A stretch of 64,000 bases of DNA from Exiguobacterium sibiricum 7-3 (GTDB lineage Bacteria > Bacillota > Bacilli > Exiguobacteriales > Exiguobacteriaceae), in NCBI RefSeq assembly GCF_000620865.1, contig NZ_KK211190.1, positions 571,971 to 635,970 of the forward strand. The letters run 5' to 3'. A program made the position numbers and the translations under genes. The notes beneath the pieces are model-generated. The model did no database searches, was not told the DNA's origin, and was given only the letters and a program-made list of their open reading frames with translations. This document shows positions 1 to 64,000 of this stretch, one piece after another (the stretch's first letter is position 1; each line of letters begins with the position of its first letter).

Positions 1-547
1 AACGCGCTTCAGAAGCTGCTTTTCGGACAGTCCGATCGGCCGACTGTAGGTATGGGCCAAACTGGGACAAGTTCAATGTCTTGCCGTCAAATTCGATTTG
101 CGCTGCCGACATCAACTTCGTATATTCACTTGCCAAACGATTTTCTTCCTGGAGTTTCGGAATGATGGCGTCAGAGAACGTCTTCAAACTTGCTTCCGCC
201 AGTAAGAAAAGCTGTTTCCCCCATGTTGATTCGAGCGAAGAACGGAGGGGATGAGTCGTCAACGTTTGATAATAACTCGAGACGTATCCTTGATAAACCG
301 GACCGGCTTCGTCAAAGAAACCTTGTTCCGTTTCGTAAAACCCATCACGTGTATCGATCGTGTGACGGATCTCCACCAATTGACTGGCTGTTTCAAATTG
401 ATTTCTAAGGGTATTAATCTCAGAGATGGCATTGTTTGCTGTATCTACATCTGTTGCTTCACGCAAACGAGCGATTGCAGCATGCATAGAAGTTTCAAGG
501 ACGTTCAGGTCAGGACGGACATATGTAAGTTCTGAAAATGTTAACAT
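1..547 (-). CDS. M3-family oligoendopeptidase (PepF-like), N-terminal part
   Basis: The frame is open from an ATG at 547 to the left edge, giving the first 182 residues. The protein begins MLTFSELTYVRPDL and continues as an acidic, helix-rich region with phrases such as EIRHTIDTRDGFYETEQGFFDE, typical of the N-terminal lobe of M3 zinc oligoendopeptidases, cytosolic enzymes that trim short peptides. The HExxH zinc site would lie beyond the edge and cannot be checked. A strong GGAGG lies 7 bases before the ATG. It is divergent from the PTS gene at 722. The family call rests on resemblance of the N-terminal part only. Confidence 0.7.
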   Translation of the reverse strand, partial: MLTFSELTYVRPDLNVLETSMHAAIARLREATDVDTANNAISEINTLRNQFETASQLVEIRHTIDTRDGFYETEQGFFDEAGPVYQGYVSSYYQTLTTHPLRSSLESTWGKQLFLLAEASLKTFSDAIIPKLQEENRLASEYTKLMSAAQIEFDGKTLNLSQFGPYLQSADRTVRKAASEAR

Positions 548-721
548 GTAAGCGCCTCCTTGTGATTTCTAACTATTATCACACAAAAATACTTGCAAAA
601 CCAGAGTTACAAACGTATGCTTTTTGTGAGAACGTGAGCGAGTTCGTATTTAACTGGCTCCTATAAAAAAATCGAATCTTCTTTAAGAAGAAAACGATCG
701 AGAAAGTAGAGGGATAGTATC

Positions 722-1225
722 ATGGGATTCTTTAAAAAATTGTTTGGTGGTAATGATGAAGGAAACACGAAAATTGCTTCTGCCCTTACAGGTAAAATCG
801 TCAGCATCGAGAACGTACCCGATCAAGTCTTCTCACAAAAAATGATGGGCGACGGTATCGCGATCGAACCAACAGAAGGTAAAGTTGTTTCACCGATCAA
901 CGCAACGGTCGAAACGATTTTCCCGACAAAACACGCAATTGGTCTTAAAGGCGAAGACGGACTTGAGTTATTGATCCACGTTGGATTAGACACAGTTAAC
1001 CTTAAAGGTGAAGGTTTCACAGCACACGTTCAGTCTGGCGATAAAGTCAAAGCCGGTGACGTTCTTGTTGAGTTCGACCTTGATTTCATCCGTGCCAATG
1101 CACCATCAACAATCACACCAATCATCGTGACAAACCACGATCAATTTACACTTTCTGCAGTACCAGCTGAAGGAACATCTGTTGTCGCAGGCGAAACAGA
1201 ACTCTTCAAAGCAACACATAAATAA
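722..1225 (+). CDS. crr: PTS system glucose-type IIA component
   Basis: A 167-residue cytoplasmic phosphocarrier of the glucose-type EIIA family. It takes phosphate from HPr on a histidine and hands it to a sugar-specific EIIB. The active-site region is visible as LLIHVGLDTVNLKGEGF, with the phosphorylated His in IHVGLDT near residue 88. The other conserved His region reads PTKHAIGL near residue 70. Length matches a stand-alone IIA. No EIIBC gene is adjacent, so it probably serves several PTS permeases, as Crr does elsewhere. A single-gene unit: a GAGGG ribosome site lies before the ATG and a terminator follows. Confidence 0.93.
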   Translation: MGFFKKLFGGNDEGNTKIASALTGKIVSIENVPDQVFSQKMMGDGIAIEPTEGKVVSPINATVETIFPTKHAIGLKGEDGLELLIHVGLDTVNLKGEGFTAHVQSGDKVKAGDVLVEFDLDFIRANAPSTITPIIVTNHDQFTLSAVPAEGTSVVAGETELFKATHK

Positions 1226-1242
1226 GCTCGCAACGAATCAGT

Positions 1243-1270
1243 CCCCTTGTCCTAGACGAGGGGATTTTTT
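1243..1270 (+). terminator. Rho-independent terminator after crr
   Basis: Stem CCCCTTGTC / GACGAGGGG with a three-base loop, followed by six T residues. Confidence 0.85.
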
Positions 1271-1308
1271 GTCGTCTCATACCCGAGCTTACTGTTTTGT
1301 AAGATGAA

Positions 1309-1353
1309 TGAAAGTCTAGCCGATTCTTTGAAAGGCATATTGCTTCGTATACT
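1309..1353 (+). promoter_or_regulatory. Candidate promoter with direct repeats before the Bce-type module
   Basis: TGAAAG occurs at 1309-1314 and again at 1329-1334, exactly 20 bases apart, a two-helical-turn spacing usual for OmpR-family regulators. A TATACT -10 box lies at 1348-1353. The arrangement would fit control by the response regulator at 4135, but this is inference from spacing only. Confidence 0.35.
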
Positions 1354-1384
1354 AAAAGCAACATGAAGAATACGGGAGGAATAC

Positions 1385-2149
1385 ATGATGAAAGCCATCT
1401 TACACGCAGAACAGATTACGAAAGTCTATCATACGAAAAATGCCCGCCACGAGGCCCTCCGGCCAACGACACTGACGATTCACGATGCAGAATTCGTCAG
1501 CATCATGGGGCCGTCAGGAGCTGGGAAATCAACTTTGTTAAATCTGTTGTCAACGATTGATCAACCGACGGACGGTACGATTCAGATTAACGGGGAAGAG
1601 GTCACCGCAATGAAGGAAAAACAGTTGGCCCGCTTTCGGCGGGAACAGCTCGGTTTTATCTTTCAGGATTTCAACCTGCTCGATACGATGACCATCGAAG
1701 AAAATATTGCCTTGCCGCTGGCGTTACAACAGGTCCCGAAGGCCGATATCTTGGTGCGTGTCGCATCTGTCGCTCGGGAACTTGGAATCGAGGAGTTACT
1801 CGCAAAACGACCGTCTGAACTGTCGGGTGGTCAAAAACAACGGACGGCCGCCGCACGCGCCATCGTTCATCAGCCGTCACTGATTTTAGCGGATGAGCCG
1901 ACCGGAGCCCTCGATTCAAAATCAGCAACGGGTCTGCTTGAAGCGATGGCCGGTCTGAACGAACAGGGGGCGACGATCTTGATGGTGACGCATGATCCGA
2001 TGACTGCGTCGTATGCGGAACGGGTCCTGTTCGTCAAAGACGGCGAATTGTTCCGGGAAATTCATCAGTTTGGGACACGTAAGGAATTTTTCGAGCAAAT
2101 CATGGAAGTCCAACGTGAACTCGGAGGTGTGGTTCGTGAACTTGTTTAA
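1385..2149 (+). CDS. Bce-type ABC transporter ATP-binding protein (first copy)
   Basis: A 254-residue ATPase of the MacB/BceA group, which powers FtsX-type permeases that protect against peptide antibiotics. Walker A is GPSGAGKST near residue 40, the signature is LSGGQKQR near residue 144, and Walker B is LILADEPTGALDS. The insertion EFVSIMGPSGAG and the ending on an amphipathic FEQIMEVQRELGG helix are as in BceA proteins. GGAGG lies five bases before the ATG at 1385; a second ATG at 1388 is equally possible. The 3' end overlaps the permease start by 14 bases. First gene of a six-gene module ending at 8467. Confidence 0.9.
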   Translation: MMKAILHAEQITKVYHTKNARHEALRPTTLTIHDAEFVSIMGPSGAGKSTLLNLLSTIDQPTDGTIQINGEEVTAMKEKQLARFRREQLGFIFQDFNLLDTMTIEENIALPLALQQVPKADILVRVASVARELGIEELLAKRPSELSGGQKQRTAAARAIVHQPSLILADEPTGALDSKSATGLLEAMAGLNEQGATILMVTHDPMTASYAERVLFVKDGELFREIHQFGTRKEFFEQIMEVQRELGGVVRELV

Positions 2150-4052
2150 GTTAGCTTTCCGGAATTTAAAGAACATCCGTCAGAACGTGATGTATCTCGG
2201 TGCGGTCACGTTTGCGATATTAATTTACTATACGTTTTTAGCAATCCGCTCCAATGAAGCGATGTTGCAGGCTAATGAATTATACGGGAAACTCGGGACG
2301 GTCTTTACAGGGTCAAGTGTGATTCTGGCACTCTTTTCCGCCATTTTCATCTGGTATTCGAGTGATTTTTTCTTACGACGCCGGAAACAGGAAATCGGGC
2401 TGTATGCGTTACTTGGTCTCGAACGCCAGCAAATTGCGAAGTTGCTGTTTCTTGAGACGATGGGGTATGGATTGATTGGTCTGTTGATTGGAGTTTTGCT
2501 TGGTACGATTGCTTCGAAGTACTTTGTCCAACTGTTGGCGTACGTGATGGGGATGACGATTGAAGCAGATTTTTCAATCAATGCCGGTGCAATCGGTCAG
2601 ACGGTTGTTGTCTTCTTGACGATCTTCCTTGTGATTGCACTTCGTTCAGCCCGGACGATTTACCGGTTTACGTTGATTGAACTGTTTAAGGCGAAGCAAC
2701 AGGTGGAGACAGTCCCGAAAGTACATCCGATTCTTGCCGTGTTATCAGTGATGTTGATCGGGGTCGGCTACTACTTGACTGGAAAACCGTTACTGGAACA
2801 CTTCACGGTCGTTGCACCCATTTTGATGATCTGTATCATCGTCGGTACGTTCGGAACGATGAGCTACTTCACGATTTTTTTACTGCGTGTACTCAGTAAA
2901 CGTCTTCGGCATTACCGTGGCACGAACTTGATTTTACACGGGCAATTGATGTCACGGATTAAATCCAATGCCGTCATGTTGTCGACAATCACCGTCATCA
3001 CTGCCGTCACGCTGACGACCGTCGGGACAGCAACGTCGATCTATTATTATATTGACCGGACAGTCGAGGAACAGATGCCGTACAGTTTATCGATTGCGAC
3101 ACAGCAACAAGCCGCAGAAAAATTGATCCGGTCATCGAACCAAACGATTGAGTCGCGGACAATGGTCAACGTCAAGACGGTTACTCATTCGATGAAGGAG
3201 TTGCCAAACCCGTTGTCCTTTACAACGTCCTACCAGACATTCGGATTTGACGGGGAGCCGGGACAGTTCAGCTATATCAGTTATTCCGATTATCAGAAGT
3301 TGGCCAAAAATAATGGGAAAACCCTCTTACCGGAGCCGGGTACAGGCGAAGCGATTGTCCTTGAGACGTTCAAAGGAAATGACTTATTGAAGGAATCCGT
3401 TCAGTCACCCATCGGAGTGACGTTTAAGGACACGCATTCGTCCTTTCGGATTACCGGTGCGACGAATCTACCACTCACTCAACTGTATGCGAAAAAGCGG
3501 TTGGCCTTTGCTGTTTCGGATGATACCTTTGCCATGATGCCGGAAAAAGCAGCCATGTTGACGAACTATCAGTTCTCTGATGAGCGGTCGGATGACGGGC
3601 TGATCAACCGACTGGAACAGTTGTACGGTAAAAAAGCAGAGACGGAGATGGCAGCCTATTATCCTGTCTACGCCATGACGACCGCGACGACCGGGCTGCT
3701 TGCCTTTGCTGCCGGATTCCTTGGTCTCGTCTTTTTACTGGCGACCGGATCCATCATCTACTTTAAAATGCTTGCGGAAGCAGAAGAATCGAAACAACGG
3801 TTTGCTATCATCCGAAAGGTTGGTGTTGATCAGCAAGAGCAGACCGGTATCATCCGTCGCTCGGTCGGATTCATGTTTGTCTTGCCGTACTTGCTTGGTT
3901 TAGTCCACAGTCTGTTTGCGATGCAGGTTCTGCAAAAATTATTGAACTATGATTTGCGGTTACCGATGTCGCTTGCAATCGGTTGTTATACCGTCGTTTA
4001 TCTCTTATATTATCTCGTCACGGTGCGTGCTTATCGACGCATCGTCATCTAA
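2136..4052 (+). CDS. Bce-type ABC transporter permease (FtsX family, first copy)
   Basis: A 638-residue membrane protein of the BceB type. It starts at a GTG at 2136, reading MNLFKLAFRNLKNIRQN, behind GGAGGT 7 bases upstream; an in-frame ATG at 2013 lies inside the ATPase gene and has no ribosome site. Four membrane helices near residues 15-240 precede further helices, then a large extracellular domain at about residues 308-512, then the last three helices with an FtsX motif (FAIIRKVGVDQQEQ). The extracellular domain of about 200 residues is the BceB hallmark, which binds the peptide or its lipid II complex and signals to the partner histidine kinase. Substrate cannot be read from sequence. 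Confidence 0.88.
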   Translation: MNLFKLAFRNLKNIRQNVMYLGAVTFAILIYYTFLAIRSNEAMLQANELYGKLGTVFTGSSVILALFSAIFIWYSSDFFLRRRKQEIGLYALLGLERQQIAKLLFLETMGYGLIGLLIGVLLGTIASKYFVQLLAYVMGMTIEADFSINAGAIGQTVVVFLTIFLVIALRSARTIYRFTLIELFKAKQQVETVPKVHPILAVLSVMLIGVGYYLTGKPLLEHFTVVAPILMICIIVGTFGTMSYFTIFLLRVLSKRLRHYRGTNLILHGQLMSRIKSNAVMLSTITVITAVTLTTVGTATSIYYYIDRTVEEQMPYSLSIATQQQAAEKLIRSSNQTIESRTMVNVKTVTHSMKELPNPLSFTTSYQTFGFDGEPGQFSYISYSDYQKLAKNNGKTLLPEPGTGEAIVLETFKGNDLLKESVQSPIGVTFKDTHSSFRITGATNLPLTQLYAKKRLAFAVSDDTFAMMPEKAAMLTNYQFSDERSDDGLINRLEQLYGKKAETEMAAYYPVYAMTTATTGLLAFAAGFLGLVFLLATGSIIYFKMLAEAEESKQRFAIIRKVGVDQQEQTGIIRRSVGFMFVLPYLLGLVHSLFAMQVLQKLLNYDLRLPMSLAIGCYTVVYLLYYLVTVRAYRRIVI

Positions 4053-4134
4053 TTCAAATGGGCGGGAAACGAATAATCGTTTCCAGTCCATTTTTTGTTC
4101 GGTATCATGGAGAAAGAAGGGGTTGAATCTGCAG

Positions 4135-4821
4135 ATGGAAACAATTTTATTAGTCGAAGACGATCAACAGATTGCGCTGTTATTAAAAGAACTGTTGGAA
4201 CGGTACGATTTTAATGTCATTCACGAAGATGGATTAGGAGATGTCGTCGCTCGATTCGAAGAAACACAACCGGATGTCATCCTGCTGGATGTCAACCTGC
4301 CGAAGTTTGACGGGTTTTATTGGTGCCGTCAGCTCCGGATGAAGACGCGGGCGCCGATTCTGTTCATCTCGGCTCGTGTCGGAGAGATGGATCAAGTCAT
4401 GGCACTCGAATATGGAGCAGATGACTATATCGTCAAACCATTCCAGGGAGCCGTCGTCATTGCGAAAATCAAAAGTCAGATTCGACGTGCTTACGGGACA
4501 CTGTCCCAGGAAAGTGACGAGCGGACGGTCAGCCGTGCCGGTCTTACGTTGTATTTGGATCGCTATATCGTCGAATATGAAGAACGGTCGATTGAGCTGT
4601 CCAAAAAAGAAGGATTGATTTTAGAGATGTTGTTGACGGTGAGTCCACGCATTGTCAGTCGGGGTGACTTGCTGGAACGGATTTGGGATGATGAAGCGTT
4701 CGTCGATGAAAATACGCTGAATGTCAACATTACCCGTGTACGGAAACGATTGGCGGAAATCGGAATCGGCGGACTGGAAACTGTCCGGGGAGTCGGCTAC
4801 AAACTGGTCTTGGACAAATGA
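4135..4821 (+). CDS. OmpR-family response regulator (BceR-like)
   Basis: A 228-residue regulator with an N-terminal receiver domain (acidic pair EDD near residue 9, phospho-Asp in VILLDVNLP near residue 52, conserved Lys in YIVKPF) and a C-terminal winged helix (NVNITRVRKRL and the final ETVRGVGYKL). It begins METILLVEDDQQ at the ATG at 4135, preceded by AGAAGGGG; longer in-frame starts extend into the permease gene region and give no receiver-domain sequence. The stop overlaps the kinase start as ATGA. Lying between two transporters, it very likely activates both in response to the same signal. Confidence 0.9.
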   Translation: METILLVEDDQQIALLLKELLERYDFNVIHEDGLGDVVARFEETQPDVILLDVNLPKFDGFYWCRQLRMKTRAPILFISARVGEMDQVMALEYGADDYIVKPFQGAVVIAKIKSQIRRAYGTLSQESDERTVSRAGLTLYLDRYIVEYEERSIELSKKEGLILEMLLTVSPRIVSRGDLLERIWDDEAFVDENTLNVNITRVRKRLAEIGIGGLETVRGVGYKLVLDK

Positions 4822-5810
4822 GACTTTTTTTCAGACATACGATTCCGGGTATTCTTTTCTTCAGCGGACAGATGGTAGCCCTGTTCCTCATCTTATGGTT
4901 ATATGACCTCTATCGTCCAGCTGCCTTTTTTTACATCGCTCTCTTAAATGCAATCGCCTTGCTGATTTATTTAAGTTACCGCTTCTTTAGTATGTTGCCG
5001 TTGCTCAAACGCTTGCAGACGCCGATTCAATCGGTCGCCGAACCAATCCGGGCGGACAGCGACGAACCGCTTGCGGCAGCCGTCGAGCACTTTTTAGAAC
5101 GGCAGCAGACTGTCTTTCGGAACAGTCTGTTTGCGGAGCGGCGGAAAGAAAAAGAACGACACCGGTATGTCGATCAATGGATCCATCAAATGAAGACGCC
5201 GCTTTCGGTCATCGAATTGATTCTCGAACATCCAGGGGAACAGTTTCAGGCGGACTTACGCCATGAAGTCGACCGGATGCGAATCGGACTGGATCAGATG
5301 CTGTATTCGTCGCGTCTCGAAGCGATTGAAACGGACTTGAAGGCGGAGCGTTTAAATCTTCGGACGTTAGTGACGAGCATCATCAATCAGGAAAAACGGC
5401 TATTCGTCAAAAACAAAGTCTATCCGAAGCTTGAGCTTTCAGCTGATCTTTACATCTATACCGATTCGAAATGGTTCCGTTTTTTAGTGTTGCAATTGAT
5501 AACGAATGCCGTTAAATATACGACCGGTCATGGTCACGAAGTCTACATCCGGGCGGTCGAACAATCCGGAAAAATCGTGTTGACGATTGAAGACGATGGT
5601 GTCGGGATTCCGAAACGCGACGTTCCGCGTGTCTTCAATGCGTTTTTCACGGGCGAAAATGGACGACGCTACGGAGAATCGACCGGGATGGGACTGTACT
5701 TCGTCAGTCAGATTTGTCTAAAGCTCGGACATACGATTGAACTCGACAGCACGGAAGGTGTTGGAACGACCTGTCGTCTCACGCTTGTAGGAGGGAAACA
5801 AGATGATTGA
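4818..5810 (+). CDS. Intramembrane-sensing histidine kinase (BceS-like)
   Basis: A 330-residue kinase with two membrane helices within the first 60 residues and almost no extracellular loop between them, the pattern of intramembrane-sensing kinases that get their signal from a Bce-type permease. The phospho-acceptor His lies in YVDQWIHQMKTPLSV near residue 120. The ATPase lid has the N box (LITNAVKYT), DDGVGIP and GMGLYFV. It is coupled to the regulator by a 4-base overlap and to the next ATPase by an 8-base overlap. Confidence 0.9.
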   Translation: MRLFFRHTIPGILFFSGQMVALFLILWLYDLYRPAAFFYIALLNAIALLIYLSYRFFSMLPLLKRLQTPIQSVAEPIRADSDEPLAAAVEHFLERQQTVFRNSLFAERRKEKERHRYVDQWIHQMKTPLSVIELILEHPGEQFQADLRHEVDRMRIGLDQMLYSSRLEAIETDLKAERLNLRTLVTSIINQEKRLFVKNKVYPKLELSADLYIYTDSKWFRFLVLQLITNAVKYTTGHGHEVYIRAVEQSGKIVLTIEDDGVGIPKRDVPRVFNAFFTGENGRRYGESTGMGLYFVSQICLKLGHTIELDSTEGVGTTCRLTLVGGKQDD

Positions 5811-6567
5811 AGTCAAACAGTTAGGAAAAGTCTATCCCGGAAAAGTGACGGAACAACCGTTGACGGATATCAATTTCCGGGTCGAAGAAGGGGAAATGGT
5901 CGCCGTCATGGGACCATCCGGCAGTGGGAAATCAACCTTGATCAATCTGCTGGCGACGCTCGATCAACCAAGTTGGGGATCCATCTTGATTGAAGGTATT
6001 GATACGGCAACGTTCAAACGGAAAGAGACAACCCGCTTTCGGCGTGAGACGCTCGGGATCATCTTTCAGGAGTTCAATCTGCTGGATTCGTTGACGGTGG
6101 CTGAAAATATGCTCGTCCCCTTGATGCTCAGCGGTAAAAAAACGAAGGAAGCCCGGGAAGAGATGCAACATCTCGCGAAACGGTTGCAGATTGATGAATT
6201 GCTCGATAAACAAGTCGATGAAGTGTCCGGCGGGCAACGGCAACGGACAGCAATCGGGCGCGCCCTGATTCACGCGCCGCGTCTGATGCTCGCGGACGAA
6301 CCGACGGGGGCTCTTGATTTTCAGGCGACGAAACACGTCATGGAGTTACTGGCGGAATTGAATGCTGCAGGTATGACAATGGTCATCGTCACTCATGATC
6401 CGACAGTGGCATCGTATTGTAATCACGTCCTGTTCCTGAAAGACGGCAGCATTCAGACGGAATTGTTCCGGGATGAACCACGCCGGGTGTTCTTTCAGCG
6501 TGTCATTGAGTCGCTCTCGTTATTAGGAGGGGATGAACATCACTTATCTGCAATACGCCCTACGTAA
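5803..6567 (+). CDS. Bce-type ABC transporter ATP-binding protein (second copy)
   Basis: A 254-residue paralogue of the ATPase at 1385, the same length, with Walker A GPSGSGKST, signature VSGGQRQR and Walker B LMLADEPTGALD. The start MIEVKQLGKVYPGK follows AGGAGGGAAACAAG. It overlaps the kinase gene at its 5' end and the second permease by 35 bases at its 3' end, so all five genes 4135-8467 are tightly coupled. It probably energises only the permease at 6533. Confidence 0.9.
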   Translation: MIEVKQLGKVYPGKVTEQPLTDINFRVEEGEMVAVMGPSGSGKSTLINLLATLDQPSWGSILIEGIDTATFKRKETTRFRRETLGIIFQEFNLLDSLTVAENMLVPLMLSGKKTKEAREEMQHLAKRLQIDELLDKQVDEVSGGQRQRTAIGRALIHAPRLMLADEPTGALDFQATKHVMELLAELNAAGMTMVIVTHDPTVASYCNHVLFLKDGSIQTELFRDEPRRVFFQRVIESLSLLGGDEHHLSAIRPT

Positions 6568-8467
6568 CATCAAGCGGTATCAGCGTCTCTACTACGGATA
6601 CGCATTGACGATCATCGTCGCGATGACGATTGCGACGAGTTACTGGAATCTCGTCGTCAGCGAATCGTTTCAGAATATCGCCAAAGTCTTAAGCCAACTG
6701 AATCAGGTCATCGAACTGACGATGGTATTTGTGTTCATTGCTGAAGTCATCATCTTATTTTTTAGTATCCTGTTTATTTATTCGACGACGTATACGATGC
6801 TCGAACACCGGAAAAATGATTTACGGATTATGCGGACGCTCGGAAGCGGCTTTTCCCATTTTTTAAAATATTTTATGATTGAAATCCTGATTGTTGGTGG
6901 TTTGGCCATTACGGGCGGCATCACGCTGGGGGTTGTCCTGACGAAACTGATGTTACTCTCGATTGAAAAAGTCATGTTCTTACCGCGGCTGACGATTGAG
7001 ATTTCTATCACCTCCTTTTTAGTATTGATCGCAGGTGCACTACTGACACTGTTGATTGCGACAGTCCTCGCGATTTATAAATTCCGTCCAGACCGTCCTG
7101 TCCGGTCCCATTCGCGCTTTCGGATCCGCTTTGGTCTTACGATGCAGGGAGTGGCAGTGCTCATCCTCTTTTATGGATATTTCATGGCGCTGACACAACA
7201 AGATATCTTTCTGCTCTTCTTTCCTTTCATCATCTTCGTCGGCTCGTTCTTTTTCTGTCGTCATGTCATCCCGATGGTACTCAAACTGTATCGTCCGCGA
7301 CGGTTGTCGTTACGAAAGTTAATCGTCTCGGAAATCGCGATTCAGTTAAAGACGAACAGTACGCTGGTCGCGCTGGGGACAATCTTGACCTCCTGTGCGT
7401 TGACGGCCGTCGGTCTCGTCTTTATCTTTCAGCTGATCGGATTTGATCTCTCGTCGAACAATCAATTCGGACTGGTCTATTACGAAGAAGTTGCCGTCCC
7501 GTCCGAGCGTCTGGAAAAACTGGAACGGACGATGGTAAAAACGTTTCCGGACAAATACCGGCAGGATGTCCGGCTCAAAGGAGTCAAGACCCGGTACATG
7601 ATTCCGTTATCGGATTATAACGAACTGATGAAGCATCTAGGTCACGAGCAACGGACGCTGTTGACGGACAAACAGACCTTCATGATTCCGGCCCGTCCGG
7701 TTCAAGTCAAGGAAGTGACACCGACGATGCAAAAAGCAAAAGCCGAGATGAAGCAAGCCGGCTACCAACTTGAACCGATGGCGGAACATCGTCTGTTATT
7801 CGGATACAATGACCGGATTGAAACACTATTCGTCGTCAGTGACCGTGCTTTTGCCATGATGGATCGTCCAGTATTCCATATCCGGGTCTTTGATACACCA
7901 TCGTATGCCGATTACGGGACGGACCGCTGGACCCGTTGGATGTCGATTGTCCGGGAAATTCAGTCCAAAGCAGAGCTCGGCAAAAAAACTCCGGTTCCGT
8001 ACCAGATAATCAATGAGACGGAAGACAAACTGGACGGGATTCGCATCATCCGCCTGGTCTCGTTTGTCGTCATCCTGTTGACGATCTGGCTGTTTGTCAT
8101 CAACGCAAGTTTCTTGCACGTCTGGATGCAGATGACGGCAGAACGTGAACAAAAACGCTTAAAGACGTTATTTGCACTCGGTTTCAGTAAACGGAGTATC
8201 CGTCGGTTCCTGTTCGTGAAATACGGTACCGTTTTGATGGTCCCATACTTCATTTCCATCTTCCATGCCTGGTTGCTCTTTCAGGTCATCTTATCGGAAG
8301 AGGGACTGAAAATCGGTCCATTTCTTCCTTTGTCCTTTGTTTGGATCGGAATCGTCACCTGCTGTTATTTCATCAGTATCTTGCCTTTATGGGTCCGCTA
8401 TCCGCGGCATCTGCTGAAAAAATCGTGCGAAAGTTCGATGTATCCGATACCCGATTCAAGGGTATGA
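6533..8467 (+). CDS. Bce-type ABC transporter permease (FtsX family, second copy)
   Basis: A 644-residue BceB-like permease starting MNITYLQYALRNIKRY behind AGGAGGGG. Membrane helices cover roughly residues 20-300, an extracellular domain lies at about residues 305-500, and three helices end the protein. The extracellular domain differs clearly in sequence from that of the first permease, which suggests different ligands or a split between sensing and detoxifying roles, as known for paired Bce systems in Staphylococcus (BraDE/VraDE). The role split is inference. Confidence 0.87.
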   Translation: MNITYLQYALRNIKRYQRLYYGYALTIIVAMTIATSYWNLVVSESFQNIAKVLSQLNQVIELTMVFVFIAEVIILFFSILFIYSTTYTMLEHRKNDLRIMRTLGSGFSHFLKYFMIEILIVGGLAITGGITLGVVLTKLMLLSIEKVMFLPRLTIEISITSFLVLIAGALLTLLIATVLAIYKFRPDRPVRSHSRFRIRFGLTMQGVAVLILFYGYFMALTQQDIFLLFFPFIIFVGSFFFCRHVIPMVLKLYRPRRLSLRKLIVSEIAIQLKTNSTLVALGTILTSCALTAVGLVFIFQLIGFDLSSNNQFGLVYYEEVAVPSERLEKLERTMVKTFPDKYRQDVRLKGVKTRYMIPLSDYNELMKHLGHEQRTLLTDKQTFMIPARPVQVKEVTPTMQKAKAEMKQAGYQLEPMAEHRLLFGYNDRIETLFVVSDRAFAMMDRPVFHIRVFDTPSYADYGTDRWTRWMSIVREIQSKAELGKKTPVPYQIINETEDKLDGIRIIRLVSFVVILLTIWLFVINASFLHVWMQMTAEREQKRLKTLFALGFSKRSIRRFLFVKYGTVLMVPYFISIFHAWLLFQVILSEEGLKIGPFLPLSFVWIGIVTCCYFISILPLWVRYPRHLLKKSCESSMYPIPDSRV

Positions 8468-8492
8468 TAATAGCATAGCGAGGAGGGATAAC

Positions 8493-9122
8493 ATGCTGGA
8501 CCATTCACCTTACCGGGGATACGGTGACCGCATCCGAATCTTACGAGAACGTGCCGGAATTTCAATCGACCAGTTGGCGGGAAATCTTGGGGTTGCACCC
8601 TATTTTATTCGTCGTACGGAACTCAGCGAAGTCTATCCAACGAAAGCGTATATCGAATCTTTGGCGGAGGCCCTGCATATCGACTCCAGTTACTTGGCAC
8701 GACACATCTGGACCGGGGAGTCCTTGAAGTTCGTCATGCAGGAAAGAACGCCGCTCGAAGAAATGCGATTGGCGTATGAACAGACGATGGGACAAGACGA
8801 AACGATGATTGAACAACAACTGGAAGAACGGATGCGCCTGTTCGATTTAATGTATGACGAAGACGTCAAACGGATTGAACAGACGATGAATGCGACGGAA
8901 CAGCGGATTTTTCACGAATTAGTGGAAGCAGTCATGGAGGCGGGGGAATTGCAACGGGAAGAGGCGACCGAGACGTTCGAACTGTTTGCGGACAAACTCC
9001 CGACGATGCTTCAACTCGATGAATACCTCAACCGTCTGACGGAAGAAACCGAGACGACAGCAACCGATTGTTATACGAAGTTCAGTCAATCAGTTGACCG
9101 GGCACGTTATCACCGGAAGTAA
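8493..9122 (+). CDS. XRE-family transcriptional regulator
   Basis: A 209-residue protein with an N-terminal helix-turn-helix at about residues 10-65 (RIRILRERAGISIDQLAGNLGV ... PTKAYIESLAEALHI), followed by a long acidic helical region rich in Glu and Gln of unknown role. AGGAGGG precedes the ATG. It starts 26 bases after the second permease stop and may be co-transcribed with the Bce-type module. A bidirectional terminator follows. The target is unknown. Confidence 0.75.
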   Translation: MLDHSPYRGYGDRIRILRERAGISIDQLAGNLGVAPYFIRRTELSEVYPTKAYIESLAEALHIDSSYLARHIWTGESLKFVMQERTPLEEMRLAYEQTMGQDETMIEQQLEERMRLFDLMYDEDVKRIEQTMNATEQRIFHELVEAVMEAGELQREEATETFELFADKLPTMLQLDEYLNRLTEETETTATDCYTKFSQSVDRARYHRK

Positions 9123-9144
9123 ACGATTCGAATGGAAAGATAAA

Positions 9145-9187
9145 CAAACGAGGAAGGCGGATGTAATATCCGTCTTCCTCGTTTGTA
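9145..9187. terminator. Bidirectional terminator between convergent genes
   Basis: Near-perfect inverted repeat ACAAACGAGGAAG ... CTTCCTCGTTTGT separating the XRE gene from the reverse-strand gene at 9243. Confidence 0.75.
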
Positions 9188-9242
9188 TGAACACTGACGT
9201 TCAAGTCAGTTCTGTTTTTAGATGGATTAACTTTTAAATGGA

Positions 9243-9674
9243 TTAACGCTGTGGCGCAGGACGTGGTGACCGGCGTCCTTTTTGTCGTGTCCGTCCAATC
9301 AAGAAACCGATGAGGGCATTGGCGATGACAAGCACCCAGCCGACATAACCGAAGTTTAAAGTCAGACTACCAAGCATGGCCTGCCATTTTAAAATCATCA
9401 TGAAGTCTCCGCGAATCAGGAAACGAGCGACACAAACGAGTAACACCGTCGTTCCGCCGATAAAAACGCCGATCCAACTACCGTATAAACGAGAGGACTG
9501 GACGCGTACAGCGACGAAAGACCAATAAAATAAACTGACGATGAATGTCACTCCGCCGTAAGCGAGGACCAGCTTCCATGTCTCACTTGCTTGTGGAAAT
9601 TTCGTGAACATGACAAGGGACGAGACGATGGCGGCAGCTGTGAATAAAATCGCTGCCCAAAAACGAGACCGCAT
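9243..9674 (-). CDS. Four-helix membrane protein of unknown function
   Basis: A 143-residue integral membrane protein beginning MRSRFWAAILFTAAAIV, with about four hydrophobic helices (residues 5-25, 37-57, 70-92, 112-132) and a basic Arg/Pro-rich tail. The ATG at 9674 is placed 9 bases after GGAGG; an upstream TTG would put the ribosome site inside the gene. I do not recognise a family. Neighbours give no functional hint. Confidence 0.6.
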   Translation of the reverse strand: MRSRFWAAILFTAAAIVSSLVMFTKFPQASETWKLVLAYGGVTFIVSLFYWSFVAVRVQSSRLYGSWIGVFIGGTTVLLVCVARFLIRGDFMMILKWQAMLGSLTLNFGYVGWVLVIANALIGFLIGRTRQKGRRSPRPAPQR

Positions 9675-9740
9675 AACGTAATTCCTCCTCAAGGCTTTTT
9701 CTCACCTAACGATAGCGGAAACGGTTCGTCTTGTAAACTA

Positions 9741-10943
9741 CTACTGGCGTCCACCTAAAATACGACGCAGTTGCTTCAACGGATTTGATCCATAAAAGAG
9801 GACACCCCCGCGATAGAATCGTGTTCCGACAAACAGAGCGAGTGCGATACTGATCCCCATCAGGATGAGGGATAAAGCAACTTGCCAGACCGGGACTTCC
9901 GTCAGCATGACGCGCAAGAACATCAACATCGGGGTAAAGAACGGCACGAATGACAGGATGACGACTGCCTGGTTCGTGGGAGCATTCAAACTGAAAATCG
10001 ATACCGTGAAAGCGGCGACAATCAACATGATGACCGGCAAGGTGACCTGTTGGGCATCTTCAACCCGACTGACGAGCGAACCGAGTGCAGCGAGGAGCGT
10101 CGCATACAGCAGATAACCGAGTAAGAAAAAGACGAACAGATAAACAATCGTCTTGACGCTCAGCGAATCAAGCGACAGCTGATCAAACAGACTGCTGCTT
10201 TGGGCACTGTAATAGCCGACTCCGACGAGTAACGACAATTGAATCAGGCTGACGGTGGCAATCGATGTGATTTTCGCCAACATATGCTGAATCGGACTGG
10301 CAGCAGAAATCAACAATTCCATGACACGTGATGATTTTTCATTGGCGATTTCCGTCACGATCATGCCGCCGTAGATGGCAATCGTAAAGTACATCAGGAA
10401 CAGCAACACATAGACGAGAGCAGACGCAGCGAATAATTCGTCCTCGCTTTTACCGCCGGTCGATGTCAATTCCTGTTTAACGTCGATCGGAGCGGCAAGC
10501 GAAGCAAGTAATGCCGGATCGACATCGGCTTTAGTGATGATCGTCTGGTCGCGGACTTGTTTTAAAGCAGTAGACAATTGTGTCTGCAACTCCTGTTCTG
10601 GACTAGCACTGATTAACGTCACCCGGTACGGATCATCAGACAATAAGGCGACTGCGTCATACGTTCCTTTGTCAACGACTTGTCGTGCCTGTTTCAGGGA
10701 ATAGTCTTTTTCGGTGATCTTTGTTTTGATGCCGACCTCTTTTAAGACAGGAATGATTGGAGCCTCGAGGGAGCTGACGACTGCGATTTTCGGATCGTCT
10801 CCTGAGAACCAGTCGATGATCCGCTCGATGTTGCTGAATCCGACGAGGAACACAATCATCAGGACGGTCGAGATGAGAAAACTTTTCGCCCGTAATTTTT
10901 GAAACAGACTAAAACGATACAATGTCAGGAATTTACGGTTCAT
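9741..10943 (-). CDS. ABC transporter permease (NatB-like)
   Basis: A 400-residue ABC-2 type permease. It starts MNRKFLTLYRFSLFQ at 10943 with GGAGGTTGG upstream; the start overlaps the ATPase gene by 11 bases. One N-terminal membrane helix (ISTVLMIVFLVGF) is followed by an extracytoplasmic domain of about 150 residues and five or six helices, including the conserved cytosolic-loop motif TEIANEKSSRVMELLIS that contacts the ATPase. This is the layout of NatB, a sodium or drug/bacteriocin efflux component. Substrate unproven. Confidence 0.8.
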   Translation of the reverse strand: MNRKFLTLYRFSLFQKLRAKSFLISTVLMIVFLVGFSNIERIIDWFSGDDPKIAVVSSLEAPIIPVLKEVGIKTKITEKDYSLKQARQVVDKGTYDAVALLSDDPYRVTLISASPEQELQTQLSTALKQVRDQTIITKADVDPALLASLAAPIDVKQELTSTGGKSEDELFAASALVYVLLFLMYFTIAIYGGMIVTEIANEKSSRVMELLISAASPIQHMLAKITSIATVSLIQLSLLVGVGYYSAQSSSLFDQLSLDSLSVKTIVYLFVFFLLGYLLYATLLAALGSLVSRVEDAQQVTLPVIMLIVAAFTVSIFSLNAPTNQAVVILSFVPFFTPMLMFLRVMLTEVPVWQVALSLILMGISIALALFVGTRFYRGGVLFYGSNPLKQLRRILGGRQ

Positions 10944-11826
10944 AACGTTTTCCAACCTCCTCGATGAAGATGTCTTGCAGGGATAATTGATCCCAAACGA
11001 ATCGTTCGACATGGAATCCTTTTGTAATCAAATGACGGAGCAGGGAGTCGGCAGCTTCTTTTGATTCGACTTGTAAACTGTGACCGGTTCCGTCCGATTC
11101 GACTTGAAGGATGCCCGGCAACGCATCCCAAAGCAGGGCAGGCGCATCCGTCGTCAACAAAACACGTGTCTTGCCGTATCCTGCCTTGATCTCCGGAAGA
11201 TAACCGGCGACGACCGGTTTCCCGTGATCGAGAATGGCGACGTGTTCGCACAGTTCTTCGACATGATCCATCCGGTGGCTTGAGAAGACGATGGTCGTGC
11301 CTTCTGCCGTCAGTTTCCGAACCGCTTTTTTCAGTTGTTCGACATTGACGGGATCGAGTCCGCTGAATGGTTCATCTAAAATCAGCAAGTCAGGTTTATG
11401 TAGGACGGCAGAAATCAACTGGATCTTCTGTTGATTTCCTTTCGATAATTGTTCGACGCGCATCTTTTCATACTGTGGGATTTGGAAGTAGTTGAGCCAT
11501 TCGAGTAAAGAGTGTTTGGCATCTTTTCGTTTCATATCACGTAGTTCGGCTAAAAAAATCAATTGTTCATCGACACGGATTTTCGGGTATAATCCGCGTT
11601 CTTCGGGAAGATAACCGATTTTAGATAAAGGAATCGGTTGTCCTTTCCAGGTGATGGATCCTTCCGTCGGTTGTAATAAACCGAGTAACATCCGGAACGT
11701 CGTTGTTTTTCCGGCACCGTTTGCTCCGAGTAATCCGAAAATCTGTCCTTCCGGTACTTCGAATGATAAATCATCGACGGCTGTGAACGCACCAAATCGT
11801 TTGGTGATGGCTTTAATTTCAAGCAT
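10933..11826 (-). CDS. ABC transporter ATP-binding protein (NatA-like)
   Basis: A 297-residue ATPase with Walker A GANGAGKTTT near residue 39, signature LSKGNQQK and Walker B LLILDEPFSGLDP, plus the NatA/DrrA-type C-terminal domain at about residues 220-297 (KGFHVERFVWDQLSLQDIF). It starts MLEIKAITKRFGAF. It forms a two-gene exporter operon with the permease at 9741 through an 11-base overlap. NatAB of Bacillus extrudes sodium; related exporters move other ions or peptides. Confidence 0.85.
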   Translation of the reverse strand: MLEIKAITKRFGAFTAVDDLSFEVPEGQIFGLLGANGAGKTTTFRMLLGLLQPTEGSITWKGQPIPLSKIGYLPEERGLYPKIRVDEQLIFLAELRDMKRKDAKHSLLEWLNYFQIPQYEKMRVEQLSKGNQQKIQLISAVLHKPDLLILDEPFSGLDPVNVEQLKKAVRKLTAEGTTIVFSSHRMDHVEELCEHVAILDHGKPVVAGYLPEIKAGYGKTRVLLTTDAPALLWDALPGILQVESDGTGHSLQVESKEAADSLLRHLITKGFHVERFVWDQLSLQDIFIEEVGKRYEP

Positions 11827-11932
11827 GGAATCAGTCCTCCTTCATTCAAATGAAATACATAATCAAGTTCAAGTGTCTATTGTCTTTACGAGAAAATGGG
11901 AAAAAGGTTCCAAAACGATGACTCAAGCATAA

Positions 11933-11961
11933 TTGTTTACTTTTAGTAAATTAGTTACTAT
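11933..11961 (+). promoter_or_regulatory. Promoter and palindromic operator of the mhqO-mhqD-like operon
   Basis: A -35 TTGTTT (11933-11938), 17-base spacer and -10 TACTAT (11956-11961) form a sigma-A promoter. A perfect palindrome TTTACTTTTAGTAAA (11936-11950) lies across the -35 and spacer, where a bound MarR- or DUF24-family repressor would block polymerase. In Bacillus such quinone genes are held off by MhqR/YodB-type repressors; which one acts here is inference. Confidence 0.65.
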
Positions 11962-12003
11962 TATTGTGTTAAAGGAAATGAAGAGAAGGGGGCGTGAACG
12001 CAT

Positions 12004-12942
12004 ATGAAAACAAAAGGCATTCATCATATTACGGCAATGGTCGGTAATCCACAGGAAAATCTCGATTTTTACGGCACGACGCTCGGATTACGATTCGTCA
12101 AGAAAACGGTCAACTTTGATGATCCGGGAACTTATCACTTTTATTTTGGCAATGAATCGGGTGCACCCGGAACGATCATCACCTTCTTCCCGTTTGAAGG
12201 CATTCAGCAAGGGCAAGTCGGGGCGGGGCAAGTCGGTACGACGGCATATGCCATTCCGACAGGTAGTTATGACTTTTGGAAAAATCGTTTAACTGAAAAA
12301 CAGGTGACTTTCGAAGAAGCAGAACGCTTCGGAGAAAAACAACTCGCCTTCCAAGATCCGCACGGATTACAGATTGAACTGGTCGAACGAAGCAAAGGAG
12401 CAAACAGCCGCTTCGAAATCGACGGGATATCAACGGACGTCGCCATCAAAGGATTTGCCGGTGCGACCTTGTTGTCGCACGATCCGGCAGATACGGCACG
12501 TCTCTTGACGGAAGCGTTCGGATTAACGATTGCGAAACGTTCCGAGACGATGGATCGTTATGAAGCGGAAGGCGACTTCGGCAATACCATCGATATTTTG
12601 CATACGAACGTATCGGCTGGCCGTCCGGGTGCCGGGACAGTCCATCATATTGCATGGCGGGCCGACGATCAGGCACAACAACTGGACTGGATGAAACAAA
12701 TCAATACATTCGGATTGATGACGACGGAAGTGAAGGACCGGAATTACTTTACATCGATCTACTTCCATGACCGGGGACGGATTCTGCATGAAATTGCGAC
12801 TGACAATCCGGGATTTACGGTCGATGAAGCGTTCGAGGTACTTGGAGAAGACTTAAAATTACCGGAACAATTTGAAGCACACCGGGCGACAATCGAAGGA
12901 CATGTCGCACCCATCACACTACCAAAGGGGAGACTCATATGA
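12004..12942 (+). CDS. mhqO: Ring-cleaving dioxygenase of the glyoxalase/VOC superfamily (MhqO-like)
   Basis: A 312-residue protein with two tandem VOC domains. The first starts KGIHHITAMVGNPQ (metal His near residue 8) and runs to about 140; the second, at about 155-290, includes GTVHHIAWR and ends in RILHEIATD. These histidines and the Glu are in the positions of the metal ligands of extradiol dioxygenase-like proteins. MhqO-type proteins open or detoxify hydroquinones and catechols. The next gene starts before its stop (4-base overlap), forming the mhqO-mhqD-like pair known in B. subtilis. Confidence 0.85.
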   Translation: MKTKGIHHITAMVGNPQENLDFYGTTLGLRFVKKTVNFDDPGTYHFYFGNESGAPGTIITFFPFEGIQQGQVGAGQVGTTAYAIPTGSYDFWKNRLTEKQVTFEEAERFGEKQLAFQDPHGLQIELVERSKGANSRFEIDGISTDVAIKGFAGATLLSHDPADTARLLTEAFGLTIAKRSETMDRYEAEGDFGNTIDILHTNVSAGRPGAGTVHHIAWRADDQAQQLDWMKQINTFGLMTTEVKDRNYFTSIYFHDRGRILHEIATDNPGFTVDEAFEVLGEDLKLPEQFEAHRATIEGHVAPITLPKGRLI

Positions 12943-13538
12943 TTCATTTATTTGAACCGGCTAAACGACCAGGCGCACCTATCTTTCTTTTATTACACGG
13001 AACAGGCGGGACCGAACAGGATTTAGTCGGACTCGTCCGACTCCTCGATCCGGAGGCCGGTTATCTGTCGGTCCGGGGTGAGGTGACGGAAAACGGGATG
13101 CCCCGATTCTTCAAACGATTGGCGGAAGGGGTCTTTGATGAAGCAGATCTTGCCCTTCGGACAGCCCGTTTGATTGAGTTCGTGAAAGAGATGAGCCGGA
13201 CAAATGACTTTTCCCTTCAAGACGTCATCCCGGTCGGTTATTCGAACGGTGCGAACATCGCGGCGAACATGATGTTCGAAGAACGGTTGTTTGAACAGGC
13301 GATCTTGCTTCATCCGATGGTACCGCGTCGCGGCGTGACGTTACCAGATTCGTCGCAGATGCGAATCTTTATCGGGGCTGGAACCAATGATCCGATTTGC
13401 CCGGCTTCGGAAACGGAAGACTTAAAAGAGATTTTCGAACAGGCGGGGGCTACGGTCGATGTGACCTGGTCGAACCACGGTCATCAGCTCGTCATGCCGA
13501 CCATCGAAGCAGCAGCAAGCTGGATCGCTCAAAAATAA
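12939..13538 (+). CDS. mhqD: Alpha/beta hydrolase, carboxylesterase-like (MhqD-like)
   Basis: A 199-residue cytosolic hydrolase. The nucleophile elbow is GYSNGAN near residue 105, the acid is in GTNDPICP near residue 150, and the catalytic His is in NHGHQL near residue 182. The oxyanion region is LLHGTGGTEQDL. Length and motifs match MhqD/YodD, which acts together with the MhqO dioxygenase against quinone electrophiles. Translation is coupled through ATGA overlap with the upstream gene. Confidence 0.85.
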   Translation: MIHLFEPAKRPGAPIFLLLHGTGGTEQDLVGLVRLLDPEAGYLSVRGEVTENGMPRFFKRLAEGVFDEADLALRTARLIEFVKEMSRTNDFSLQDVIPVGYSNGANIAANMMFEERLFEQAILLHPMVPRRGVTLPDSSQMRIFIGAGTNDPICPASETEDLKEIFEQAGATVDVTWSNHGHQLVMPTIEAAASWIAQK

Positions 13539-13544
13539 CAACAC

Positions 13545-13594
13545 AAAAAAAGCATGGGATTCAGGAATCTGTCCTGGCATTCCATGCTTTTTTT
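13545..13594. terminator. Bidirectional terminator between convergent genes
   Basis: AAAAAAAGCATGG and CCATGCTTTTTTT arms enclose an inner ATTCAGGA/TCCTGG pairing, so it can serve both mhqD and the reverse-strand gene. Confidence 0.75.
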
Positions 13595-13598
13595 GTGT

Positions 13599-14072
13599 TC
13601 AAGCAGGATGGTCGCTCTTAGGACGGGAATAGACGATGAGGATACCACGTTCGACAAGCTCGTTTGCAAGTGTCTCGATGGCTTCTGGTGATGCTTTCGT
13701 TTGGGTGATGTGTCGATAGAGATGACGGAGTTCGCGGCGCATCGGTTTACGGATTAACCACATGCTGTCGATGATGAGGCACCAGGTCACGACCGTTTCA
13801 TGACCGATGTAAAATTGAGTTTGACGATTGAGATACCGGATCCACCATTCATCCCGGGCCATTTTCAGGACAACACCGGTTACCAGGAGAACAGCTAACA
13901 TAAGCGGTACGCTTTCGTAGATGGGAAGGTTTGCTAGTCGGTCTCGAAGTCCAGTTACGAAACTGAGCATCATCCATCCAATGAGACCGATGACGAACCA
14001 ATAACTAAAGTTGACTATACTTCGTTGTTGTTGCTTGATCTGAAGTCGGGGTTTCAGGATTGGGGTTGACAT
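13599..14072 (-). CDS. Two-helix membrane protein of unknown function
   Basis: A 157-residue protein starting MSTPILKPRLQIKQQQ at 14072, behind AAGGAGGTGATTCTG. Two hydrophobic helices at about residues 22-42 and 55-75 are followed by a cytosolic, basic C-terminal part with segments such as RRELRHLYRHITQ. An upstream in-frame GTG lies within the ribosome site and is unlikely. Not recognised. Confidence 0.6.
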   Translation of the reverse strand: MSTPILKPRLQIKQQQRSIVNFSYWFVIGLIGWMMLSFVTGLRDRLANLPIYESVPLMLAVLLVTGVVLKMARDEWWIRYLNRQTQFYIGHETVVTWCLIIDSMWLIRKPMRRELRHLYRHITQTKASPEAIETLANELVERGILIVYSRPKSDHPA

Positions 14073-14247
14073 CAGAATCACCTCCTTGTTAAATAATCGA
14101 ATTTTCTGACAATTTATAGTTGTCCTTCTACTATAGTTACTTTTTCCCGAAACGTCTAGTCGTTAGACATAGAAAATGTGTTTCTTTCTTGACGAATTTC
14201 GTGTACGCTAAAAAAAGAAAGTGAACGGTTACATACAAGGGGGAGAA

Positions 14248-14352
14248 ATGATGGATCAAGTCGTATGGATTGCAGTCGGTATCGTCGCAATCGCTGTATT
14301 TTCAGCATCGAGCGTCGCCGCGTATATGGGTGTTAAAAACCAGGAAGACTGA
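14248..14352 (+). CDS. Small single-pass membrane protein, 34 residues
   Basis: A short frame starts at 14248 (ATGATG) right after AAGGGGGAGAA, an excellent ribosome site. The product MMDQVVWIAVGIVAIAVFSA... is one hydrophobic helix followed by VKNQED and a stop. It has its own upstream gap and its own terminator, so it looks like a real small gene, of a kind often missed. The function is unknown; such proteins often modulate larger membrane proteins. Confidence 0.6.
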   Translation: MMDQVVWIAVGIVAIAVFSASSVAAYMGVKNQED

Positions 14353-14383
14353 TAACACGGTGCCTGTCACCGCGTAGATGAAC

Positions 14384-14429
14384 GTCGAAAAAGGAGATTC
14401 CGTAAAAATCGGAATCTCCTTTTTTCGAC
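14384..14429. terminator. Bidirectional terminator
   Basis: GTCGAAAAAGGAGATTCCG pairs with CGGAATCTCCTTTTTTCGAC; it separates the small membrane gene from the SGNH hydrolase gene on the other strand. A smaller hairpin CGGTG...CACCG lies just upstream at about 14358-14372. Confidence 0.8.
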
Positions 14430-14435
14430 TGCCTT

Positions 14436-15176
14436 TTATTTGTTTTCCGTAATCTGAATCCGTTCCGCAAACGGTTTTAAAGCGTCGCTCCATCGCAGGT
14501 AGCCGCCACCGACCAAATGAAGACCGTCGTACGTCATCCGGTTTTGAAGATAACCTTGCTGATTCGTCAACTCCGGTCGTAAATCAACAAAGGGAATATC
14601 GGCAGATTCTGCAAGCTGTTCAAGATTTCGGTTCAAGGCTTCGACGTCACGATTGACGCGAACCGAATCGGAATATTTTGGTGCGACGGGTAACGTTGAC
14701 TGAATGACGACATCAATGTTATTTTTTCGCAGTGTCGTCACGATCGTCGTCATGTTTTCCGTAATCGTCGGAATCGGGGTGAAGTGACGGATGTCATTGA
14801 TGCCACCCATCAAGAAAACACGTTTGGGTTGCATCTCGACAATCAGGTCAAGCCGCGTCAAAAATCCTTCCGTCGTATCACCGGGAATCCCGAAATTGAC
14901 AATCGTCGGATCATTGAGCAGGATCCGCCAATCACCAAAATTCGTCATCGAGTCACCGAGCATGACAGAATTCGGTGATTTTGGGTATTGATAAGTATGA
15001 AAGAGACTATTCAAACGGACGTAGTTCGGATTTTTCGTATATTGGAATGTCGTGATGGGTTGTGTGTTCGTCGCAGGAAAGGCCTGCTCGAATAGCTCGA
15101 TCGGTTTGCGTCCGAGCAATAAGGCGAGGAGGACGACGTTTGCGACGACCGAGAGAATGACTAGTGCTTTTTTCAT
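14436..15176 (-). CDS. Membrane-anchored SGNH/GDSL-family hydrolase or O-acetyltransferase
   Basis: A 246-residue protein with an N-terminal membrane anchor (MKKALVILSVVANVVLLALL) and an outward-facing SGNH domain. Block I is VMLGDSMTNF (nucleophile Ser), block III is GGINDIRHF (Asn), and block V is YDGLHLVGGGY (Asp and His), so all catalytic residues are present. Such domains remove or transfer acetyl groups on cell-wall polymers or lipids. It is divergent from the membrane acyltransferase at 15220 with only 43 bases between, which suggests a split version of OatA/PatB-like O-acetylation (inference). Confidence 0.78.
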   Translation of the reverse strand: MKKALVILSVVANVVLLALLLGRKPIELFEQAFPATNTQPITTFQYTKNPNYVRLNSLFHTYQYPKSPNSVMLGDSMTNFGDWRILLNDPTIVNFGIPGDTTEGFLTRLDLIVEMQPKRVFLMGGINDIRHFTPIPTITENMTTIVTTLRKNNIDVVIQSTLPVAPKYSDSVRVNRDVEALNRNLEQLAESADIPFVDLRPELTNQQGYLQNRMTYDGLHLVGGGYLRWSDALKPFAERIQITENK

Positions 15177-15219
15177 AAAACAATCGTTCCTTTCGAGGGA
15201 GTATAAGGGGTAGTGTAAC

Positions 15220-16287
15220 ATGAATCGAAATCCGTGGTTTGATAATATCAAAGGATTCCTTGTCATTTTCGTAGTGATTGGCCATATGCTGACGGATTTA
15301 CGGTTTGATTACGATGGAAAATTACTCGAAACGGTGTACTTGATCATTTATTCGTTTCACATGCCATTATTTATTATTTTAAGCGGCTACTTTTTCCGTG
15401 AAAACAAGTACTTGCGTGTTATTCAACTGTTTGCCGTCTATTGTGTCTGGCAAATTTTGATTGGTTCATGGGCAACGTTTGGAGAAGGATTGCCGTTGTT
15501 GTCCGGACAAAATCTCGGAACACATCTGCTACGTCCCTACTGGGCACTCTGGTATTTATTCGTCATGGTCGTCTGGTATATCGTCACACCGTATGTCGTC
15601 CATTTACGCGGTTATGTCTGGTTCGGACTCGCCTTTGCTTTATTGTACGGCTTTGAACTCGAAAACACAGGCTTTTTGGCCTTACGTAAATTGATCATGT
15701 TCTATCCATACTTCCTGCTCGGGAATTACTTGTCGGAACATGAGTTCATCCGGATTTTCGAGATGCCGAAAAACTTCAAACGGAGAATGAATGTCCGGTT
15801 AATTGGCGGACTGGCATTCGCAAGTGTCATCGGTTTCCTTCTTTATGAAGCATGGCGCGATACGCCGCAAGAAATCGTCGCTTTAGCGAATGCATTCAAA
15901 CACCGCTTCCCGTATGTCGAACAGTATGACAGTGATGCTTGGATTGGAGTGTTGAAGCACAGTGTCATCTACTTCCTGTCGATTACAGCATCACTTGGAT
16001 TCATGATGCTCGTTCCGATGCGTCGTCTGCCGCTCGTGACACGGGCGGGTGAGCTCAGCTTGTATGTCTACCTGCTGCATGTCTTCTTCGTCATGGCATG
16101 GCGGCAATACGTGACAACAGCCTTCGTGCCGCAAACCTGGCTCGCCTTGCTCATCGTCATCGGTGTTGCCTTGCTGATTGTCGGCGTGATTATCCATCCG
16201 TTCGTCGTCCGTCTGATGCGTCCGCTGATTGAAATCGATATCCGTCCAATCGTCGAAGAACGACAAGACCTTTCAAAAAAAGGTTAA
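15220..16287 (+). CDS. Acyltransferase-3 family membrane protein
   Basis: A 355-residue protein with about ten membrane helices. It begins MNRNPWFDNIKGFLVIFVVIG, the usual opening of acyltransferase-3 proteins (OafA/OatA/YrhL), with the conserved His in GHMLTD near residue 22 and the FHMPLFIILSGYFF segment near 45-60. These proteins carry acetyl groups across the membrane for O-acetylation of surface sugars. It lacks a fused SGNH domain, but a separate SGNH protein is encoded divergently 43 bases away. Confidence 0.8.
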   Translation: MNRNPWFDNIKGFLVIFVVIGHMLTDLRFDYDGKLLETVYLIIYSFHMPLFIILSGYFFRENKYLRVIQLFAVYCVWQILIGSWATFGEGLPLLSGQNLGTHLLRPYWALWYLFVMVVWYIVTPYVVHLRGYVWFGLAFALLYGFELENTGFLALRKLIMFYPYFLLGNYLSEHEFIRIFEMPKNFKRRMNVRLIGGLAFASVIGFLLYEAWRDTPQEIVALANAFKHRFPYVEQYDSDAWIGVLKHSVIYFLSITASLGFMMLVPMRRLPLVTRAGELSLYVYLLHVFFVMAWRQYVTTAFVPQTWLALLIVIGVALLIVGVIIHPFVVRLMRPLIEIDIRPIVEERQDLSKKG

Positions 16288-16299
16288 ATGCTATACAAT
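16271..16299 (+). promoter_or_regulatory. Sigma-A-like promoter before the Gls24 gene
   Basis: TTTCAA (16271-16276), 17-base spacer, TACAAT (16294-16299). It overlaps the 3' end of the acyltransferase gene. Confidence 0.5.
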
Positions 16300-16338
16300 T
16301 TAAGGTAGAGCGATTAATAGATGAAGGGCGTGGAAAGT

Positions 16339-16671
16339 ATGTCATATAACTTAAACAATGCGGATGGTGTCGTAAACGTTTCCCAACAAGTCATTGAAGT
16401 GATTGCCGGGGTAGCAGTTCAAGAAACCGAAGGGATTGCCTTTACACAAGACGATTCGAAGTTACAGGAAAAACAGATGGTCAAACTCGTGAAGGTCGAG
16501 GATGTTGACGGTGCGATTACGGTCAGTCTTTCGGTTCATATCAAATACGGGATGTCGATCATCAAGACGGCAGGAAAAGTACAGGAACGGATTGCGCAAG
16601 ATATGGAGAACATGTTGGCATTCCAACCGAAAGCCATTAACGTGCGTGTAATCGGTTTATTAAAAGGATAA
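16339..16671 (+). CDS. Asp23/Gls24-family envelope stress protein
   Basis: A 110-residue cytosolic protein of the Asp23/Gls24 family (pattern VVNVSQQVIEVIAGVAVQETEGI ... VSLSVHIKYGMSI ... INVRVIGL). These proteins associate with the membrane and are linked to cell-wall stress. The ATG at 16339 (MSYNLNNADG) is preferred to the one at 16321, which lacks a ribosome site; GAAGGGCGTGG lies before it. Followed by a strong bidirectional terminator. Confidence 0.85.
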   Translation: MSYNLNNADGVVNVSQQVIEVIAGVAVQETEGIAFTQDDSKLQEKQMVKLVKVEDVDGAITVSLSVHIKYGMSIIKTAGKVQERIAQDMENMLAFQPKAINVRVIGLLKG

Positions 16672-16677
16672 TCAAAA

Positions 16678-16714
16678 ATGGACTTCTCGTCATTGACGAG
16701 AAGTCCATTTTTTT
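16678..16714. terminator. Bidirectional terminator
   Basis: ATGGACTTCTCGTCA pairs with ACGAGAAGTCCAT around a short loop, then seven T residues; serves the Gls24 gene and the slaP-like gene on the reverse strand. Confidence 0.85.
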
Positions 16715-16721
16715 GAGGAAA

Positions 16722-17480
16722 TCATTCCGGCAGGTACCGTAAAGACAATGAATCACTCGGATGTGCTGTGTATTCAAAGCGCAGACGGATTGCTTGTTCA
16801 CTTTGCGGCGACACGGTCACCGAGGCATGCCGGGTTGCGGCGACCGCTTGACCACCAAGCAGCAACTCAAACGAGAGGAAGTCGAGTTCAAGAGACTGTC
16901 CACTCGGATTGCGAACGAGAACGATTGCCTCGACGCTCTGTTCCTGCTTGAAAATCGAGACCGGCAACAGTGACCAACCATCTGTCGGCGGGGCAGGGTG
17001 AGAGAAAGCGATTTGTCGAATCAAGCGCTGTTCCGGAGCAGTGAACGAATCATCAATCACGAGATCCGTTAACTGTTCATTCGAGAAGACGAGCTCGAGC
17101 GGAGCATCCAATGTCGACAAATCGACGAACTGCTCTTCATCTGAAAACTCGAGCCAAAGCGGTAAGGTCGCTGTCGGAAGAAGGACCGGTACTTCCTCGA
17201 TCGTAAACGTCTTCCTGGCGACGAGCTGATCACCTGACAGAACGAGGACGACAAGATCATTAAGCTGAAAAGAACGCGCGAGTGTATTTTGGAACAAAGC
17301 GATCAAATGCAACGGTTCGGTTTGTAATACTTGAAAAAGATGGATGGCTAACTGATCCTGTCCAAGTTTAGGTAACTGATTAAGTGCGTATCGAAAGACG
17401 TACTCGTCTTCTTTGACGATCGGCATATCCTCGGTAAAATAAAGCGCGGGTTGAATGTCAGAATCAATCGACGGTTGCAT
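16722..17480 (-). CDS. slaP: Accessory Sec system S-layer assembly protein (SlaP-like)
   Basis: A 252-residue acidic protein with no signal peptide. It holds two related beta-rich segments, about residues 40-115 (LQTEPLHLIALFQN ... LPLWLEF) and about 170-250 (SLLPVSIFKQ ... IRLRFEY), as in the duplicated SLAP domain of S-layer assembly proteins. The ATG at 17480 lies inside the last codons of secA2 (17-base overlap), so the two are translationally coupled. In B. anthracis SlaP and SecA2 together move S-layer proteins across the membrane. The family call comes from the repeat pattern plus this linkage. Confidence 0.72.
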   Translation of the reverse strand: MQPSIDSDIQPALYFTEDMPIVKEDEYVFRYALNQLPKLGQDQLAIHLFQVLQTEPLHLIALFQNTLARSFQLNDLVVLVLSGDQLVARKTFTIEEVPVLLPTATLPLWLEFSDEEQFVDLSTLDAPLELVFSNEQLTDLVIDDSFTAPEQRLIRQIAFSHPAPPTDGWSLLPVSIFKQEQSVEAIVLVRNPSGQSLELDFLSFELLLGGQAVAATRHASVTVSPQSEQAIRLRFEYTAHPSDSLSLRYLPE

Positions 17481-19824
17481 GAAGCAGTCCTCCTTGCAAA
17501 GTAGTCTCTTCCAGACGACATAGTCCAGACACGACTTGTTTTTCAAAACTGAAGATTGCATAACGGAAATAATCCATGCCTTCCCGTTCAAAAATCCGGA
17601 CAGGCTGTTCCTGACCGTAACTGCGTAAATGAATCCCTTCCTTAAGCGAGTTCATCGCTGTTAAATGACTCGTCCACTGTTCGTCCAGTGCAAGTAACAT
17701 GAAACGTCGTACCGTTTCTTCATCTTCGGCAATCTGCGACGCCATTTTTTGATCGACTGAACTAATCAGCGGCTCCATTTGCTGTTTGATGGTCTCGATC
17801 GAGTCGGCCAAGGGAAGTCCGATAGATTGATGCAGCAGCTGTTCCAGTTCCGTCGTCAATAATTCAATCGGCCACTCTTCCGGAACGAGATCATCCGTCA
17901 AGTATTGATCGAGATAGGCGTGGACTGTCCGGGCAGCAAATGGCTGAACGAATTGATCAAGCGTCGTCGAATCAACGATTTGATTGCGGAGACGGTAGAT
18001 GGCAAGGCGTTGTTCGCTGATGACCTCTTCAAGTTGGACGAGGTCGTCACGGACGCTGCGATTGACGGATTCACACGTTTCCTGCGCATAGGCCATCAGT
18101 TGCTGAGCTTCTTTTGTACTGATCGGACCGCTGACAGGACCGAGTTTCTTTTTGACGCGCTCTAACCGTTCACGTGCAAAGCGTCGAGGCAGTTCATCCT
18201 CAAGCGACAGGTAGAACCTGGTCAGACCGGGATCTCCTTGGCGTCCTGCCCGACCACGCAACTGGTTATCAATCCGGACGGACTCATGCCGTTCCGTACC
18301 GATGACGAACAAGCCGCCTTGTGCCTTCGCCGCATCATCAAGCAGGATATCCGTTCCGCGTCCTGCCATATTCGTCGCAATCGTCACCCGACCGTGGCGG
18401 CCGGCAGACTCGATGATCCGAATCTCTTGATCGACGGTCTTGGCATTCAAAATCTCGTAGGGAATCTGACGTTGATCAAGGACGTCGGCAACCTTTAAGG
18501 ATTGTTCAATGGAAGTCGTTCCGATTAAAACGGGTTGCCCCGTCAAATGAGCCGTTTCGGTCGCTGCCGCAATAGCTGAATATTTCTCGGGACTCGTCAA
18601 GAATAGGATATCGGCTTCGTCAATCCGAATTTTAGGACGGTTCGGTGGAATTGAGACAACATCCATCCGGTAAGTCTTCAAAAATTCATCGCGAGACGTG
18701 GCAGCAGTACCGGTCATCCCGCACACGTGATGATACAAGCGGAAGTAATGCTGAATCGTGATTTGCGCCGTCGTCCGGTTTTCTTCGGTCACGCTGACGT
18801 GCTCCTTCGCCTCGAGGGCTTGATGGAGACCGTCCGATAAACTTCGTCCTTCCATCAACCGGCCGGTGAATAAGTCGACGAGCGCAATCTTGTCGTCCTT
18901 GACGATGTAATCGACATCCCTTTGGAGAACGACGTGGGCTCGAAGTGCTTGGATGACATAGTGGAACAGGACGGCGTGCTCAGCGGCAAACAGCTGATCA
19001 ATCCCAAAAATTCGTTCGATCGTCTCAATTCCTTGATCCGTCAAAGCGACTGCTTTGATTTCTTCATCGAACGAATAGTCTTCGTCTTCTTTAAAGTCTT
19101 TTACGACATGACGAACCAATTGTTGTAGTCCTTCATGGACCGTATCGCGTTCCGCCATGATGAGAGGTGTTTTTGCTTCGTCAATCAAGACGCTGTCGAC
19201 TTCGTCAATCAAGGCGAAGCGGAGGGGGCGTTGCAGACGATCTTCTTGTCGCATGACCAGATGGTCGCGCAGGTAATCGAAACCGAATTCCGTTCCGACT
19301 CCGTATGTAATGTCAGACGCATAGGCCTGTTGTTTTTCTTCGAATGACAGTTCGGCTGAATTGATACCGACCGTCAAACCTAGGAAACGGTGGATCTGAC
19401 CGATCTGTTCCGCATCACGCCGGGCGAGGTATTCGTTGACCGTGATGACATGGACGCCTTGACCGTGCAAAGCCTGGGTGAAACTTGCAAGTGAAGCGAC
19501 GAGTGTCTTTCCTTCACCGGTCGCCATTTCGGCGATTTGTCCGGAGAGAAGGGCAAGTCCACCTAGTAACTGAACATCATAATGACGAAGTCCGAGTGTC
19601 CGCTTGCTTGCTTCGCGAACAAGTGCGAAGGCGGTCACTGTAATGGCTTCAATCTTCTCGCCGGCCTGGAGACGATTTTTTAAGGATTCTGTCAAAAGCC
19701 TTAATTCTTCATCCGTTTTTTGTTCCATTTCTGCTTCTAAGCTGTTAATTAATAAAACTGTTTTTTCGTAACGACGCATTCTGCGGCTCTGTTCATCTAT
19801 TAATTGTTTAACACGCTGAAACAT
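17464..19824 (-). CDS. secA2: Accessory Sec translocase ATPase SecA2
   Basis: A 786-residue SecA paralogue. Walker A is MATGEGKTLVASLAS near residue 100, the DEAD-type box is LIDEVDSVLIDEA near 207, and the second motor domain has TNMAGRGTDIL near 490. It stops soon after the helical scaffold domain and lacks the Cys-rich zinc tail of housekeeping SecA (about 840 residues). SecA2 exports a subset of proteins, mainly S-layer or other envelope proteins. Its partner slaP overlaps its 3' end. An extended -10 (TGTTATAAT) lies upstream. Confidence 0.92.
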   Translation of the reverse strand: MFQRVKQLIDEQSRRMRRYEKTVLLINSLEAEMEQKTDEELRLLTESLKNRLQAGEKIEAITVTAFALVREASKRTLGLRHYDVQLLGGLALLSGQIAEMATGEGKTLVASLASFTQALHGQGVHVITVNEYLARRDAEQIGQIHRFLGLTVGINSAELSFEEKQQAYASDITYGVGTEFGFDYLRDHLVMRQEDRLQRPLRFALIDEVDSVLIDEAKTPLIMAERDTVHEGLQQLVRHVVKDFKEDEDYSFDEEIKAVALTDQGIETIERIFGIDQLFAAEHAVLFHYVIQALRAHVVLQRDVDYIVKDDKIALVDLFTGRLMEGRSLSDGLHQALEAKEHVSVTEENRTTAQITIQHYFRLYHHVCGMTGTAATSRDEFLKTYRMDVVSIPPNRPKIRIDEADILFLTSPEKYSAIAAATETAHLTGQPVLIGTTSIEQSLKVADVLDQRQIPYEILNAKTVDQEIRIIESAGRHGRVTIATNMAGRGTDILLDDAAKAQGGLFVIGTERHESVRIDNQLRGRAGRQGDPGLTRFYLSLEDELPRRFARERLERVKKKLGPVSGPISTKEAQQLMAYAQETCESVNRSVRDDLVQLEEVISEQRLAIYRLRNQIVDSTTLDQFVQPFAARTVHAYLDQYLTDDLVPEEWPIELLTTELEQLLHQSIGLPLADSIETIKQQMEPLISSVDQKMASQIAEDEETVRRFMLLALDEQWTSHLTAMNSLKEGIHLRSYGQEQPVRIFEREGMDYFRYAIFSFEKQVVSGLCRLEETTLQGGLLHATVD

Positions 19825-19864
19825 AGTTGGTCACTCCTTCGGTTCGACTGTCAAACTCGTTTTT

Positions 19865-19873
19865 ATTATAACA
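19865..19873 (-). promoter_or_regulatory. Extended -10 promoter of secA2-slaP
   Basis: On the reverse strand the sequence reads TGTTATAAT, an extended -10 element; the -35 region is poor, which the TG motif can offset. It is about 40 bases from the start codon. Confidence 0.5.
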
Positions 19874-19930
19874 GTTAAAAATTGTAAAACGAATAGTAAA
19901 GAACGAAATAAGTAAAACATTCCCTTAGAA

Positions 19931-19945
19931 TTGAAAACGGTTTCT
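19931..19945. promoter_or_regulatory. cre site (CcpA)
   Basis: TTGAAAACGGTTTCT matches the Bacillus cre consensus WTGNAANCGNWNNCW at every position. It lies between secA2 and pgmB, about 45 bases before the pgmB -35 box. Confidence 0.65.
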
Positions 19946-19978
19946 TTTTGGGGAGGTCAATCATTTTTATTTGTTTTT

Positions 19979-20047
19979 TGATAACGCTTGCAAAGGATGA
20001 AGGGAACAGGTAAAATAATTCTTGAGGCAAGTGCAATCGTTTGCGCA
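19979..20047 (+). promoter_or_regulatory. pgmB promoter with two LacI/CcpA-type operators
   Basis: The promoter is TTGCAA (19988-19993), 17-base spacer, TAAAAT (20011-20016). TGATAACGCTTGCA (19979-19992) covers the -35 and is one base off the cre consensus. TGCAATCGTTTGCGCA (20032-20047) lies just after the expected start point and has a GCAA...TTGC dyad as in LacI-family (MalR/CcpA) operators. Together with the cre at 19931, this points to sugar-responsive control. Confidence 0.6.
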
Positions 20048-20100
20048 AATCATTCGGTTTCTTGTCTTTCATGTACGATGGATGAAAGGATGGATGTCGA

Positions 20101-20763
20101 ATGGCACCAACGATTGAAGCGGTCATTTTTGACTTGGACGGCGTAATTACCGATACAGCCGAGTATCATTATCTGGCTTGGAAACAACTGGGTGAGGAAC
20201 TGGACATCCCGTTCGACCGGGAGTTCAATGAAACACTGAAAGGCGTCAGTCGGACCGATTCGCTGGAGCGGATTTTAACACTTGGCGGAAAGCAGGATGC
20301 TTTCACGGAACAAGAGAAGGTTGCGCTCGCAACGAAGAAGAATGACCATTACGTCACGTTGATCCAACACATCTCAGAACAGGATCTTCTGCCGGGAATC
20401 ATTGCATTCCTTGATGAAATCCGTGCGACTGGGCTGAAAATCGGAATGGCGTCAGCTTCTAAAAATGCGTTGACTGTCGTTGAGGCACTTGGAGTTCGAC
20501 ACTATTTTGATGACATCGTCGATGCGGCAACCGTTGCCCAGTCGAAACCACACCCTGAAGTGTTTTTACGGGCAGCAGAGGCGCTTGATGTCGCACCTGA
20601 ACGTTGTATCGGTGTAGAAGATGCAGCAGCAGGAATTACGGCCATTCATGCAGCGGGTATGTATGCTGTCGGAGTCGGTCCGGAAACGACGTTACATGAG
20701 GCAGACTATCGTGTCGATTCGACGGATTTGCTTTCCCTTGAGCAGATTCTAGCTAGTCGCTAA
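20101..20763 (+). CDS. pgmB: Beta-phosphoglucomutase
   Basis: A 220-residue HAD-family enzyme that converts beta-glucose 1-phosphate to glucose 6-phosphate, the last step of maltose or trehalose phosphorolysis. The nucleophile motif is FDLDGVITDTAEYHY near residue 10, with the His and Trp of the cap (YLAWKQL); KGVSRTDSLERIL is the cap motif, SASKN holds the Ser/Lys, and the acidic motif is IGVEDAAAGI. No maltose phosphorylase gene is nearby, so this copy is isolated. Upstream cre-like sites suit a sugar gene. Confidence 0.88.
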   Translation: MAPTIEAVIFDLDGVITDTAEYHYLAWKQLGEELDIPFDREFNETLKGVSRTDSLERILTLGGKQDAFTEQEKVALATKKNDHYVTLIQHISEQDLLPGIIAFLDEIRATGLKIGMASASKNALTVVEALGVRHYFDDIVDAATVAQSKPHPEVFLRAAEALDVAPERCIGVEDAAAGITAIHAAGMYAVGVGPETTLHEADYRVDSTDLLSLEQILASR

Positions 20764-20827
20764 TGAACATCCGCCATTCCCTGATGGCAGATGGTTTGAT
20801 CTGATCAATCTCTTTTCATGTGAGTAT

Positions 20828-20857
20828 AAAAGGACCGCTTCCCTGAGCGGTCCTTTT
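20828..20857 (+). terminator. Terminator after pgmB
   Basis: AAAGGACCGCT...AGCGGTCCTTTT hairpin. Confidence 0.75.
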
Positions 20858-20864
20858 GTCATAT

Positions 20865-20903
20865 AAAAAAACGCTCGTTCCGACAAACGGAAGGAGCGTT
20901 TTT
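20865..20903 (-). terminator. Terminator after the amidase gene
   Basis: On the reverse strand, AAAAACGCTCCTTCCG pairs with CGGAACGAGCGTTTTTT with a short loop and T-rich end. It lies just beyond the amidase stop. Confidence 0.75.
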
Positions 20904-20910
20904 ACAATAC

Positions 20911-22392
20911 TTAGAGTGTCGCGAGGATACCGTCGGCAATCGCCTGGGCGTAACGCGCCTGATAAGAAGGGTCCGCCAGTTTCGCACGATCGGACGCATT
21001 CGATAGGAAACCGAGTTCCGCCAGGACGGCCGGTGCCTGCGTACCGCGAATGACGGCATAGTTGGCAAACTGGACACCGCGGTCACGCATACCGGCGTAT
21101 GCTGTCAACCGTTGCTGGATTGCCTGTGCGAGTTGAACCGAAGTCGTTCCTTTATAGTAGTAACTTTCCGCACCGGACGCACTGGCGCCATTCGAAGCAT
21201 TGATGTGGATGCTGACGAACCGTGACGTCGACAAGGCATTCGCCATCGCACTCCGGTCCCCGAGTGACGGATAATAATCATTTGTGTAACGCGTCAGCGT
21301 CAGATCGACTTTTCCCTGTAGAAGACCGGCGACTTGACGCGCGACAGATAAGACGATGTCCCGTTCTGCAATCCCTGCCCGGACGGCGCCGGGATCGTAA
21401 GCACCATGTCCAGGATCGAGGACGATCAATGGACGATTAGACGGACTAGGTTGGAAGAGCGTCAAATAAGTGGCTTCGACATATCCGCGTCGGCCGTCAG
21501 GTGTTTGGACAGCAACAAAACCACGTGTCTTATGAAGACTGTTCGTCACGAGAACCGGCGTACCGCGGCCGAGACGCGTGAGTTGTCCGCTGAGGACGGA
21601 AGCGGATGCCCGTAACGCGACGGTGCTGCCGGAATCAATCAGGACGTACATCTTGACACCACTGTAATCGGCATTTCCGGCAGACGGTACAGTCGAGGGA
21701 GCTGATCCTTTTTTCAAATAGGTGCCCATGACATATCCAGTTTTCCCGCCGTAAGTGATTTTATGCCAGTTGGAACTGATGGATAGGGACTGGACGACCT
21801 GATTGCTCGGAATCGTCATCAATAAGGCACCGGATGTTGCCGGGGCACTCCGGAAGTTCAGCCGTTCAGTCGTCGTGTAGGCTGTCGACGATGCCGTCAC
21901 TTTCTTTAAATAGGCACCGGAGACAAAACCGGTTTGTTTGTTATACGTCACTTTGTACCAATTGCCGTCCCGGAAACTCGACGTCAGCGTCGTCTTGACC
22001 GGAATGGTCAGGAGGCGTGCTGAAGACGTCGAAGCTTCTTGACGCAACGATAAGGCATCCGTCGTCTGGTAGTTTGTTTCTTCAAATTTCGTTCCGCTGA
22101 CGACTTTCGTTAAGTATTGACCGAGCACATAACCGGTTTTGCCGCTGTGCGTGACACGGTACCATTCACCGATCCGGTAGTTGGATGTCAGAGACGTCTT
22201 CTTTGGAATCGTCGTTAATTTTTTTGAAGAAACCGAGTCAGACGAACGCAAATTCAGTAAATCTGTTGTTTGATAGGTTGTTTTCGTAAACGTTATACCA
22301 GATGCAGCCGATACTAATGAGGACGGAAAAGCGATGGTGATCAGAAGAAAAAGTACCAGGGCCGATGTTAAGGCTTTAGTTAATTTGTCCAT
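20911..22392 (-). CDS. Secreted N-acetylmuramoyl-L-alanine amidase with SH3 repeats
   Basis: A 493-residue exported autolysin. A signal peptide covers about residues 1-30 (ALVLFLLITIAFPSSLVSAASG). Four bacterial SH3 wall-binding domains follow (about 33-100, 102-165, 168-230, 240-310), the first three ending in GYVLGQYL-type motifs. The amidase_3 domain, about 315-493, shows the zinc sites: His in VLDPGHGAYDPGAV, Glu in GIAERDIVL, His in VSIHINAS, and the catalytic Glu in VLAELGFLSN. It cuts the sugar-peptide link of peptidoglycan during growth or separation. Confidence 0.9.
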   Translation of the reverse strand: MDKLTKALTSALVLFLLITIAFPSSLVSAASGITFTKTTYQTTDLLNLRSSDSVSSKKLTTIPKKTSLTSNYRIGEWYRVTHSGKTGYVLGQYLTKVVSGTKFEETNYQTTDALSLRQEASTSSARLLTIPVKTTLTSSFRDGNWYKVTYNKQTGFVSGAYLKKVTASSTAYTTTERLNFRSAPATSGALLMTIPSNQVVQSLSISSNWHKITYGGKTGYVMGTYLKKGSAPSTVPSAGNADYSGVKMYVLIDSGSTVALRASASVLSGQLTRLGRGTPVLVTNSLHKTRGFVAVQTPDGRRGYVEATYLTLFQPSPSNRPLIVLDPGHGAYDPGAVRAGIAERDIVLSVARQVAGLLQGKVDLTLTRYTNDYYPSLGDRSAMANALSTSRFVSIHINASNGASASGAESYYYKGTTSVQLAQAIQQRLTAYAGMRDRGVQFANYAVIRGTQAPAVLAELGFLSNASDRAKLADPSYQARYAQAIADGILATL

Positions 22393-22684
22393 TAAATTTC
22401 CAGTCTCCTTTTAAGTAGAATGAATACGTATAAAACCTTACATAGTCAATTAAGCATTTTTGAAATAGTTTAATTTATAATTTATCTATTCCGTTCTTGC
22501 TCCTTTCTGTTAATATGAAGTGTAGTCAAGTAATAGACAATGTGAGAAAAATATTACAGAATAATTAAATATATAATAAAATTATATATTAAAGAGGCAA
22601 AAAGTAGCGTATTTTATTTCAAAAAACATACAATTGAAACATAACTGAAATATTTATGTTTAATTTAGGAAAGTGGGTTAACAA
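22393..22684. other. AT-rich divergent intergenic region
   Basis: This 292-base gap between the amidase and the Rok-like gene is far more AT-rich than its surroundings, with runs such as ATAATTAAATATATAATAAA. It must hold both promoters. No clear hairpin or consensus promoter pair stands out. Rok-type proteins prefer AT-rich DNA, so self-binding is possible (inference). Confidence 0.45.
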
Positions 22685-23086
22685 ATGGGATCGAGTGAAC
22701 ATATCTACCGAGAACTGATGGAAATTGAAGAGGAATACCGTCGTCTGCAACGGCGCGCTGAGTATTTAATCGCGGAATTAAGCCGGGGAACAAGCGAGTC
22801 AACAAAAGAAATCGCCGTGACACAAGAACGTCCCCTCAAACAACGCCGTGTGAACCAGCGTTACCCGCTGGAAGTGTATGTCCACCAAATCAGTGACTTA
22901 ATGCGTGAACGCGAATCGATGTCGGCACGTGATATCCAAATGGAACTGGAACTCCGGTACCGTCACCAAATCAGTAACATTTATCAATTGATGGCCAAAG
23001 TGGAACAAGCGAATCCTGCGATTAAAAAAGTCGGACGCGGCATCTATACATATGATCCATCTGCAGAAGTCCCAATCTTCATGTGA
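22685..23086 (+). CDS. Rok-like winged-helix DNA-binding protein
   Basis: A 133-residue protein: an N-terminal coiled-coil-like helix (residues 5-40, HIYRELMEIEEEYRRLQRRA), a basic linker, and a C-terminal domain at about 60-130 reading MSARDIQMELELRYRH ... KKVGRGIYTYDP. The last block resembles the winged-helix domain of B. subtilis Rok, which binds AT-rich DNA and represses comK. The resemblance is judged by eye, so the call is tentative. Note that comK itself is in this window at 62520. A terminator follows the stop directly. Confidence 0.5.
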   Translation: MGSSEHIYRELMEIEEEYRRLQRRAEYLIAELSRGTSESTKEIAVTQERPLKQRRVNQRYPLEVYVHQISDLMRERESMSARDIQMELELRYRHQISNIYQLMAKVEQANPAIKKVGRGIYTYDPSAEVPIFM

Positions 23087-23110
23087 GCCGCTCGTCGGCT
23101 CTTTTTTTTT
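23085..23110 (+). terminator. Terminator after the Rok-like gene
   Basis: GAGCCG-CTCGT-CGGCTC hairpin and nine or more T residues; it starts within the stop region. Confidence 0.8.
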
Positions 23111-23143
23111 ATGATATAATTCGCGCAGGAGCGTGATGTTATT

Positions 23144-24187
23144 ATGTTATGGACGGCGTCCATTGTCTGTTTTATCGCGGCCTTACTGATCACACCCGTT
23201 GTAAAACGCTTTGCGATTGCAGTCGGTGCCGTTGACAGTCCGGACGCGCGAAAGGTACACGTACGAATTATGCCGCGTTTAGGCGGACTTGCGATTTACA
23301 TCGCATTCATGATCGGTTACTTTATTTTGCAACCTTCCAGTCCCTATGCGACACATATCTTGGTCGGAGGCTTTGTCGTGATTTTGACGGGAGCACTCGA
23401 TGACCGTTTTCAATTAAATGCCCGTTTGAAATTAATGGGACAGATCGTCGCGGCCGTAGTCGTCTTAAATGGCGGTATCCGGATTGAGTTCATCAATCTG
23501 CCGTTCGATCAACAACTGTTTCTCGGCTGGTGGAGTGTCCCGCTGACTTTCCTGTGGGTCATCGGTATCACGAATGCCGTCAACCTGATTGACGGGCTGG
23601 ATGGACTGGCGGCAGGGGTGTCGAGTATCGTCCTGCTGACGCTGATCAGTCTGGCCGTCATTCAAGGGAACGTCTACGTGACGATTGTCGCGATTCTACT
23701 CTTGATGAGTACGTTCGGATTCTTATTCCACAACTTTTATCCGGCAAAGATTTTCATGGGTGATACCGGGGCGTTATTCCTCGGGTATATGTTAGGTGTC
23801 TTGTCGTTGCTCGGCTTTAAGAACGTCACATTGTTTTCGCTCGCGGTTCCGGTCATCCTGCTCGGTATTCCGATTTCCGATACCTTGTTTGCGATTGTGC
23901 GACGGGTATTGCAAGGAAAACCACCGTTTGCGCCTGATAAAGCCCATCTTCATCACCGGTTACTCGACCTTGGATTTACGATGCGGCAAGCAGTTCTCGT
24001 CATCTACGGATTGTGTGCTGTCTTCGGGATGACGGCGGTCCTCTTTTCGCAAACGACTTCACTTGGGGCATTAGTTTCCTTGTTAATGTTATTGCTGGTA
24101 CTAGATATTCTAGTCGAATCGCTTGGATTACTGGGGGAACGTTATCGACCGTTACTGAATTTGTTGGAACGTATGACATCAAAATGA
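23144..24187 (+). CDS. tagO: Undecaprenyl-phosphate GlcNAc-1-phosphate transferase (TagO/WecA-like)
   Basis: A 347-residue polyprenyl-phosphate transferase with about ten membrane helices. It moves GlcNAc-1-phosphate from UDP-GlcNAc to undecaprenyl phosphate, the first step of wall teichoic acid or other secondary wall polymers. Key motifs: LDDRFQLNARLK, the catalytic NAVNLIDGLDGLAAG, IFMGDTGALFLG, and the cytosolic HLHHRLLDLGFT that separates TagO/WecA from MraY. GGAGCGTGATGTTATT precedes the ATG. The LCP protein at 27098 would attach the finished polymer. Confidence 0.9.
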   Translation: MLWTASIVCFIAALLITPVVKRFAIAVGAVDSPDARKVHVRIMPRLGGLAIYIAFMIGYFILQPSSPYATHILVGGFVVILTGALDDRFQLNARLKLMGQIVAAVVVLNGGIRIEFINLPFDQQLFLGWWSVPLTFLWVIGITNAVNLIDGLDGLAAGVSSIVLLTLISLAVIQGNVYVTIVAILLLMSTFGFLFHNFYPAKIFMGDTGALFLGYMLGVLSLLGFKNVTLFSLAVPVILLGIPISDTLFAIVRRVLQGKPPFAPDKAHLHHRLLDLGFTMRQAVLVIYGLCAVFGMTAVLFSQTTSLGALVSLLMLLLVLDILVESLGLLGERYRPLLNLLERMTSK

Positions 24188-24191
24188 CCAA

Positions 24192-24221
24192 TCAGCCGCT
24201 CAAAGGAATTTGAGCGGCTGA
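24192..24221 (+). terminator. Terminator after tagO
   Basis: TCAGCCGCTCAAA-GGAA-TTTGAGCGGCTGA perfect stem; the T tract is short, so termination may be partial. Confidence 0.6.
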
Positions 24222-24242
24222 TTTGGCGATGGGAGAGTCAAG

Positions 24243-25364
24243 ATGAATCCGATTGAACGAGCAGACCGAATTGTCTATCTGGATGTGTTGCGGGGGTTTG
24301 CTTTATGCGGAATCCTCTTTGTCAATATGCCAAGTTTCCTTGGGGAACGCTTCACGAGTGAGATGGGAACTGCCGATCAGGTGTTACGTCTACTTTTTGA
24401 CCTGTTCATCCAAACGAAATTTTACACGTTGTTCAGCGTTTTATTTGGAGCCGGCTTTATCTTATTCATCAACCGGCTACGGGTGAAGAAAAAATCACTG
24501 TGGATTTTTGTCCGCCGCTTGATGGCCTTGTTTCTGTTCGGCGTCATTCATCTGTTGTTTTGGAGAGGGGACATCTTACAGACGTATGCCCTTTGCGGCT
24601 TGATGTTGCTTGCCTTTGTCCACACACGACCGGCGACGAAATTATGGATCGGTCTCGCCTTGCAACTGTATGTCTTCTTCCGTTATCTTTCAATTTATCA
24701 ATATGCCCAGTCTGTCGGGGACCGGTCGATTCCGGATCCGGATACGACCCTGCAATCCATCGTGGCGGCACGTAACGTCATGGAATTCGTCACCTATCAT
24801 GCGACCGTTCAATTACCGCACGGCTTAAATAATTCTTTGGCGATTTGGCCGGAAATTCTTTCCCTGTTTTTAATCGGGGCTTACTTAATGGAACGGTTCA
24901 CGATCCGTCCGCCGGCGACCCGGACAATCGGTCTCGTGTTCGGTGTCAGTCTGCTGTTTTCGTTACCGTTGCTTTATCCAATCGTTCAGATTCATCAAGG
25001 ACGTGTCCCGGATGGACTGATCAATTACTTTTTTGTCTGGCTCTCGGGCCGCACACTCGCTGTCGCATATGCGGCGGGGGTGGCCTTACTTGTCCGGTCA
25101 GGGCATCCGCTAATCGGGTTTCAAGTGTTGGGGCGGATGGCCTTGACGAATTACCTCACGCACACGCTTGTGTTTACACTGGTGCTGTTCGTGACCGGAC
25201 GATACGGGTCGATTCCGCTCTGGCAAGGTACTTTGCTGGTCATCGTCATATTAGTCGTGCAAATCCTGTTCTCAAGCTGGTACTTGAAGCGGTATCGTCA
25301 AGGTCCTGTAGAGACTTTTTGGAGAACTGTCACATATGGCGGGAAAAAATCACGAAACACCTGA
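24243..25364 (+). CDS. DUF418 / YeiB-family membrane protein
   Basis: A 373-residue integral membrane protein starting MNPIERADRIVYLDVLRGFALCGI, the opening typical of YeiB/DUF418 proteins, with about nine helices. The pattern LRGFALCGILFVNM is shared with acyltransferase-like membrane proteins, and the DUF418 part ends in GRMALTNYLTHTLV. The role of the family is not established; a link to surface polymer modification has been proposed from its fold. Confidence 0.75.
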   Translation: MNPIERADRIVYLDVLRGFALCGILFVNMPSFLGERFTSEMGTADQVLRLLFDLFIQTKFYTLFSVLFGAGFILFINRLRVKKKSLWIFVRRLMALFLFGVIHLLFWRGDILQTYALCGLMLLAFVHTRPATKLWIGLALQLYVFFRYLSIYQYAQSVGDRSIPDPDTTLQSIVAARNVMEFVTYHATVQLPHGLNNSLAIWPEILSLFLIGAYLMERFTIRPPATRTIGLVFGVSLLFSLPLLYPIVQIHQGRVPDGLINYFFVWLSGRTLAVAYAAGVALLVRSGHPLIGFQVLGRMALTNYLTHTLVFTLVLFVTGRYGSIPLWQGTLLVIVILVVQILFSSWYLKRYRQGPVETFWRTVTYGGKKSRNT

Positions 25365-25418
25365 ATGGTCACAGGAAATTTACAAATTTTTCGTATAATT
25401 TACCGTGGAGGTGGTGAT

Positions 25419-26579
25419 ATGAACAGATGGATCGAAATTTTTATCGTGTCCTTGAAGCTCGGATTAACATCATTTGGCGGACCCGTTGCCCATTTAGGGT
25501 ACTTTTACGAGGAATACGTTAAGCGAAGGAAATGGGTGGATGAGAAGGCATATGCCGATCTCGTCGCCCTTTGTCAATTCTTGCCCGGACCGGCTTCGAG
25601 TCAGGTCGGGATGGGGATTGGCCTAGTGCGGGGAGGCATCGTCGGTGCGTTCGTCTCATTCATCGGCTTTACGTTACCATCAAGTGTTTTGCTGATCCTG
25701 TTCGCAGTGCTCGCGACCGAATTCGATTTGACGGAAGCAGGTTTCATCCATGGTTTGAAACTGGTTGCGGTCGCAATCGTCGCTGACGCCGTTCTCGGTA
25801 TGGGAACCAAACTTGCGGTCGGGCCGAAACGGTTATTTTTAATGTTGCTGGCGTTGGCCGGTGTCTTGTTGCTCGCTCACCCGCTCGCGCAAGTCGGTGT
25901 CCTGTTGCTCGCGGCCGTACTCGGATTATGGCTGTTCAAGGAGGATGAACCAAAAAGCGGAGGGGGGCTGGATATCCGTGTCCCGAAATGGCTCAGTGTC
26001 AGTGCTTTGATGCTGTTCGTAGTGCTGCTCATCTTGACACCGTTCCTGGCTACGAATGCGATGGGAAATCTTCAACTGACGAGTATCATGTACAGTGCCG
26101 GTGCACTGGTGTTCGGCGGCGGACATGTCGTGTTGCCGTTTTTACAACAGTCCCTGGTGCCGGGCTTTTTGACAAATGATAGTTTTCTGGCTGGATATGC
26201 GGCAGCGCAAGCCGTTCCGGGACCACTCTTTACCTTCGCGACGTATCTTGGAACAGTCGTGAACGGACTGATGGGCGGGATTCTTGCGACTCTCGCGATT
26301 TTCCTGCCCGGTTTCCTGCTCGTCCTCGGTGTGCTACCATTTTGGGACCGTGTCCGTAGCAACAAACAGGTCGGACGAATGTTGATTGGTATCAATGCAG
26401 CGGTCGTCGGCATTCTGCTTGCTGCCTTATATGATCCGATCTTCACATCAAGTGTCAAAACAGGAATCGACTTTTTGGTCGCTTTCGGACTGTTCTGTTT
26501 GCTTCGCTTCTATCATCAGTCACCACTTCGTATCGTCCTCACCGGTGCTGCTATTGGAACGATCATGAGTTGGATTTGA
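25419..26579 (+). CDS. chrA: Chromate transporter, long-chain CHR family (ChrA)
   Basis: A 386-residue protein with two related CHR domains. The first starts LKLGLTSFGGPVAHLGYF and has FLPGPASSQVGMGIG; the second, from about residue 205, has FGGGHVVLPFLQQ and QAVPGPLFTFATYLG. Both carry the PGP signature of this family, which exports chromate. The ATG at 25419 sits 5 bases after GGAGGTGGT; an in-frame ATG at 25365 has no such site. A TATAAT at about 25394-25399 may be its -10 box. Confidence 0.87.
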   Translation: MNRWIEIFIVSLKLGLTSFGGPVAHLGYFYEEYVKRRKWVDEKAYADLVALCQFLPGPASSQVGMGIGLVRGGIVGAFVSFIGFTLPSSVLLILFAVLATEFDLTEAGFIHGLKLVAVAIVADAVLGMGTKLAVGPKRLFLMLLALAGVLLLAHPLAQVGVLLLAAVLGLWLFKEDEPKSGGGLDIRVPKWLSVSALMLFVVLLILTPFLATNAMGNLQLTSIMYSAGALVFGGGHVVLPFLQQSLVPGFLTNDSFLAGYAAAQAVPGPLFTFATYLGTVVNGLMGGILATLAIFLPGFLLVLGVLPFWDRVRSNKQVGRMLIGINAAVVGILLAALYDPIFTSSVKTGIDFLVAFGLFCLLRFYHQSPLRIVLTGAAIGTIMSWI

Positions 26580-26614
26580 AGCACGACCAAACAAATGGAT
26601 TGTAAATGGCATGT

Positions 26615-26663
26615 AAAAAACGAACGCTTTTTCTGTTTAAAACAGGAAGGCGTTCGTTTTTTT
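26615..26663. terminator. Bidirectional terminator
   Basis: AAAAAACGAACGC ... GCGTTCGTTTTTTT arms with an inner CTGTTT/AAACAG stem. Confidence 0.8.
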
Positions 26664-26706
26664 GATTAGAATGAATTGTTGAAACAATACCCCGGTGAGT
26701 GGACCT

Positions 26707-27123
26707 TCAACCACGTTGAAGCGTTACGAGGACAATCGCGTCAAGGCTGACTTGGTCGATCTGTCGAAATCCGAATTGATGATACAAAGCGATTGCAGGT
26801 AGATTATCCGCGGCGGTAGAGACGAAGTGGAGCCGGTGTTTCGTCAAGGTGTGTCGGAGCAACTGTTTAGCGATCCCTTGACGAAAATGTTCCGGTGCGA
26901 CCACTAAGCGTGTAATCGTCTCCTGTTCGATCGTCAAAGCGCCAACCAGTCGTTCGTCAAAATGCATGACGTAGCCGATCGGCTGCTCCTGAAACAATTC
27001 TGCTTCCGTCTGAAGAAGCGGTGGAAGTGAAGTCGCGCCGATTAAATCCGCCTCGACCCGGTAAGCCTGTTGTTGGAGCCGATAAAGTTCGGGATAATCA
27101 GTTGCCACCAGTCGTCGAATCAT
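26707..27123 (-). CDS. GNAT-family N-acetyltransferase
   Basis: A 138-residue acetyltransferase starting MIRRLVATDYPELYRLQQ at 27123, with GGAGGTTATCG upstream. Acetyl-CoA binding motif A reads RLVVAPEHFRQGIAKQLLRH near residues 80-98, and the final ALYHQFGFRQ is motif B. It overlaps the LCP gene by 26 bases and is in its operon. Substrate unknown. Confidence 0.82.
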   Translation of the reverse strand: MIRRLVATDYPELYRLQQQAYRVEADLIGATSLPPLLQTEAELFQEQPIGYVMHFDERLVGALTIEQETITRLVVAPEHFRQGIAKQLLRHTLTKHRLHFVSTAADNLPAIALYHQFGFRQIDQVSLDAIVLVTLQRG

Positions 27124-28129
27124 CGATAACCTCCGGTGTAGATGTTGATTCATCCGCTGTATCAGGCAAGTTCAACTGTTCTTTCAACATCGTTTTCGCA
27201 TCGGCGAGGGAACTTGGATCGAGCTGATAATAGTAGGCACCGTTGATTTTGGTATCCGTTCCTTTTAAATCAATCCGGTTGACGGTGTTCAAAGATTTGA
27301 CGAACGGTTGTAATTGAAAGGCTTCCGTCAGTGACATGTTCGTCGTGAAATTATCACCCGTCGCATCCATCAATTTATTCAGCTTTGTAATGGATCCAAA
27401 GGATGTCGATTGATCGATGATGGCCTGGACGACCTGTTGCTGTCGTTTTGTCCGTCCGATATCACCTTCCGGATCCTCATAACGCATCCGGGCGTAGGCA
27501 AGAGCTTCCTCACCGTTTAACCGTTGAAGACCGGGCTCGAGCTTGACGCCGCCCTTTTTATCGGAAGAGTTTAACGTATTGATCGGTAATTTGACATCGA
27601 CTTCAATGCCGCCGACGGCATCGACAATTGCGACGACACCATTAAAATTGATGGAACCGTAATAATCAATCGGAATATCAAGCAACTTTTCGACGGTCTC
27701 AATCGTTGAATCAATGCCGCCGAACGCATAGGAATGGTTGATTTTATCTTCGTACCCGACAGATGGGATCATGACGAGGGAATCACGAGGAATACTCAGC
27801 AAATTGACTTGTTTATCCGTTTTATTGAACGTTGCGACAATCATCGTATCGGCACGGGAGGACGTATCACCTGGGCGTTCATCCGTTCCGACGAGGAGGA
27901 CGGAAAAATGATCTTTCGTTAAGTCGACGGCAGCAGCCCGCTTATCTGATTTATCACCACGCGACAGTTCGACTTCTGATTGTTTGGCCGTTTGAAACGT
28001 TTTATTGGCGACATAGGCAAATGCAGCACCTCCGGCGATGAATACGACCAGAAAAACGGTGACGAACACTTTAAACCACGACCGCTTTGGTTTTGGTTTG
28101 GTAGAACGGGATCGTTTGGAATCATCCAC
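27098..28129 (-). CDS. LytR-CpsA-Psr (LCP) family cell-wall polymer ligase
   Basis: A 343-residue protein with a short basic cytosolic tail, one membrane helix (about 18-42, WFKVFVTVFLVVFIAGGAAF) and an extracellular LCP domain. Family motifs include LLVGTDERPGDTSSRADTMIV near residue 80, NLLSIPRDSLV, and LAYARMRYEDPEGDIGRTKRQQ near 220, which carry the Asp and Arg residues that bind lipid pyrophosphate. LCP enzymes transfer teichoic acids or capsule from undecaprenyl carriers to peptidoglycan. It fits with the TagO-like gene 3 kb away. Confidence 0.92.
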   Translation of the reverse strand: MDDSKRSRSTKPKPKRSWFKVFVTVFLVVFIAGGAAFAYVANKTFQTAKQSEVELSRGDKSDKRAAAVDLTKDHFSVLLVGTDERPGDTSSRADTMIVATFNKTDKQVNLLSIPRDSLVMIPSVGYEDKINHSYAFGGIDSTIETVEKLLDIPIDYYGSINFNGVVAIVDAVGGIEVDVKLPINTLNSSDKKGGVKLEPGLQRLNGEEALAYARMRYEDPEGDIGRTKRQQQVVQAIIDQSTSFGSITKLNKLMDATGDNFTTNMSLTEAFQLQPFVKSLNTVNRIDLKGTDTKINGAYYYQLDPSSLADAKTMLKEQLNLPDTADESTSTPEVIDDSTTGGN

Positions 28130-28197
28130 GGTTCATTACTCCTTACTTTACTGAATTATTAAAAAACTTTTAAATTCTTTACAATCAGTATAGCAGG

Positions 28198-28839
28198 TCA
28201 AGGTTGAATGTCACGTTCGACATAGCGGGAATGGGTTTTCTCGAGCAGAGCCTGGCCGTTCGTCAAATTCGTCATCCACTCGAGGAAGGTGGGGACAACT
28301 GTCTCCTCGACCCAGACATCGATTTTGACATGATCGAGATAATGAATCTGATCGATGATATGTTCGGTTGCCCGTAATTCATTTTCAAGCTTTCCGAGCC
28401 AGGTGTAGTCGACCGTGATTTCCACTAAATCGTGGGCAATCCGTTCGACGATGCCGACAGCGTTCAAGCCTTCCGAGACACTGGAGCCGTACGCGCGGAT
28501 CAATCCGCCGCCGCCGAGTTTGATGCCGCCGAAGTAACGGGTCACGACGACGACGGTATTCCGGAGATTCCGTTTCTTTAAGACTTCAAGCATCGGGACG
28601 CCTGCCGTTCCGCTGGGTTCGCCGTCATCGTTTGCTTTTTGAATCTCATTTCGCTCGCCGATGACGTAGGCGGAACAATTATGATTGGCATCCGAATGTT
28701 TTTTTTTGAGGTCCGCAATGAAGCGCTGTGCCTCTTCTTCCGAGGTGGCACGCGCCAAATATGTAATAAATCGTGACTTTTGGATAATGATTTCATGGAA
28801 ACCGTTTTCTTTTACTGTATAATAATTAAATAATGTCAT
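28198..28839 (-). CDS. yvyE: YigZ/IMPACT-family protein
   Basis: A 213-residue protein with an N-terminal IMPACT domain (KSRFITYLARATSEEEA ... DGEPSGTAGVPML ... VVVTRYFGGIKLGGGGLIRAY) and a C-terminal DUF1949 domain from about 140. In E. coli YigZ and eukaryotic IMPACT relate to translation or peptidase control; the exact role is unsettled. The ATG at 28839 lies 12 bases after GGAGG; an in-frame TTG at 28845 is 6 bases after it, so the start could be two residues longer. The gene lies beside degS as in B. subtilis (yvyE-degS). Confidence 0.87.
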   Translation of the reverse strand: MTLFNYYTVKENGFHEIIIQKSRFITYLARATSEEEAQRFIADLKKKHSDANHNCSAYVIGERNEIQKANDDGEPSGTAGVPMLEVLKKRNLRNTVVVVTRYFGGIKLGGGGLIRAYGSSVSEGLNAVGIVERIAHDLVEITVDYTWLGKLENELRATEHIIDQIHYLDHVKIDVWVEETVVPTFLEWMTNLTNGQALLEKTHSRYVERDIQP

Positions 28840-28937
28840 AATCAAAAATGTCCTCCTCGTTAACTAGTTCTTTCTAGCATAACGACGATTCGAGAGAGAG
28901 ACAACCGTGGGGACTGGCAAGGAACGGAGGGAGTAGT

Positions 28938-30110
28938 ATGACGAATGAGATGGGGGAGCGACTGTCCTTGAATGATATCGTACAGAACATCATTGGTGTC
29001 GTAGAAGAAAGCCGGGAAGAAATCGTCCGGATTACGGAAAGTTCACGGGAACAGTATGCTGAAATCCAGCAGGAGTTACGGGAACTGAAGACACGCGTTC
29101 ACGACTATATTAAAGAAGCTGAACGGCTAGAACGACATATTAAGGATTCGAAAGCGCGACTCGTCATCGTGAGCAAGAACTTCGACAACTACTCAGAACA
29201 AGACATCCGGACTGCTTATGAGACAGCCAACGCACTCCAACTCGAATCGTTCATCAATCAGCGCGATGAGATGAACTGCCGGAAGCGCCGGGACGAACTC
29301 GAACGCCGTTTGATTCAACTGGATGAAACGATTGAACGCGCCGACATGCTGATCAGCCGGGTTTCGGTCGTGCTGAACTTCTTGACGGACGATATGCAGG
29401 TCATGAACGAAAAGTACGAAAAAGCGATGCAAAAACAGGAGATGGGCTTAAAAGTATTTCAGTCGGCAGAAAATGAACGGCGCCGCTTATCCCGCGACAT
29501 GCATGACGGTCCTGCGCAGACACTTGCTCACGTTTTGATTCGGGCCGATTTAATAGAAAAGATCCACCAGCACAATGGCGCAGAAGCAGCCTTTGAAGAA
29601 ATCCACCGCCTGCGGAAATTGATCCGCGATGGATTAGCCGACATTCGACGTATCATCTATGATTTACGTCCGATGACACTCGATGATCTCGGGTTCGTCC
29701 CGACACTCGAACGTTATTTACGACATATGCAGGAAATTTCCAACATCCCGATCCACTTTAATTACCTCGGGGGCGGCGAACGGATTGAATCCACCTATGA
29801 AGTCGCTGTCTTCCGAATTGTCCAGGAAGCGGTCCAAAATGCAGTTAAGCATTCCAAAGCAGGGGACATTCGTATTATCATAGAACAGTATCAACATTCT
29901 GTTCGGATCCATGTCAAGGATAACGGGATTGGATTTGATTTTGATTCGATCGTCGAATCGTGTGATGAGTCATTTGGACTGATCGGGATGCGGGAACGGA
30001 TTGAATTGATAGATGGTGAGTTTGAGATTGAGACACAGCCAGGTAAAGGGACAGTCATCAAGGTAAGGATTCCGGTTGAGGAATCCGGAGTGAGAGGAGA
30101 AACACTGTGA
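28938..30110 (+). CDS. degS: Cytosolic sensor histidine kinase DegS
   Basis: A 390-residue soluble kinase with no membrane segment. A long helical sensor domain (about 1-180) is followed by a HisKA_3 domain with the phospho-acceptor His in [17 protein letters not shown] near residue 195, and an ATPase domain with [19 protein letters not shown] and GLIGMRER. It controls DegU, which governs exoenzymes, competence and motility. The stop overlaps the degU start (ATGA-like, 4 bases). GGAGGGAGTAGT lies before the ATG. Confidence 0.94.
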
Positions 30111-30802
30111 ATAACGAGCAAGTAAAAGTAGTCATCATCGACGATCATCAGTTATTCCGGGAAGGCGTCAAACGGATTCTTGATTTCGAAGAAGAGTTCG
30201 TCGTCGTCGCGGAGGGCGAGAGTGGAGCAGACGTGATTCCACTCGTTGAAGCGCATCAGCCAGATATCGTCTTAATGGATATAAATATGCCGAAAGTCAA
30301 TGGCGTCGAAGCGACGAAACGTCTGATGGAAGTCCATCCGGAAGTCCGGGTCATCATTTTGTCGATTCACGATGACGAGACATATGTCATGCACGCGCTT
30401 GGTGCAGGGGCAGTCGGTTATCTCTTAAAAGAGATGGCGACGGATGAACTGGTCAATGCCATCCGGTCTGTGTACCGGGAAGGCGGATACGTCCACCCGA
30501 AAGTCACACCGAACTTGTTACAGGAGTACCGTCGTCTGATGAAGATGAAGCAGACGATGTCTTCGCAACCGATTGAAAAACGTGTCGCCGAAGCACCGTT
30601 ACATGTGTTGACACGCCGGGAATGTGAAGTCTTACAGCTGCTCGCGGACGGCTTCTCGAACCGGGCGATCAGCGATACGTTGTTCATCAGTGAGAAGACC
30701 GTTAAAAACCATGTATCCTCCATTTTACGTAAGATGAATGTGCCCGATCGAACCGGCGCTGTCGTCGAAGCGATTCGCCGCGGCTGGGTCGTCGTCGTTT
30801 AA
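30107..30802 (+). CDS. degU: Two-component response regulator DegU
   Basis: A 231-residue NarL/LuxR-type regulator. The receiver domain has [16 protein letters not shown], phospho-Asp in [14 protein letters not shown] near residue 56, and Lys in YLLKEM; the C-terminal LuxR helix-turn-helix reads [15 protein letters not shown] ... [15 protein letters not shown]. Unphosphorylated DegU helps ComK in Bacillus, while the phosphorylated form drives exoenzymes and affects flagellar genes. Cotranscribed with degS. A terminator follows. Confidence 0.95.
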
Positions 30803-30808
30803 CATCAG

Positions 30809-30844
30809 GACGGAAGCCGATTCGGCTCCGTCTTTCTTTTTTTT
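30809..30844 (+). terminator. Terminator after degU
   Basis: GACGGAAGCCGA-TT-CGGCTCCGTC stem and a T-rich tract. Confidence 0.75.
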
Positions 30845-30936
30845 AGACTTCAACCTGTGATATGATAAAAAACGATTGTGACCTGTCAGAATACCTTATG
30901 TCACGACGGAACTCTTAAAAGCGAGGAAATTCACGA

Positions 30937-31782
30937 ATGAGCCAGATTGTGATTTTAACGGATAGTACTGCCTATCTGCCAACTACCTATTGTGAAGAAA
31001 ACAATGTCCATGTTGCACCGCTTAGTGTCATCTTCGACGGAGATGCGTATCGTGAAGGACTCGATATTTCCGTACCTGATTTTTATCAACGTATTCAGAC
31101 GGGGAGTTTACCGACGACCTCACAGCCGAACATCGGCGATCTCGTTGATTCGTTTGAGCAACTTCCGCAGGGGACGGACATCATCGGCATCACGTTATCA
31201 AGTGGAATCAGCGGGACATACCAGGCCTTACATACGATCAACATGATGGTCGAACACGTCCAGGTCCATCCGATTGATTCACGGATTTCCTGTATGCCGC
31301 AAGCCTTTTTAGTCAAGGAAGCGGTTCGGATGCGTGACGCAGGCGCGACAGCGCTTGAAATCGTCGCCCGTCTCGAAGCGTTAAAAGAAGTCATCCGCGC
31401 GTATTTCGTAGTCGATGACCTGGAACATCTGCAACGCGGCGGACGTCTCAGCATGACGCAAGCGGTCGTCGGTTCGTTCCTGAAAATCAAACCGGTTCTT
31501 CATTTCGTCGACGGAAAGATTGTACCATTTGAAAAAATCCGGACGTTTAAACGCGCGGTCAAACGGATTGAAGAAATGATGGAAGAAACGATCCGCGGAA
31601 CGGGTGCCGGTTATGTCATCGGCGTCATTCACGCAGAAGACTCGTCCAAAGCGGAAGCGGAAATTGCCGTCTTGCAAGAACGATTCCCGGACGCCCGGAT
31701 TGAGATGAGTGTGTTTGGTCCGGTCATCGGGACCCACTTAGGACCCGGTGCGATCGGCATCACCTGGTATCAAGAAGCGTAA
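30937..31782 (+). CDS. degV: DegV-family fatty-acid-binding protein
   Basis: A 281-residue protein beginning IVILTDSTAYLPTTYCEENN, the family opening, with SQPNIGDLVDSFEQL and GITLSSGISGTYQAL as the fatty-acid-head binding loops. DegV/FakB proteins hold a fatty acid for the FakA kinase. The place behind degSU is the same as in B. subtilis. GCGAGGAAATTC lies before the ATG. Confidence 0.9.
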   Translation: MSQIVILTDSTAYLPTTYCEENNVHVAPLSVIFDGDAYREGLDISVPDFYQRIQTGSLPTTSQPNIGDLVDSFEQLPQGTDIIGITLSSGISGTYQALHTINMMVEHVQVHPIDSRISCMPQAFLVKEAVRMRDAGATALEIVARLEALKEVIRAYFVVDDLEHLQRGGRLSMTQAVVGSFLKIKPVLHFVDGKIVPFEKIRTFKRAVKRIEEMMEETIRGTGAGYVIGVIHAEDSSKAEAEIAVLQERFPDARIEMSVFGPVIGTHLGPGAIGITWYQEA

Positions 31783-31817
31783 GCCTGTGCTGTCCGCAGG
31801 ACAAACACGAAACAACG

Positions 31818-31847
31818 GCGTATCTGCGAAAGCAGGTACGCTTTTTT
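31818..31847 (+). terminator. Terminator after degV
   Basis: GCGTATCTGC-GAAA-GCAGGTACGC hairpin with a GNRA-type loop and six T residues. Confidence 0.75.
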
Positions 31848-31941
31848 CGTTCCAATATCCCGAATTAGCGCTTACGAACGCGAGCAGGAAGTTTGTCCGT
31901 CTTGCCGAAAAGGTGAATCAGTCAACGAAAGGAAGTGGCTT

Positions 31942-33156
31942 ATGGATTTACGTGGACGATTGATTCCGGACTACAGGCTCGACACGGCGGTCGATTATCC
32001 CCTTGAATACCGACCGGCTGTGACGTGGCGTTGCGAGCGGTGCGGAAAGTTACCGACCCGGGGACCGTGTACGTGCGGCAAATGCTGTTATTATTGCAGA
32101 CATTGTTTGATTTTTGGAAAACTGCGGACGTGTGACCGTCTTGTCACGGACCCACGCCCGCTCGATCCTGTCCGTCCCGATCGCCATACGGAACTGAATT
32201 TGACGAGTGATCAGCAACGAATCGCCGATGCGATTATCCGGACGATTGATCAACAAGCGAAGCTGCTCGTCCATGCCGTGTGCGGCGCCGGGAAAACACC
32301 GATGTTGTTTCCGGGTATCGAACGGGCGCTCTCTACGAATCGCCGTGTCCTGATCGCGACGCCGCGTGCCGATGTCGTCCGGGAATTGGCGGAACATTTG
32401 AGACGGGCTTTTCAACAGGCGACCATCGTTTCACTGTTCGGAGGATCCGCAGATCGATTGGGGCTTGGCGACATCACGATCAGTACGACGCACCAATTGA
32501 TTCATTACCGTACTTGTTTTGACGTCGTCTTCATTGATGAGGTCGATGCTTTTCCTTATCGAACCGATCGGACCTTACACCGCTATGTTCGTCAGGCGGC
32601 AGCTCCCGGTGCTTCCTTGATTTTACTCAGTGCGACGCCCTCGTTTCGCGATTTACGACTGCCGACGATCCGCTTGATGCGCCGCTATCACGGTTTTCCG
32701 TTACCGACACCTCGTCTGCAGATTCCTTACACGAAACACGACGTCGTGAACTGGCTCCGGATGCATGAGACAAAACCGCGTTTACTATTCGTCCCGCAAG
32801 TCGCCGTGCTTGAGACATGGCAGACTTTTTTGCATCAGCAAGGGATGAACTGTGAAACCGTCCATGCGGCTGATCCGGACCGTGTCAAAAAAGTCGCGCG
32901 TTTTCGCCAAACGACCGGTATTCTGTTGACGACGACGATTCTCGAACGGGGCGTGACGATAGTGGATGTTCAAGTGGCGGTTCTCGATGCCGATCAGTCC
33001 TTCAGCAGTGCCGCCTTGATTCAAATCAGTGGACGTGTCGGACGAAGTGCTGATTTTCCGCAAGGAGACGTCGTATTGTTTGCGAATGACCGGTCCGATG
33101 CGATGTATCAAGCGATTGACCAAACCAAACGAGCGAACCGGGAGGGATTTCAATGA
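31942..33156 (+). CDS. comFA: Competence DNA helicase/translocase ComFA
   Basis: A 404-residue DEAD-type ATPase that helps pull single-stranded DNA into the cell during transformation. A Cys-rich zinc site at about residues 31-65 (CERCGK, CTCGKC, CRHCL) is typical of ComFA. Walker A is VCGAGKTPM near 115, box II is VFIDEVDAF near 197, then SATPS, and the C-terminal motor motifs TTTILERGVT and QISGRVGRS. It overlaps comFC by 4 bases. GAAAGGAAGTGGCTT precedes the ATG. Confidence 0.92.
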   Translation: MDLRGRLIPDYRLDTAVDYPLEYRPAVTWRCERCGKLPTRGPCTCGKCCYYCRHCLIFGKLRTCDRLVTDPRPLDPVRPDRHTELNLTSDQQRIADAIIRTIDQQAKLLVHAVCGAGKTPMLFPGIERALSTNRRVLIATPRADVVRELAEHLRRAFQQATIVSLFGGSADRLGLGDITISTTHQLIHYRTCFDVVFIDEVDAFPYRTDRTLHRYVRQAAAPGASLILLSATPSFRDLRLPTIRLMRRYHGFPLPTPRLQIPYTKHDVVNWLRMHETKPRLLFVPQVAVLETWQTFLHQQGMNCETVHAADPDRVKKVARFRQTTGILLTTTILERGVTIVDVQVAVLDADQSFSSAALIQISGRVGRSADFPQGDVVLFANDRSDAMYQAIDQTKRANREGFQ

Positions 33157-33800
33157 ACTGTCAGTTATGCGGACAGGACTATTTACCCAGTTGGACGTTA
33201 TCAAATGTCTGGACTAGGCAAACCCTGTGTCCGACCTGTAAAATAGAATTTGTAAAAAGAGGGGAATGCGGAGAGTGTGAGGATTGCGGCAAACCAGGAC
33301 CGTTGCTCTGTTCGGATTGTCAGAACTGGCGTAACAAGGGACAACAACTGGTCACGCACCCGTTATTTCTTTATCAGACGCAAGCAAAGGCGTTCATGAA
33401 ACGGTATAAGTTTCTCGGGGACACGGCTTTGCTCGACGTGTTTAAAACAGAGCTTAAGAAGGTAAAAGTCAAACAGGACTGGATTGTCCCGATTCCGCTT
33501 AGTCCGGCTCGGTTGCGCGAACGCCGCTTTAACCAGGCGGAACTGATGGCGCGGATGATGCGGGGACGGGTCCGGCTTGTGCTGGAACGGACGGACGGAG
33601 TCGCGTTCAGTCATCTGACGCGGCATGATCGACTTGAACGGGACAATCCGTATCACGTCATTCAGCCGGTGACCGGAAAAACGATTTTGTTGGTCGATGA
33701 TGTCTATACGACCGGAATCACCTTGCACCAAGCGGCTTCCCGGCTGTATGAAGCCGGTGCGAAAGAAATTTCTGCGGTAACTTTATTTCGAAGTGTTTAA
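33153..33800 (+). CDS. comFC: Competence protein ComFC
   Basis: A 215-residue phosphoribosyltransferase-fold protein. An N-terminal zinc ribbon (CQLCGQ ... CPTC ... CEDCG ... CSDC, residues 3-57) is followed by PIPLSPARLRERRFNQAE and the PRPP-like loop ILLVDDVYTTGITL near residue 178. Needed for efficient DNA uptake in naturally competent bacteria. It is coupled to comFA. Its stop codon TAA also forms part of the sigma-D -35 box of the following motility operon. Confidence 0.92.
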   Translation: MNCQLCGQDYLPSWTLSNVWTRQTLCPTCKIEFVKRGECGECEDCGKPGPLLCSDCQNWRNKGQQLVTHPLFLYQTQAKAFMKRYKFLGDTALLDVFKTELKKVKVKQDWIVPIPLSPARLRERRFNQAELMARMMRGRVRLVLERTDGVAFSHLTRHDRLERDNPYHVIQPVTGKTILLVDDVYTTGITLHQAASRLYEAGAKEISAVTLFRSV

Positions 33801-33823
33801 AAAATCTTCATTCCTGCCGATAT
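33798..33823 (+). promoter_or_regulatory. Sigma-D promoter of the yvyF-flgM operon
   Basis: TAAA (33798-33801), 14-base spacer, GCCGATAT (33816-33823): an exact match to the Bacillus sigma-D consensus. The -35 begins in the comFC stop codon. B. subtilis has a sigma-D promoter at the same place. Confidence 0.85.
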
Positions 33824-33842
33824 TCAATATGAGGTGAAGGAA

Positions 33843-34223
33843 ATGGATGTATTAAACTGCAAAACTTGCGGGAAGTTATTTGTTCGTCAATCTTCTGATC
33901 TGTGTGTCGATTGTATCAGAAAAGATCATACTGATTTTGAGAAGGTGCGTGAGTTCCTGCGAGAACGGCGAAAAGTCCGAACCTCACCTAAAGATGTTGA
34001 GATGGCTATCGGAGTAAAGAGAGAAGCGGTCTTCCGTTACATCAAAGAAGGGCGATTGTTGATCTCTGAGATTTCTCAGATGGAGATCATGTGTGAGAGT
34101 TGCGGGAAGCCCTCCCGTGATGGCACGATTTGTGCCGAATGTCGTGAAAAGTTACGACGTGACCTCGCCCAAGCGATGCTTGATTCTTCTACCCCTTCGA
34201 AACCGCGAACGTATCGAACTTGA
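33843..34223 (+). CDS. yvyF: Flagellar-operon regulator YvyF
   Basis: A 126-residue protein starting MDVLNCKTCGKLF. N- and C-terminal zinc-finger pairs (CKTCGK/CVDC and CESCGK/CAEC) flank a central helix-turn-helix-like region (PKDVEMAIGVKREAVFRYIKEG). This is the layout of YvyF/TIGR03826 proteins found before flgM. The ATG at 33843 follows GAGGTGAAGGAA; a GTG 9 bases upstream is possible but lies in the ribosome site. Confidence 0.87.
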   Translation: MDVLNCKTCGKLFVRQSSDLCVDCIRKDHTDFEKVREFLRERRKVRTSPKDVEMAIGVKREAVFRYIKEGRLLISEISQMEIMCESCGKPSRDGTICAECREKLRRDLAQAMLDSSTPSKPRTYRT

Positions 34224-34259
34224 ATTAAGAATCTTGTAGTCTAGAAAGCAGGTGTTCAC

Positions 34260-34508
34260 ATGCGAATTGATTCTACGAAGTGGGTTAACATGCCTAAAAC
34301 GTACGAAAAAAATCAAAAAGTAGAAGGAACAGAACCAACACGTACCAGTCGGCCGGATGAAGTCACGATTTCAAGCGAAGCGCGTCTGCGTTTTAACGAA
34401 ACGACGCCTTCACGGACCGAAAAAATCGAATCTCTTCGACAAGCCATTCAGGACGGAACCTACAAACCGGATGCGAAGAAAATTGCGGAACGTTTCTTGA
34501 ACTTGTAA
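34260..34508 (+). CDS. flgM: Anti-sigma-D factor FlgM
   Basis: An 82-residue protein with a disordered N-terminal half and the C-terminal sigma-binding helices (TRTSRPDEVTISSEARLR ... EKIESLRQAIQDGTYKPD ... IAERFL). It holds sigma-D inactive until it is exported by the completed hook-basal body. GCAGGTGTTCAC lies before the ATG. Under the sigma-D promoter at 33798, giving feedback. Confidence 0.93.
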   Translation: MRIDSTKWVNMPKTYEKNQKVEGTEPTRTSRPDEVTISSEARLRFNETTPSRTEKIESLRQAIQDGTYKPDAKKIAERFLNL

Positions 34509-34530
34509 GAAGATTAACCTAAACAATAGA

Positions 34531-34566
34531 GGCGACTCGGGGCACGGATGCGCGGGTCGCTTTTTA
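34531..34566 (+). terminator. Weak terminator between flgM and flgN
   Basis: GCGAC ... GTCGC arms around a GC-rich loop, then five T residues. The downstream genes are still likely expressed by read-through. Confidence 0.4.
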
Positions 34567-34603
34567 TATGAACGAACACAGACGGAAGAGGAGGACAGGA
34601 CGG

Positions 34604-35011
34604 ATGGAACTCATCGATCAGCTGACGGCGGAACATGCCGCACTACTTGAATTGGCAGAAGAAAAAAAGCAGGTCTTGATTCAAAACGATATGCAACGTC
34701 TTTCGCAACTCGTCAAGGAAGAGCCGATTCATTTAAAACGAATCGAACAGTTGGAACAGCAACGCCTGACGCAGATGGGCACGATGACGATGACGGAGTG
34801 GCTTCAAACCCACCCGGAGGATGTCAATTCCATGCGTCGGTTGCTCCAAACGATTGGTCAGTTAAAAGTACTCAACGAGTTGAATGCTGAGCTACTCACC
34901 CAGTCGTTACATTACTTAAACTGGCATCTTGAATTGCTGATACCAGAAGCAGATGATTTTACATATGGTCAGTCCGCGCTTGATCGCGCACATTTCAATC
35001 GAAATGCATAA
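34604..35011 (+). CDS. flgN: Flagellar chaperone FlgN
   Basis: A 135-residue helical protein starting MELIDQLTAEHAALLELAEEKK. FlgN keeps FlgK and FlgL, encoded just downstream, ready for export. Length and position match. The ATG at 34604 has GGAGG 9 bases upstream; an in-frame ATG at 34568 sits in the preceding hairpin tail and is unlikely. Confidence 0.88.
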   Translation: MELIDQLTAEHAALLELAEEKKQVLIQNDMQRLSQLVKEEPIHLKRIEQLEQQRLTQMGTMTMTEWLQTHPEDVNSMRRLLQTIGQLKVLNELNAELLTQSLHYLNWHLELLIPEADDFTYGQSALDRAHFNRNA

Positions 35012-35023
35012 GGAGGCAAATAC

Positions 35024-36553
35024 ATGGGATCAACATTCATGGGGCTTGAAACCGGTCGCCGTGCACTGACGACGAACCAGTGGGCGCTTCAGTCGACCGG
35101 AAACAATATCGCCAACGCAGGAACGGCCGGCTTTTCGCGGCAACGTCTTGTCATGGCGACGACGGAACAACTGTCGATGGCAATCGGAACGGGGAAAATG
35201 GGTCAGATTGGTACGGGTGTAAAAGGTGAACTCCTCGAACGTGTCCGTGATGTCATGCTCGATAAACAATATCGAGACGAGGCGACGAAGACATCTTACT
35301 ATGGTACAAAAGAAGCAGCATTCGGACGGATGGAAGACGTCATCAATGAACCGTCGGACACCGGTTTGTCAAAAGCATTTGACGGGTTTTGGGAATCCCT
35401 TCAGACCTTATCAACGAATCCCCAGGATTCAGGTGCCCGGAGTGTCGTCCGTCAAAAAGCGGAGACGTTGACACAAACGTTTAATTATATGGCGAAGGCA
35501 CTTAATCAAGTACAAGGTGACCTGAAAAGTGAAATTGAGGTCTCAACAAAAAAAGTAAATGATCTATTCAAAAAGATTCATAATATCAATGCAGAAATTC
35601 ACACGGTCGAACCGCTTGGTGTGTTACCAAATGCACTTTATGATGAACGAGACCGTTACTTTGATGAACTTGCAGAGTACGTTGATTTTGAAAAGGTATC
35701 AGTCGACGGTGATGCGATTCAGCAAGGAACACTTGGGAATACGGTTAAAACGGCAGAAGGTCGGATCGATGTTCGAATCAAATTACCGAATGGTGACAAA
35801 TTGCTTGCAGTGGATTCGGATTTACCTAAAGCAGGAACGTTGACCTTTACAACAGATGACAATGGTCTCTATACAGGATTCAAAACAGATTCACAAACGA
35901 TCTCATTTGACGCAGCCGGCGGTTTTTCATCAGGTCGATTAATTGGTCTGATTGAGATGTATGGACACGTTGAGGATGGTCAAGCAACGGGTGAGTATGT
36001 CAATATGCAGGGACACCTGGATGAGATGGCAGCAACGTTTGCGACAGCATTCAACGAAGCGCATGCGACGAATGTAAAAAAAGACAAAACAGCGGGTACA
36101 AGTGAATTTTTTGTTTCTTCCAACGGAGGAGCAATCACAGCGAAGTCGATTACGCTTGGGGCAGACATTAAAAAGAGCCTGGATAACATTGCTACGTCGA
36201 CAGACGGGAACATCGGTGATAGTGCCGGTGCCTTGAAACTGGCCAACATGAAGACGGCAAGTATTCGTTTTGAACGATCCGATACGACGACGACAATCGG
36301 TTCGTTTTATCAAAATGTCATTGGAGATATGGCAGTCGCAACGGATCAGGTCGCTCGGCTCGGTCAGAGTTCTGCCGTTTTGATGGAAAGTGCGGAACAG
36401 CGCCGTATGTCGGTTTCGGCTGTTTCAATCGATGAAGAGATGACGATGATGATTCAGTACCAACATGCATACAACGCGGCAGCGCGTAATATTACTACGG
36501 TTGATGAGATGCTTGATAAAATCATCAATGGTATGGGAATCGTAGGACGGTGA
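35024..36553 (+). CDS. flgK: Flagellar hook-associated protein 1, FlgK
   Basis: A 509-residue export substrate that joins hook to filament. The N-terminal helix begins [20 protein letters not shown] with the rod/hook motif [18 protein letters not shown]; the C-terminal heptads end [38 protein letters not shown]. Both ends carry the coiled-coil signature of the family. AAGGAGGCAAATAC precedes the ATG. Confidence 0.95.
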   Translation: [509 protein letters not shown]

Positions 36554-36560
36554 TGACTAA

Positions 36561-37520
36561 ATGCGCGTAACACAAACGATGCTGACGAAAACGAATATCG
36601 GACATCTATCAGCCAGTTATCAAAAACTGAGTGCGATGCAGGAACAATTGATCAGTGGAAAAAAGATTCAGCGACCATCTGAAGATCCGGTCGTCGCAAT
36701 GCAAGGGATTCGTTACCGGACAGAAGTGCGTGAAGTCGAACAGTTCAAAAAAAATGTCAATGAAGCGACAGGTTGGATGGACTTGACGGACTCGGCACTC
36801 AACGAAGTGACATCCGCCATGAGCCGGGTCCGTGAATTAACGACACAAGCTGCGACGGATACGTATGATGCCACGCAACGGAAAGCAATTCAGAGCGAAG
36901 TGGGTCAGTTGATTGAACATATCGGGACACTGGCGAACACGAAATATAATGAAAAAGCCATTTTTAATGGAACAAAGACGGATCAACCCTTCATTTCGAT
37001 GGAAGGTCTGAAAGAATATTTAACGACACCAGGTAAGGCGGTTAATACCGTATTTACAGACGGTGACCCAACTCAAAAAGAAGAAGAAGTCATACGCTAT
37101 GAAATCTCTTCCGGAATTGAAGTACAAGTCAACGTTTCACCGACAAATGTATTTAGTCCGGAAACGTTCACGACGCTCAAAAAATTATACGATGCCCTTG
37201 GTGGGGTTTCAGACGCAGGTGCCGTCGATAGTTCAAATAATGGAGCCGAATTATCAGGTATGTTAAAAGATCTTGATAGTATGCTCAATCAAACGGTCGA
37301 AACGCGTGCTGACCTCGGGGCGCGGGTCAACCGACTCGAACTGAACGCATCTCGTCTGGAAGATCAGGAAATTATCGCGAAATCGGTCATGTCGGATAAC
37401 GAAGACATCGAAGCCGAAAAAGTCATCATGGAACTGAAGTCGTATGAAACGTTACATCGTGCGGCACTCAGCGCGGGGGCGCGGATCATTCAGCCGACCT
37501 TGCTTGATTTCTTACGTTAA
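36561..37520 (+). CDS. flgL: Flagellar hook-associated protein 3, FlgL
   Basis: A 319-residue flagellin-like junction protein beginning MRVTQTMLTKTNIGHLSASYQ and ending in a helix with YETLHRAALSAGARIIQPTLLDFLR, as in FlgL. The N-terminal LISGKKIQRPSEDPV motif is shared with flagellins. It starts 7 bases after flgK. Confidence 0.93.
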   Translation: MRVTQTMLTKTNIGHLSASYQKLSAMQEQLISGKKIQRPSEDPVVAMQGIRYRTEVREVEQFKKNVNEATGWMDLTDSALNEVTSAMSRVRELTTQAATDTYDATQRKAIQSEVGQLIEHIGTLANTKYNEKAIFNGTKTDQPFISMEGLKEYLTTPGKAVNTVFTDGDPTQKEEEVIRYEISSGIEVQVNVSPTNVFSPETFTTLKKLYDALGGVSDAGAVDSSNNGAELSGMLKDLDSMLNQTVETRADLGARVNRLELNASRLEDQEIIAKSVMSDNEDIEAEKVIMELKSYETLHRAALSAGARIIQPTLLDFLR

Positions 37521-37537
37521 GAAGGGAATGACGGACG

Positions 37538-38116
37538 GTGAATCTGCCACATCTTGAGATGCGTCAAACGTCAGCGAAGATTGGAATCAATACCACCCGT
37601 GCGACACTTGAGCAACATCAGGCACCGGCGACGTTATCGATCGAACAGCCGAAAGGGAATCTGTCGATCGAGACAATTGCCGCCCGGCTCGAGATTGATT
37701 CGACTCAGGCGATGATTGAAACAGGAAGGATTCCGGCTTTTGAGTCTGTCCAGCGTTATGCGGAGTATGGTCGACAAGTGGGACAACAAGCGGTTGGACG
37801 TGCCGCTTCTGAAGGGGATCAACTGATGCGGATTGAGCAGGGGGGCAACGCAGTTTCCCGTGTCGCCAAATCGCGGGACACACCGCCTGCTGAAGTAACG
37901 ACACTCGGCTTTTCGCCACGCAGTCTCGACCGGGTCAAAATCAATTACACACCGGCAGAAGTGCAACTCAATTACACGGCAGAGCGACCACGAATCGAGG
38001 TTCAGGTTAATCGTCCGGAATTGAAAGTCACGGAAGGTACGGTCGACATTTATCTACGGGAACAAAATCAACTGGACATGTGGCCGGTCGGCGGCATGTT
38101 CGATGGGGAAGGATAA
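37538..38116 (+). CDS. yviE: DUF6470 / YviE-family protein
   Basis: A 192-residue protein read from a GTG at 37538, of sequence MNLPHLEMRQTSAKIGINTTRA. Short degenerate repeats (ATLSIEQPKGNLSIETI, VQLNYTAERPRIEVQVNRPELKV) suggest a beta-rich fold. Its place between flgL and fliW is that of B. subtilis YviE, whose function is unknown. Confidence 0.82.
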   Translation: MNLPHLEMRQTSAKIGINTTRATLEQHQAPATLSIEQPKGNLSIETIAARLEIDSTQAMIETGRIPAFESVQRYAEYGRQVGQQAVGRAASEGDQLMRIEQGGNAVSRVAKSRDTPPAEVTTLGFSPRSLDRVKINYTPAEVQLNYTAERPRIEVQVNRPELKVTEGTVDIYLREQNQLDMWPVGGMFDGEG

Positions 38117-38120
38117 TCAT

Positions 38121-38561
38121 ATGCAAATCATGACTGATTTTTTTGGTCCGGTTCAAGTCGACGAAAGTGAAATCATCACGTTCGTTTCGGAAGTACCGGG
38201 TTTTCCGGAAGCACGACGCTTTATCCTCTTACCATTTGGGGAAGGCATTCCTTTCTGGTCCTTCCAATCGATTGACCAGCCGGAGTGTGCGTTCGTCGTG
38301 ACGAATCCATTTTGGATTGATACGGATTACGTGTTTGAATTACCGGAATCGGCGAAAGAGCAGCTTGGTATTCAGGAAACGGCACAAGTCGCTGTCTATA
38401 CGACGGTCACGTTACGCGAACCGTTCCAGGAGTCGACGACGAACCTACGGGCACCATTCGTCATGGAGACGCAACGCCGTCAAGCGAAACAAATCATTCT
38501 CGATGAAACGTACGCCAATCGTCGGATGATCGGCAGTCTGACTGAAGTAGGTGGCCGCTGA
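38121..38561 (+). CDS. fliW: Flagellar assembly factor and CsrA antagonist FliW
   Basis: A 146-residue protein starting [19 protein letters not shown], with [18 protein letters not shown], a standard FliW pattern. FliW binds either free flagellin or CsrA, so CsrA is freed to block hag translation when flagellin builds up. AAGGATAATCAT precedes the ATG at 38121. The stop overlaps the csrA start (TGATG). Confidence 0.92.
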
Positions 38562-38788
38562 TGCTCGTCTTAAAACGAAAAACGGGAGAAGCGATTCAAA
38601 TCGGGGATGACATCGAGCTGACGATTCTCGCCATCGAAGGGGATCAAGTCAAGCTGGGCATCAATGCCCCGCGGCAAATCGATATCCACCGCAAAGAAAT
38701 CTATTTGGCGATTCAGGATGAGAATGCGGAAGCCTCACAAAGTACCGGTCTGATGAGTCAATTATTAAAGCAACGGACGGATACATGA
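38561..38788 (+). CDS. csrA: Translational regulator CsrA
   Basis: A 75-residue RNA-binding dimer beginning [20 protein letters not shown], with the core [24 protein letters not shown]. It binds GGA motifs in hairpin loops or over ribosome sites, and in Bacillus represses hag. A matching hairpin is present in the hag leader at 51561-51574. Coupled to fliW. No separate promoter was seen. Confidence 0.95.
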
Positions 38789-38790
38789 CT

Positions 38791-38826
38791 AGGACAGGAC
38801 AGACTTCAATGTCGGTCCTGTTTTTT
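38791..38826 (+). terminator. Terminator after csrA
   Basis: AGGAC...GTCCT arms with further GAC/GTC pairing and six T residues; ends the flagellar transcript. Confidence 0.65.
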
Positions 38827-38915
38827 CGTTCAACAAAAAAATGCTCATTTCTTTTGAATCGTGTATAGTAATGTAGAGAAAAGAAACCTTTTTGACTAAA
38901 GAGGGAGTGTAATGG

Positions 38916-39740
38916 ATGAATGAGACGAAGCAGCTGAAGAAAGATGCGAATCGTGTATTAAAAGCGACGAGCCGGACCTTTTATATACCGATCAGCCGTC
39001 TGTCACAGGAATTACAGGAAGCCGTCGGAGCTGCTTACTTATGTATGCGGGCGATCGATGAAATCGAAGATCACGAGGAATTGCCGACCGGGGTCAAGAC
39101 GACATTACTGCGGGAAACGGCGTTGATGATGCGGGGAACATTCGACGCGCATGCGTACCGGACGATGATTGCCCCTTATGCGGATCAGTTACCGGAAGTG
39201 ACGCTACGCTTGTCAGAATGGATTGCGTATTGTCCGGTTGGTATTCGGACGAAAGTCTTGGAATCAACGGCCGAGATGGCAGAAGGCATGGCCACTTGGG
39301 CAGAGCGGGACTGGACGGTCAAAACGGCGGCAGACCTTGACGAGTACACGTATTACGTCGCAGGACTGGTCGGTGTCATGTTATCCGACATCTGGTACTG
39401 GAAAGCTGGTATCGTGACGGACAAGCAACAGGCAATCGGATTCGGACGGGGACTGCAGGCCGTCAACATCCTGCGTAATCAACAGGAAGACGCAGAACGT
39501 GGTGTCGGATATTTCCCGCCCGGTTGGACGACGGAGACGATGTTCGAGTATGCCCGCGAGAATCTGGCGGAAGCCGATGCGTACCTCGCATCGATTCCGA
39601 AACAGACGACTATTTATGAGTTCTGTAAGATTCCGCTTGCGCTTGCTCACGGAACGCTTGATGCACTCGCACGCGGGAAAGAAAAACTCAGCCGCCCGGA
39701 AGTCTTGAAGATTGTCGGCAGTGCCGTGTTAAAACGCTAA
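38916..39740 (+). CDS. Squalene/phytoene synthase-family protein
   Basis: A 274-residue trans-isoprenyl synthase-family enzyme. The first Asp-rich motif is AIDEIEDHEE near residue 47; the second reads NILRNQQEDAERGVGYFP near residue 187, where the first Asp of the usual DxxxD is Asn. Family members join two prenyl diphosphates head-to-head to make squalene or C30/C40 carotenoid precursors; altered members such as YisP act as phosphatases. No carotenoid genes are adjacent. GAGGGAGTGTAATGG precedes the start. Confidence 0.75.
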   Translation: MNETKQLKKDANRVLKATSRTFYIPISRLSQELQEAVGAAYLCMRAIDEIEDHEELPTGVKTTLLRETALMMRGTFDAHAYRTMIAPYADQLPEVTLRLSEWIAYCPVGIRTKVLESTAEMAEGMATWAERDWTVKTAADLDEYTYYVAGLVGVMLSDIWYWKAGIVTDKQQAIGFGRGLQAVNILRNQQEDAERGVGYFPPGWTTETMFEYARENLAEADAYLASIPKQTTIYEFCKIPLALAHGTLDALARGKEKLSRPEVLKIVGSAVLKR

Positions 39741-39749
39741 GTATATAAA

Positions 39750-39788
39750 AACAGGAGACTTTTGTTCTTAGGAACAAAGGTCTCCTGT
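39750..39788. terminator. Bidirectional terminator
   Basis: AACAGGAGAC and GTCTCCTGT arms with inner TTGTTC/GGAACAA pairing, between convergent genes. Confidence 0.75.
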
Positions 39789-39792
39789 CGGT

Positions 39793-40695
39793 TTAACGGA
39801 TATCTTCGAGATAAGATAAGACTTTTTCTTCATAGGCTTTCCGGTCATGTTTGTACGACTGGACGTGTCCGCCGTTTTCCGTCACGTATAACTCGGAACG
39901 CGGCGCTGCTTTTTGCAACCGCATGCTCTCGGTGACCGGAATCGCGTCATCGTCTTTCCCGTGAATCATCAAAATCGGGTAATCGATCCGACGAATGGCT
40001 TCGATCGGTTGAACCCGTTCCGGATTCAATCCCGTCAAAGGCGGGGTGACTTGTAAGATGACCGGCGTGAACGGGAAGTTCGGCAATCCACTCCAAACCG
40101 GCAGATTCGTCTCGAGATAGTTCTTGAGGTCACTGAACGGACTGTCGGCGATGACACCGGCGACTTCGGCTTTTGGTGCCGTGACGAGAGACGTTGCAGC
40201 TCCCATCGAGATGCCATAGAGGACAACCGGTTCCGATGCGCGGGACTTCGCATAATTAACGGCCGTCAGCAAATCATCCTGTTCCTTCGCTCCGACGGTG
40301 ACCCGTTTACCTTCGGATTCACCAGAACCGCGGAAATCAAATGTCAGGACGTTGTACCCGGCCTGGTGGAATTTCTTGAACAACGGAAGGATCGGGACAT
40401 CATTTTGTTCCCGGTTCTTCCCGTACCCGTGGGCAAAGACGATTGTCAGCTTGGCGTCTTCACTCGGAATCCACCAGCCGGATAAACGGGTCCGGTCTTT
40501 GTAAGAGCGAAACGAGACATTTTCGTAAACGAGACCTTCCGCCTTTTTCGGGTTGGTCGTCAACGATTCCCGAGGCGGCTCCGTTAAGGAAGAACCGACA
40601 TAAGCAGAAATTCCGACGATGGCAATCAGGACTAAGACGATGAGTACGATCAGTCCGGCAATCAGTTTCTTGCGGTGTTTTTTCAAAAACGACAC
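39793..40695 (-). CDS. Membrane-anchored alpha/beta hydrolase
   Basis: A 300-residue protein with a basic start and one N-terminal membrane helix (about 10-30, LIAGLIVLIVLVLIAIVGI), then an alpha/beta hydrolase domain. The nucleophile is in YGISMGAAT near residue 155, the acid in HGKDDDAIP near 245, and the His in GGHVQSY near 275; the oxyanion motif is FAHGYGKNREQ. Substrate unknown; similar proteins are esterases or acyl-aminopeptidases. Confidence 0.78.
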   Translation of the reverse strand: MSFLKKHRKKLIAGLIVLIVLVLIAIVGISAYVGSSLTEPPRESLTTNPKKAEGLVYENVSFRSYKDRTRLSGWWIPSEDAKLTIVFAHGYGKNREQNDVPILPLFKKFHQAGYNVLTFDFRGSGESEGKRVTVGAKEQDDLLTAVNYAKSRASEPVVLYGISMGAATSLVTAPKAEVAGVIADSPFSDLKNYLETNLPVWSGLPNFPFTPVILQVTPPLTGLNPERVQPIEAIRRIDYPILMIHGKDDDAIPVTESMRLQKAAPRSELYVTENGGHVQSYKHDRKAYEEKVLSYLEDIR

Positions 40696-40725
40696 GGCGA
40701 TTCTTCCTCTCTCTAGTAGAGTACG

Positions 40726-41607
40726 TTAATGAATATCTTTTTTCTTGAAACGACCGCCATGGACATCATGGATGTTTCCGATCGCGATAAAAGCTTCTTC
40801 ATCGAAATCACGGACGATTTCTTTCAGCTTCGTTTCCTCCAACCGACTGATGACACAAAAGATGATTTTTTTGTCATCGCCGGAAAAGGCGCCTTCCCCG
40901 TTTAGGTACGTCATCGTCCGACCGAGCCGGTCCATGATGGCAAGACCAATCTCTTCATGGTTTTCAGAAATGATCCAGACACTTTTCGACTGATCGAGCC
41001 CGTCGATGACGACATCAATCGTCTTGAAGGCGATGAAGTAAGTGATCAACGAATACATGGCCCGGTCCCAGCCGAAGACAAAACCGGCAGCCCCTAAAAT
41101 GAAGACATTGAAGAACATGACGATTTCCCCGACGGAGAAGGGCGTTGATCGGCTGAACGAGACCGCTAAGATTTCCGTCCCGTCGAGTGAACCGCTGGCC
41201 CGGATGACGATCCCGACCCCGATTCCGAGAATCAGTCCTCCGAACACCGTCGCAAGCAAATCGACCCGTGTCATCGGACCGATGTCTTCGAGCAACTTCG
41301 TCGCAATCGCCATGACCGTGATGGCATACAGTGTGGATAAAGCGAAGGTTTTTCCGATTTGTTTATAACCAAAAAAAATGAACGGAATATTGAGGAAGAA
41401 CAGCCAAAGGGCGAGTGTCGAGTCCGTCAGCTTGGAGCCGATGATTGAAATTCCGACGATCCCGCCATCGATGATGCTGTTCGGGACAAGGAACCCTTTT
41501 AATCCAATCGCAAAAATAACCGCCCCAATCGTCAATAACAACAGGCGGCGCACCAGTTGCCATTTTGTCGAACGGCGGTGTCGTTTGGCCTGTTCAGCAG
41601 CGGGCAT
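40726..41607 (-). CDS. YitT-family membrane protein (DUF161/DUF2179)
   Basis: A 293-residue protein with about six membrane helices (VRRLLLLTIGAVIFAIGLKG ... DGGIVGISIIGSKL ... GGLILGIGVGIVIRASGSLDGTEI) and a soluble C-terminal DUF2179 domain (SVWIISENHEEIGLAIMDRLGR). Starts MPAAEQAKRHRR at 41607 behind AGGAGGGATTCG. Function of the family is unknown. Confidence 0.85.
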   Translation of the reverse strand: MPAAEQAKRHRRSTKWQLVRRLLLLTIGAVIFAIGLKGFLVPNSIIDGGIVGISIIGSKLTDSTLALWLFFLNIPFIFFGYKQIGKTFALSTLYAITVMAIATKLLEDIGPMTRVDLLATVFGGLILGIGVGIVIRASGSLDGTEILAVSFSRSTPFSVGEIVMFFNVFILGAAGFVFGWDRAMYSLITYFIAFKTIDVVIDGLDQSKSVWIISENHEEIGLAIMDRLGRTMTYLNGEGAFSGDDKKIIFCVISRLEETKLKEIVRDFDEEAFIAIGNIHDVHGGRFKKKDIH

Positions 41608-41687
41608 CGAATCCCTCCTTTTTACACACTTTTCATTACTATAACAAAAAAGCACTAAGGCGTGCGAGAACGACCTTAGTGCTGGTA

Positions 41688-44513
41688 TTATCCGGTATAG
41701 CGAAGAGACTGGAAAAAACGTAAGACCAGTTCAGCTTCTTGGACAGTTGCATATTGTCCGACATATTGTCCCTGTTCGATGGCGATGATGGACAAGGTAC
41801 AGGAGACCATTTGAATCCCTTCGGTGAGCCGTACTTCAAACGTCGCGGTCTGCAACGGCAGTGGCGTTTTCGTCGTGAAGTAGAGATGACGGGTACTCGT
41901 CCGGTGTGCCTGAATGTCTGAAAAACTAAAATCAAAGGCTTGATTTTGATGTTTCAGCATCTTGATTTTTCCTGAGACGGAGAAACTGGGAATGGTATCG
42001 GACGCAAGGGAACAGGCTTCAATCGGATACAACACTTCCCGTAAGAGGAAACTTTCCATCACCTCTGCCGATACCGGTCTACTAAATAAATAACCTTGGA
42101 TATTCGGACAGTTCAAGAACCGGAACATCTCGAGTTGTTGTAATGTTTCGATTCCTTCCGCGATGACGGCTAGATTAAACTCTGTTGCCATGTAAAGAAT
42201 ACTTTTGACGATGGCTTGCGCTTTTCGATCCTTCGCGATATGCGTCGCAAATTGCCGATCAATCTTGACGACGTTGATCGGATAACGTTGCAAATAGACC
42301 ATTGAGGAGTATCCTTTTCCAAAGTCGTCGAGAGCAATCCGAACACCGAGCTGACTTAAGTGTTCGAGGGTCCGACTGATGTTCGGGTCATCCATGATCA
42401 AGGCGGCTTCCGTGATTTCAAGTTCAAGCAGATCAGCCGACAGCTGGTACGTTGTCAGAGCTTGTTCGATTTGATGCTCGAACCCGGGGATCAAAAACCG
42501 TTTTGGGGAGACATTGACGGAAATCGGAACAAGTTCAGCACCGGCACGGGACCAGTTGATCATCGCCTGACACGCCGTCTCGACGACCCAGTCGCCAATC
42601 GCGATATGGAGTGCACTTTCTTCTGCAAGTGGAATAAAATCATTTGGTGGAATCCGTCCCCATTCCGGGTGTTGCCACCGGATTAAGGCTTCGAGACCAA
42701 TGATTTTCCCAGTCCAGCTATCGACTTTCGGTTGGTACTCAAGAAACAGTTGATTCCGCTCAATCGCGTAATGCAAATCTTGTTCGAGGCGGTAACGGCG
42801 ATAGTAATCGATATCGAGATTGGACGCATAATGATGGACGGCACTATGGTCTTCTCGGCGCGAACGCCGCAGTGCCGTATATGAATGTTTCATCAGCTCA
42901 ATCGGATCATGACTATCATCCGGAAAACGGCTGATCCCAATCGAGACCCGGGCAAACAAGGCGTATGGCTCAATCAGAATCGGTGCATCAGATAACGTGA
43001 GCAAGGCTTCGGCACACGATGTGATGTCTTGCTTGAAGCTGGACGGAATGAGGATCGCGTATTCATCGCCACCGAGATGACCAAAAAAGACTTCATCTGG
43101 TTTTGATGTGTAGAGAAGAGCGCTCGTTGCTTGAATCCACTGATCACCGGACGCATGACCAAATGCATTGTTGATTTCAGAAATCCGGTTAAACGAAATC
43201 GATAAAATCGAGAAGGTGGTATTCGTTTGCATCCAGTCCTTGATGGTTTCAGTTAACGAGATCCGGTTTGGCAGACCGGTGACAGAATCGTGCATCGCGA
43301 GTTGCTGCAACCGTTCTTCATATTCTTTTTGTAACGTGATGTCATGCATGATGCTGTTCGTATAGGCAATCGATCCATCGAGCTGAAAGACGGGGATTTG
43401 TTGATCCTCGACCCATTTGCGACGGCCATCTGGAAACAGCAGTCGATACTGGATTGTGCCGGATTTCCCGGAGGTTAGGCGTTTGATGAACTGTTTCATC
43501 GCCGGTTTATCACGCGGGTCCAGTCGCTCAAACAACCAGTCTTGACTGAGAATCAAGTCTTTTGGCAGCTCCTCGAAAATCTGGAAGAATCCTTTGGAAT
43601 GAAACAGCAGCCGTCCACTTGATAAATCAATTTGTGAAATCGCCGCTTCGAGCGCCTCGTAGATTTCCTTTGTCTGTTCACGTTCGAGCTTCAGTTGGCG
43701 CCGAACTTCATCGACTTCCGATAAATCGTACAAAATAACTGAAATCGGTCCATTCAGACCGTCTCGTCGCAACGCTTTTAAACGTAAGAGTTGATACTCT
43801 TGATTGGCATTTAGAACGGATACCTCTTGTTCAAACGTATCGAGTTCTCCGTCGAGCAGCCGAATCATCTGAAACTTGAGTGGGTCAAAGTCACGTGGGT
43901 GAATCCATTGGTGCACTTGTTCATTCCACAAGTGTTCGGGCTTCTCTGGATCAAGGCCTAAGTAGTTGATCAAGGACGGGGAATACTCGATGGTTCGTGT
44001 CGACGGATCATATTTGAAGACGACGAGTTCCGCGATCTGTTCCGTCAGTTCAAGTTGGGAGCGGATTTGCGCGACATCATGTTCGAGTTGCTTTTCGCGG
44101 GTGATGTCGCGGGCAACGCCGTAGACGCCGACAATCTGACCATCTTGTTCAATCGGCATGTTGGTGATTTTTAACGTCAGCCGATGTTGATCGACGTGCA
44201 GTCCTTGCGCTGTATAATGGACGGTTTCCCCGGCAAGGGCACGTTTGAAAAAGGCAGTCACGGCATCAATCTGTTCCGGTGGATTGAAGACTGCGAAATG
44301 TTCGTATAACGTTTCCTGCGAATAACCGAGCATCTGCGGAAGGTATTCATTAAAATAAATGATTTCACCGAGGTGATTGAAGAAAAAAACAGCATCCGTC
44401 GTCTGCTTGAAAAACGGTTCCATACGTTCCGGATGTGACAGTTCTAGCCCTCCGATCAACAGAGGGGATGTGGACGAACGACTAAGTCGTTGCATCGCGT
44501 TGAAAAAAGTCAT
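41688..44513 (-). CDS. PAS-GGDEF-EAL cyclic-di-GMP protein
   Basis: A 941-residue soluble protein. PAS-like segments cover about residues 25-400 (FFNHLGEIIYFNEYLPQ; IEYSPSLINYLGL; RLLFPDGRRKWVED). The GGDEF domain has HLGGDEYAILI near residue 480, an intact cyclase site. The EAL domain has GLEALIRWQHPEW near 600, ALDDFGKGYSS and AEGIETLQQLEMF. About 110 further residues form a beta-rich tail, possibly a divergent PilZ domain. Both catalytic motifs look intact, so it may make or break cyclic-di-GMP. Confidence 0.87.
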   Translation of the reverse strand: MTFFNAMQRLSRSSTSPLLIGGLELSHPERMEPFFKQTTDAVFFFNHLGEIIYFNEYLPQMLGYSQETLYEHFAVFNPPEQIDAVTAFFKRALAGETVHYTAQGLHVDQHRLTLKITNMPIEQDGQIVGVYGVARDITREKQLEHDVAQIRSQLELTEQIAELVVFKYDPSTRTIEYSPSLINYLGLDPEKPEHLWNEQVHQWIHPRDFDPLKFQMIRLLDGELDTFEQEVSVLNANQEYQLLRLKALRRDGLNGPISVILYDLSEVDEVRRQLKLEREQTKEIYEALEAAISQIDLSSGRLLFHSKGFFQIFEELPKDLILSQDWLFERLDPRDKPAMKQFIKRLTSGKSGTIQYRLLFPDGRRKWVEDQQIPVFQLDGSIAYTNSIMHDITLQKEYEERLQQLAMHDSVTGLPNRISLTETIKDWMQTNTTFSILSISFNRISEINNAFGHASGDQWIQATSALLYTSKPDEVFFGHLGGDEYAILIPSSFKQDITSCAEALLTLSDAPILIEPYALFARVSIGISRFPDDSHDPIELMKHSYTALRRSRREDHSAVHHYASNLDIDYYRRYRLEQDLHYAIERNQLFLEYQPKVDSWTGKIIGLEALIRWQHPEWGRIPPNDFIPLAEESALHIAIGDWVVETACQAMINWSRAGAELVPISVNVSPKRFLIPGFEHQIEQALTTYQLSADLLELEITEAALIMDDPNISRTLEHLSQLGVRIALDDFGKGYSSMVYLQRYPINVVKIDRQFATHIAKDRKAQAIVKSILYMATEFNLAVIAEGIETLQQLEMFRFLNCPNIQGYLFSRPVSAEVMESFLLREVLYPIEACSLASDTIPSFSVSGKIKMLKHQNQAFDFSFSDIQAHRTSTRHLYFTTKTPLPLQTATFEVRLTEGIQMVSCTLSIIAIEQGQYVGQYATVQEAELVLRFFQSLRYTG

Positions 44514-44664
44514 AGCTGAATCTCCTCACTCGAATTTTTAGCTCTCTTTCTAGTATCGGAGTATCTGTCCCTGAATTGCAATCAAAGTTCGACAGATAGA
44601 CTTATTTTTCAAAAAAAGTGAATCATTTTTTGGGGGGTAAGTGAAAAAAGGGGAAGGTGGGAGA

Positions 44665-44805
44665 TTGCGTCCAGGTTCTTTCGCTCACTTTTCTCGGGCG
44701 GAACGGAAACCGCGGTCGCCTTGGCAGTCGACCGGGTCTCCCTTGTTCCTGAAGGAAGCAAAGCTTCCTTTTTCCGTAGAAGTCGAGCTTCGAAAGTGGA
44801 CGCAA
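44665..44805. repeat. Foldback intergenic repeat, copy A
   Basis: 141 bases bounded by TTGCGTCCA and its complement TGGACGCAA. The inner core (CTCGGGCGGAACGGAAACC, GACCGGGTCT, TTGTTCCTGA) is shared with copy B at 47328 in the same orientation. Internal hairpins are GGTCG...CGACC and GGAAGC-AAA-GCTTCC. The outer arms differ from those of copy B yet pair within the copy. Confidence 0.75.
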
Positions 44806-44958
44806 CCGTCTTATACGATGCACGGATCGAGAGGAAAACGGAAAGAATACAAAACCATAAAAGATGATAAAGTCGCAAAATTGAAGAAGATTATTTTAGG
44901 ATACAAAAAGACAAACTTTGTCATGCTCCACTGGGTGTGAAGACTGACGCGGTTTGTC

Positions 44959-45162
44959 GTGATTCAATGTGTCATCAGACCGCTAAGTCACCAGATGTGT
45001 CGCGGAGGCGGATCGGGCGACGTTTACGTCAAACAAGACGGTGGGTCCGGACACAGCCTTGCGATCAGCCTGTTGATTCTTGACAGTCACGGCTTGACGT
45101 ATGGTGTCCGAGAGAGTGCACTCGGAGGCGCCTGCTTTTATGTCTGCTTCAAGGAAAAATAA
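44959..45162 (+). pseudogene. Remnant of a histidine kinase C-terminus
   Basis: The frame ending at 45162 encodes GGSGHSLAISLLILDSHGLT then YGVRESALGGACFYVCF, which resembles the last ATPase motifs of sensor kinases (GxGLGLAI ... HG ... GGxxFxxxF). Nothing upstream in any frame gives the rest of a kinase, and the glycine motif is damaged (GSGHSLAI). Likely a decayed end of a lost gene. Identification is by eye only. Confidence 0.4.
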
Positions 45163-45200
45163 AAAATGTCCCGCTCTTCATACATGATGAAGGGCGGAAC
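45163..45200 (-). terminator. Terminator for the reverse-strand gene at 45208
   Basis: On the reverse strand GTTCCGCCCTTCAT pairs with ATGAAGAGCGGGAC, followed by ATTTTTTATTTTT. Confidence 0.75.
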
Positions 45201-45207
45201 GTGCGGT

Positions 45208-45711
45208 TTATTCAGAGTCGTTTGCTTGGACGAGGCTTGGTTTGACGAGTGTATAGAATTCATCACTCATCCCGACACGGCTGCCCATCTGGCAAGCGAG
45301 TTCGAGTGTTTCCTGGTAGAATTTCGCAACTAAGCCATGGTTTTTGATGTGCATGTCTTTCATTGCTTTTTCGACACCCAGAACGACTTTTGCGATTTGG
45401 TCATCGGCGTCATTACGAACAGGGACGACGTTTTCCGGCAAATCAACTTCTTTGTCGTGTCCGTTGAAGCGGAACGAGGCGCCGAATCCGAGGTGCTCGA
45501 GGAAGAAGTGTGGTAACAATTTACCGGCAAAGAACTGGTGCCACTCGCTTTCTTTCATCGTATTCATATCGCGTTTGAAAGAAGTCGTCGCGAGTGCGTA
45601 GCGGTCATGTGTATCTTTCATGAACTTCTCGAGGATTGGTACCTGCATCGCAAACGAATTCTTCAGCAGATTATCGAGCTGTTCTTGCGTTAATTGTTCT
45701 TGTTCAGCCAT
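45208..45711 (-). CDS. Conserved-looking hypothetical protein, 167 residues
   Basis: A soluble, mostly helical protein starting MAEQEQLTQEQLDNLLKNSF at 45711; a GGGGTT lies 8 bases upstream. There is no signal peptide, membrane helix or motif I recognise. It has its own terminator. Codon use is as in neighbouring genes, so the gene looks genuine. An in-frame start 20 codons upstream is possible but has no better ribosome site. Confidence 0.6.
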   Translation of the reverse strand: MAEQEQLTQEQLDNLLKNSFAMQVPILEKFMKDTHDRYALATTSFKRDMNTMKESEWHQFFAGKLLPHFFLEHLGFGASFRFNGHDKEVDLPENVVPVRNDADDQIAKVVLGVEKAMKDMHIKNHGLVAKFYQETLELACQMGSRVGMSDEFYTLVKPSLVQANDSE

Positions 45712-45848
45712 CAGTTTAACCCCATTTCGTTTCGTTACTTCTATCGTAAGAAATTTAGACAATTCCGTCAAATCTTTTTCAAGAATAGAGTTTACCTATT
45801 TCACAAAAGGGAATTTAACTATTATCGAAGGGTTGAGGGGGAGTTAGC

Positions 45849-46331
45849 ATGAAACGACTAGCAATGACAGGGGTATTAATCGGGGCATGTCTAATTCCAG
45901 TGACAGCTTTCGGCGCAAGCAACGTGACGTATCAAAAAGGAACGGTTCAAAATAAAGAGTTCGGTTATTCGGTCAAAGCGACGACTGCTCTACAGACAGC
46001 AATCAAACAAGACAAGGTCGACGTCGTCAAAAACAAAACCGTTAAGACGAAATACGGGACCGTGACACGAAGCGGGACGTTTTCGCTTTATTATAAAGTG
46101 AAGGGCAAAGACCAATTGCTCGTCAACTTGAACTTTGAACCGAAAAAATTATCAAAAAAACAATTTGAAAAACAAGTCGGGTACGGGACGTATCTCGGAA
46201 TAAAAGGCAACAAAACGTATTATTATGTCCAACCGACAGAAGCCGTCAAAGGCGCAGTCGGTAAAGAAAAAATCGCTCACTTGATCACAAAGGATGTCCC
46301 GGCGATGATGAAAACATTTAAATTAAAATAA
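45849..46331 (+). CDS. Secreted hypothetical protein
   Basis: A 160-residue protein with a clear signal peptide (MKRLAMTGVLIGACLIPVTAFGA, cleavage after about residue 23) and a Lys/Thr-rich beta-pattern mature part (ATTALQTAIKQDKVDVV ... FSLYYKVKGKDQLLVNLNF). No known domain recognised. GAGGGGGAGTTAGC precedes the ATG. Ends with a weak hairpin at about 46345-46372. Confidence 0.7.
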   Translation: MKRLAMTGVLIGACLIPVTAFGASNVTYQKGTVQNKEFGYSVKATTALQTAIKQDKVDVVKNKTVKTKYGTVTRSGTFSLYYKVKGKDQLLVNLNFEPKKLSKKQFEKQVGYGTYLGIKGNKTYYYVQPTEAVKGAVGKEKIAHLITKDVPAMMKTFKLK

Positions 46332-46408
46332 GTAAACTGCAAGGGGCACCAGCTTTTGCTAGTGCTTCTTTTGATGGTCCGATATAGTAAAGGTTGAGGT
46401 GAAGTGAA

Positions 46409-47239
46409 ATGGAATGGACAGTAACAGAAGTCAAACAAACAACAGAAGTATTGCAACTTGAGAAATGTGTCAACGATCACGACGGAATTGAATTGAAAGT
46501 CGCGGCGGATTGGGTCGGACAAAATGATTTCGCGATTTATGACGATACGAAATTAATCGGTTATCTGCAGGCCTTCGCGTATTTGCCGACGGAGTGGGAA
46601 CTCAATGTCTTCGTCGATCCAGATTACCGGAAGCAAGGTGTCTTTAAGACACTTGTCGAAGTAGCGAAAGAAGCGGCACGTCCGCAAGGCGTCGAAGCGT
46701 TTACGTTCGTCATTGATGACGCAAGCGAGTCCGGCCAAGCGGTCCTTGGTCAACTTGGTGCTGAATACCGGATGACGGAATACAACATGGTGCTGAAAAA
46801 AGCGCAATTGTTCTTAAAAGCGGATCCGGATTTCGAACTGCGGGAAGCGACAGCGGACGATCGTCCGTTCATCGTTGAGACACTCGGTTCATCATTCGGC
46901 AACACGGCAGACGAGGCAGAATCTATTTACCAAGCGATTGAGTCGGATGATCGTGTCACGTTCATCGGTGTCGCAAACCGCAAGCCAGTTGGTGTCATTC
47001 GGGCTTATCTGGCGTCAGACACGCAGGCGAGCATTCATGCCTTTGCCGTCCGCCCGGAAGCACAGGGCAACGGATACGGTAAGAAAATGTTGAAGCTGAT
47101 GGTCCAAGCGATGTTCCGGACCGGGCGGACGCAACTTGAGCTCGACGTCGAGACAGACAACGCACGAGCGCTTGATTTGTATAAAGATGCCGGGTTCGTT
47201 GTTGGACGCGGTTATCAGTTCCACGTGCTTGGCTTATAA
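46409..47239 (+). CDS. Tandem GNAT-family N-acetyltransferase
   Basis: A 276-residue protein with two GNAT domains. The N-terminal one (about 1-130) has LNVFVDPDYRKQGVFKTLVE; the C-terminal one (about 135-276) has HAFAVRPEAQGNGYGKKMLK and ends in ARALDLYKDAGFV. Both contain an acetyl-CoA binding motif A. Substrate unknown. GAGGTGAAGTGAA lies before the ATG. Confidence 0.85.
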   Translation: MEWTVTEVKQTTEVLQLEKCVNDHDGIELKVAADWVGQNDFAIYDDTKLIGYLQAFAYLPTEWELNVFVDPDYRKQGVFKTLVEVAKEAARPQGVEAFTFVIDDASESGQAVLGQLGAEYRMTEYNMVLKKAQLFLKADPDFELREATADDRPFIVETLGSSFGNTADEAESIYQAIESDDRVTFIGVANRKPVGVIRAYLASDTQASIHAFAVRPEAQGNGYGKKMLKLMVQAMFRTGRTQLELDVETDNARALDLYKDAGFVVGRGYQFHVLGL

Positions 47240-47606
47240 TTGTTTTGTAGAAAGTCCATGCGAGTGGGCTTTTTTTGTAGAGTTCAAAGACCACAGGTCT
47301 GTCCACTTTTTAAATAAATACGATATCGTTTCCGGTTGTCCGGTGGCGCGCTTTCCTCGGGCGGAACGCAAGCCGCGATCGTCCTCTTCGGACGACCGGG
47401 TCTTGCCTGTTCCTGACGGAAGGGACAAGCCCTTCCTTTTCCCGCAGGAGTTGCGCCTGGACTCCGGAAACTGAGGCATTGAAAAATTGGTGAGATATGA
47501 TGAAGTGACGACATAAAAAAACAAGTTCACATTCTAAAGGAAATCTGAAACCTTCTCCGTTTTTTGTCGTATACTACACATATGGAAAAAAAGAGGAGGC
47601 GACGTT
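47240..47606. other. Intergenic region of 367 bases with a foldback repeat
   Basis: Holds a short hairpin with T tract just after the acetyltransferase gene (about 47256-47276), then foldback repeat copy B (47328-47471), then the upstream region of the gene at 47607. No protein gene is supported here. Confidence 0.6.
47328..47471. repeat. Foldback intergenic repeat, copy B
   Basis: 144 bases bounded by GTTTCCGG and CCGGAAAC, with further arm pairing (GTCC/GGAC, GGCGC/GCGCC). The core CTCGGGCGGAACGCAAGCC, GACCGGGTCTTG and CTGTTCCTGA matches copy A at 44665. Inner hairpins TCGTCC-TCTTC-GGACGA and GGAAGGG-ACAAG-CCCTTCC occupy the same places as the different hairpins of copy A. Confidence 0.75.
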
Positions 47607-48002
47607 ATGGAATGTCGGAAAGATTCATTACGGACGTTGAAGTGGGTATCAGGTGGTTTAGAGGCAATGCTCGGGATTCCGGTGCTTGGTGGATTATTTA
47701 TTGTCTTTGGAACAGGTTACAATGCGCTTTGGGTTATGTTAGCGTTCCATATCGTGGTCGTCGTTTTGACGGCAAGAGCCGGCCGTGTTTCAAAAGGAAA
47801 CATCGTCGGGATTGTTGCATCAACAGTCGGTGTCATTCCGGTCGTCGGCATGTTCTTGCATCTAGCTGCAGCGATTACGATCTTGCTTGATGCGGCATTC
47901 GTGAACCGGATCATTACGCGGACACATGTTGAACGTGTCGAACCGATCCGTCCCCGTCCGGTCCGGAAAGAACAGGAACGCAAAGAAGACCATCCGTTCT
48001 AA
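47607..48002 (+). CDS. Small membrane protein of unknown function
   Basis: A 131-residue protein with three or four membrane helices (about 20-37, 40-57, 65-95) and a charged, Arg/Glu-rich C-terminal tail. AGAGGAGGCGACGTT precedes the ATG. The hydrophobic part (GIPVLGGLFIVFGTGYNALW, GIVASTVGVIPVVGMF) resembles small DUF-type membrane proteins of Firmicutes, but I cannot name a family. Confidence 0.6.
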   Translation: MECRKDSLRTLKWVSGGLEAMLGIPVLGGLFIVFGTGYNALWVMLAFHIVVVVLTARAGRVSKGNIVGIVASTVGVIPVVGMFLHLAAAITILLDAAFVNRIITRTHVERVEPIRPRPVRKEQERKEDHPF

Positions 48003-48012
48003 GTTTTTTTCG

Positions 48013-48041
48013 TTGACAGGAGAAAACAAGCCGTGTAAAGT
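48013..48041 (+). promoter_or_regulatory. Promoter of the T-box leader
   Basis: TTGACA (48013-48018), 17-base spacer, TAAAGT (48036-48041). A consensus -35 with a weaker -10, just before the T-box leader. Confidence 0.7.
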
Positions 48042-48047
48042 AAACAA

Positions 48048-48340
48048 CAAGTTAAGCCATATCAAACAAATCAACGACGCGGAGTAAGTACCGTCAACAC
48101 TGCCGACAAAGCGAGTCAGGAAAGGTGAGAGCCTGACGCGGTAAGCTGATTAGGGAATGGACCGCTGAGAGCCTGTTGAACGATTCAGTAGACAGGACGG
48201 TTGCCTCCGTTAACGGGCTAGCTGGTTGTTGGACCAGCGACAAGAGGAGATTTTTAATCTCAACTAGAGGTGGCACCGCGCGGATAAAGGCGTCCTCTAT
48301 GCATCAGCTTTTGCTGTGCATAGAGGACGCCTTTTGTTTT
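48048..48340 (+). promoter_or_regulatory. T-box riboswitch, tryptophan specifier
   Basis: A tRNA-sensing leader. The specifier loop has AGTA on its 5' side (GGAGTAAGTACC) and GAA-TGG-A on its 3' side, closed by GCGG/CCGC pairing; the specifier is TGG (48158-48160), Trp. The apical stem GTCAGG/CCTGAC has a GGTGAGAG loop. The T-box AGAGGTGGCACCGCG is at 48266-48280; its bulge TGGC fits a tRNA with discriminator G, as bacterial tRNA-Trp has. A long terminator (48286-48340) follows. Uncharged tRNA-Trp should turn on the peptide-binding gene at 48395. Confidence 0.9.
48286..48340 (+). terminator. Regulatory terminator of the T-box leader
   Basis: AAAGGCGTCCTCTATGCA pairs with TGTGCATAGAGGACGCCTTT; its 5' arm follows the T-box sequence, so it competes with the antiterminator. 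Confidence 0.85.
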
Positions 48341-48394
48341 ACGTCAAGGAACGCCGAATCATCCAACGCACATTATCTTTAGGGGGAATTTTTG

Positions 48395-49909
48395 ATGAAA
48401 AAGACATTGATCGCGGCGGCAAGTACGGCGTTCCTGCTTGCAGGATGCTCAACAACGGATACGGAACAAGCAGCACCAAATAAGAACGAAAAGAAAGTCC
48501 TGCATACGATGGAAAGTTACGATCTCCTGTCAGTCGACCCGGCAGACGCCATCACGTCAAATATCTTTAACCAGATTTATGAAGGACTCTACCGCTTTGA
48601 TGCAAACAATGAACTGGTCCCGGCAGCAGCGAAGTCGCATAGCGTGTCGGAAGACGGAAAAGTCTATACGTTTAAGCTCGACCCGAATGCCAAATGGTCG
48701 GACGGCAAGCCGGTTACAGCGGAAAACTTCCGTTATGCATATGAGCGCGTCATCGACACGAATTCACCGTTCGCGTATCTGCTCGAGCCGGTTAAGGAAA
48801 CGAAAGTCATCGACGACGAAACGTTACAGATCGAACTGAAACGCCCGACACCGTACTTCCTCAGCATGACGACGTTTGGCACATACATGCCGGTCCGGGA
48901 AGACATCGTCAAAGCGCAAGGCGACAAGTTCGGAACGGATCCGAAAACGAACGTCTACAACGGACCGTTCACGTTCAAAAAATATCAGGCCGAGCAAGGT
49001 TATACGCTCGCAAAAAACGCGGACTACGCCGACCGGAAAAACGTCAAGATCGACGAAGTCGATGTCAAAATCATCAAAGATCCGATGCTCGCGATCAACT
49101 TGTTTGAAACAGGCGAACTCGACGTTGCACCACTCAACTCAGAAAACGTCGTCACGTACAAAAACAAAAAAGAGTACAACACGTTCAGCGATTCGCGGAT
49201 GTTCTTCATTCGGATGAATCAAAAAACGGACGCGCTCAAAGATCAGAAGACACGTCAGGCGATTGATGCGGCCTACGATAAAAAAGCACTGACGGAAACG
49301 TTGCTCGGAAACGGTTCATTGCCGGCTGATTACATTGTCCCGCAGGATCTTGATCCGAAATACGACAAGACACGTCAAATCGAATCGTCGTTTGACGCGG
49401 CACAAGCGAAACAAGTTTTGGCTGGTCAAAACCTTGAGCTGACGATGATCATTGAAGACGACGATGTCTCGAAGAAAATCGGTGAGTACATCCAAGGTTC
49501 ACTGAAACAACAAAACGTCGACGTTAAACTGTTGTCACTGCCGAAAAAAGAACGATTGGCGCGTGAAGGACGAGGGGATTACGACTTGTCACTCGCGAGC
49601 TGGGCTCCAGATTATCAAGATGCAACAACGTACTTGAACTTGTTCATGACAGGAAATCCGTTTAACATGATGGACTACTCGAACAAGAAGTATGACGGTC
49701 TCTTGAAACAGGCGGAAAACGAACTCGATCAAGATAAACGTCTGGAACTGTTAAGCGAAGCAGAAACGATGTTGCTTGACGATCAAGCCATCTCACCGGT
49801 CTACCAACGAAAAAATGCCTTCCTCCAAAACACAGAAGTCAAAAACCTGGCCCGTCATAATGTCGGAACAGATATCTCGTATAAATACGTCGAGATTGAC
49901 CGTAAGTAA
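48395..49909 (+). CDS. Peptide ABC transporter substrate-binding lipoprotein (OppA/DppE family)
   Basis: A 504-residue lipoprotein starting MKKTLIAAASTAFLLAGCS, with lipobox LAGC (Cys near residue 19). The SBP_bac_5 domain follows (SYDLLSVDPADAITSNIF, EGLYRFDANNELVPAAAKS, NGPFTFKKYQ). It binds oligopeptides for import. No permease or ATPase gene is adjacent, so it must use a transporter encoded elsewhere. Control by a Trp T-box suggests a job in supplying Trp-containing peptides. Confidence 0.9.
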   Translation: MKKTLIAAASTAFLLAGCSTTDTEQAAPNKNEKKVLHTMESYDLLSVDPADAITSNIFNQIYEGLYRFDANNELVPAAAKSHSVSEDGKVYTFKLDPNAKWSDGKPVTAENFRYAYERVIDTNSPFAYLLEPVKETKVIDDETLQIELKRPTPYFLSMTTFGTYMPVREDIVKAQGDKFGTDPKTNVYNGPFTFKKYQAEQGYTLAKNADYADRKNVKIDEVDVKIIKDPMLAINLFETGELDVAPLNSENVVTYKNKKEYNTFSDSRMFFIRMNQKTDALKDQKTRQAIDAAYDKKALTETLLGNGSLPADYIVPQDLDPKYDKTRQIESSFDAAQAKQVLAGQNLELTMIIEDDDVSKKIGEYIQGSLKQQNVDVKLLSLPKKERLAREGRGDYDLSLASWAPDYQDATTYLNLFMTGNPFNMMDYSNKKYDGLLKQAENELDQDKRLELLSEAETMLLDDQAISPVYQRKNAFLQNTEVKNLARHNVGTDISYKYVEIDRK

Positions 49910-49924
49910 CGTTCTAAAATTAAA

Positions 49925-49973
49925 GATACCCAATCGACTTTCTTTCTATAGGAAGTGTTGATTGGGTATTTTT
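49925..49973 (+). terminator. Terminator after the peptide-binding gene
   Basis: ATACCCAATC and GATTGGGTAT arms, inner ACTTTC/GGAAGT pairing, T-rich end. Confidence 0.75.
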
Positions 49974-50039
49974 GTGCATGGCGTTTCATTTGTGGTGAAA
50001 ATGAGATGAGAAAGAACTGGAAAATCAGGTCAATTCACT

Positions 50040-50066
50040 TAAAGCGTCCTCAGAAGTTGCCGATAA
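50040..50066 (+). promoter_or_regulatory. Sigma-D promoter of the chemoreceptor gene
   Basis: TAAA (50040-50043), 15-base spacer, GCCGATAA (50059-50066): seven of eight -10 bases match. Ties the gene to the motility regulon and supports the start codon at 50108. Confidence 0.75.
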
Positions 50067-50107
50067 GTAAGGTGATGAGATTTGAAACAGGAAAGGGAGT
50101 TTCGAAG

Positions 50108-51391
50108 ATGAGTAGATTACGCAAAAATTTAAAGATGCGGTTGTTTGTCTGGGTCTTGGCGATTTCAGTCATTACTGGTGGGATTTCAGCACAGTTGACG
50201 TTGTTCTTAAACCGAGGACTTAATGTCGCTGACGGACCGTCGATTTGGTTAGGTGCCGGGATTGGCTTAGTTTTATCCATCATTGGTTCAGCATTGATCC
50301 AATTGATTCTCCGTCAACCGATTAAAGCGATTGAAAAGGCGACGGAAACAGCGCGTGAAGTCGCAAACGGTAATTTCAACGTTGATTTCGAAGAAGCAAA
50401 ACGCGGCGACGAAGTTGATCAGTTGATGCATGAACTCGAAGTCATGGTCTTACATATCCGCAAACAGGCAACACAGATGGGCAATTCAAGTGATAAATTA
50501 ACGGCGTCAGCGCAGGAAATCGCGGCTGCTGTCCAAGAAGGTAATGCATCAGGCGAAAGCATCCGCTCTGCGATGGCAGAGCTATCGACGAAGATGAATG
50601 AAAACGTCGATCAAGCTTATCTGTCGATGGACGCGCTCGGTGCCGTTAAACGGACGATGGATGAAGTCGCAAAAGAAATGAATGAAGCGTTGAAATCGGC
50701 GACCGTCATGCAGACGGAAGCTGAGAACGGGAAGACGCTGGCGACAGATTCTGTCGAAGCGATGCATATGATTTCAAGTAAGATGGAACAATCAGCGACA
50801 TTGAACAGTCGACTAACCGGCATGACAGGTGAAATTTCGAGGATTACCGATGTTATCAGTGACATCTCGGCCCAGACGAACTTACTCAGTCTCAACGCCT
50901 CGATTGAAGCAGCACGGGCCGGTGACGCCGGGCGTGGCTTTGCCGTTGTTGCGGCAGAAGTTAAGAAACTCGCGGAACAAACAGCAACATCAGCCAAAGA
51001 AATCACGGATTTAATTTCCGGTGTTAAACGTCTTGTTAACGATACAGCTAATGCGATGACGGACGTCCAAAAAGAAGTTGCGACTGGTGTCGGACTCGTC
51101 GAACAAGCCGGTTCGTCGTTTGAAGAGATTCACCAGTCGACAGAGAGTGTTTATTCACGTGTCCAGTCGGTTGATCAACTTGTCATTAAGTCAGACAAGG
51201 AAATCGATCAGGTTGGATTGACGACGGCAAATATCCTTGCGATGGTCGAAGAAGCATCGAAACACGCGGAACAGGTCTTGCAGGCATCAAGCCATCAAGC
51301 GGCTTCACTTGGTGAAGTCAACGGTGCAATGGAAGAGCTCGTCGCCGTCGCGGAACAACTACAGGAAGAGACAGGCGCGACGCGTCTGTGA
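50108..51391 (+). CDS. Methyl-accepting chemotaxis protein without a large sensor domain
   Basis: A 427-residue receptor starting [17 protein letters not shown]. Two membrane helices (about 11-35 and 45-65) are separated by only about ten residues, so there is no extracellular ligand domain. HAMP follows at about 65-120, then the signalling domain with the tip [20 protein letters not shown] near residue 255. It may sense membrane or cytosolic signals, or work inside mixed arrays. GGGAGTTTCGAAG precedes the ATG; a sigma-D promoter lies upstream. Confidence 0.88.
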
Positions 51392-51397
51392 ATCAGA

Positions 51398-51429
51398 AAT
51401 CGCAGACGGAAACAGCGTCTGCGATTTTT
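51398..51429 (+). terminator. Terminator after the chemoreceptor gene
   Basis: AAATCGCAGACG-GAAACA-GCGTCTGCGATTTTT. Confidence 0.85.
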
Positions 51430-51464
51430 GTTTGAAGTTTTTTATTTTTTTTGAGAGAAACTGT

Positions 51465-51490
51465 TAAACATTTCGGTACGGCGACGATAT
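51465..51490 (+). promoter_or_regulatory. Sigma-D promoter of hag
   Basis: TAAA (51465-51468), 14-base spacer, GACGATAT (51483-51490), one base off the GCCGATAT consensus. The transcript would start near 51497, giving a leader of about 120 bases. Confidence 0.8.
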
Positions 51491-51560
51491 ATAGAGTGGA
51501 AGCAGTCATCGACTACAACCACCGCGCTACTCTTGGGCCGGCCAGGGGGCGCATCTCGGA

Positions 51561-51614
51561 GAAGAAGGATCTTCAAAGAGACAAAAAAATTATTCCTATG
51601 GAGGGAAACTTACA
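51561..51614 (+). promoter_or_regulatory. CsrA binding sites in the hag leader
   Basis: GAAGA-AGGA-TCTTC (51561-51574) is a perfect five-pair hairpin showing AGGA in a four-base loop, the best form of CsrA site. The ribosome site ATGGAGGGAA (51598-51607) holds a second GGA, which sits in the loop of a small TTCC/GGAA hairpin. CsrA bound to both would block ribosomes, as in B. subtilis hag. Confidence 0.7.
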
Positions 51615-52862
51615 ATGATTATCAATCACAACATTACAGCACTTAACACACACAACAAACTTTCGAGCGCTTCTGCTGCTCAAAGCAAATCAATGGAAAA
51701 ATTAGCTTCAGGTCTTCGCATCAACAAAGCGGGCGACGATGCTGCTGGTCTTGCAATCTCTGAAAAAATGCGCGGACAAGTTCGTGGACTTGATCAAGCT
51801 TCACGTAACGCACAAGACGGTATCTCAATGATTCAAACTGCTGAGGGTGCACTTAATGAAACGCATGATATCCTTCAACGGATGCGTGAACTTTCTGTCC
51901 AATCTGCTACAGATACAAATACTGATGCAGATCGTACAAACATCCAAGATGAAGTTAACCAATTAGGAAAAGAAGTTGATCGTATTCGCGATACAACTCA
52001 ATTCAATACAAAAAATCTTTTAAACGGTTCAATGGATAAAGGACAAGCAGCTGCTGTAGCAAACATTAACCAAAATACAGAAGTTAAAACTGCTACTGCA
52101 AGTCTTTTAACAGATGCTTTGACAACTTTAACTGATAAAAACGGAAACAACTTAGGTATCACAGCAACTGACGTAATCAGTGTCTCTTATGTAAAAGATG
52201 GAGCGACTGTTACGAACTCATTTACTGCTGGAGCACTTACGACAGCTGCATTAGGAACAACTAACGGTGCTGCTGGGGATACTAACCTAACACTCGCTGC
52301 GGATGCTAATAAAAATCTTTCTATCACAGCAGCAGCAGGTGGTTCAGGTGCAGCAATCAATGGTCTTACTGTAACTGTTAAAGATGCATCTGGAAACGTG
52401 AGAAGTGCTGCTACAAACGCACTTTCAAGTTTTACAGAAACAACAGCTGCTGCTAACATCAACACAGATGGACAAGCAACTTTCCACATCGGTTCTAACA
52501 CTGGACAAAACATTCAATTAGCATTTAAAGATATGGGTACTTCTGCTTTAGGTGTTAAAGATTTAAAAGTTGGTAACCAAGGTCAAGCAAACGTTGCTGT
52601 TAAAGTTCTCGATACTGCAATTCAAAAAGTATCTGCAGAGCGTTCTAAACTCGGAGCAACACAAAACCGCCTCGAGCACACAATCAACAACCTTAAAACA
52701 TCTTCTGAAAACCTGACAGCGGCTGAATCACGCGTTCGTGACGTTGATATGGCAAAAGAAATGATGAACCAAACGAAGAACTCGATTCTTGCGCAAGCAG
52801 CACAAGCTATGCTTGCACAAGCAAACCAACAGCCGCAAGGCGTTCTCCAATTACTCCGTTAA
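51615..52862 (+). CDS. hag: Flagellin, main filament protein
   Basis: A 415-residue flagellin starting MIINHNITALNTHNKLSSAS. Conserved D0/D1 helices at each end (LRINKAGDDAAGLAISEKMR; DVDMAKEMMNQTKNSILAQA ... QPQGVLQLLR) surround a low-complexity Ala/Thr-rich outer domain at about residues 150-320. Codons are strongly biased toward A/T-ending major codons (GCT, CTT, AAC), fitting very high expression. GGAGGG lies 9 bases before the ATG. Own sigma-D promoter and terminator. Confidence 0.96.
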   Translation: MIINHNITALNTHNKLSSASAAQSKSMEKLASGLRINKAGDDAAGLAISEKMRGQVRGLDQASRNAQDGISMIQTAEGALNETHDILQRMRELSVQSATDTNTDADRTNIQDEVNQLGKEVDRIRDTTQFNTKNLLNGSMDKGQAAAVANINQNTEVKTATASLLTDALTTLTDKNGNNLGITATDVISVSYVKDGATVTNSFTAGALTTAALGTTNGAAGDTNLTLAADANKNLSITAAAGGSGAAINGLTVTVKDASGNVRSAATNALSSFTETTAAANINTDGQATFHIGSNTGQNIQLAFKDMGTSALGVKDLKVGNQGQANVAVKVLDTAIQKVSAERSKLGATQNRLEHTINNLKTSSENLTAAESRVRDVDMAKEMMNQTKNSILAQAAQAMLAQANQQPQGVLQLLR

Positions 52863-52887
52863 TCGTAATTGGTCATACAATTTACTT

Positions 52888-52919
52888 AAAGGTCGTGGAC
52901 TCGTTCCATGGCCTTTTTC
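52888..52919 (+). terminator. Terminator after hag
   Basis: AAAGGTCGTGG-ACTCGTT-CCATGGCCTTTTT. Confidence 0.8.
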
Positions 52920-52944
52920 TATTGATTTTTAAATCAGGTATTAC

Positions 52945-52967
52945 AACTTACTGGAAGATGCCGATAT
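52945..52967 (+). promoter_or_regulatory. Candidate sigma-D promoter of flaG-fliD
   Basis: A perfect GCCGATAT -10 lies at 52960-52967. At the usual distance the -35 is only TTAC, so the match is partial. The ATG of flaG follows 32 bases later. Confidence 0.5.
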
Positions 52968-52999
52968 ACTACATAGAGAAGAAAAAGGAGTGTTTGTCT

Positions 53000-53356
53000 A
53001 TGAATTCCATCAACACGGAAATTCGGCTTCACCTGCCTGAAAATGTCTTACCATACGAAGCGACACGAAATGTCTTCGTCGAAGCGAATCAAGAGGACTT
53101 GGCACAGGATGGAGTCGTTATTCTACCGACACCGCAACATATCGCAAAGCTTGAAACAGCCATTGAAAAGGCAAATGTCCAGCTCGAATCACAACGAACA
53201 GGCTTAAAGTTTATCAAACATGAAAAACTCAATGAATTTTATATTCAAGTCGTCGATACAAATAACCATGTCGTCCAAGAAATTCCGAGTAAAAAGGAAC
53301 TCGATTTTTTTGCCGCTTTCATGGAATTTAATCAACTGATCGATAAACGGATTTAA
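53000..53356 (+). CDS. flaG: FlaG-family flagellar protein
   Basis: A 118-residue protein starting MNSINTEIRLHLPENV at 53000 after AAAAAGGAGTGTTTGTCT; the frame is open further upstream but has no ribosome site. The C-terminal half (KLNEFYIQVVDTNNHVVQEIPSKK) is the FlaG/YvyC pattern, which affects filament length in some bacteria. It lies between hag and fliD as usual. Confidence 0.87.
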   Translation: MNSINTEIRLHLPENVLPYEATRNVFVEANQEDLAQDGVVILPTPQHIAKLETAIEKANVQLESQRTGLKFIKHEKLNEFYIQVVDTNNHVVQEIPSKKELDFFAAFMEFNQLIDKRI

Positions 53357-53373
53357 GGGAAAGGACTGATTGG

Positions 53374-54936
53374 ATGGCAGGGATACGTCTTAGTGGTCTC
53401 GCAAGTGGGATCGATACAGAAACGATGATTAAACAATTGATGCAGGCAGAACGGGCACCGGTGGATCGTCTTTCACAAAAGAAACAAACATTAACCTGGC
53501 AACGTGACGCTTACCGCGAAATGAACCGTGGCTTACTTGATTTACGAACGGCAGCAAGTGATATGCTGTTATCGAAAAATTATACAGCGAAGACTGCGAC
53601 AAGTTCGGATTCATCGAAAGTATCCGTGACAGCAAGTCCAGCAGCGACAGCTGGTAGTGTGACGATTGATAAGATTGGTCAGTTAGCATCAGCAGCATCC
53701 GTAACGATGATAACAACGGCAGGAAAATCATCAGATACAACGCTTGCTGACAGTGGGATGTTTACTGTGACAGATGGAAAAATCAATGTTCAAATCAATA
53801 GCTTTTCTGCTGACGGAAAAGCAATCAGTGAAACGATTTCGCTTGATGCGACGCAAAAATTGTCAGATTTAACATCAGCTATCAATGCTAAATCAAGTCT
53901 CGGAATGGGTGCTGTCTATAACGATATTACAGGTAAACTAGTTTTAACGAAGACAAGCACCGGAAAATTGAATCCAAGTGGGGCAGATATAACGATTCGT
54001 GATGCGAATGCCAATTCCGAGATTGTGAACTCCGAGTCACTGACGATGGGGCAGGACGGTAAAAATGCAAAGTATACGATTGGCGGTCAGGAACTCGAAC
54101 AACGGACCAACACCTTTACGCAAAACGGTCTGACAATCACATTAAACGGGACAGCAACGACAGCTACGACCCTCAACACGAAACTCGATACGCAAGCGAA
54201 CTTTGATTCGATTAAGAAGTTTGTCGATAAGTATAACGAGATGATTGATAAGATGAATAAAAAAGTTCGGGAAGAAAAGTATCGTGATTTCCAACCGTTG
54301 ACGGATGCGCAGCGAAAGGAATTAAGTGAAGACGAAGTCAAGAAATGGGAAGAGAAAGCTATCAGTGGTGTCTTGAAAAATGATAGTTTCTTACGCGACG
54401 GAATGAACTCGTTCCGGAGTGCGATTTCTGCAAAAATCGACACAGGTTACTCATACACAGCTGACTCAAAAACGATTGAACTGAATTATATGTCGCAAAT
54501 CGGTATCACCTCAACAAGTGATTTCCGCGATGGAGGAAAGTTAAAGCTGGATGAAACAAAACTGAAGAAAATGCTTGAGGAACAACCGGAAGGCGTTTAT
54601 AAACTATTTACGACCGATGCACCGGAACCGACAAAAGATGCTCAAGGAAATCCAATTCCGGGTACAGCTGGACTTGACGGATTTGTTCGCCAAATCCAAG
54701 GATTCGCGACGACGATGCGAGATAAAATTTCGAAGGTCGCAGGACTTGATGGTTCTGTCTCGACGACTTACCGTCTCGGAAAATCCCTCGCCGATCTTGA
54801 TAAGAGTATGCTGACGTGGGCAGATAAATTAACTAGCAAAGAGAATGCTTACTATCGTCGCTTTGCAGCGATGGAACAGGCGATGAGCCAAGCGAACAGC
54901 CAATCGGCAACACTCGCTTCATACTTAGGACAATAA
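53374..54936 (+). CDS. fliD: Flagellar filament cap protein FliD
   Basis: A 520-residue protein starting MAGIRLSGLASGIDTETMIK, the FliD opening, with the FliD_N domain to about residue 110, a middle cap region, and FliD_C from about 230 (NFDSIKKFVDKYNEMIDKMNK ... SMLTWADKLTSKENAYYRRF). It caps the filament and guides flagellin folding. Starts 17 bases after flaG. Confidence 0.95.
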   Translation: MAGIRLSGLASGIDTETMIKQLMQAERAPVDRLSQKKQTLTWQRDAYREMNRGLLDLRTAASDMLLSKNYTAKTATSSDSSKVSVTASPAATAGSVTIDKIGQLASAASVTMITTAGKSSDTTLADSGMFTVTDGKINVQINSFSADGKAISETISLDATQKLSDLTSAINAKSSLGMGAVYNDITGKLVLTKTSTGKLNPSGADITIRDANANSEIVNSESLTMGQDGKNAKYTIGGQELEQRTNTFTQNGLTITLNGTATTATTLNTKLDTQANFDSIKKFVDKYNEMIDKMNKKVREEKYRDFQPLTDAQRKELSEDEVKKWEEKAISGVLKNDSFLRDGMNSFRSAISAKIDTGYSYTADSKTIELNYMSQIGITSTSDFRDGGKLKLDETKLKKMLEEQPEGVYKLFTTDAPEPTKDAQGNPIPGTAGLDGFVRQIQGFATTMRDKISKVAGLDGSVSTTYRLGKSLADLDKSMLTWADKLTSKENAYYRRFAAMEQAMSQANSQSATLASYLGQ

Positions 54937-54948
54937 GGAGGATTTCAG

Positions 54949-55320
54949 ATGGCGAACCCATACGCAACGTACCAAACGAACTCGGTTACAACCGCTTTAC
55001 CACAAGACTTAACGTTGATGTTGTATGAAGGACTAATTAAGTTCTCCATGCTCGCCAAGCGTGCAATCGAACAAGGATTGATTGAACAAAAAAACACGAA
55101 CATTCAAAAAGCGCAGGCAATCATCCTTGAGCTTCAATTGACGCTTAATCAATCGATTGCCTTGTCAAAAGACTTAAATAACTTGTATGACTATATGCAA
55201 GGTCGTTTAATTGATGCCAACGTCAAGAATGACGTTGTGGCAATCGACGAAGTGATTAGTTTTGCGGAAGAATTCCGCGAAACGTGGAAAGAAGCGATGA
55301 AGCTCGCGCGTCAACGATGA
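54949..55320 (+). CDS. fliS: Flagellin chaperone FliS
   Basis: A 123-residue helical chaperone (NPYATYQTNSVTTALPQDLT ... LNNLYDYMQGRLIDANVKND ... FRETWKEAMKLA). It binds the C-terminal end of flagellin before export. AAGGAGGATTTCAG precedes the ATG. The stop overlaps the next start (ATGA). Confidence 0.95.
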   Translation: MANPYATYQTNSVTTALPQDLTLMLYEGLIKFSMLAKRAIEQGLIEQKNTNIQKAQAIILELQLTLNQSIALSKDLNNLYDYMQGRLIDANVKNDVVAIDEVISFAEEFRETWKEAMKLARQR

Positions 55321-55670
55321 GTCCGCTTGATCCGCTCCGTCTGAAGACAAAACATCTGATGGAACTGCTTGAGCAGACGCCGGACGAAGACGTTTATGAC
55401 GAATGGTTACTGAAAATCCAGAACTTGTTGAACGAACGGGAAGCGTTCATCGCCGCTCATTCGAACTTACTGGCCGGTGCCAATCAAGCCGTCATTCAAG
55501 AGCTGGTTGCAGAAAGTCAAAAAATCGACTTGAAATTATCATCAGAAACCGCTAAATTAGGGGTACAAATCAATCAATTGCGTCAGACGAAAACGAGTCG
55601 GAAATCGTATATCGATCCGTACGAAGAAGTCGAAGGTAGTTTTTCACCGTATTTTGATTCTCGTCAGTAA
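55317..55670 (+). CDS. fliT: FliT-like flagellar chaperone
   Basis: A 117-residue mostly helical protein starting MSPLDPLRLKTKHLMELLEQ at 55317, overlapping fliS by 4 bases. Sequence is not strongly diagnostic, but length, predicted helices (LLKIQNLLNEREAFIAAHSN) and position after fliS match FliT, which chaperones FliD. Confidence 0.7.
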   Translation: MSPLDPLRLKTKHLMELLEQTPDEDVYDEWLLKIQNLLNEREAFIAAHSNLLAGANQAVIQELVAESQKIDLKLSSETAKLGVQINQLRQTKTSRKSYIDPYEEVEGSFSPYFDSRQ

Positions 55671-55697
55671 CTTTCTAGCCTTAGGGAGGGATTTCGC

Positions 55698-55877
55698 GTG
55701 CCAAAACGTGAAGACAAGAAACGAAAGGTCGTCAAACCATTTTACCGATCTGACGGCTCGTACGATCAGTTCATCGAACCGGATGTCGAGTCGGAATCCT
55801 GGGAAGAAGCCGAACGTCCGATTTCTGATTTACCGGATGCGTATGAAGAAGAAAAATATCGACGCGAGTCGTTGTAA
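55698..55877 (+). CDS. Small acidic protein at the end of the fliD operon
   Basis: A 59-residue product read from GTG at 55698, 4 bases or so after AGGGAGGGATTT, beginning MPKREDKKRKVVKPFYRSDG. A basic start is followed by an acidic Glu/Ser-rich tail (EPDVESESWEEAERPISD). It ends just before a strong terminator, so it belongs to the hag-side operon flaG-fliD-fliS-fliT. No family recognised. Confidence 0.6.
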   Translation: MPKREDKKRKVVKPFYRSDGSYDQFIEPDVESESWEEAERPISDLPDAYEEEKYRRESL

Positions 55878-55878
55878 T

Positions 55879-55913
55879 GAAAGAGGACCTTCCACGGTGG
55901 AAGGTCCTCTTTC
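55879..55913. terminator. Bidirectional terminator
   Basis: GAAAGAGGACCTTCC and GGAAGGTCCTCTTTC perfect stem between convergent genes; it touches the stop codon of the reverse gene. Confidence 0.85.
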
Positions 55914-57666
55914 ATTTAAACCGATAAGCGTTTTTTTCGTTTTGTTTGACGCTGTACATTGCTTCATCGGCCCGAATCAACAACAAGCTCGTCGTTGTCC
56001 CGTCGTCCGGATATCGGGCAATCCCGATTGACGGCGTGACAGACATTGCGCTGTCATTAAACCAAAACGGTTGATTCAGCTGAGTAATCAGTTCTTCGGT
56101 GTAAAGAATCGTACCTGCCTTTGAGCGCGGCAGGAAGACGATGAATTCGTCACCGCCAAGCCGGGCTGCGACCTCGTCGTCCCGCAGATGGAGCTGGAGG
56201 CGATTCGCTGTTTCTTGCAGAACATAGTCACCGGCGTCATGCCCATACGAGTCGTTGATTTGTTTGAAGCCGTCAAGATCAATGAACAGTAACGAACCGG
56301 CTGTAATCTGCGTGAGTCGCTCTTGCAGGAAATGTTCGAAATAACGACGATTTGGCAACCGGGTCAAGACATCATGATACCCAAGTCCTTCGAGCCACTG
56401 TTGTTGTTCGAGTGTCTCCGTGATATCGGCTAACAGAACGTAGATGTAATCCTGATCCGGTACCGGAATCAACGTCGTGTCATACGTGAGGGAATCATCT
56501 TGTAACAGTAACTTGCGACTCGACTCTAAACGCACGACTTCTTGTCGGAGTTGGTGTGACAGCCGTTCTGATAGTTGTCGACCGAATCGCTGGACTGCTG
56601 CCGGATTCATCGTCTGGAGTGTGCCTGTTCGATTGATTTGCAGAATCGGATCCGGATGATCGAGAAACAGGCGCCGGTATTCTTCTTTTCTTAATTCGAG
56701 GAGTGCGGTCTTTTCCTTGACGCGCTTTGCGAGATTAAGCTGGGCGACTTCATGTTCTTCGAGCAACTGCTGATTGAGTCGTTCTGAGAAATATTGTCGG
56801 ATTAAAAATAACGAAAAGAGCAGTGTGATCGTCAAGATATAGACGATGTTCGGCACTTTGAAAAACGAGATCCAAACGAGTAAAAGTACCAGACTGATAT
56901 ACGGTAAATATGGCCGCGACAAGGTATATATGTATGTAATCGATGGTGGGACTTGCCGGAAATAGCGAATCAGCCCAAACAAGCTAAGCGGGTAGAACGG
57001 TAAAAAAAGCGCTGCGATGTCGAGTTGATTACGGATCAGAAACGTATAGTACCCGAAGTTCGTGAAACAAAATAAGGCAACGGCCTGAATCAGAATCCGA
57101 TGTTGCGGCGCACCGCGTAAGCCAGTTGTATAGAGAATCAGAAAAAATAAAATAAGTGCCATGAAACAAAGTGCGTAGATTGTCATCGCAATCAATTCGA
57201 CGGTAGTCCGGGCAAAGTCAGGGACGTACTGTAAAATCATCACATACCCAAAGACGAGCGACATGCCGAATAAAATAAAGCCATCGAGATAAAGCAACCG
57301 GTTTTGACGGAATGACGACCAGACGATCAAGCGGGCCAGTGTCATAGCAGTCAAGAGTAAAAAGAGCGTCAGCGTCATGTTTGCCAAGGCATCGGACCAG
57401 ACAGGATGGAGACGGTTTGGTAACAGTGCCAACACAACGTTGAGGACAATGCCGAGCCAAAACAAGACAATCGCCAGCCCCATTCTGCGGTACGGATGAT
57501 TGGATGGTTTTAAAAAATGAACAAACGCTGACGAGGCACAAAAACTTAAGCCGATTAAGGTGATGCTGCCGGCGATGGCAGGGGTCAACGTTTGGTCAAG
57601 CGTCAATGCTAGAACCAGATAGGTCACAAGTAAATAAAGAAGACTGATTGCATATGGTCTCGTCAT
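55912..57666 (-). CDS. Membrane-bound GGDEF diguanylate cyclase
   Basis: A 584-residue protein with about eight membrane helices in residues 5-285 (YAISLLYLLVTYLVLALTL ... VYILTITLLFSLFLI), a coiled coil near 290-320 and a PAS-like region near 325-410, then a GGDEF domain with DVLTRLPNRR, LFIDLDGFKQIND and intact RLGGDEFIVFLP near 510. Likely makes cyclic-di-GMP in response to a membrane signal. It faces the fliD operon convergently. No EAL domain. Confidence 0.9.
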   Translation of the reverse strand: MTRPYAISLLYLLVTYLVLALTLDQTLTPAIAGSITLIGLSFCASSAFVHFLKPSNHPYRRMGLAIVLFWLGIVLNVVLALLPNRLHPVWSDALANMTLTLFLLLTAMTLARLIVWSSFRQNRLLYLDGFILFGMSLVFGYVMILQYVPDFARTTVELIAMTIYALCFMALILFFLILYTTGLRGAPQHRILIQAVALFCFTNFGYYTFLIRNQLDIAALFLPFYPLSLFGLIRYFRQVPPSITYIYTLSRPYLPYISLVLLLVWISFFKVPNIVYILTITLLFSLFLIRQYFSERLNQQLLEEHEVAQLNLAKRVKEKTALLELRKEEYRRLFLDHPDPILQINRTGTLQTMNPAAVQRFGRQLSERLSHQLRQEVVRLESSRKLLLQDDSLTYDTTLIPVPDQDYIYVLLADITETLEQQQWLEGLGYHDVLTRLPNRRYFEHFLQERLTQITAGSLLFIDLDGFKQINDSYGHDAGDYVLQETANRLQLHLRDDEVAARLGGDEFIVFLPRSKAGTILYTEELITQLNQPFWFNDSAMSVTPSIGIARYPDDGTTTSLLLIRADEAMYSVKQNEKNAYRFK

Positions 57667-57716
57667 GTGTCCACCTCTTTCCTCGATGTCTTATATATAT
57701 GCATTTCGTCAACAGG

Positions 57717-57762
57717 AGAGAAAACCCCTGTTTCGTCCAACACATCTCAGACAAACAGGGGA
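57717..57762 (-). terminator. Terminator of the six-gene reverse operon
   Basis: On the reverse strand ATCCCCTGTTTGTC pairs with GACGAAACAGGGGT, followed by TTTTCTC. Confidence 0.75.
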
Positions 57763-57767
57763 TGAAA

Positions 57768-58436
57768 TCAAATGGTATGTTGTTCACGGTACAATTCCCA
57801 GTGCTCGCGGGCTTCCTTTTTAATTCGATCAGAAACAGTTTTACTTTGGAAAATGAGACTGTACCATTGTTTGGCGTTATCTGTATCGCCTAGCGTTGCA
57901 TACAAATCACTGATTCGTAAAAGTAAGACATCGTGAGGAATGCCCGTTCGGACTGCATCCGTATAGTTTAAGTAAATGGTTTCGTATTTTTGGACAGATC
58001 GCATCGTCCAAGAAAGTTCTTGCTCCAAATCTTCCAGCAACCGATACATCCAGGAAATTCGAATGCCAAGCATCGCTTGGATGCTGTCTTTTTGTAACGT
58101 GATTTGTGCCATATACAAGCATAGTTTGTATAGATACAGTACTTGTTTCGCAGAACGTTCTGTTGCAGAGAAAGGTAAGACCGGAAGCGTTGATAAGATA
58201 TCCGTTTCCAGTAGAATCCGGACATCAGGCCGTAGTTTTTCAAACGCTTCATGGAAAATGAAACGACAGTGGCTACATTGGATAGGTTCGTAAAAATAGA
58301 CGTTAGGTCCCTGATAATGAATGAAACCATCCATATCGGTGTGTTCGACACGAATATGGCGGCTCAAGACACGTTTCGTCTCCGTTTCTTTGAGACAGTA
58401 GGGGCAACGGCATTTTTTAAGATAAAGATCAGGCAT
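57768..58436 (-). CDS. DUF2225-family protein
   Basis: A 222-residue protein with a zinc-binding start (KCRCPYCLKETETKRVLSRH, then CSHCRFIFHEAFEKL near residue 55), as in DUF2225 proteins. The rest is helical with repeat-like character (ISDLYATLGDTDNAKQWYSL). It starts 23 bases after yaaR with TTGAGGAGCACG ahead of the ATG, so it is the last gene of the second-flagellin operon. Function unknown. Confidence 0.75.
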   Translation of the reverse strand: MPDLYLKKCRCPYCLKETETKRVLSRHIRVEHTDMDGFIHYQGPNVYFYEPIQCSHCRFIFHEAFEKLRPDVRILLETDILSTLPVLPFSATERSAKQVLYLYKLCLYMAQITLQKDSIQAMLGIRISWMYRLLEDLEQELSWTMRSVQKYETIYLNYTDAVRTGIPHDVLLLRISDLYATLGDTDNAKQWYSLIFQSKTVSDRIKKEAREHWELYREQHTI

Positions 58437-58459
58437 GATACGTGCTCCTCAAGATAAAT

Positions 58460-58900
58460 TTAGACAAAAACGTTGACGAGCATTCCTTTGATTTCACCGA
58501 TTTGGTCGAGAATCTCCAATCGGCGTGATTCGCCGGAAATGACGTTGTCGGTCAGTTGCAACAACTTCGCATCGACTTGTTCGACGACCTTGTAGATTTT
58601 CGTTCGTCCACGGCGGTTGAAGCCACGTTTTTCTTCGAGTTGTTGCGACTGATCGAGGGCATCTTTTAAGAAGTCCTTGATTTTTTCTTTATAGTCTTCG
58701 AGATGTTCAATCGTTTGACTTTCTGCCAGTAACTGACCGTGCTCTTCGACGAGCAGCAACTTTTGTTGGAGACGTTCGTAGCCTTTATGCTCACGTTTAT
58801 CTTGCATCAAAGCTGAAAACGTCGTCGACGCTTCGACCTCACGTGGTCCGCTCTTAGGTGTCTGAAGGCGGCTTGTTTCTTGAATGCGCCGGATGTCCAT
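58460..58900 (-). CDS. yaaR: YaaR-family protein (DUF327)
   Basis: A 146-residue helical protein (MDIRRIQETSRLQTPKSG; KIKDFLKDALDQSQQLEEKR; KIYKVVEQVDAKLLQLTDNV) matching the YaaR/DUF327 family. The function is unknown. Its placement right after the second flagellin gene, within the same operon, suggests a motility link. Confidence 0.78.
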   Translation of the reverse strand: MDIRRIQETSRLQTPKSGPREVEASTTFSALMQDKREHKGYERLQQKLLLVEEHGQLLAESQTIEHLEDYKEKIKDFLKDALDQSQQLEEKRGFNRRGRTKIYKVVEQVDAKLLQLTDNVISGESRRLEILDQIGEIKGMLVNVFV

Positions 58901-58926
58901 CGTTGATTCCTCCTTTGGTTAGTTGA

Positions 58927-59817
58927 TTAGTTGAGTAGTTGTAAGACACCTTGCGGTAAGGCATTGGCCTGGGCGATCATTGCCATACCCGATTGATTCA
59001 GGATATTGTACTTCGCATACTCCATCATCTCACGCGCCATATCGGTATCACGAATCCGTGACTCGGACGCCGTCAGGTTTTCTTTACTGACACTGAGGAC
59101 AGATGATGTTGCTTCGAACCGGTTTTGGATTGCTCCGAGTTTTGCCCGTTGCTGGGAAATCGTATCGATTGCTTGTGTATAAAGGCTGATAGCCTGATCG
59201 GCATCGCTGCCTGTCATGACACTGAGCGCGTATTCCGGTGTTGTATTGACGCTTGGGTAATCCAGTTCCAGGGCGTCGGCATTCGGTTTGACGGTCGTAC
59301 TGATTCCGATATTCAGTCCCCGCATATCATCGATTGTCAAGGCAATGCCTTCATTCGCACCGGCGTTTGTCTGGATGAAGACAGCATTGTCTTTTCCGTA
59401 TGCACCTGTCAGTAATTTTTTGCCGTTGAACTGGGTTGTCTCAGCAATCCGTGAGACTTCATTCGTCAACTGGTTGATTTCTTCCTGAATCGCGGTCCGG
59501 TCTTCTGTCGCGAGTGTGCTATTACCGGCTTGAACGGCCAGTTCGCGCATCCGTTGCAACAGGTTATGTGTTTCGCCGAGTCCACCTTCGACCGTCTGGA
59601 CCATTGAAATTCCGTCGAGGACGTTCTGTTCCGCTTTATCGAGCGCTTTGAGTCGATTGCGCATCTTTTCCGAAATAGCAAGACCGGCTGCATCGTCAGC
59701 ACCACGGTTGATTTTTTGGCCACTCGATAATTTATCCATCGTCGTCTTGACGTTCATCTGATTGGCACTTAAGTTTCGGTAGGCTTTTAAAGCCTGTACG
59801 TTGTTTGAAATCCGCAT
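58927..59817 (-). CDS. Second flagellin
   Basis: A 296-residue flagellin starting MRISNNVQALKAYRNLSANQ. Both terminal helical regions are intact (GQKINRGADDAAGLAISEKM; IRDTDMAREMMEYAKYNILN ... ALPQGVLQLLN); the central part is only about 90 residues, so the outer domain is much smaller than in hag. It starts one base inside the stop of the FliS-like gene (TAATG). Codon use is less biased than in hag, which suggests lower expression. Likely a minor or conditional filament subunit. Confidence 0.93.
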   Translation of the reverse strand: MRISNNVQALKAYRNLSANQMNVKTTMDKLSSGQKINRGADDAAGLAISEKMRNRLKALDKAEQNVLDGISMVQTVEGGLGETHNLLQRMRELAVQAGNSTLATEDRTAIQEEINQLTNEVSRIAETTQFNGKKLLTGAYGKDNAVFIQTNAGANEGIALTIDDMRGLNIGISTTVKPNADALELDYPSVNTTPEYALSVMTGSDADQAISLYTQAIDTISQQRAKLGAIQNRFEATSSVLSVSKENLTASESRIRDTDMAREMMEYAKYNILNQSGMAMIAQANALPQGVLQLLN

Positions 59818-60209
59818 TAATAGTCCATCCCTTCGTAACGCTCATGGTGTGCCGCCCGGACGAGGGGACGGTCTTTTTTCAGACTGGCCGCTTGCCAGGT
59901 GATTAACAGTTCTTCCGTCAGCTGTAACACTTCGTCTAGGCGTGTCGGCTCGACGTAAGCCTGTAATGTCTGTTCCGCTAAGTAATAATACAATTGATCG
60001 AGTTGCGCTGTGATGATGCCGCCTTCGTCGTTCAAACCGGCCTGCAGTTTTTCAAGCAGCTGGTAGGCTTTTTGCAGACGGACGTTGACAGCATCGAACC
60101 GTCGCTCGTCGCGACCGGTAATTGCCTGTTCATATTGAAAGACGAGGCCTTTTAACATCGTCTCCGTCAATTGTTGGGGTGTCATCTGGTACAGTTCCTG
60201 TTCGGTCAT
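59817..60209 (-). CDS. Second FliS-like flagellin chaperone
   Basis: A 130-residue helical protein (MTEQELYQMTPQQLTETMLK; NVRLQKAYQLLEKLQAGLND; LDQLYYYLAEQTLQAY; LTEELLITWQAA) following the FliS pattern of helix lengths and the LYxYL and TW positions. It lies right before and overlaps the second flagellin gene, and overlaps the FlhB-like gene by 4 bases, so it is probably the dedicated chaperone of that flagellin. Confidence 0.8.
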   Translation of the reverse strand: MTEQELYQMTPQQLTETMLKGLVFQYEQAITGRDERRFDAVNVRLQKAYQLLEKLQAGLNDEGGIITAQLDQLYYYLAEQTLQAYVEPTRLDEVLQLTEELLITWQAASLKKDRPLVRAAHHERYEGMDY

Positions 60210-60496
60210 GAGTTCCGTCCTTTCGCGTGATCGAGTTCTTCAATCAACAGTAACAATTCGGCCATTACATCATACAGTTGAGGGGGAATTGCCGTTCCGA
60301 GATCAAGGTCGAGCAGGTGACCGAGCAACGACGTGTCCTGTTCAATCGCGACGCCGCTTGCACGGGCTTCCTGTAAAATCCGGTCGGCTGCGGTACCCGT
60401 TGCCCGGGCGACGACGATCGGGGCATTGCCCGACGCTTCATCGTACCGGAGGACGGCAGCTGATTTCCGGTGTTTTAAATCAATTTTCTGATACAT
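60206..60496 (-). CDS. FlhB C-terminal domain-like protein (FhlB/YlqH family)
   Basis: A 96-residue protein matching only the cytosolic C-terminal part of FlhB (HRKSAAVLRYDEASGNAPIV; ADRILQEARASGVAIEQDTS). The NPTH self-cleavage site of full FlhB is absent (the region reads ASGNAPIV). Stand-alone copies (YlqH in B. subtilis) can replace the FlhB cytosolic part and take part in export-substrate choice. Confidence 0.87.
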   Translation of the reverse strand: MYQKIDLKHRKSAAVLRYDEASGNAPIVVARATGTAADRILQEARASGVAIEQDTSLLGHLLDLDLGTAIPPQLYDVMAELLLLIEELDHAKGRNS

Positions 60497-60505
60497 AGGG
60501 CCTCC

Positions 60506-62425
60506 TTAAATCCGGTAGTCGTAACCGGTCGGTGTCTCGTCCGGTTTGACGGTTTCTGGTGTCGTGTGATCTTTCGTAAAGGCATCGAAGCGGATGCGGA
60601 CGTCCTGATAACCGGTCGCCTGCAGGGCTTCCGTCGTCCGTTCAAGGAACGGTGTTGCCAGACGCTCAAGGAGCGGGAAATCATTTTCAATCGTAATCTG
60701 CATCTTCCGGTTAACGGTCTCGACACGAACGCCGATGTCGCCGAGCCGTGGTGTCTCGAGTTGGACATATAACGTATTGTTTTCCCAGTCGATCACTTCA
60801 TCCGGGCGTTTATTTTGTAGGTGGACGTGCAGTCCGGCCGTCCCTTCGACGAGCTGGACGGGCAGGGCGAGCAACAGTTGCTGTAACTGCTGGTTGTTGT
60901 CCGGTTTATTGACCTGCTGCTGCGTGTTCAGGAACGTCTGCAGTTTCGCTGCTTCCGGATTCGCTGCCGGTGTCGCGAGTTTCAATTCCGCCGTCTGCAA
61001 CTGGAGCGTTTTTTGAACCGTCTCCTGTAAAACCCGTGGACTGTTTTGTCCTGGTTCATAGGGAATCGGTCGTTGGGCTGTCGTCGCCTGTAGTGTCTGT
61101 GCTTGCGGTTGTAATGGCTGCTGTGTGCCTGGAGCAGCCGGCCGTAAGCCCGGATTCAATTCCGGCAAGTACGCTGTCCGGACATTCGCCGGGGCATAGC
61201 GGAACGCTTCGAGTGCCAGGCGGACATCCTGGACGACGGCCTTGGCTTCTGCGCCGCGTCCAAGCAGGGCGAGTTCCGTTCCCCGTTCGAGTTTCGATAA
61301 CAGTTGAATCAGTTGTTTTTCATCACGCATGCTTGTATGTAACATCGCATCTGTCTGTTGGAACGTTTGCCGCAGCCGGTTCGCCGTACTTTCGATGACT
61401 TGCGCCATCTGGAGCGGACGTTCCTCGACGAGCGGTTCGATTTGCCGCAGTTGCGAGATGATCGTTCGCTGTTGGCTCCGGAAATCATTTGTCACTTCAG
61501 CAAGCCGGGGTGTCACTTCAGCGATGACTGTCAGATTCGACCGGACAGGTGCAGCGGACAGAACGTTTTTTTCCGCCGGCGCTGCTTGTGCTTGCGCAAT
61601 GACAGCGGTCAGTTGTTCAAGTTTGCTTGGCGCTGGTCGTTCCGTCAGCACGGGGCGTTCACTTGGGAAATAAGACTGCAACTGCTCTCGGACTTCTCGC
61701 AGTTCACCGCGGTCGATCCGGCCGAGGATATCCGGTCGGACGTCTGCTGGAACATGCGCCGCAATCTGCCGGAGGGCGACCGGTGTCGCTTGATCGATGT
61801 CGTGATGCGTCGGAAGTGTCGCGCGGGCGACGTCGAGTGCAATGACGTTGCTGAGCGTCGGTTTCTCGATCACCGCTTGACGTTCCGGTAAAATGTCCAC
61901 CAACGCATCGGTTGCGCCGAGCAACTGGGCAATCAGGACGTCGGCGTCGGCCGGCAGCGCACTGTCGGACGGACGTGTCACGAGCTGAAGAACAAGGTCT
62001 TTATACGTTCCTTGCAGGGCAGCGACGAGTCGGGCGACCGTTTCCGGTGTCTGCGGCAGTTGCCCCGTCGCAAGCAGTCGGGCGACGGCTTGTTTTAATT
62101 CCGGTGGGAGATCATCGAGTAAGGTCGCATCGACACCAGATGAATCCTGTTTGGTCGTTCCGGTCACCGGGACATCAGGATCGGTCTGTTCCGTCACCTG
62201 TTCAATCAGGTAACCTTCTGTCGTTTGGCCTTTGACCTGGAATTGAAAGGTACCTTCCGGGACGTCACCTGTGAAGGTCATCTCGACCTTCTCGCGGCCG
62301 ACCTGGACGAGGGCCGTATTCGGACCTGTCTTTTCAAGGACTGTCCCGCTGTATGTTTTAGTCTCCGATAAGGTGGTCGTGGGGGTGGAACGGGTCGGAC
62401 TCGTTGGATTCATCTGGATATTCAT
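60506..62425 (-). CDS. FliK-like/YlqG-like flagellar protein
   Basis: A 639-residue soluble protein, Gln/Thr/Pro-rich in the middle, starting MNIQMNPTSPTRSTPTTT. The C-terminal 150 residues (LLLALPVQLVEGTAGLHVHL; TLYVQLETPRLGDIGVRVET; MQITIENDFPLLERLATPF) follow the FliK C-domain pattern that measures hook length and switches export. In B. subtilis ylqG precedes ylqH, as here. First gene of a six-gene operon behind a sigma-D promoter. Confidence 0.75.
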   Translation of the reverse strand: MNIQMNPTSPTRSTPTTTLSETKTYSGTVLEKTGPNTALVQVGREKVEMTFTGDVPEGTFQFQVKGQTTEGYLIEQVTEQTDPDVPVTGTTKQDSSGVDATLLDDLPPELKQAVARLLATGQLPQTPETVARLVAALQGTYKDLVLQLVTRPSDSALPADADVLIAQLLGATDALVDILPERQAVIEKPTLSNVIALDVARATLPTHHDIDQATPVALRQIAAHVPADVRPDILGRIDRGELREVREQLQSYFPSERPVLTERPAPSKLEQLTAVIAQAQAAPAEKNVLSAAPVRSNLTVIAEVTPRLAEVTNDFRSQQRTIISQLRQIEPLVEERPLQMAQVIESTANRLRQTFQQTDAMLHTSMRDEKQLIQLLSKLERGTELALLGRGAEAKAVVQDVRLALEAFRYAPANVRTAYLPELNPGLRPAAPGTQQPLQPQAQTLQATTAQRPIPYEPGQNSPRVLQETVQKTLQLQTAELKLATPAANPEAAKLQTFLNTQQQVNKPDNNQQLQQLLLALPVQLVEGTAGLHVHLQNKRPDEVIDWENNTLYVQLETPRLGDIGVRVETVNRKMQITIENDFPLLERLATPFLERTTEALQATGYQDVRIRFDAFTKDHTTPETVKPDETPTGYDYRI

Positions 62426-62465
62426 CGATGAACCTCCTTTCTTGAAAAATTCTTCATCTTATTAT

Positions 62466-62492
62466 ATATCGGCACAAACAAAAAAGGATTGA
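62466..62492 (-). promoter_or_regulatory. Sigma-D promoter of the second-flagellin operon
   Basis: Read on the reverse strand: TCAA (62492-62489), 15-base spacer, GCCGATAT (62473-62466). The -10 is perfect and the -35 has one mismatch. The -35 and spacer lie in the terminator of comK. Confidence 0.75.
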
Positions 62493-62514
62493 GCGAAATC
62501 ATCGCCCAACCCAT
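62480..62514 (-). terminator. Terminator after comK
   Basis: On the reverse strand GGGTTGGGCG pairs with CGCTCAATCC, followed by TTTTTTGTTTG. It overlaps the sigma-D promoter of the next operon. Confidence 0.7.
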
Positions 62515-62519
62515 TTTTT

Positions 62520-63026
62520 TTAAGATTTAATTGCATTAAAGCGGTCCTCTAATGTCATCGCGTTTAATTGCTGGTAACGAGCCATCAGCTCGCCGGTTGC
62601 TTTCATTTGGTTGCGGACGATGTAAGGAGAGGCGTTTACGGGAAGGATCATGCCGTTACGAGTTTTGAGTTTCGTCTGTCCGTCTTCCTCGATGACTTCG
62701 GACATATGACTCCAGGCATACCACTCGCAATCATCACGTTTTGGTGATTTGGTAGGGAAAAAGACAAGACCAAGTGTCGGTTCGATGACGACCGGAACTT
62801 TTCCTTTCACGGAAGCGACACGTTTAGCGGTGACAATCCGTTCCTCGATGGAACTGTTGTACTGTCTGCAGGATAACTGCAGGAGTTGATACGGACGAAG
62901 CGGCGTCATGATCGTTGACCCGTCTTCTAAGACGATGATGGATTGTTTCATCATGTCATAACAGGGCAAAATCGCAACGGTCCGTTTCGTGATTCGATAC
63001 TTTTCGTCATTATGGAATGGTCGCAT
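62520..63026 (-). CDS. comK: Competence transcription factor ComK
   Basis: A 168-residue protein with ComK hallmarks: TVAILPCYDMMKQSIIVLED, then PLRPYQLLQLSCRQYNSS, VKGKVPVVIEPTLGLVFFPT and CEWYAWSHMSEV (B. subtilis ComK has FFPT/LFPT ... CGWI at the same place). Somewhat shorter than B. subtilis ComK (192). It switches on DNA-uptake genes such as comFA. AAGGAGGATGCAGTCGA precedes the ATG. The divergent gap to cspB is AT-rich. DegU, also here, aids comK in Bacillus. Confidence 0.82.
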   Translation of the reverse strand: MRPFHNDEKYRITKRTVAILPCYDMMKQSIIVLEDGSTIMTPLRPYQLLQLSCRQYNSSIEERIVTAKRVASVKGKVPVVIEPTLGLVFFPTKSPKRDDCEWYAWSHMSEVIEEDGQTKLKTRNGMILPVNASPYIVRNQMKATGELMARYQQLNAMTLEDRFNAIKS

Positions 63027-63192
63027 TCGACTGCATCCTCCTTAGATAGGACAATGGATAAAATAGGTAATTACTAACGATATAATACAATACTACACCT
63101 GTAATGACAATGTAATTTTTTGAAATATAGAGAAATAAGTGGCTTCATTCGGTTTGATTTGATATTGAATTCAAATTAATCAGAATTTTTAA

Positions 63193-63221
63193 TTGTCAAT
63201 AATTGCTTCTTTTGCTAGTAT
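63193..63221 (+). promoter_or_regulatory. Promoter of the cold-shock gene
   Basis: TTGTCA (63193-63198), 17-base spacer, TAGTAT (63216-63221). The 5' leader is about 50 bases. Confidence 0.6.
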
Positions 63222-63276
63222 AGATGGTAGAGAGCTTGCTCTCGCTATCCAGTTTGCGAAGGGAACGTGAATTCGA

Positions 63277-63477
63277 ATGGAACAAGGTAAAGTAAAATGG
63301 TTTAATGCTGAAAAAGGTTACGGCTTCATCGAGACATCGGATGCAAAAGACGTCTTCGTCCACTTCTCGGCAATTCAAGCAGAAGGCTACAAATCACTTG
63401 AAGAAGGCGAAGAAGTAGAGTTCGAAATCGTCGATGGCGATCGTGGTCCTCAAGCAGCAAACGTCTCGAAACTGTAA
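63277..63477 (+). CDS. cspB: Cold-shock protein (CspB family)
   Basis: A 66-residue single-stranded RNA/DNA-binding protein, with RNP1 KGYGFIE and RNP2 VFVHF. It keeps mRNA unfolded in cold or during growth. The sequence [18 protein letters not shown] is typical. A short leader precedes and a terminator follows. Confidence 0.96.
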
Positions 63478-63494
63478 TCCCGTTAGCAGCCGCC

Positions 63495-63529
63495 ACCGTT
63501 TTTAGGAATCCCCTAAAAGCGGTTTTTTT
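63495..63529 (+). terminator. Terminator after cspB
   Basis: ACCGTTTTTAGG-AATC-CCCTAAAAGCGGT, then seven T residues. Confidence 0.85.
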
Positions 63530-63555
63530 GTTTCATCTCAATTTGTTAAGGGTAT
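63530..63555 (+). promoter_or_regulatory. Sigma-B-type promoter of hpf
   Basis: GTTTCA (63530-63535), 14-base spacer, GGGTAT (63550-63555), close to the general-stress sigma-B consensus GTTTAA-N13/15-GGGTAT. In B. subtilis hpf (yvyD) is a known sigma-B and sigma-H target. Confidence 0.65.
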
Positions 63556-63760
63556 ATACGCTAATATCAACATGCAATAACTATTATAGTACGCTAAGAT
63601 TCAAGGCAGATGTTCAACAGAATGTCATCGTTTTCATTTCCTTGTATGGCTTATCGTGGTATAATAATTACGAACCAAAAGAATTTTGAATCTTCAGAAG
63701 GAAACGACTGAAACGATGACGAATTCATAGGTTCAACCGGTTACTTAAGGAGGAGTTTAC

Positions 63761-64000
63761 ATGATCTACAACATTCGCGGTGAAAACTTGGACGTCACAG
63801 ATGCTCTCAAGGACTACGTCGAGAAAAAGCTTGAAAAGTTAACTCGTTATTTTACAACTCCTACGGAAGCGCAGACGGCTTATGTCAATCTCAAAGTCAA
63901 CAATGAGAAACAAAAAGTCGAAGTGACGATTCCAATGCCAAACCTCTTGCTTCGCGCAGAGGATGTCAATGGCGATATGTACGCAGCCATCGACCTCGTC
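63761..64000 (+). CDS. hpf: Ribosome hibernation-promoting factor, N-terminal part
   Basis: An ATG at 63761 after AAGGAGGAGTTTAC opens a frame that runs off the right edge (80 residues). MIYNIRGENLDVTDALKDYV, EKKLEKLTRYF and the following beta strands match HPF/YvyD, which pairs ribosomes into inactive 100S dimers in stationary phase or stress. Whether it is the long form cannot be seen. The upstream leader of about 200 bases follows a sigma-B-like promoter. Confidence 0.93.
   Translation, partial: MIYNIRGENLDVTDALKDYVEKKLEKLTRYFTTPTEAQTAYVNLKVNNEKQKVEVTIPMPNLLLRAEDVNGDMYAAIDLV

Follow-up and report, generated by a model that had tools for sequence, protein, structure and literature searches.

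Mobile DNA hairpins widespread in Bacillus-like bacteria include a composite element positioned where sister genomes carry terminator-like stem-loops

Introduction

Small repeats are usually viewed as inserting beside genes and being tolerated there. REP and BIME elements are palindromic intergenic repeats with conserved folds that are associated with RAYT transposases. Two described families come close to the repeats studied here. SPRITE, a repeat of Streptococcus pneumoniae, comprises an 18-bp duplex and a U-rich tract (Croucher et al. 2011, PMC3049150). Bhal-1 is a family of 74-bp stem-loops in Bacillus halodurans, where it numbers 36 copies and is listed as type I (Petrillo et al. 2008, PMC2267715). 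Among open-access titles and abstract openings, we found nothing on the present repeat in Exiguobacterium and nothing on mobile repeats that replace terminators.

Here we analyse foldback repeats in a 64,000-nucleotide stretch of Exiguobacterium sibiricum 7-3 (the window). They are members of a mobile, non-coding family of DNA hairpins that is widespread among Bacillus-like bacteria, and one subfamily of it may exchange places with intrinsic terminators.

Results

Two foldback repeats in the window

The original prediction described two foldback repeats with different, self-complementary outer arms and inner hairpins. Both are present with these features, numbered by window position:

44665-44805, plus strand: copy 1, a type I foldback repeat with copy-specific outer arms (covariance-model match 44676-44791, 102.6 bits)
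44665-44673 and 44797-44805: outer arms of copy 1, TTGCGTCCA and TGGACGCAA
44714-44733, plus strand: variable inner hairpin of copy 1, capping its first branch, GGTCG/CGACC (arms 44714-44718 and 44729-44733)
44754-44768, plus strand: second branch hairpin of copy 1, GGAAGC/GCTTCC (arms 44754-44759 and 44763-44768)
47251-47276, plus strand: terminator-like hairpin AAAGTCCATGCGAGTGGGCTTTTTTT, 3' of a GNAT-like gene and adjoining copy 2 (locus L074)
47328-47471, plus strand: copy 2, a type I foldback repeat with outer arms unlike those of copy 1 (covariance-model match 47339-47459, 108.4 bits)
47328-47335 and 47464-47471: outer arms of copy 2, GTTTCCGG and CCGGAAAC
47379-47395, plus strand: variable inner hairpin of copy 2, TCGTCC/GGACGA (arms 47379-47384 and 47390-47395)
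47418-47436, plus strand: second branch hairpin of copy 2, GGAAGGG/CCCTTCC (arms 47418-47424 and 47430-47436)

The fold common to the repeats is one long basal stem with two branches; the outer arms are specific to each site and remain complementary. On both strands, the folds of copy 1 (z -3.9 and -7.3) and copy 2 (z -6.4 and -7.1) beat 200 of 200 dinucleotide shuffles. The predicted shared core of about 85 bases was confirmed but proved somewhat longer, as the copies are 77% identical in a blastn alignment that spans positions 32-132 of the 161-base query. The arms of copy 1 carry no T-tract. Ten Exiguobacterium records contain relatives, 77-97% identical, of the flanking gene that was named GNAT-like by eye.

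The family extends across Bacilli

A covariance model was built from 14 copies, all from the window's genome. Searching the host and related genomes, as had been proposed, revealed many further copies. The window's genome (3.08 Mb) holds 23 matches with E values of 4.2e-15 or lower, the next match standing at 0.06 (150 of 635 candidates scored). By eye, the copies fall into three subfamilies with a common architecture: type I, to which the two window copies belong, type II, and type III, in which the second branch is missing. With a window copy as query, blastn found matches in 16 of the 18 other genomes of Exiguobacterium and in 0 of 82 others. The covariance model, run with strict filters and at most eight candidates scored per genome, found the family at E <= 1e-4 in all 18 other Exiguobacterium genomes and in 64 of 379 further Bacilli genomes, for a total of 83 of 398 genomes and 30 of 145 genera sampled. 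The likeness to foldback repeats elsewhere in Bacillales that the original prediction pointed out is real, as a model made from this genome alone matches in those genera. Eleven copies from outside the genus were read; they have a core of similar kind and differing outer arms. With 150 candidates scored per genome, copy numbers at E <= 1e-6 were 30 (G010), 19 (G017), 23 (G018), 25 (G012), 99 (G014) and 47 (G001). Window copy 2 had no match in a phage collection, and the composite element described below had none in a plasmid collection. The repeats are small, non-coding and multicopy and have inverted-repeat ends, as is characteristic of MITEs.

Copies come and go at orthologous sites

Twenty sites of the window's genome were located in six congeners, and 20 composites of other genomes were then treated likewise. 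The locus sample consisted of 60 loci from the searches and 160 stretches, with some weaker or duplicate places left out. Empty sites in close strains, which the original prediction had suggested looking for, were found, with presence and absence at orthologous sites among congeners. The family is mobile, a property absent from the first reading. The site of copy 1 (site 1) is occupied in E. undae, RIT594, E. antarcticum and E. sibiricum; by eye, the outer arms differ among the window and these four genomes, yet remain complementary. In KRL4, the arms at site 1 are retained and most of the core is deleted. The site of copy 2 (site 2) is occupied in KRL4, E. undae, RIT594, E. antarcticum, E. 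sibiricum and s193, carries type II copies with other arms and in both orientations in E. indicum, Leaf196 and an uncultured relative, and has only a terminator-like hairpin in E. flavidum.

With genes called from open reading frames only, 16 of the 23 copies in the window's genome lie between convergent genes, 6 between tandem genes and 1 between divergent genes; for the 20 composites of other genomes the numbers are 14, 5 and 1. A/T tracts surround many copies. Taken together, the family is multicopy, present or absent at orthologous sites, intergenic, mostly near gene 3' ends and conserved in structure by covariation.

Pairing is conserved, probably in DNA or for both strands

The structure alignment contained 120 matches from 99 loci, in 103 distinct rows that include orthologous copies. 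In this alignment, whose fit to the covariance model favours the pairing figures, 94.5% of cells paired over the 103 distinct copies versus 79.2% after shuffling, and at most 53.1% paired when partners were slid. Both sides had changed in 24 of 31 pairs (covariation score 0.436 versus 0.172). Covariation is strong over the distinct copies, and the arm changes of the window copies, which had been read as compensating changes that keep pairing, are part of this family-wide covariation. Neither of the two outcomes that would have counted against the original prediction, a genome lacking more copies or an alignment lacking covariation, was observed.

One pair is near-invariant, being U.G in 101 of 103 copies; outside this pair there are 37 G.U cells and 50 A.C cells. 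Selection on one RNA strand is expected to tolerate G.U far above A.C. Because G.U is no commoner than A.C, we read the pairing as a property of DNA or as kept for both strands, and it seems to be maintained in this way and not in one RNA. Of the original proposal, the kept pairing stands; that selection acts on a fold, of RNA or of DNA, is one possible cause, and the counts do not fit selection on a single RNA strand. A fold selected as RNA could be a small RNA or could act in cis at mRNA 3' ends, as a stabiliser, terminator or processing site, and the strong covariation, the location of copies at gene 3' ends and the A/T tracts flanking many of them would all agree with such a role. We nevertheless consider it unlikely in view of the G.U and A.C counts, the lack of strand preference, and the gain and loss of copies between species. 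Rfam likewise gave no match over the repeats: at gathering score the only match in the whole window was a T-box elsewhere, and a search of 44500-47600 up to E 10 returned three chance-level matches, none of them over the repeats.

Templated repair of imperfect palindromes could also keep arms complementary without selection. An origin of the complementarity in such replicative template switching, instead of in structural selection, would account for the about equal rarity of G.U and A.C, for same-site arms that differ at several bases among species yet pair, and for the survival of the KRL4 site 1 arms when the core was deleted. It is a somewhat improbable explanation of the whole pattern, since the core sequence is conserved across genera too and the U.G mismatch, which templated repair would tend to erase, has been kept in nearly every copy.

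A composite element encloses type II copies

Several type II copies lie within a 238-bp composite, a unit that encloses the type II core in nested hairpins. Its order is A-tract, GGGGCTGACTCA, A6, GAATCACTCG, core, CGAGTGATTC, T7 and a second hairpin (AAGGGTGGCAGA/TCTGCCACCCTT), followed by ACTGACTTTTGAGTCAGCCCC and a T-tract. All six genomes searched contain full-length or nearly full-length matches, the closer ones 83-94% identical to the query copy, and composites occupy differing sites in different Exiguobacterium species. The ends of the segment vary in some copies. This subfamily, and only this one, combines a terminator-like fold, A- and T-tract boundaries and a position near gene 3' ends. 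In composite alleles inspected by eye, no target-site duplication was noticed, and the alleles resemble replacement.

We found no transposase linked to the family, and no autonomous version, that is, a gene between composite ends, was noticed among the matches in the six genomes. The sole widely interrupted composite that was opened, L360, was considered as an autonomous copy and rejected, as it contains an IS3-like element within a composite. These results bear on whether the repeats are REP-like elements moved by a Y1 transposase (IS200/IS605, RAYT-type) that recognises the folded single strand. Palindromic intergenic repeats of such size are a known class, and a conserved hairpin with a near-invariant U.G mismatch would suit recognition of this type. 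However, the Y1 domain PF01797 occurs in 9 of the 19 genomes of Exiguobacterium; the 10 that lack it all contain the repeat, and two of these, G004 and G017, have full composites. Together with the lack, among the matches, of a gene-bearing element with the same ends, this makes a Y1-driven origin very doubtful.

Composites stand where sister genomes have a terminator-like stem-loop

Orthologues without the composite have a stem-loop at the same place, mostly with A- and T-tracts. To score this correspondence, 28 composite loci were looked at and reduced to 19 sites. L237 and L239 were excluded for want of an empty orthologue for comparison, L231, L234 and L243 because only partly deleted composites were available for comparison, and L236 because the hairpin of its empty alleles was not regular enough to be detected; L065 and L137 mark a single site, at which the right junction differs, and L240 is the same site as L228. 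Junctions matched at 14 or more of 20 bases on both sides in 11 of the 19 sites, on one side in 6 and on neither in 2 (L244 and L246). Among 342 mismatched site pairs used as a control, this level was reached by 2 on the left and 1 on the right (mean 8.7). The best replacement pairs are L242/L279, L227/L277, L230/L356, L080/L124, L175/L127 and L238/L296. In the first of these, L242 has the element between CTCACTAAAA and TTTTCAGGTCAATC, and L279 has the native stem-loop between CTCACTAAAA and TTTTTCAGGTCAATC. The right junction of L065/L137, L233 and L235 is unlike the native hairpin border. Up to six genomes per site have the stem-loop state in common; from this agreement of several genomes, judged without a formal tree, we infer that the composite is the derived state.

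Composites also rarely have a second such hairpin beside them. A terminator-like hairpin lies within 100 bases outside the element in 2 of 27 composites, a set that counts two sites twice (L228/L240 and L234/L243), versus 13 of 17 other copies of the window's genome. The numbers are 1 of 27 versus 8 of 17 within 60 bases, and again 2 of 27 versus 13 of 17 before the next open reading frame. In L227, L229, L230, L241, L244, L245 and L246, the gaps between composite and open reading frames, measured from the aligned ends, are only 4 to 36 bases on both sides. By eye, L235 has a terminator-like hairpin left of the composite that is also in the native alleles and that the detector missed. A direct search detected the native stem in occupied alleles at 0 of 19 sites and in 0 of 33 long alleles (some of which are no composites), with a detector that recognised it in only 31 of 63 other short alleles and that missed it in the controls L085 (0 of 3) and L057 (0 of 2), non-composite insertions in which a diverged terminator is visibly kept. 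The scant room before open reading frames and the rarity of neighbouring hairpins are stronger evidence than this absence.

The composite subfamily thus stands where sister genomes have a stem-loop resembling an intrinsic terminator, usually without another hairpin of this kind next to it. This suggests that a mobile element exchanges itself for the terminator of a gene. The same outcome could arise in two steps, with the composite inserting beside a terminator and the redundant terminator then being lost, for instance by slippage between neighbouring T-tracts. Such a course requires no new mechanism, the other family members commonly adjoin a kept terminator-like hairpin (as is also visible at L085 and L057), and the variable ends of the moved segment in some copies agree with it. 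On the other hand, no allele with both the composite and the scored native hairpin was seen at the 19 sites, a result tempered by the weak detection of diverged stems, and in 11 of these sites both junctions coincide with the A- and T-tracts and leave hardly any extra sequence or none. We regard the two-step course as possible, at less than an even chance.

Two other readings of individual alleles were set aside. The A/T tracts had prompted the idea of insertion into the loop of the native terminator, with the native stem becoming the outer arms. This was not borne out: in the empty sites read, the native stem was unseen outside the element, and what seems to be shared in some (L082 and L227) is no more than basal A/T pairs or a small number of additional bases. 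The pair L066/L185, taken as an empty site, is better explained by the element having been deleted later. At the window copies themselves, no terminator replacement was seen. The hairpin at 47251-47276 is still in place, so copy 2 did not replace it, and the two copies are best explained as older, settled family members.

Solo hairpins

Some loci (L378, L379, L381, L390, L394, L398, L401 and L406) have a solo hairpin made of composite ends only, for example GGGGCTGACTTTTGAGTCAGCCCC; in most cases A/T tracts accompany it. A composite that lost the segment between its two CTGACT repeats would leave such a hairpin. One site carries the solo form in E. undae (G012, L310), the composite in two sister genomes (L244 and L266) and another hairpin in four others; the solo form may conceivably have come first there.

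Discussion

The repeats are probably a Bacilli-wide family of non-autonomous, non-coding mobile DNA hairpins, MITE- or REP-like in kind, whose composite form has been exchanged with terminators. The fuller scheme, in which the element exchanges with resident intrinsic terminators, takes over their predicted function in both directions and later leaves a solo terminator, is one to which we give slightly less than even chances. The composite would spread by exchange of hairpin for hairpin, and exchange via short A/T tracts at extruded terminators appears to fit best as a mechanism. In the simplest route, where a terminator hairpin is extruded, a replication fork or break would be repaired by copying another hairpin by way of the short A-tract and T-tract, through template switching or break repair. 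With an A-tract, nested hairpins and a T-tract on each strand, the composite could then act as the terminator of the site both ways, and it may later collapse between the CTGACT direct repeats to a solo hairpin.

A repeat landing in the place of a terminator could evade counter-selection by doing the terminator's job. If this is true, the composite is a mobile terminator that drives terminator turnover with little harm to the host, and such replacement would account for unrelated genes having common terminator sequences. The occupied and empty alleles of sister species are natural events with which the hairpin-exchange mechanism can be tested.

Among known systems, the family resembles REP and BIME elements in being palindromic intergenic repeats with conserved folds, and differs from them in having no consistent link to a Y1 transposase. 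Judged by description, it is also like bcr1 of the Bacillus cereus group, a mobile intergenic repeat of about 150 bp in a Bacillales host. Bhal-1 and the Exiguobacterium repeats, likened by description and not by sequence, are possibly of the same superfamily; the available text on Bhal-1 and other stem-loop families has nothing on terminator replacement (PMC2267715). The composite comes closest to SPRITE in being a small interspersed repeat with the look of an intrinsic terminator, AAAA/TTTT ends and enrichment near gene 3' ends (PMC3049150). Compared by description, it differs in its 238-bp length and nested hairpins, and in that its empty sites show a stem-loop terminator in place. Hairpin exchange offers a testable model for a question left by the SPRITE paper (PMC3049150), namely how a terminator-like repeat enters its sites.

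Distribution and rearrangement of the repeats

The covariance model found 23 copies of the hairpin family in the window genome (150 of 635 candidates scored). On contig G000:C7, which is 2.91 Mb long, 19 of them fall within the first 0.8 Mb, three others in 2.6-2.76 Mb and one at 1.89 Mb. The distribution of copies on this contig is one-sided. A second genome, G014, holds 99 family copies (E <= 1e-6, 150 candidates scored), four of which are arrayed in tandem at locus L361 (G014:C1:1090200-1091800), spaced about 245-278 bp apart. Two further stretches, L362 and L363, are candidates for comparable groups of copies.

Rearranged copies were also observed at site 2, the position of the window repeat at 47328-47471. 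The inner branch is duplicated in tandem in E. sibiricum, and in Exiguobacterium strain s193 one copy that is devoid of the inner branch is followed by a second copy (entries for E. sibiricum and s193: L055, 10931-11097, and L059, 10942-11248). In the family alignment A2, columns 15 and 194 form a U.G (T.G) pair in 101 of 103 copies, within a stem of which the rest covaries. This kept pair is a possible protein contact.

Surroundings of the two repeats

Downstream of site 2 the window contains the following features:

48065-48300, T-box leader (98 bits against Rfam RF00230), preceding the ORF listed next
48392-49909, peptide-binding-protein-like ORF (named by eye), downstream of the T-box leader

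At about 45000-45020, some 200 bases from the repeat at 44665-44805, the window strain seems to carry a deletion, as judged from blast coordinates in which the sequences abutting here stand about 3 kb apart in relatives. Of a histidine-kinase-like gene (named by eye), such a deletion would have left the 3' end, which reaches about 45163.

Other elements

Several occurrences of another small repeated hairpin, CCTGACTTATGAGTCAGCC, and its close variants were detected in genome G009. In genome G007 (locus L360, contig C44), the core of a composite is interrupted by an element with an apparent 3-bp duplication, GAC, and two ORFs that by eye are IS3-like.
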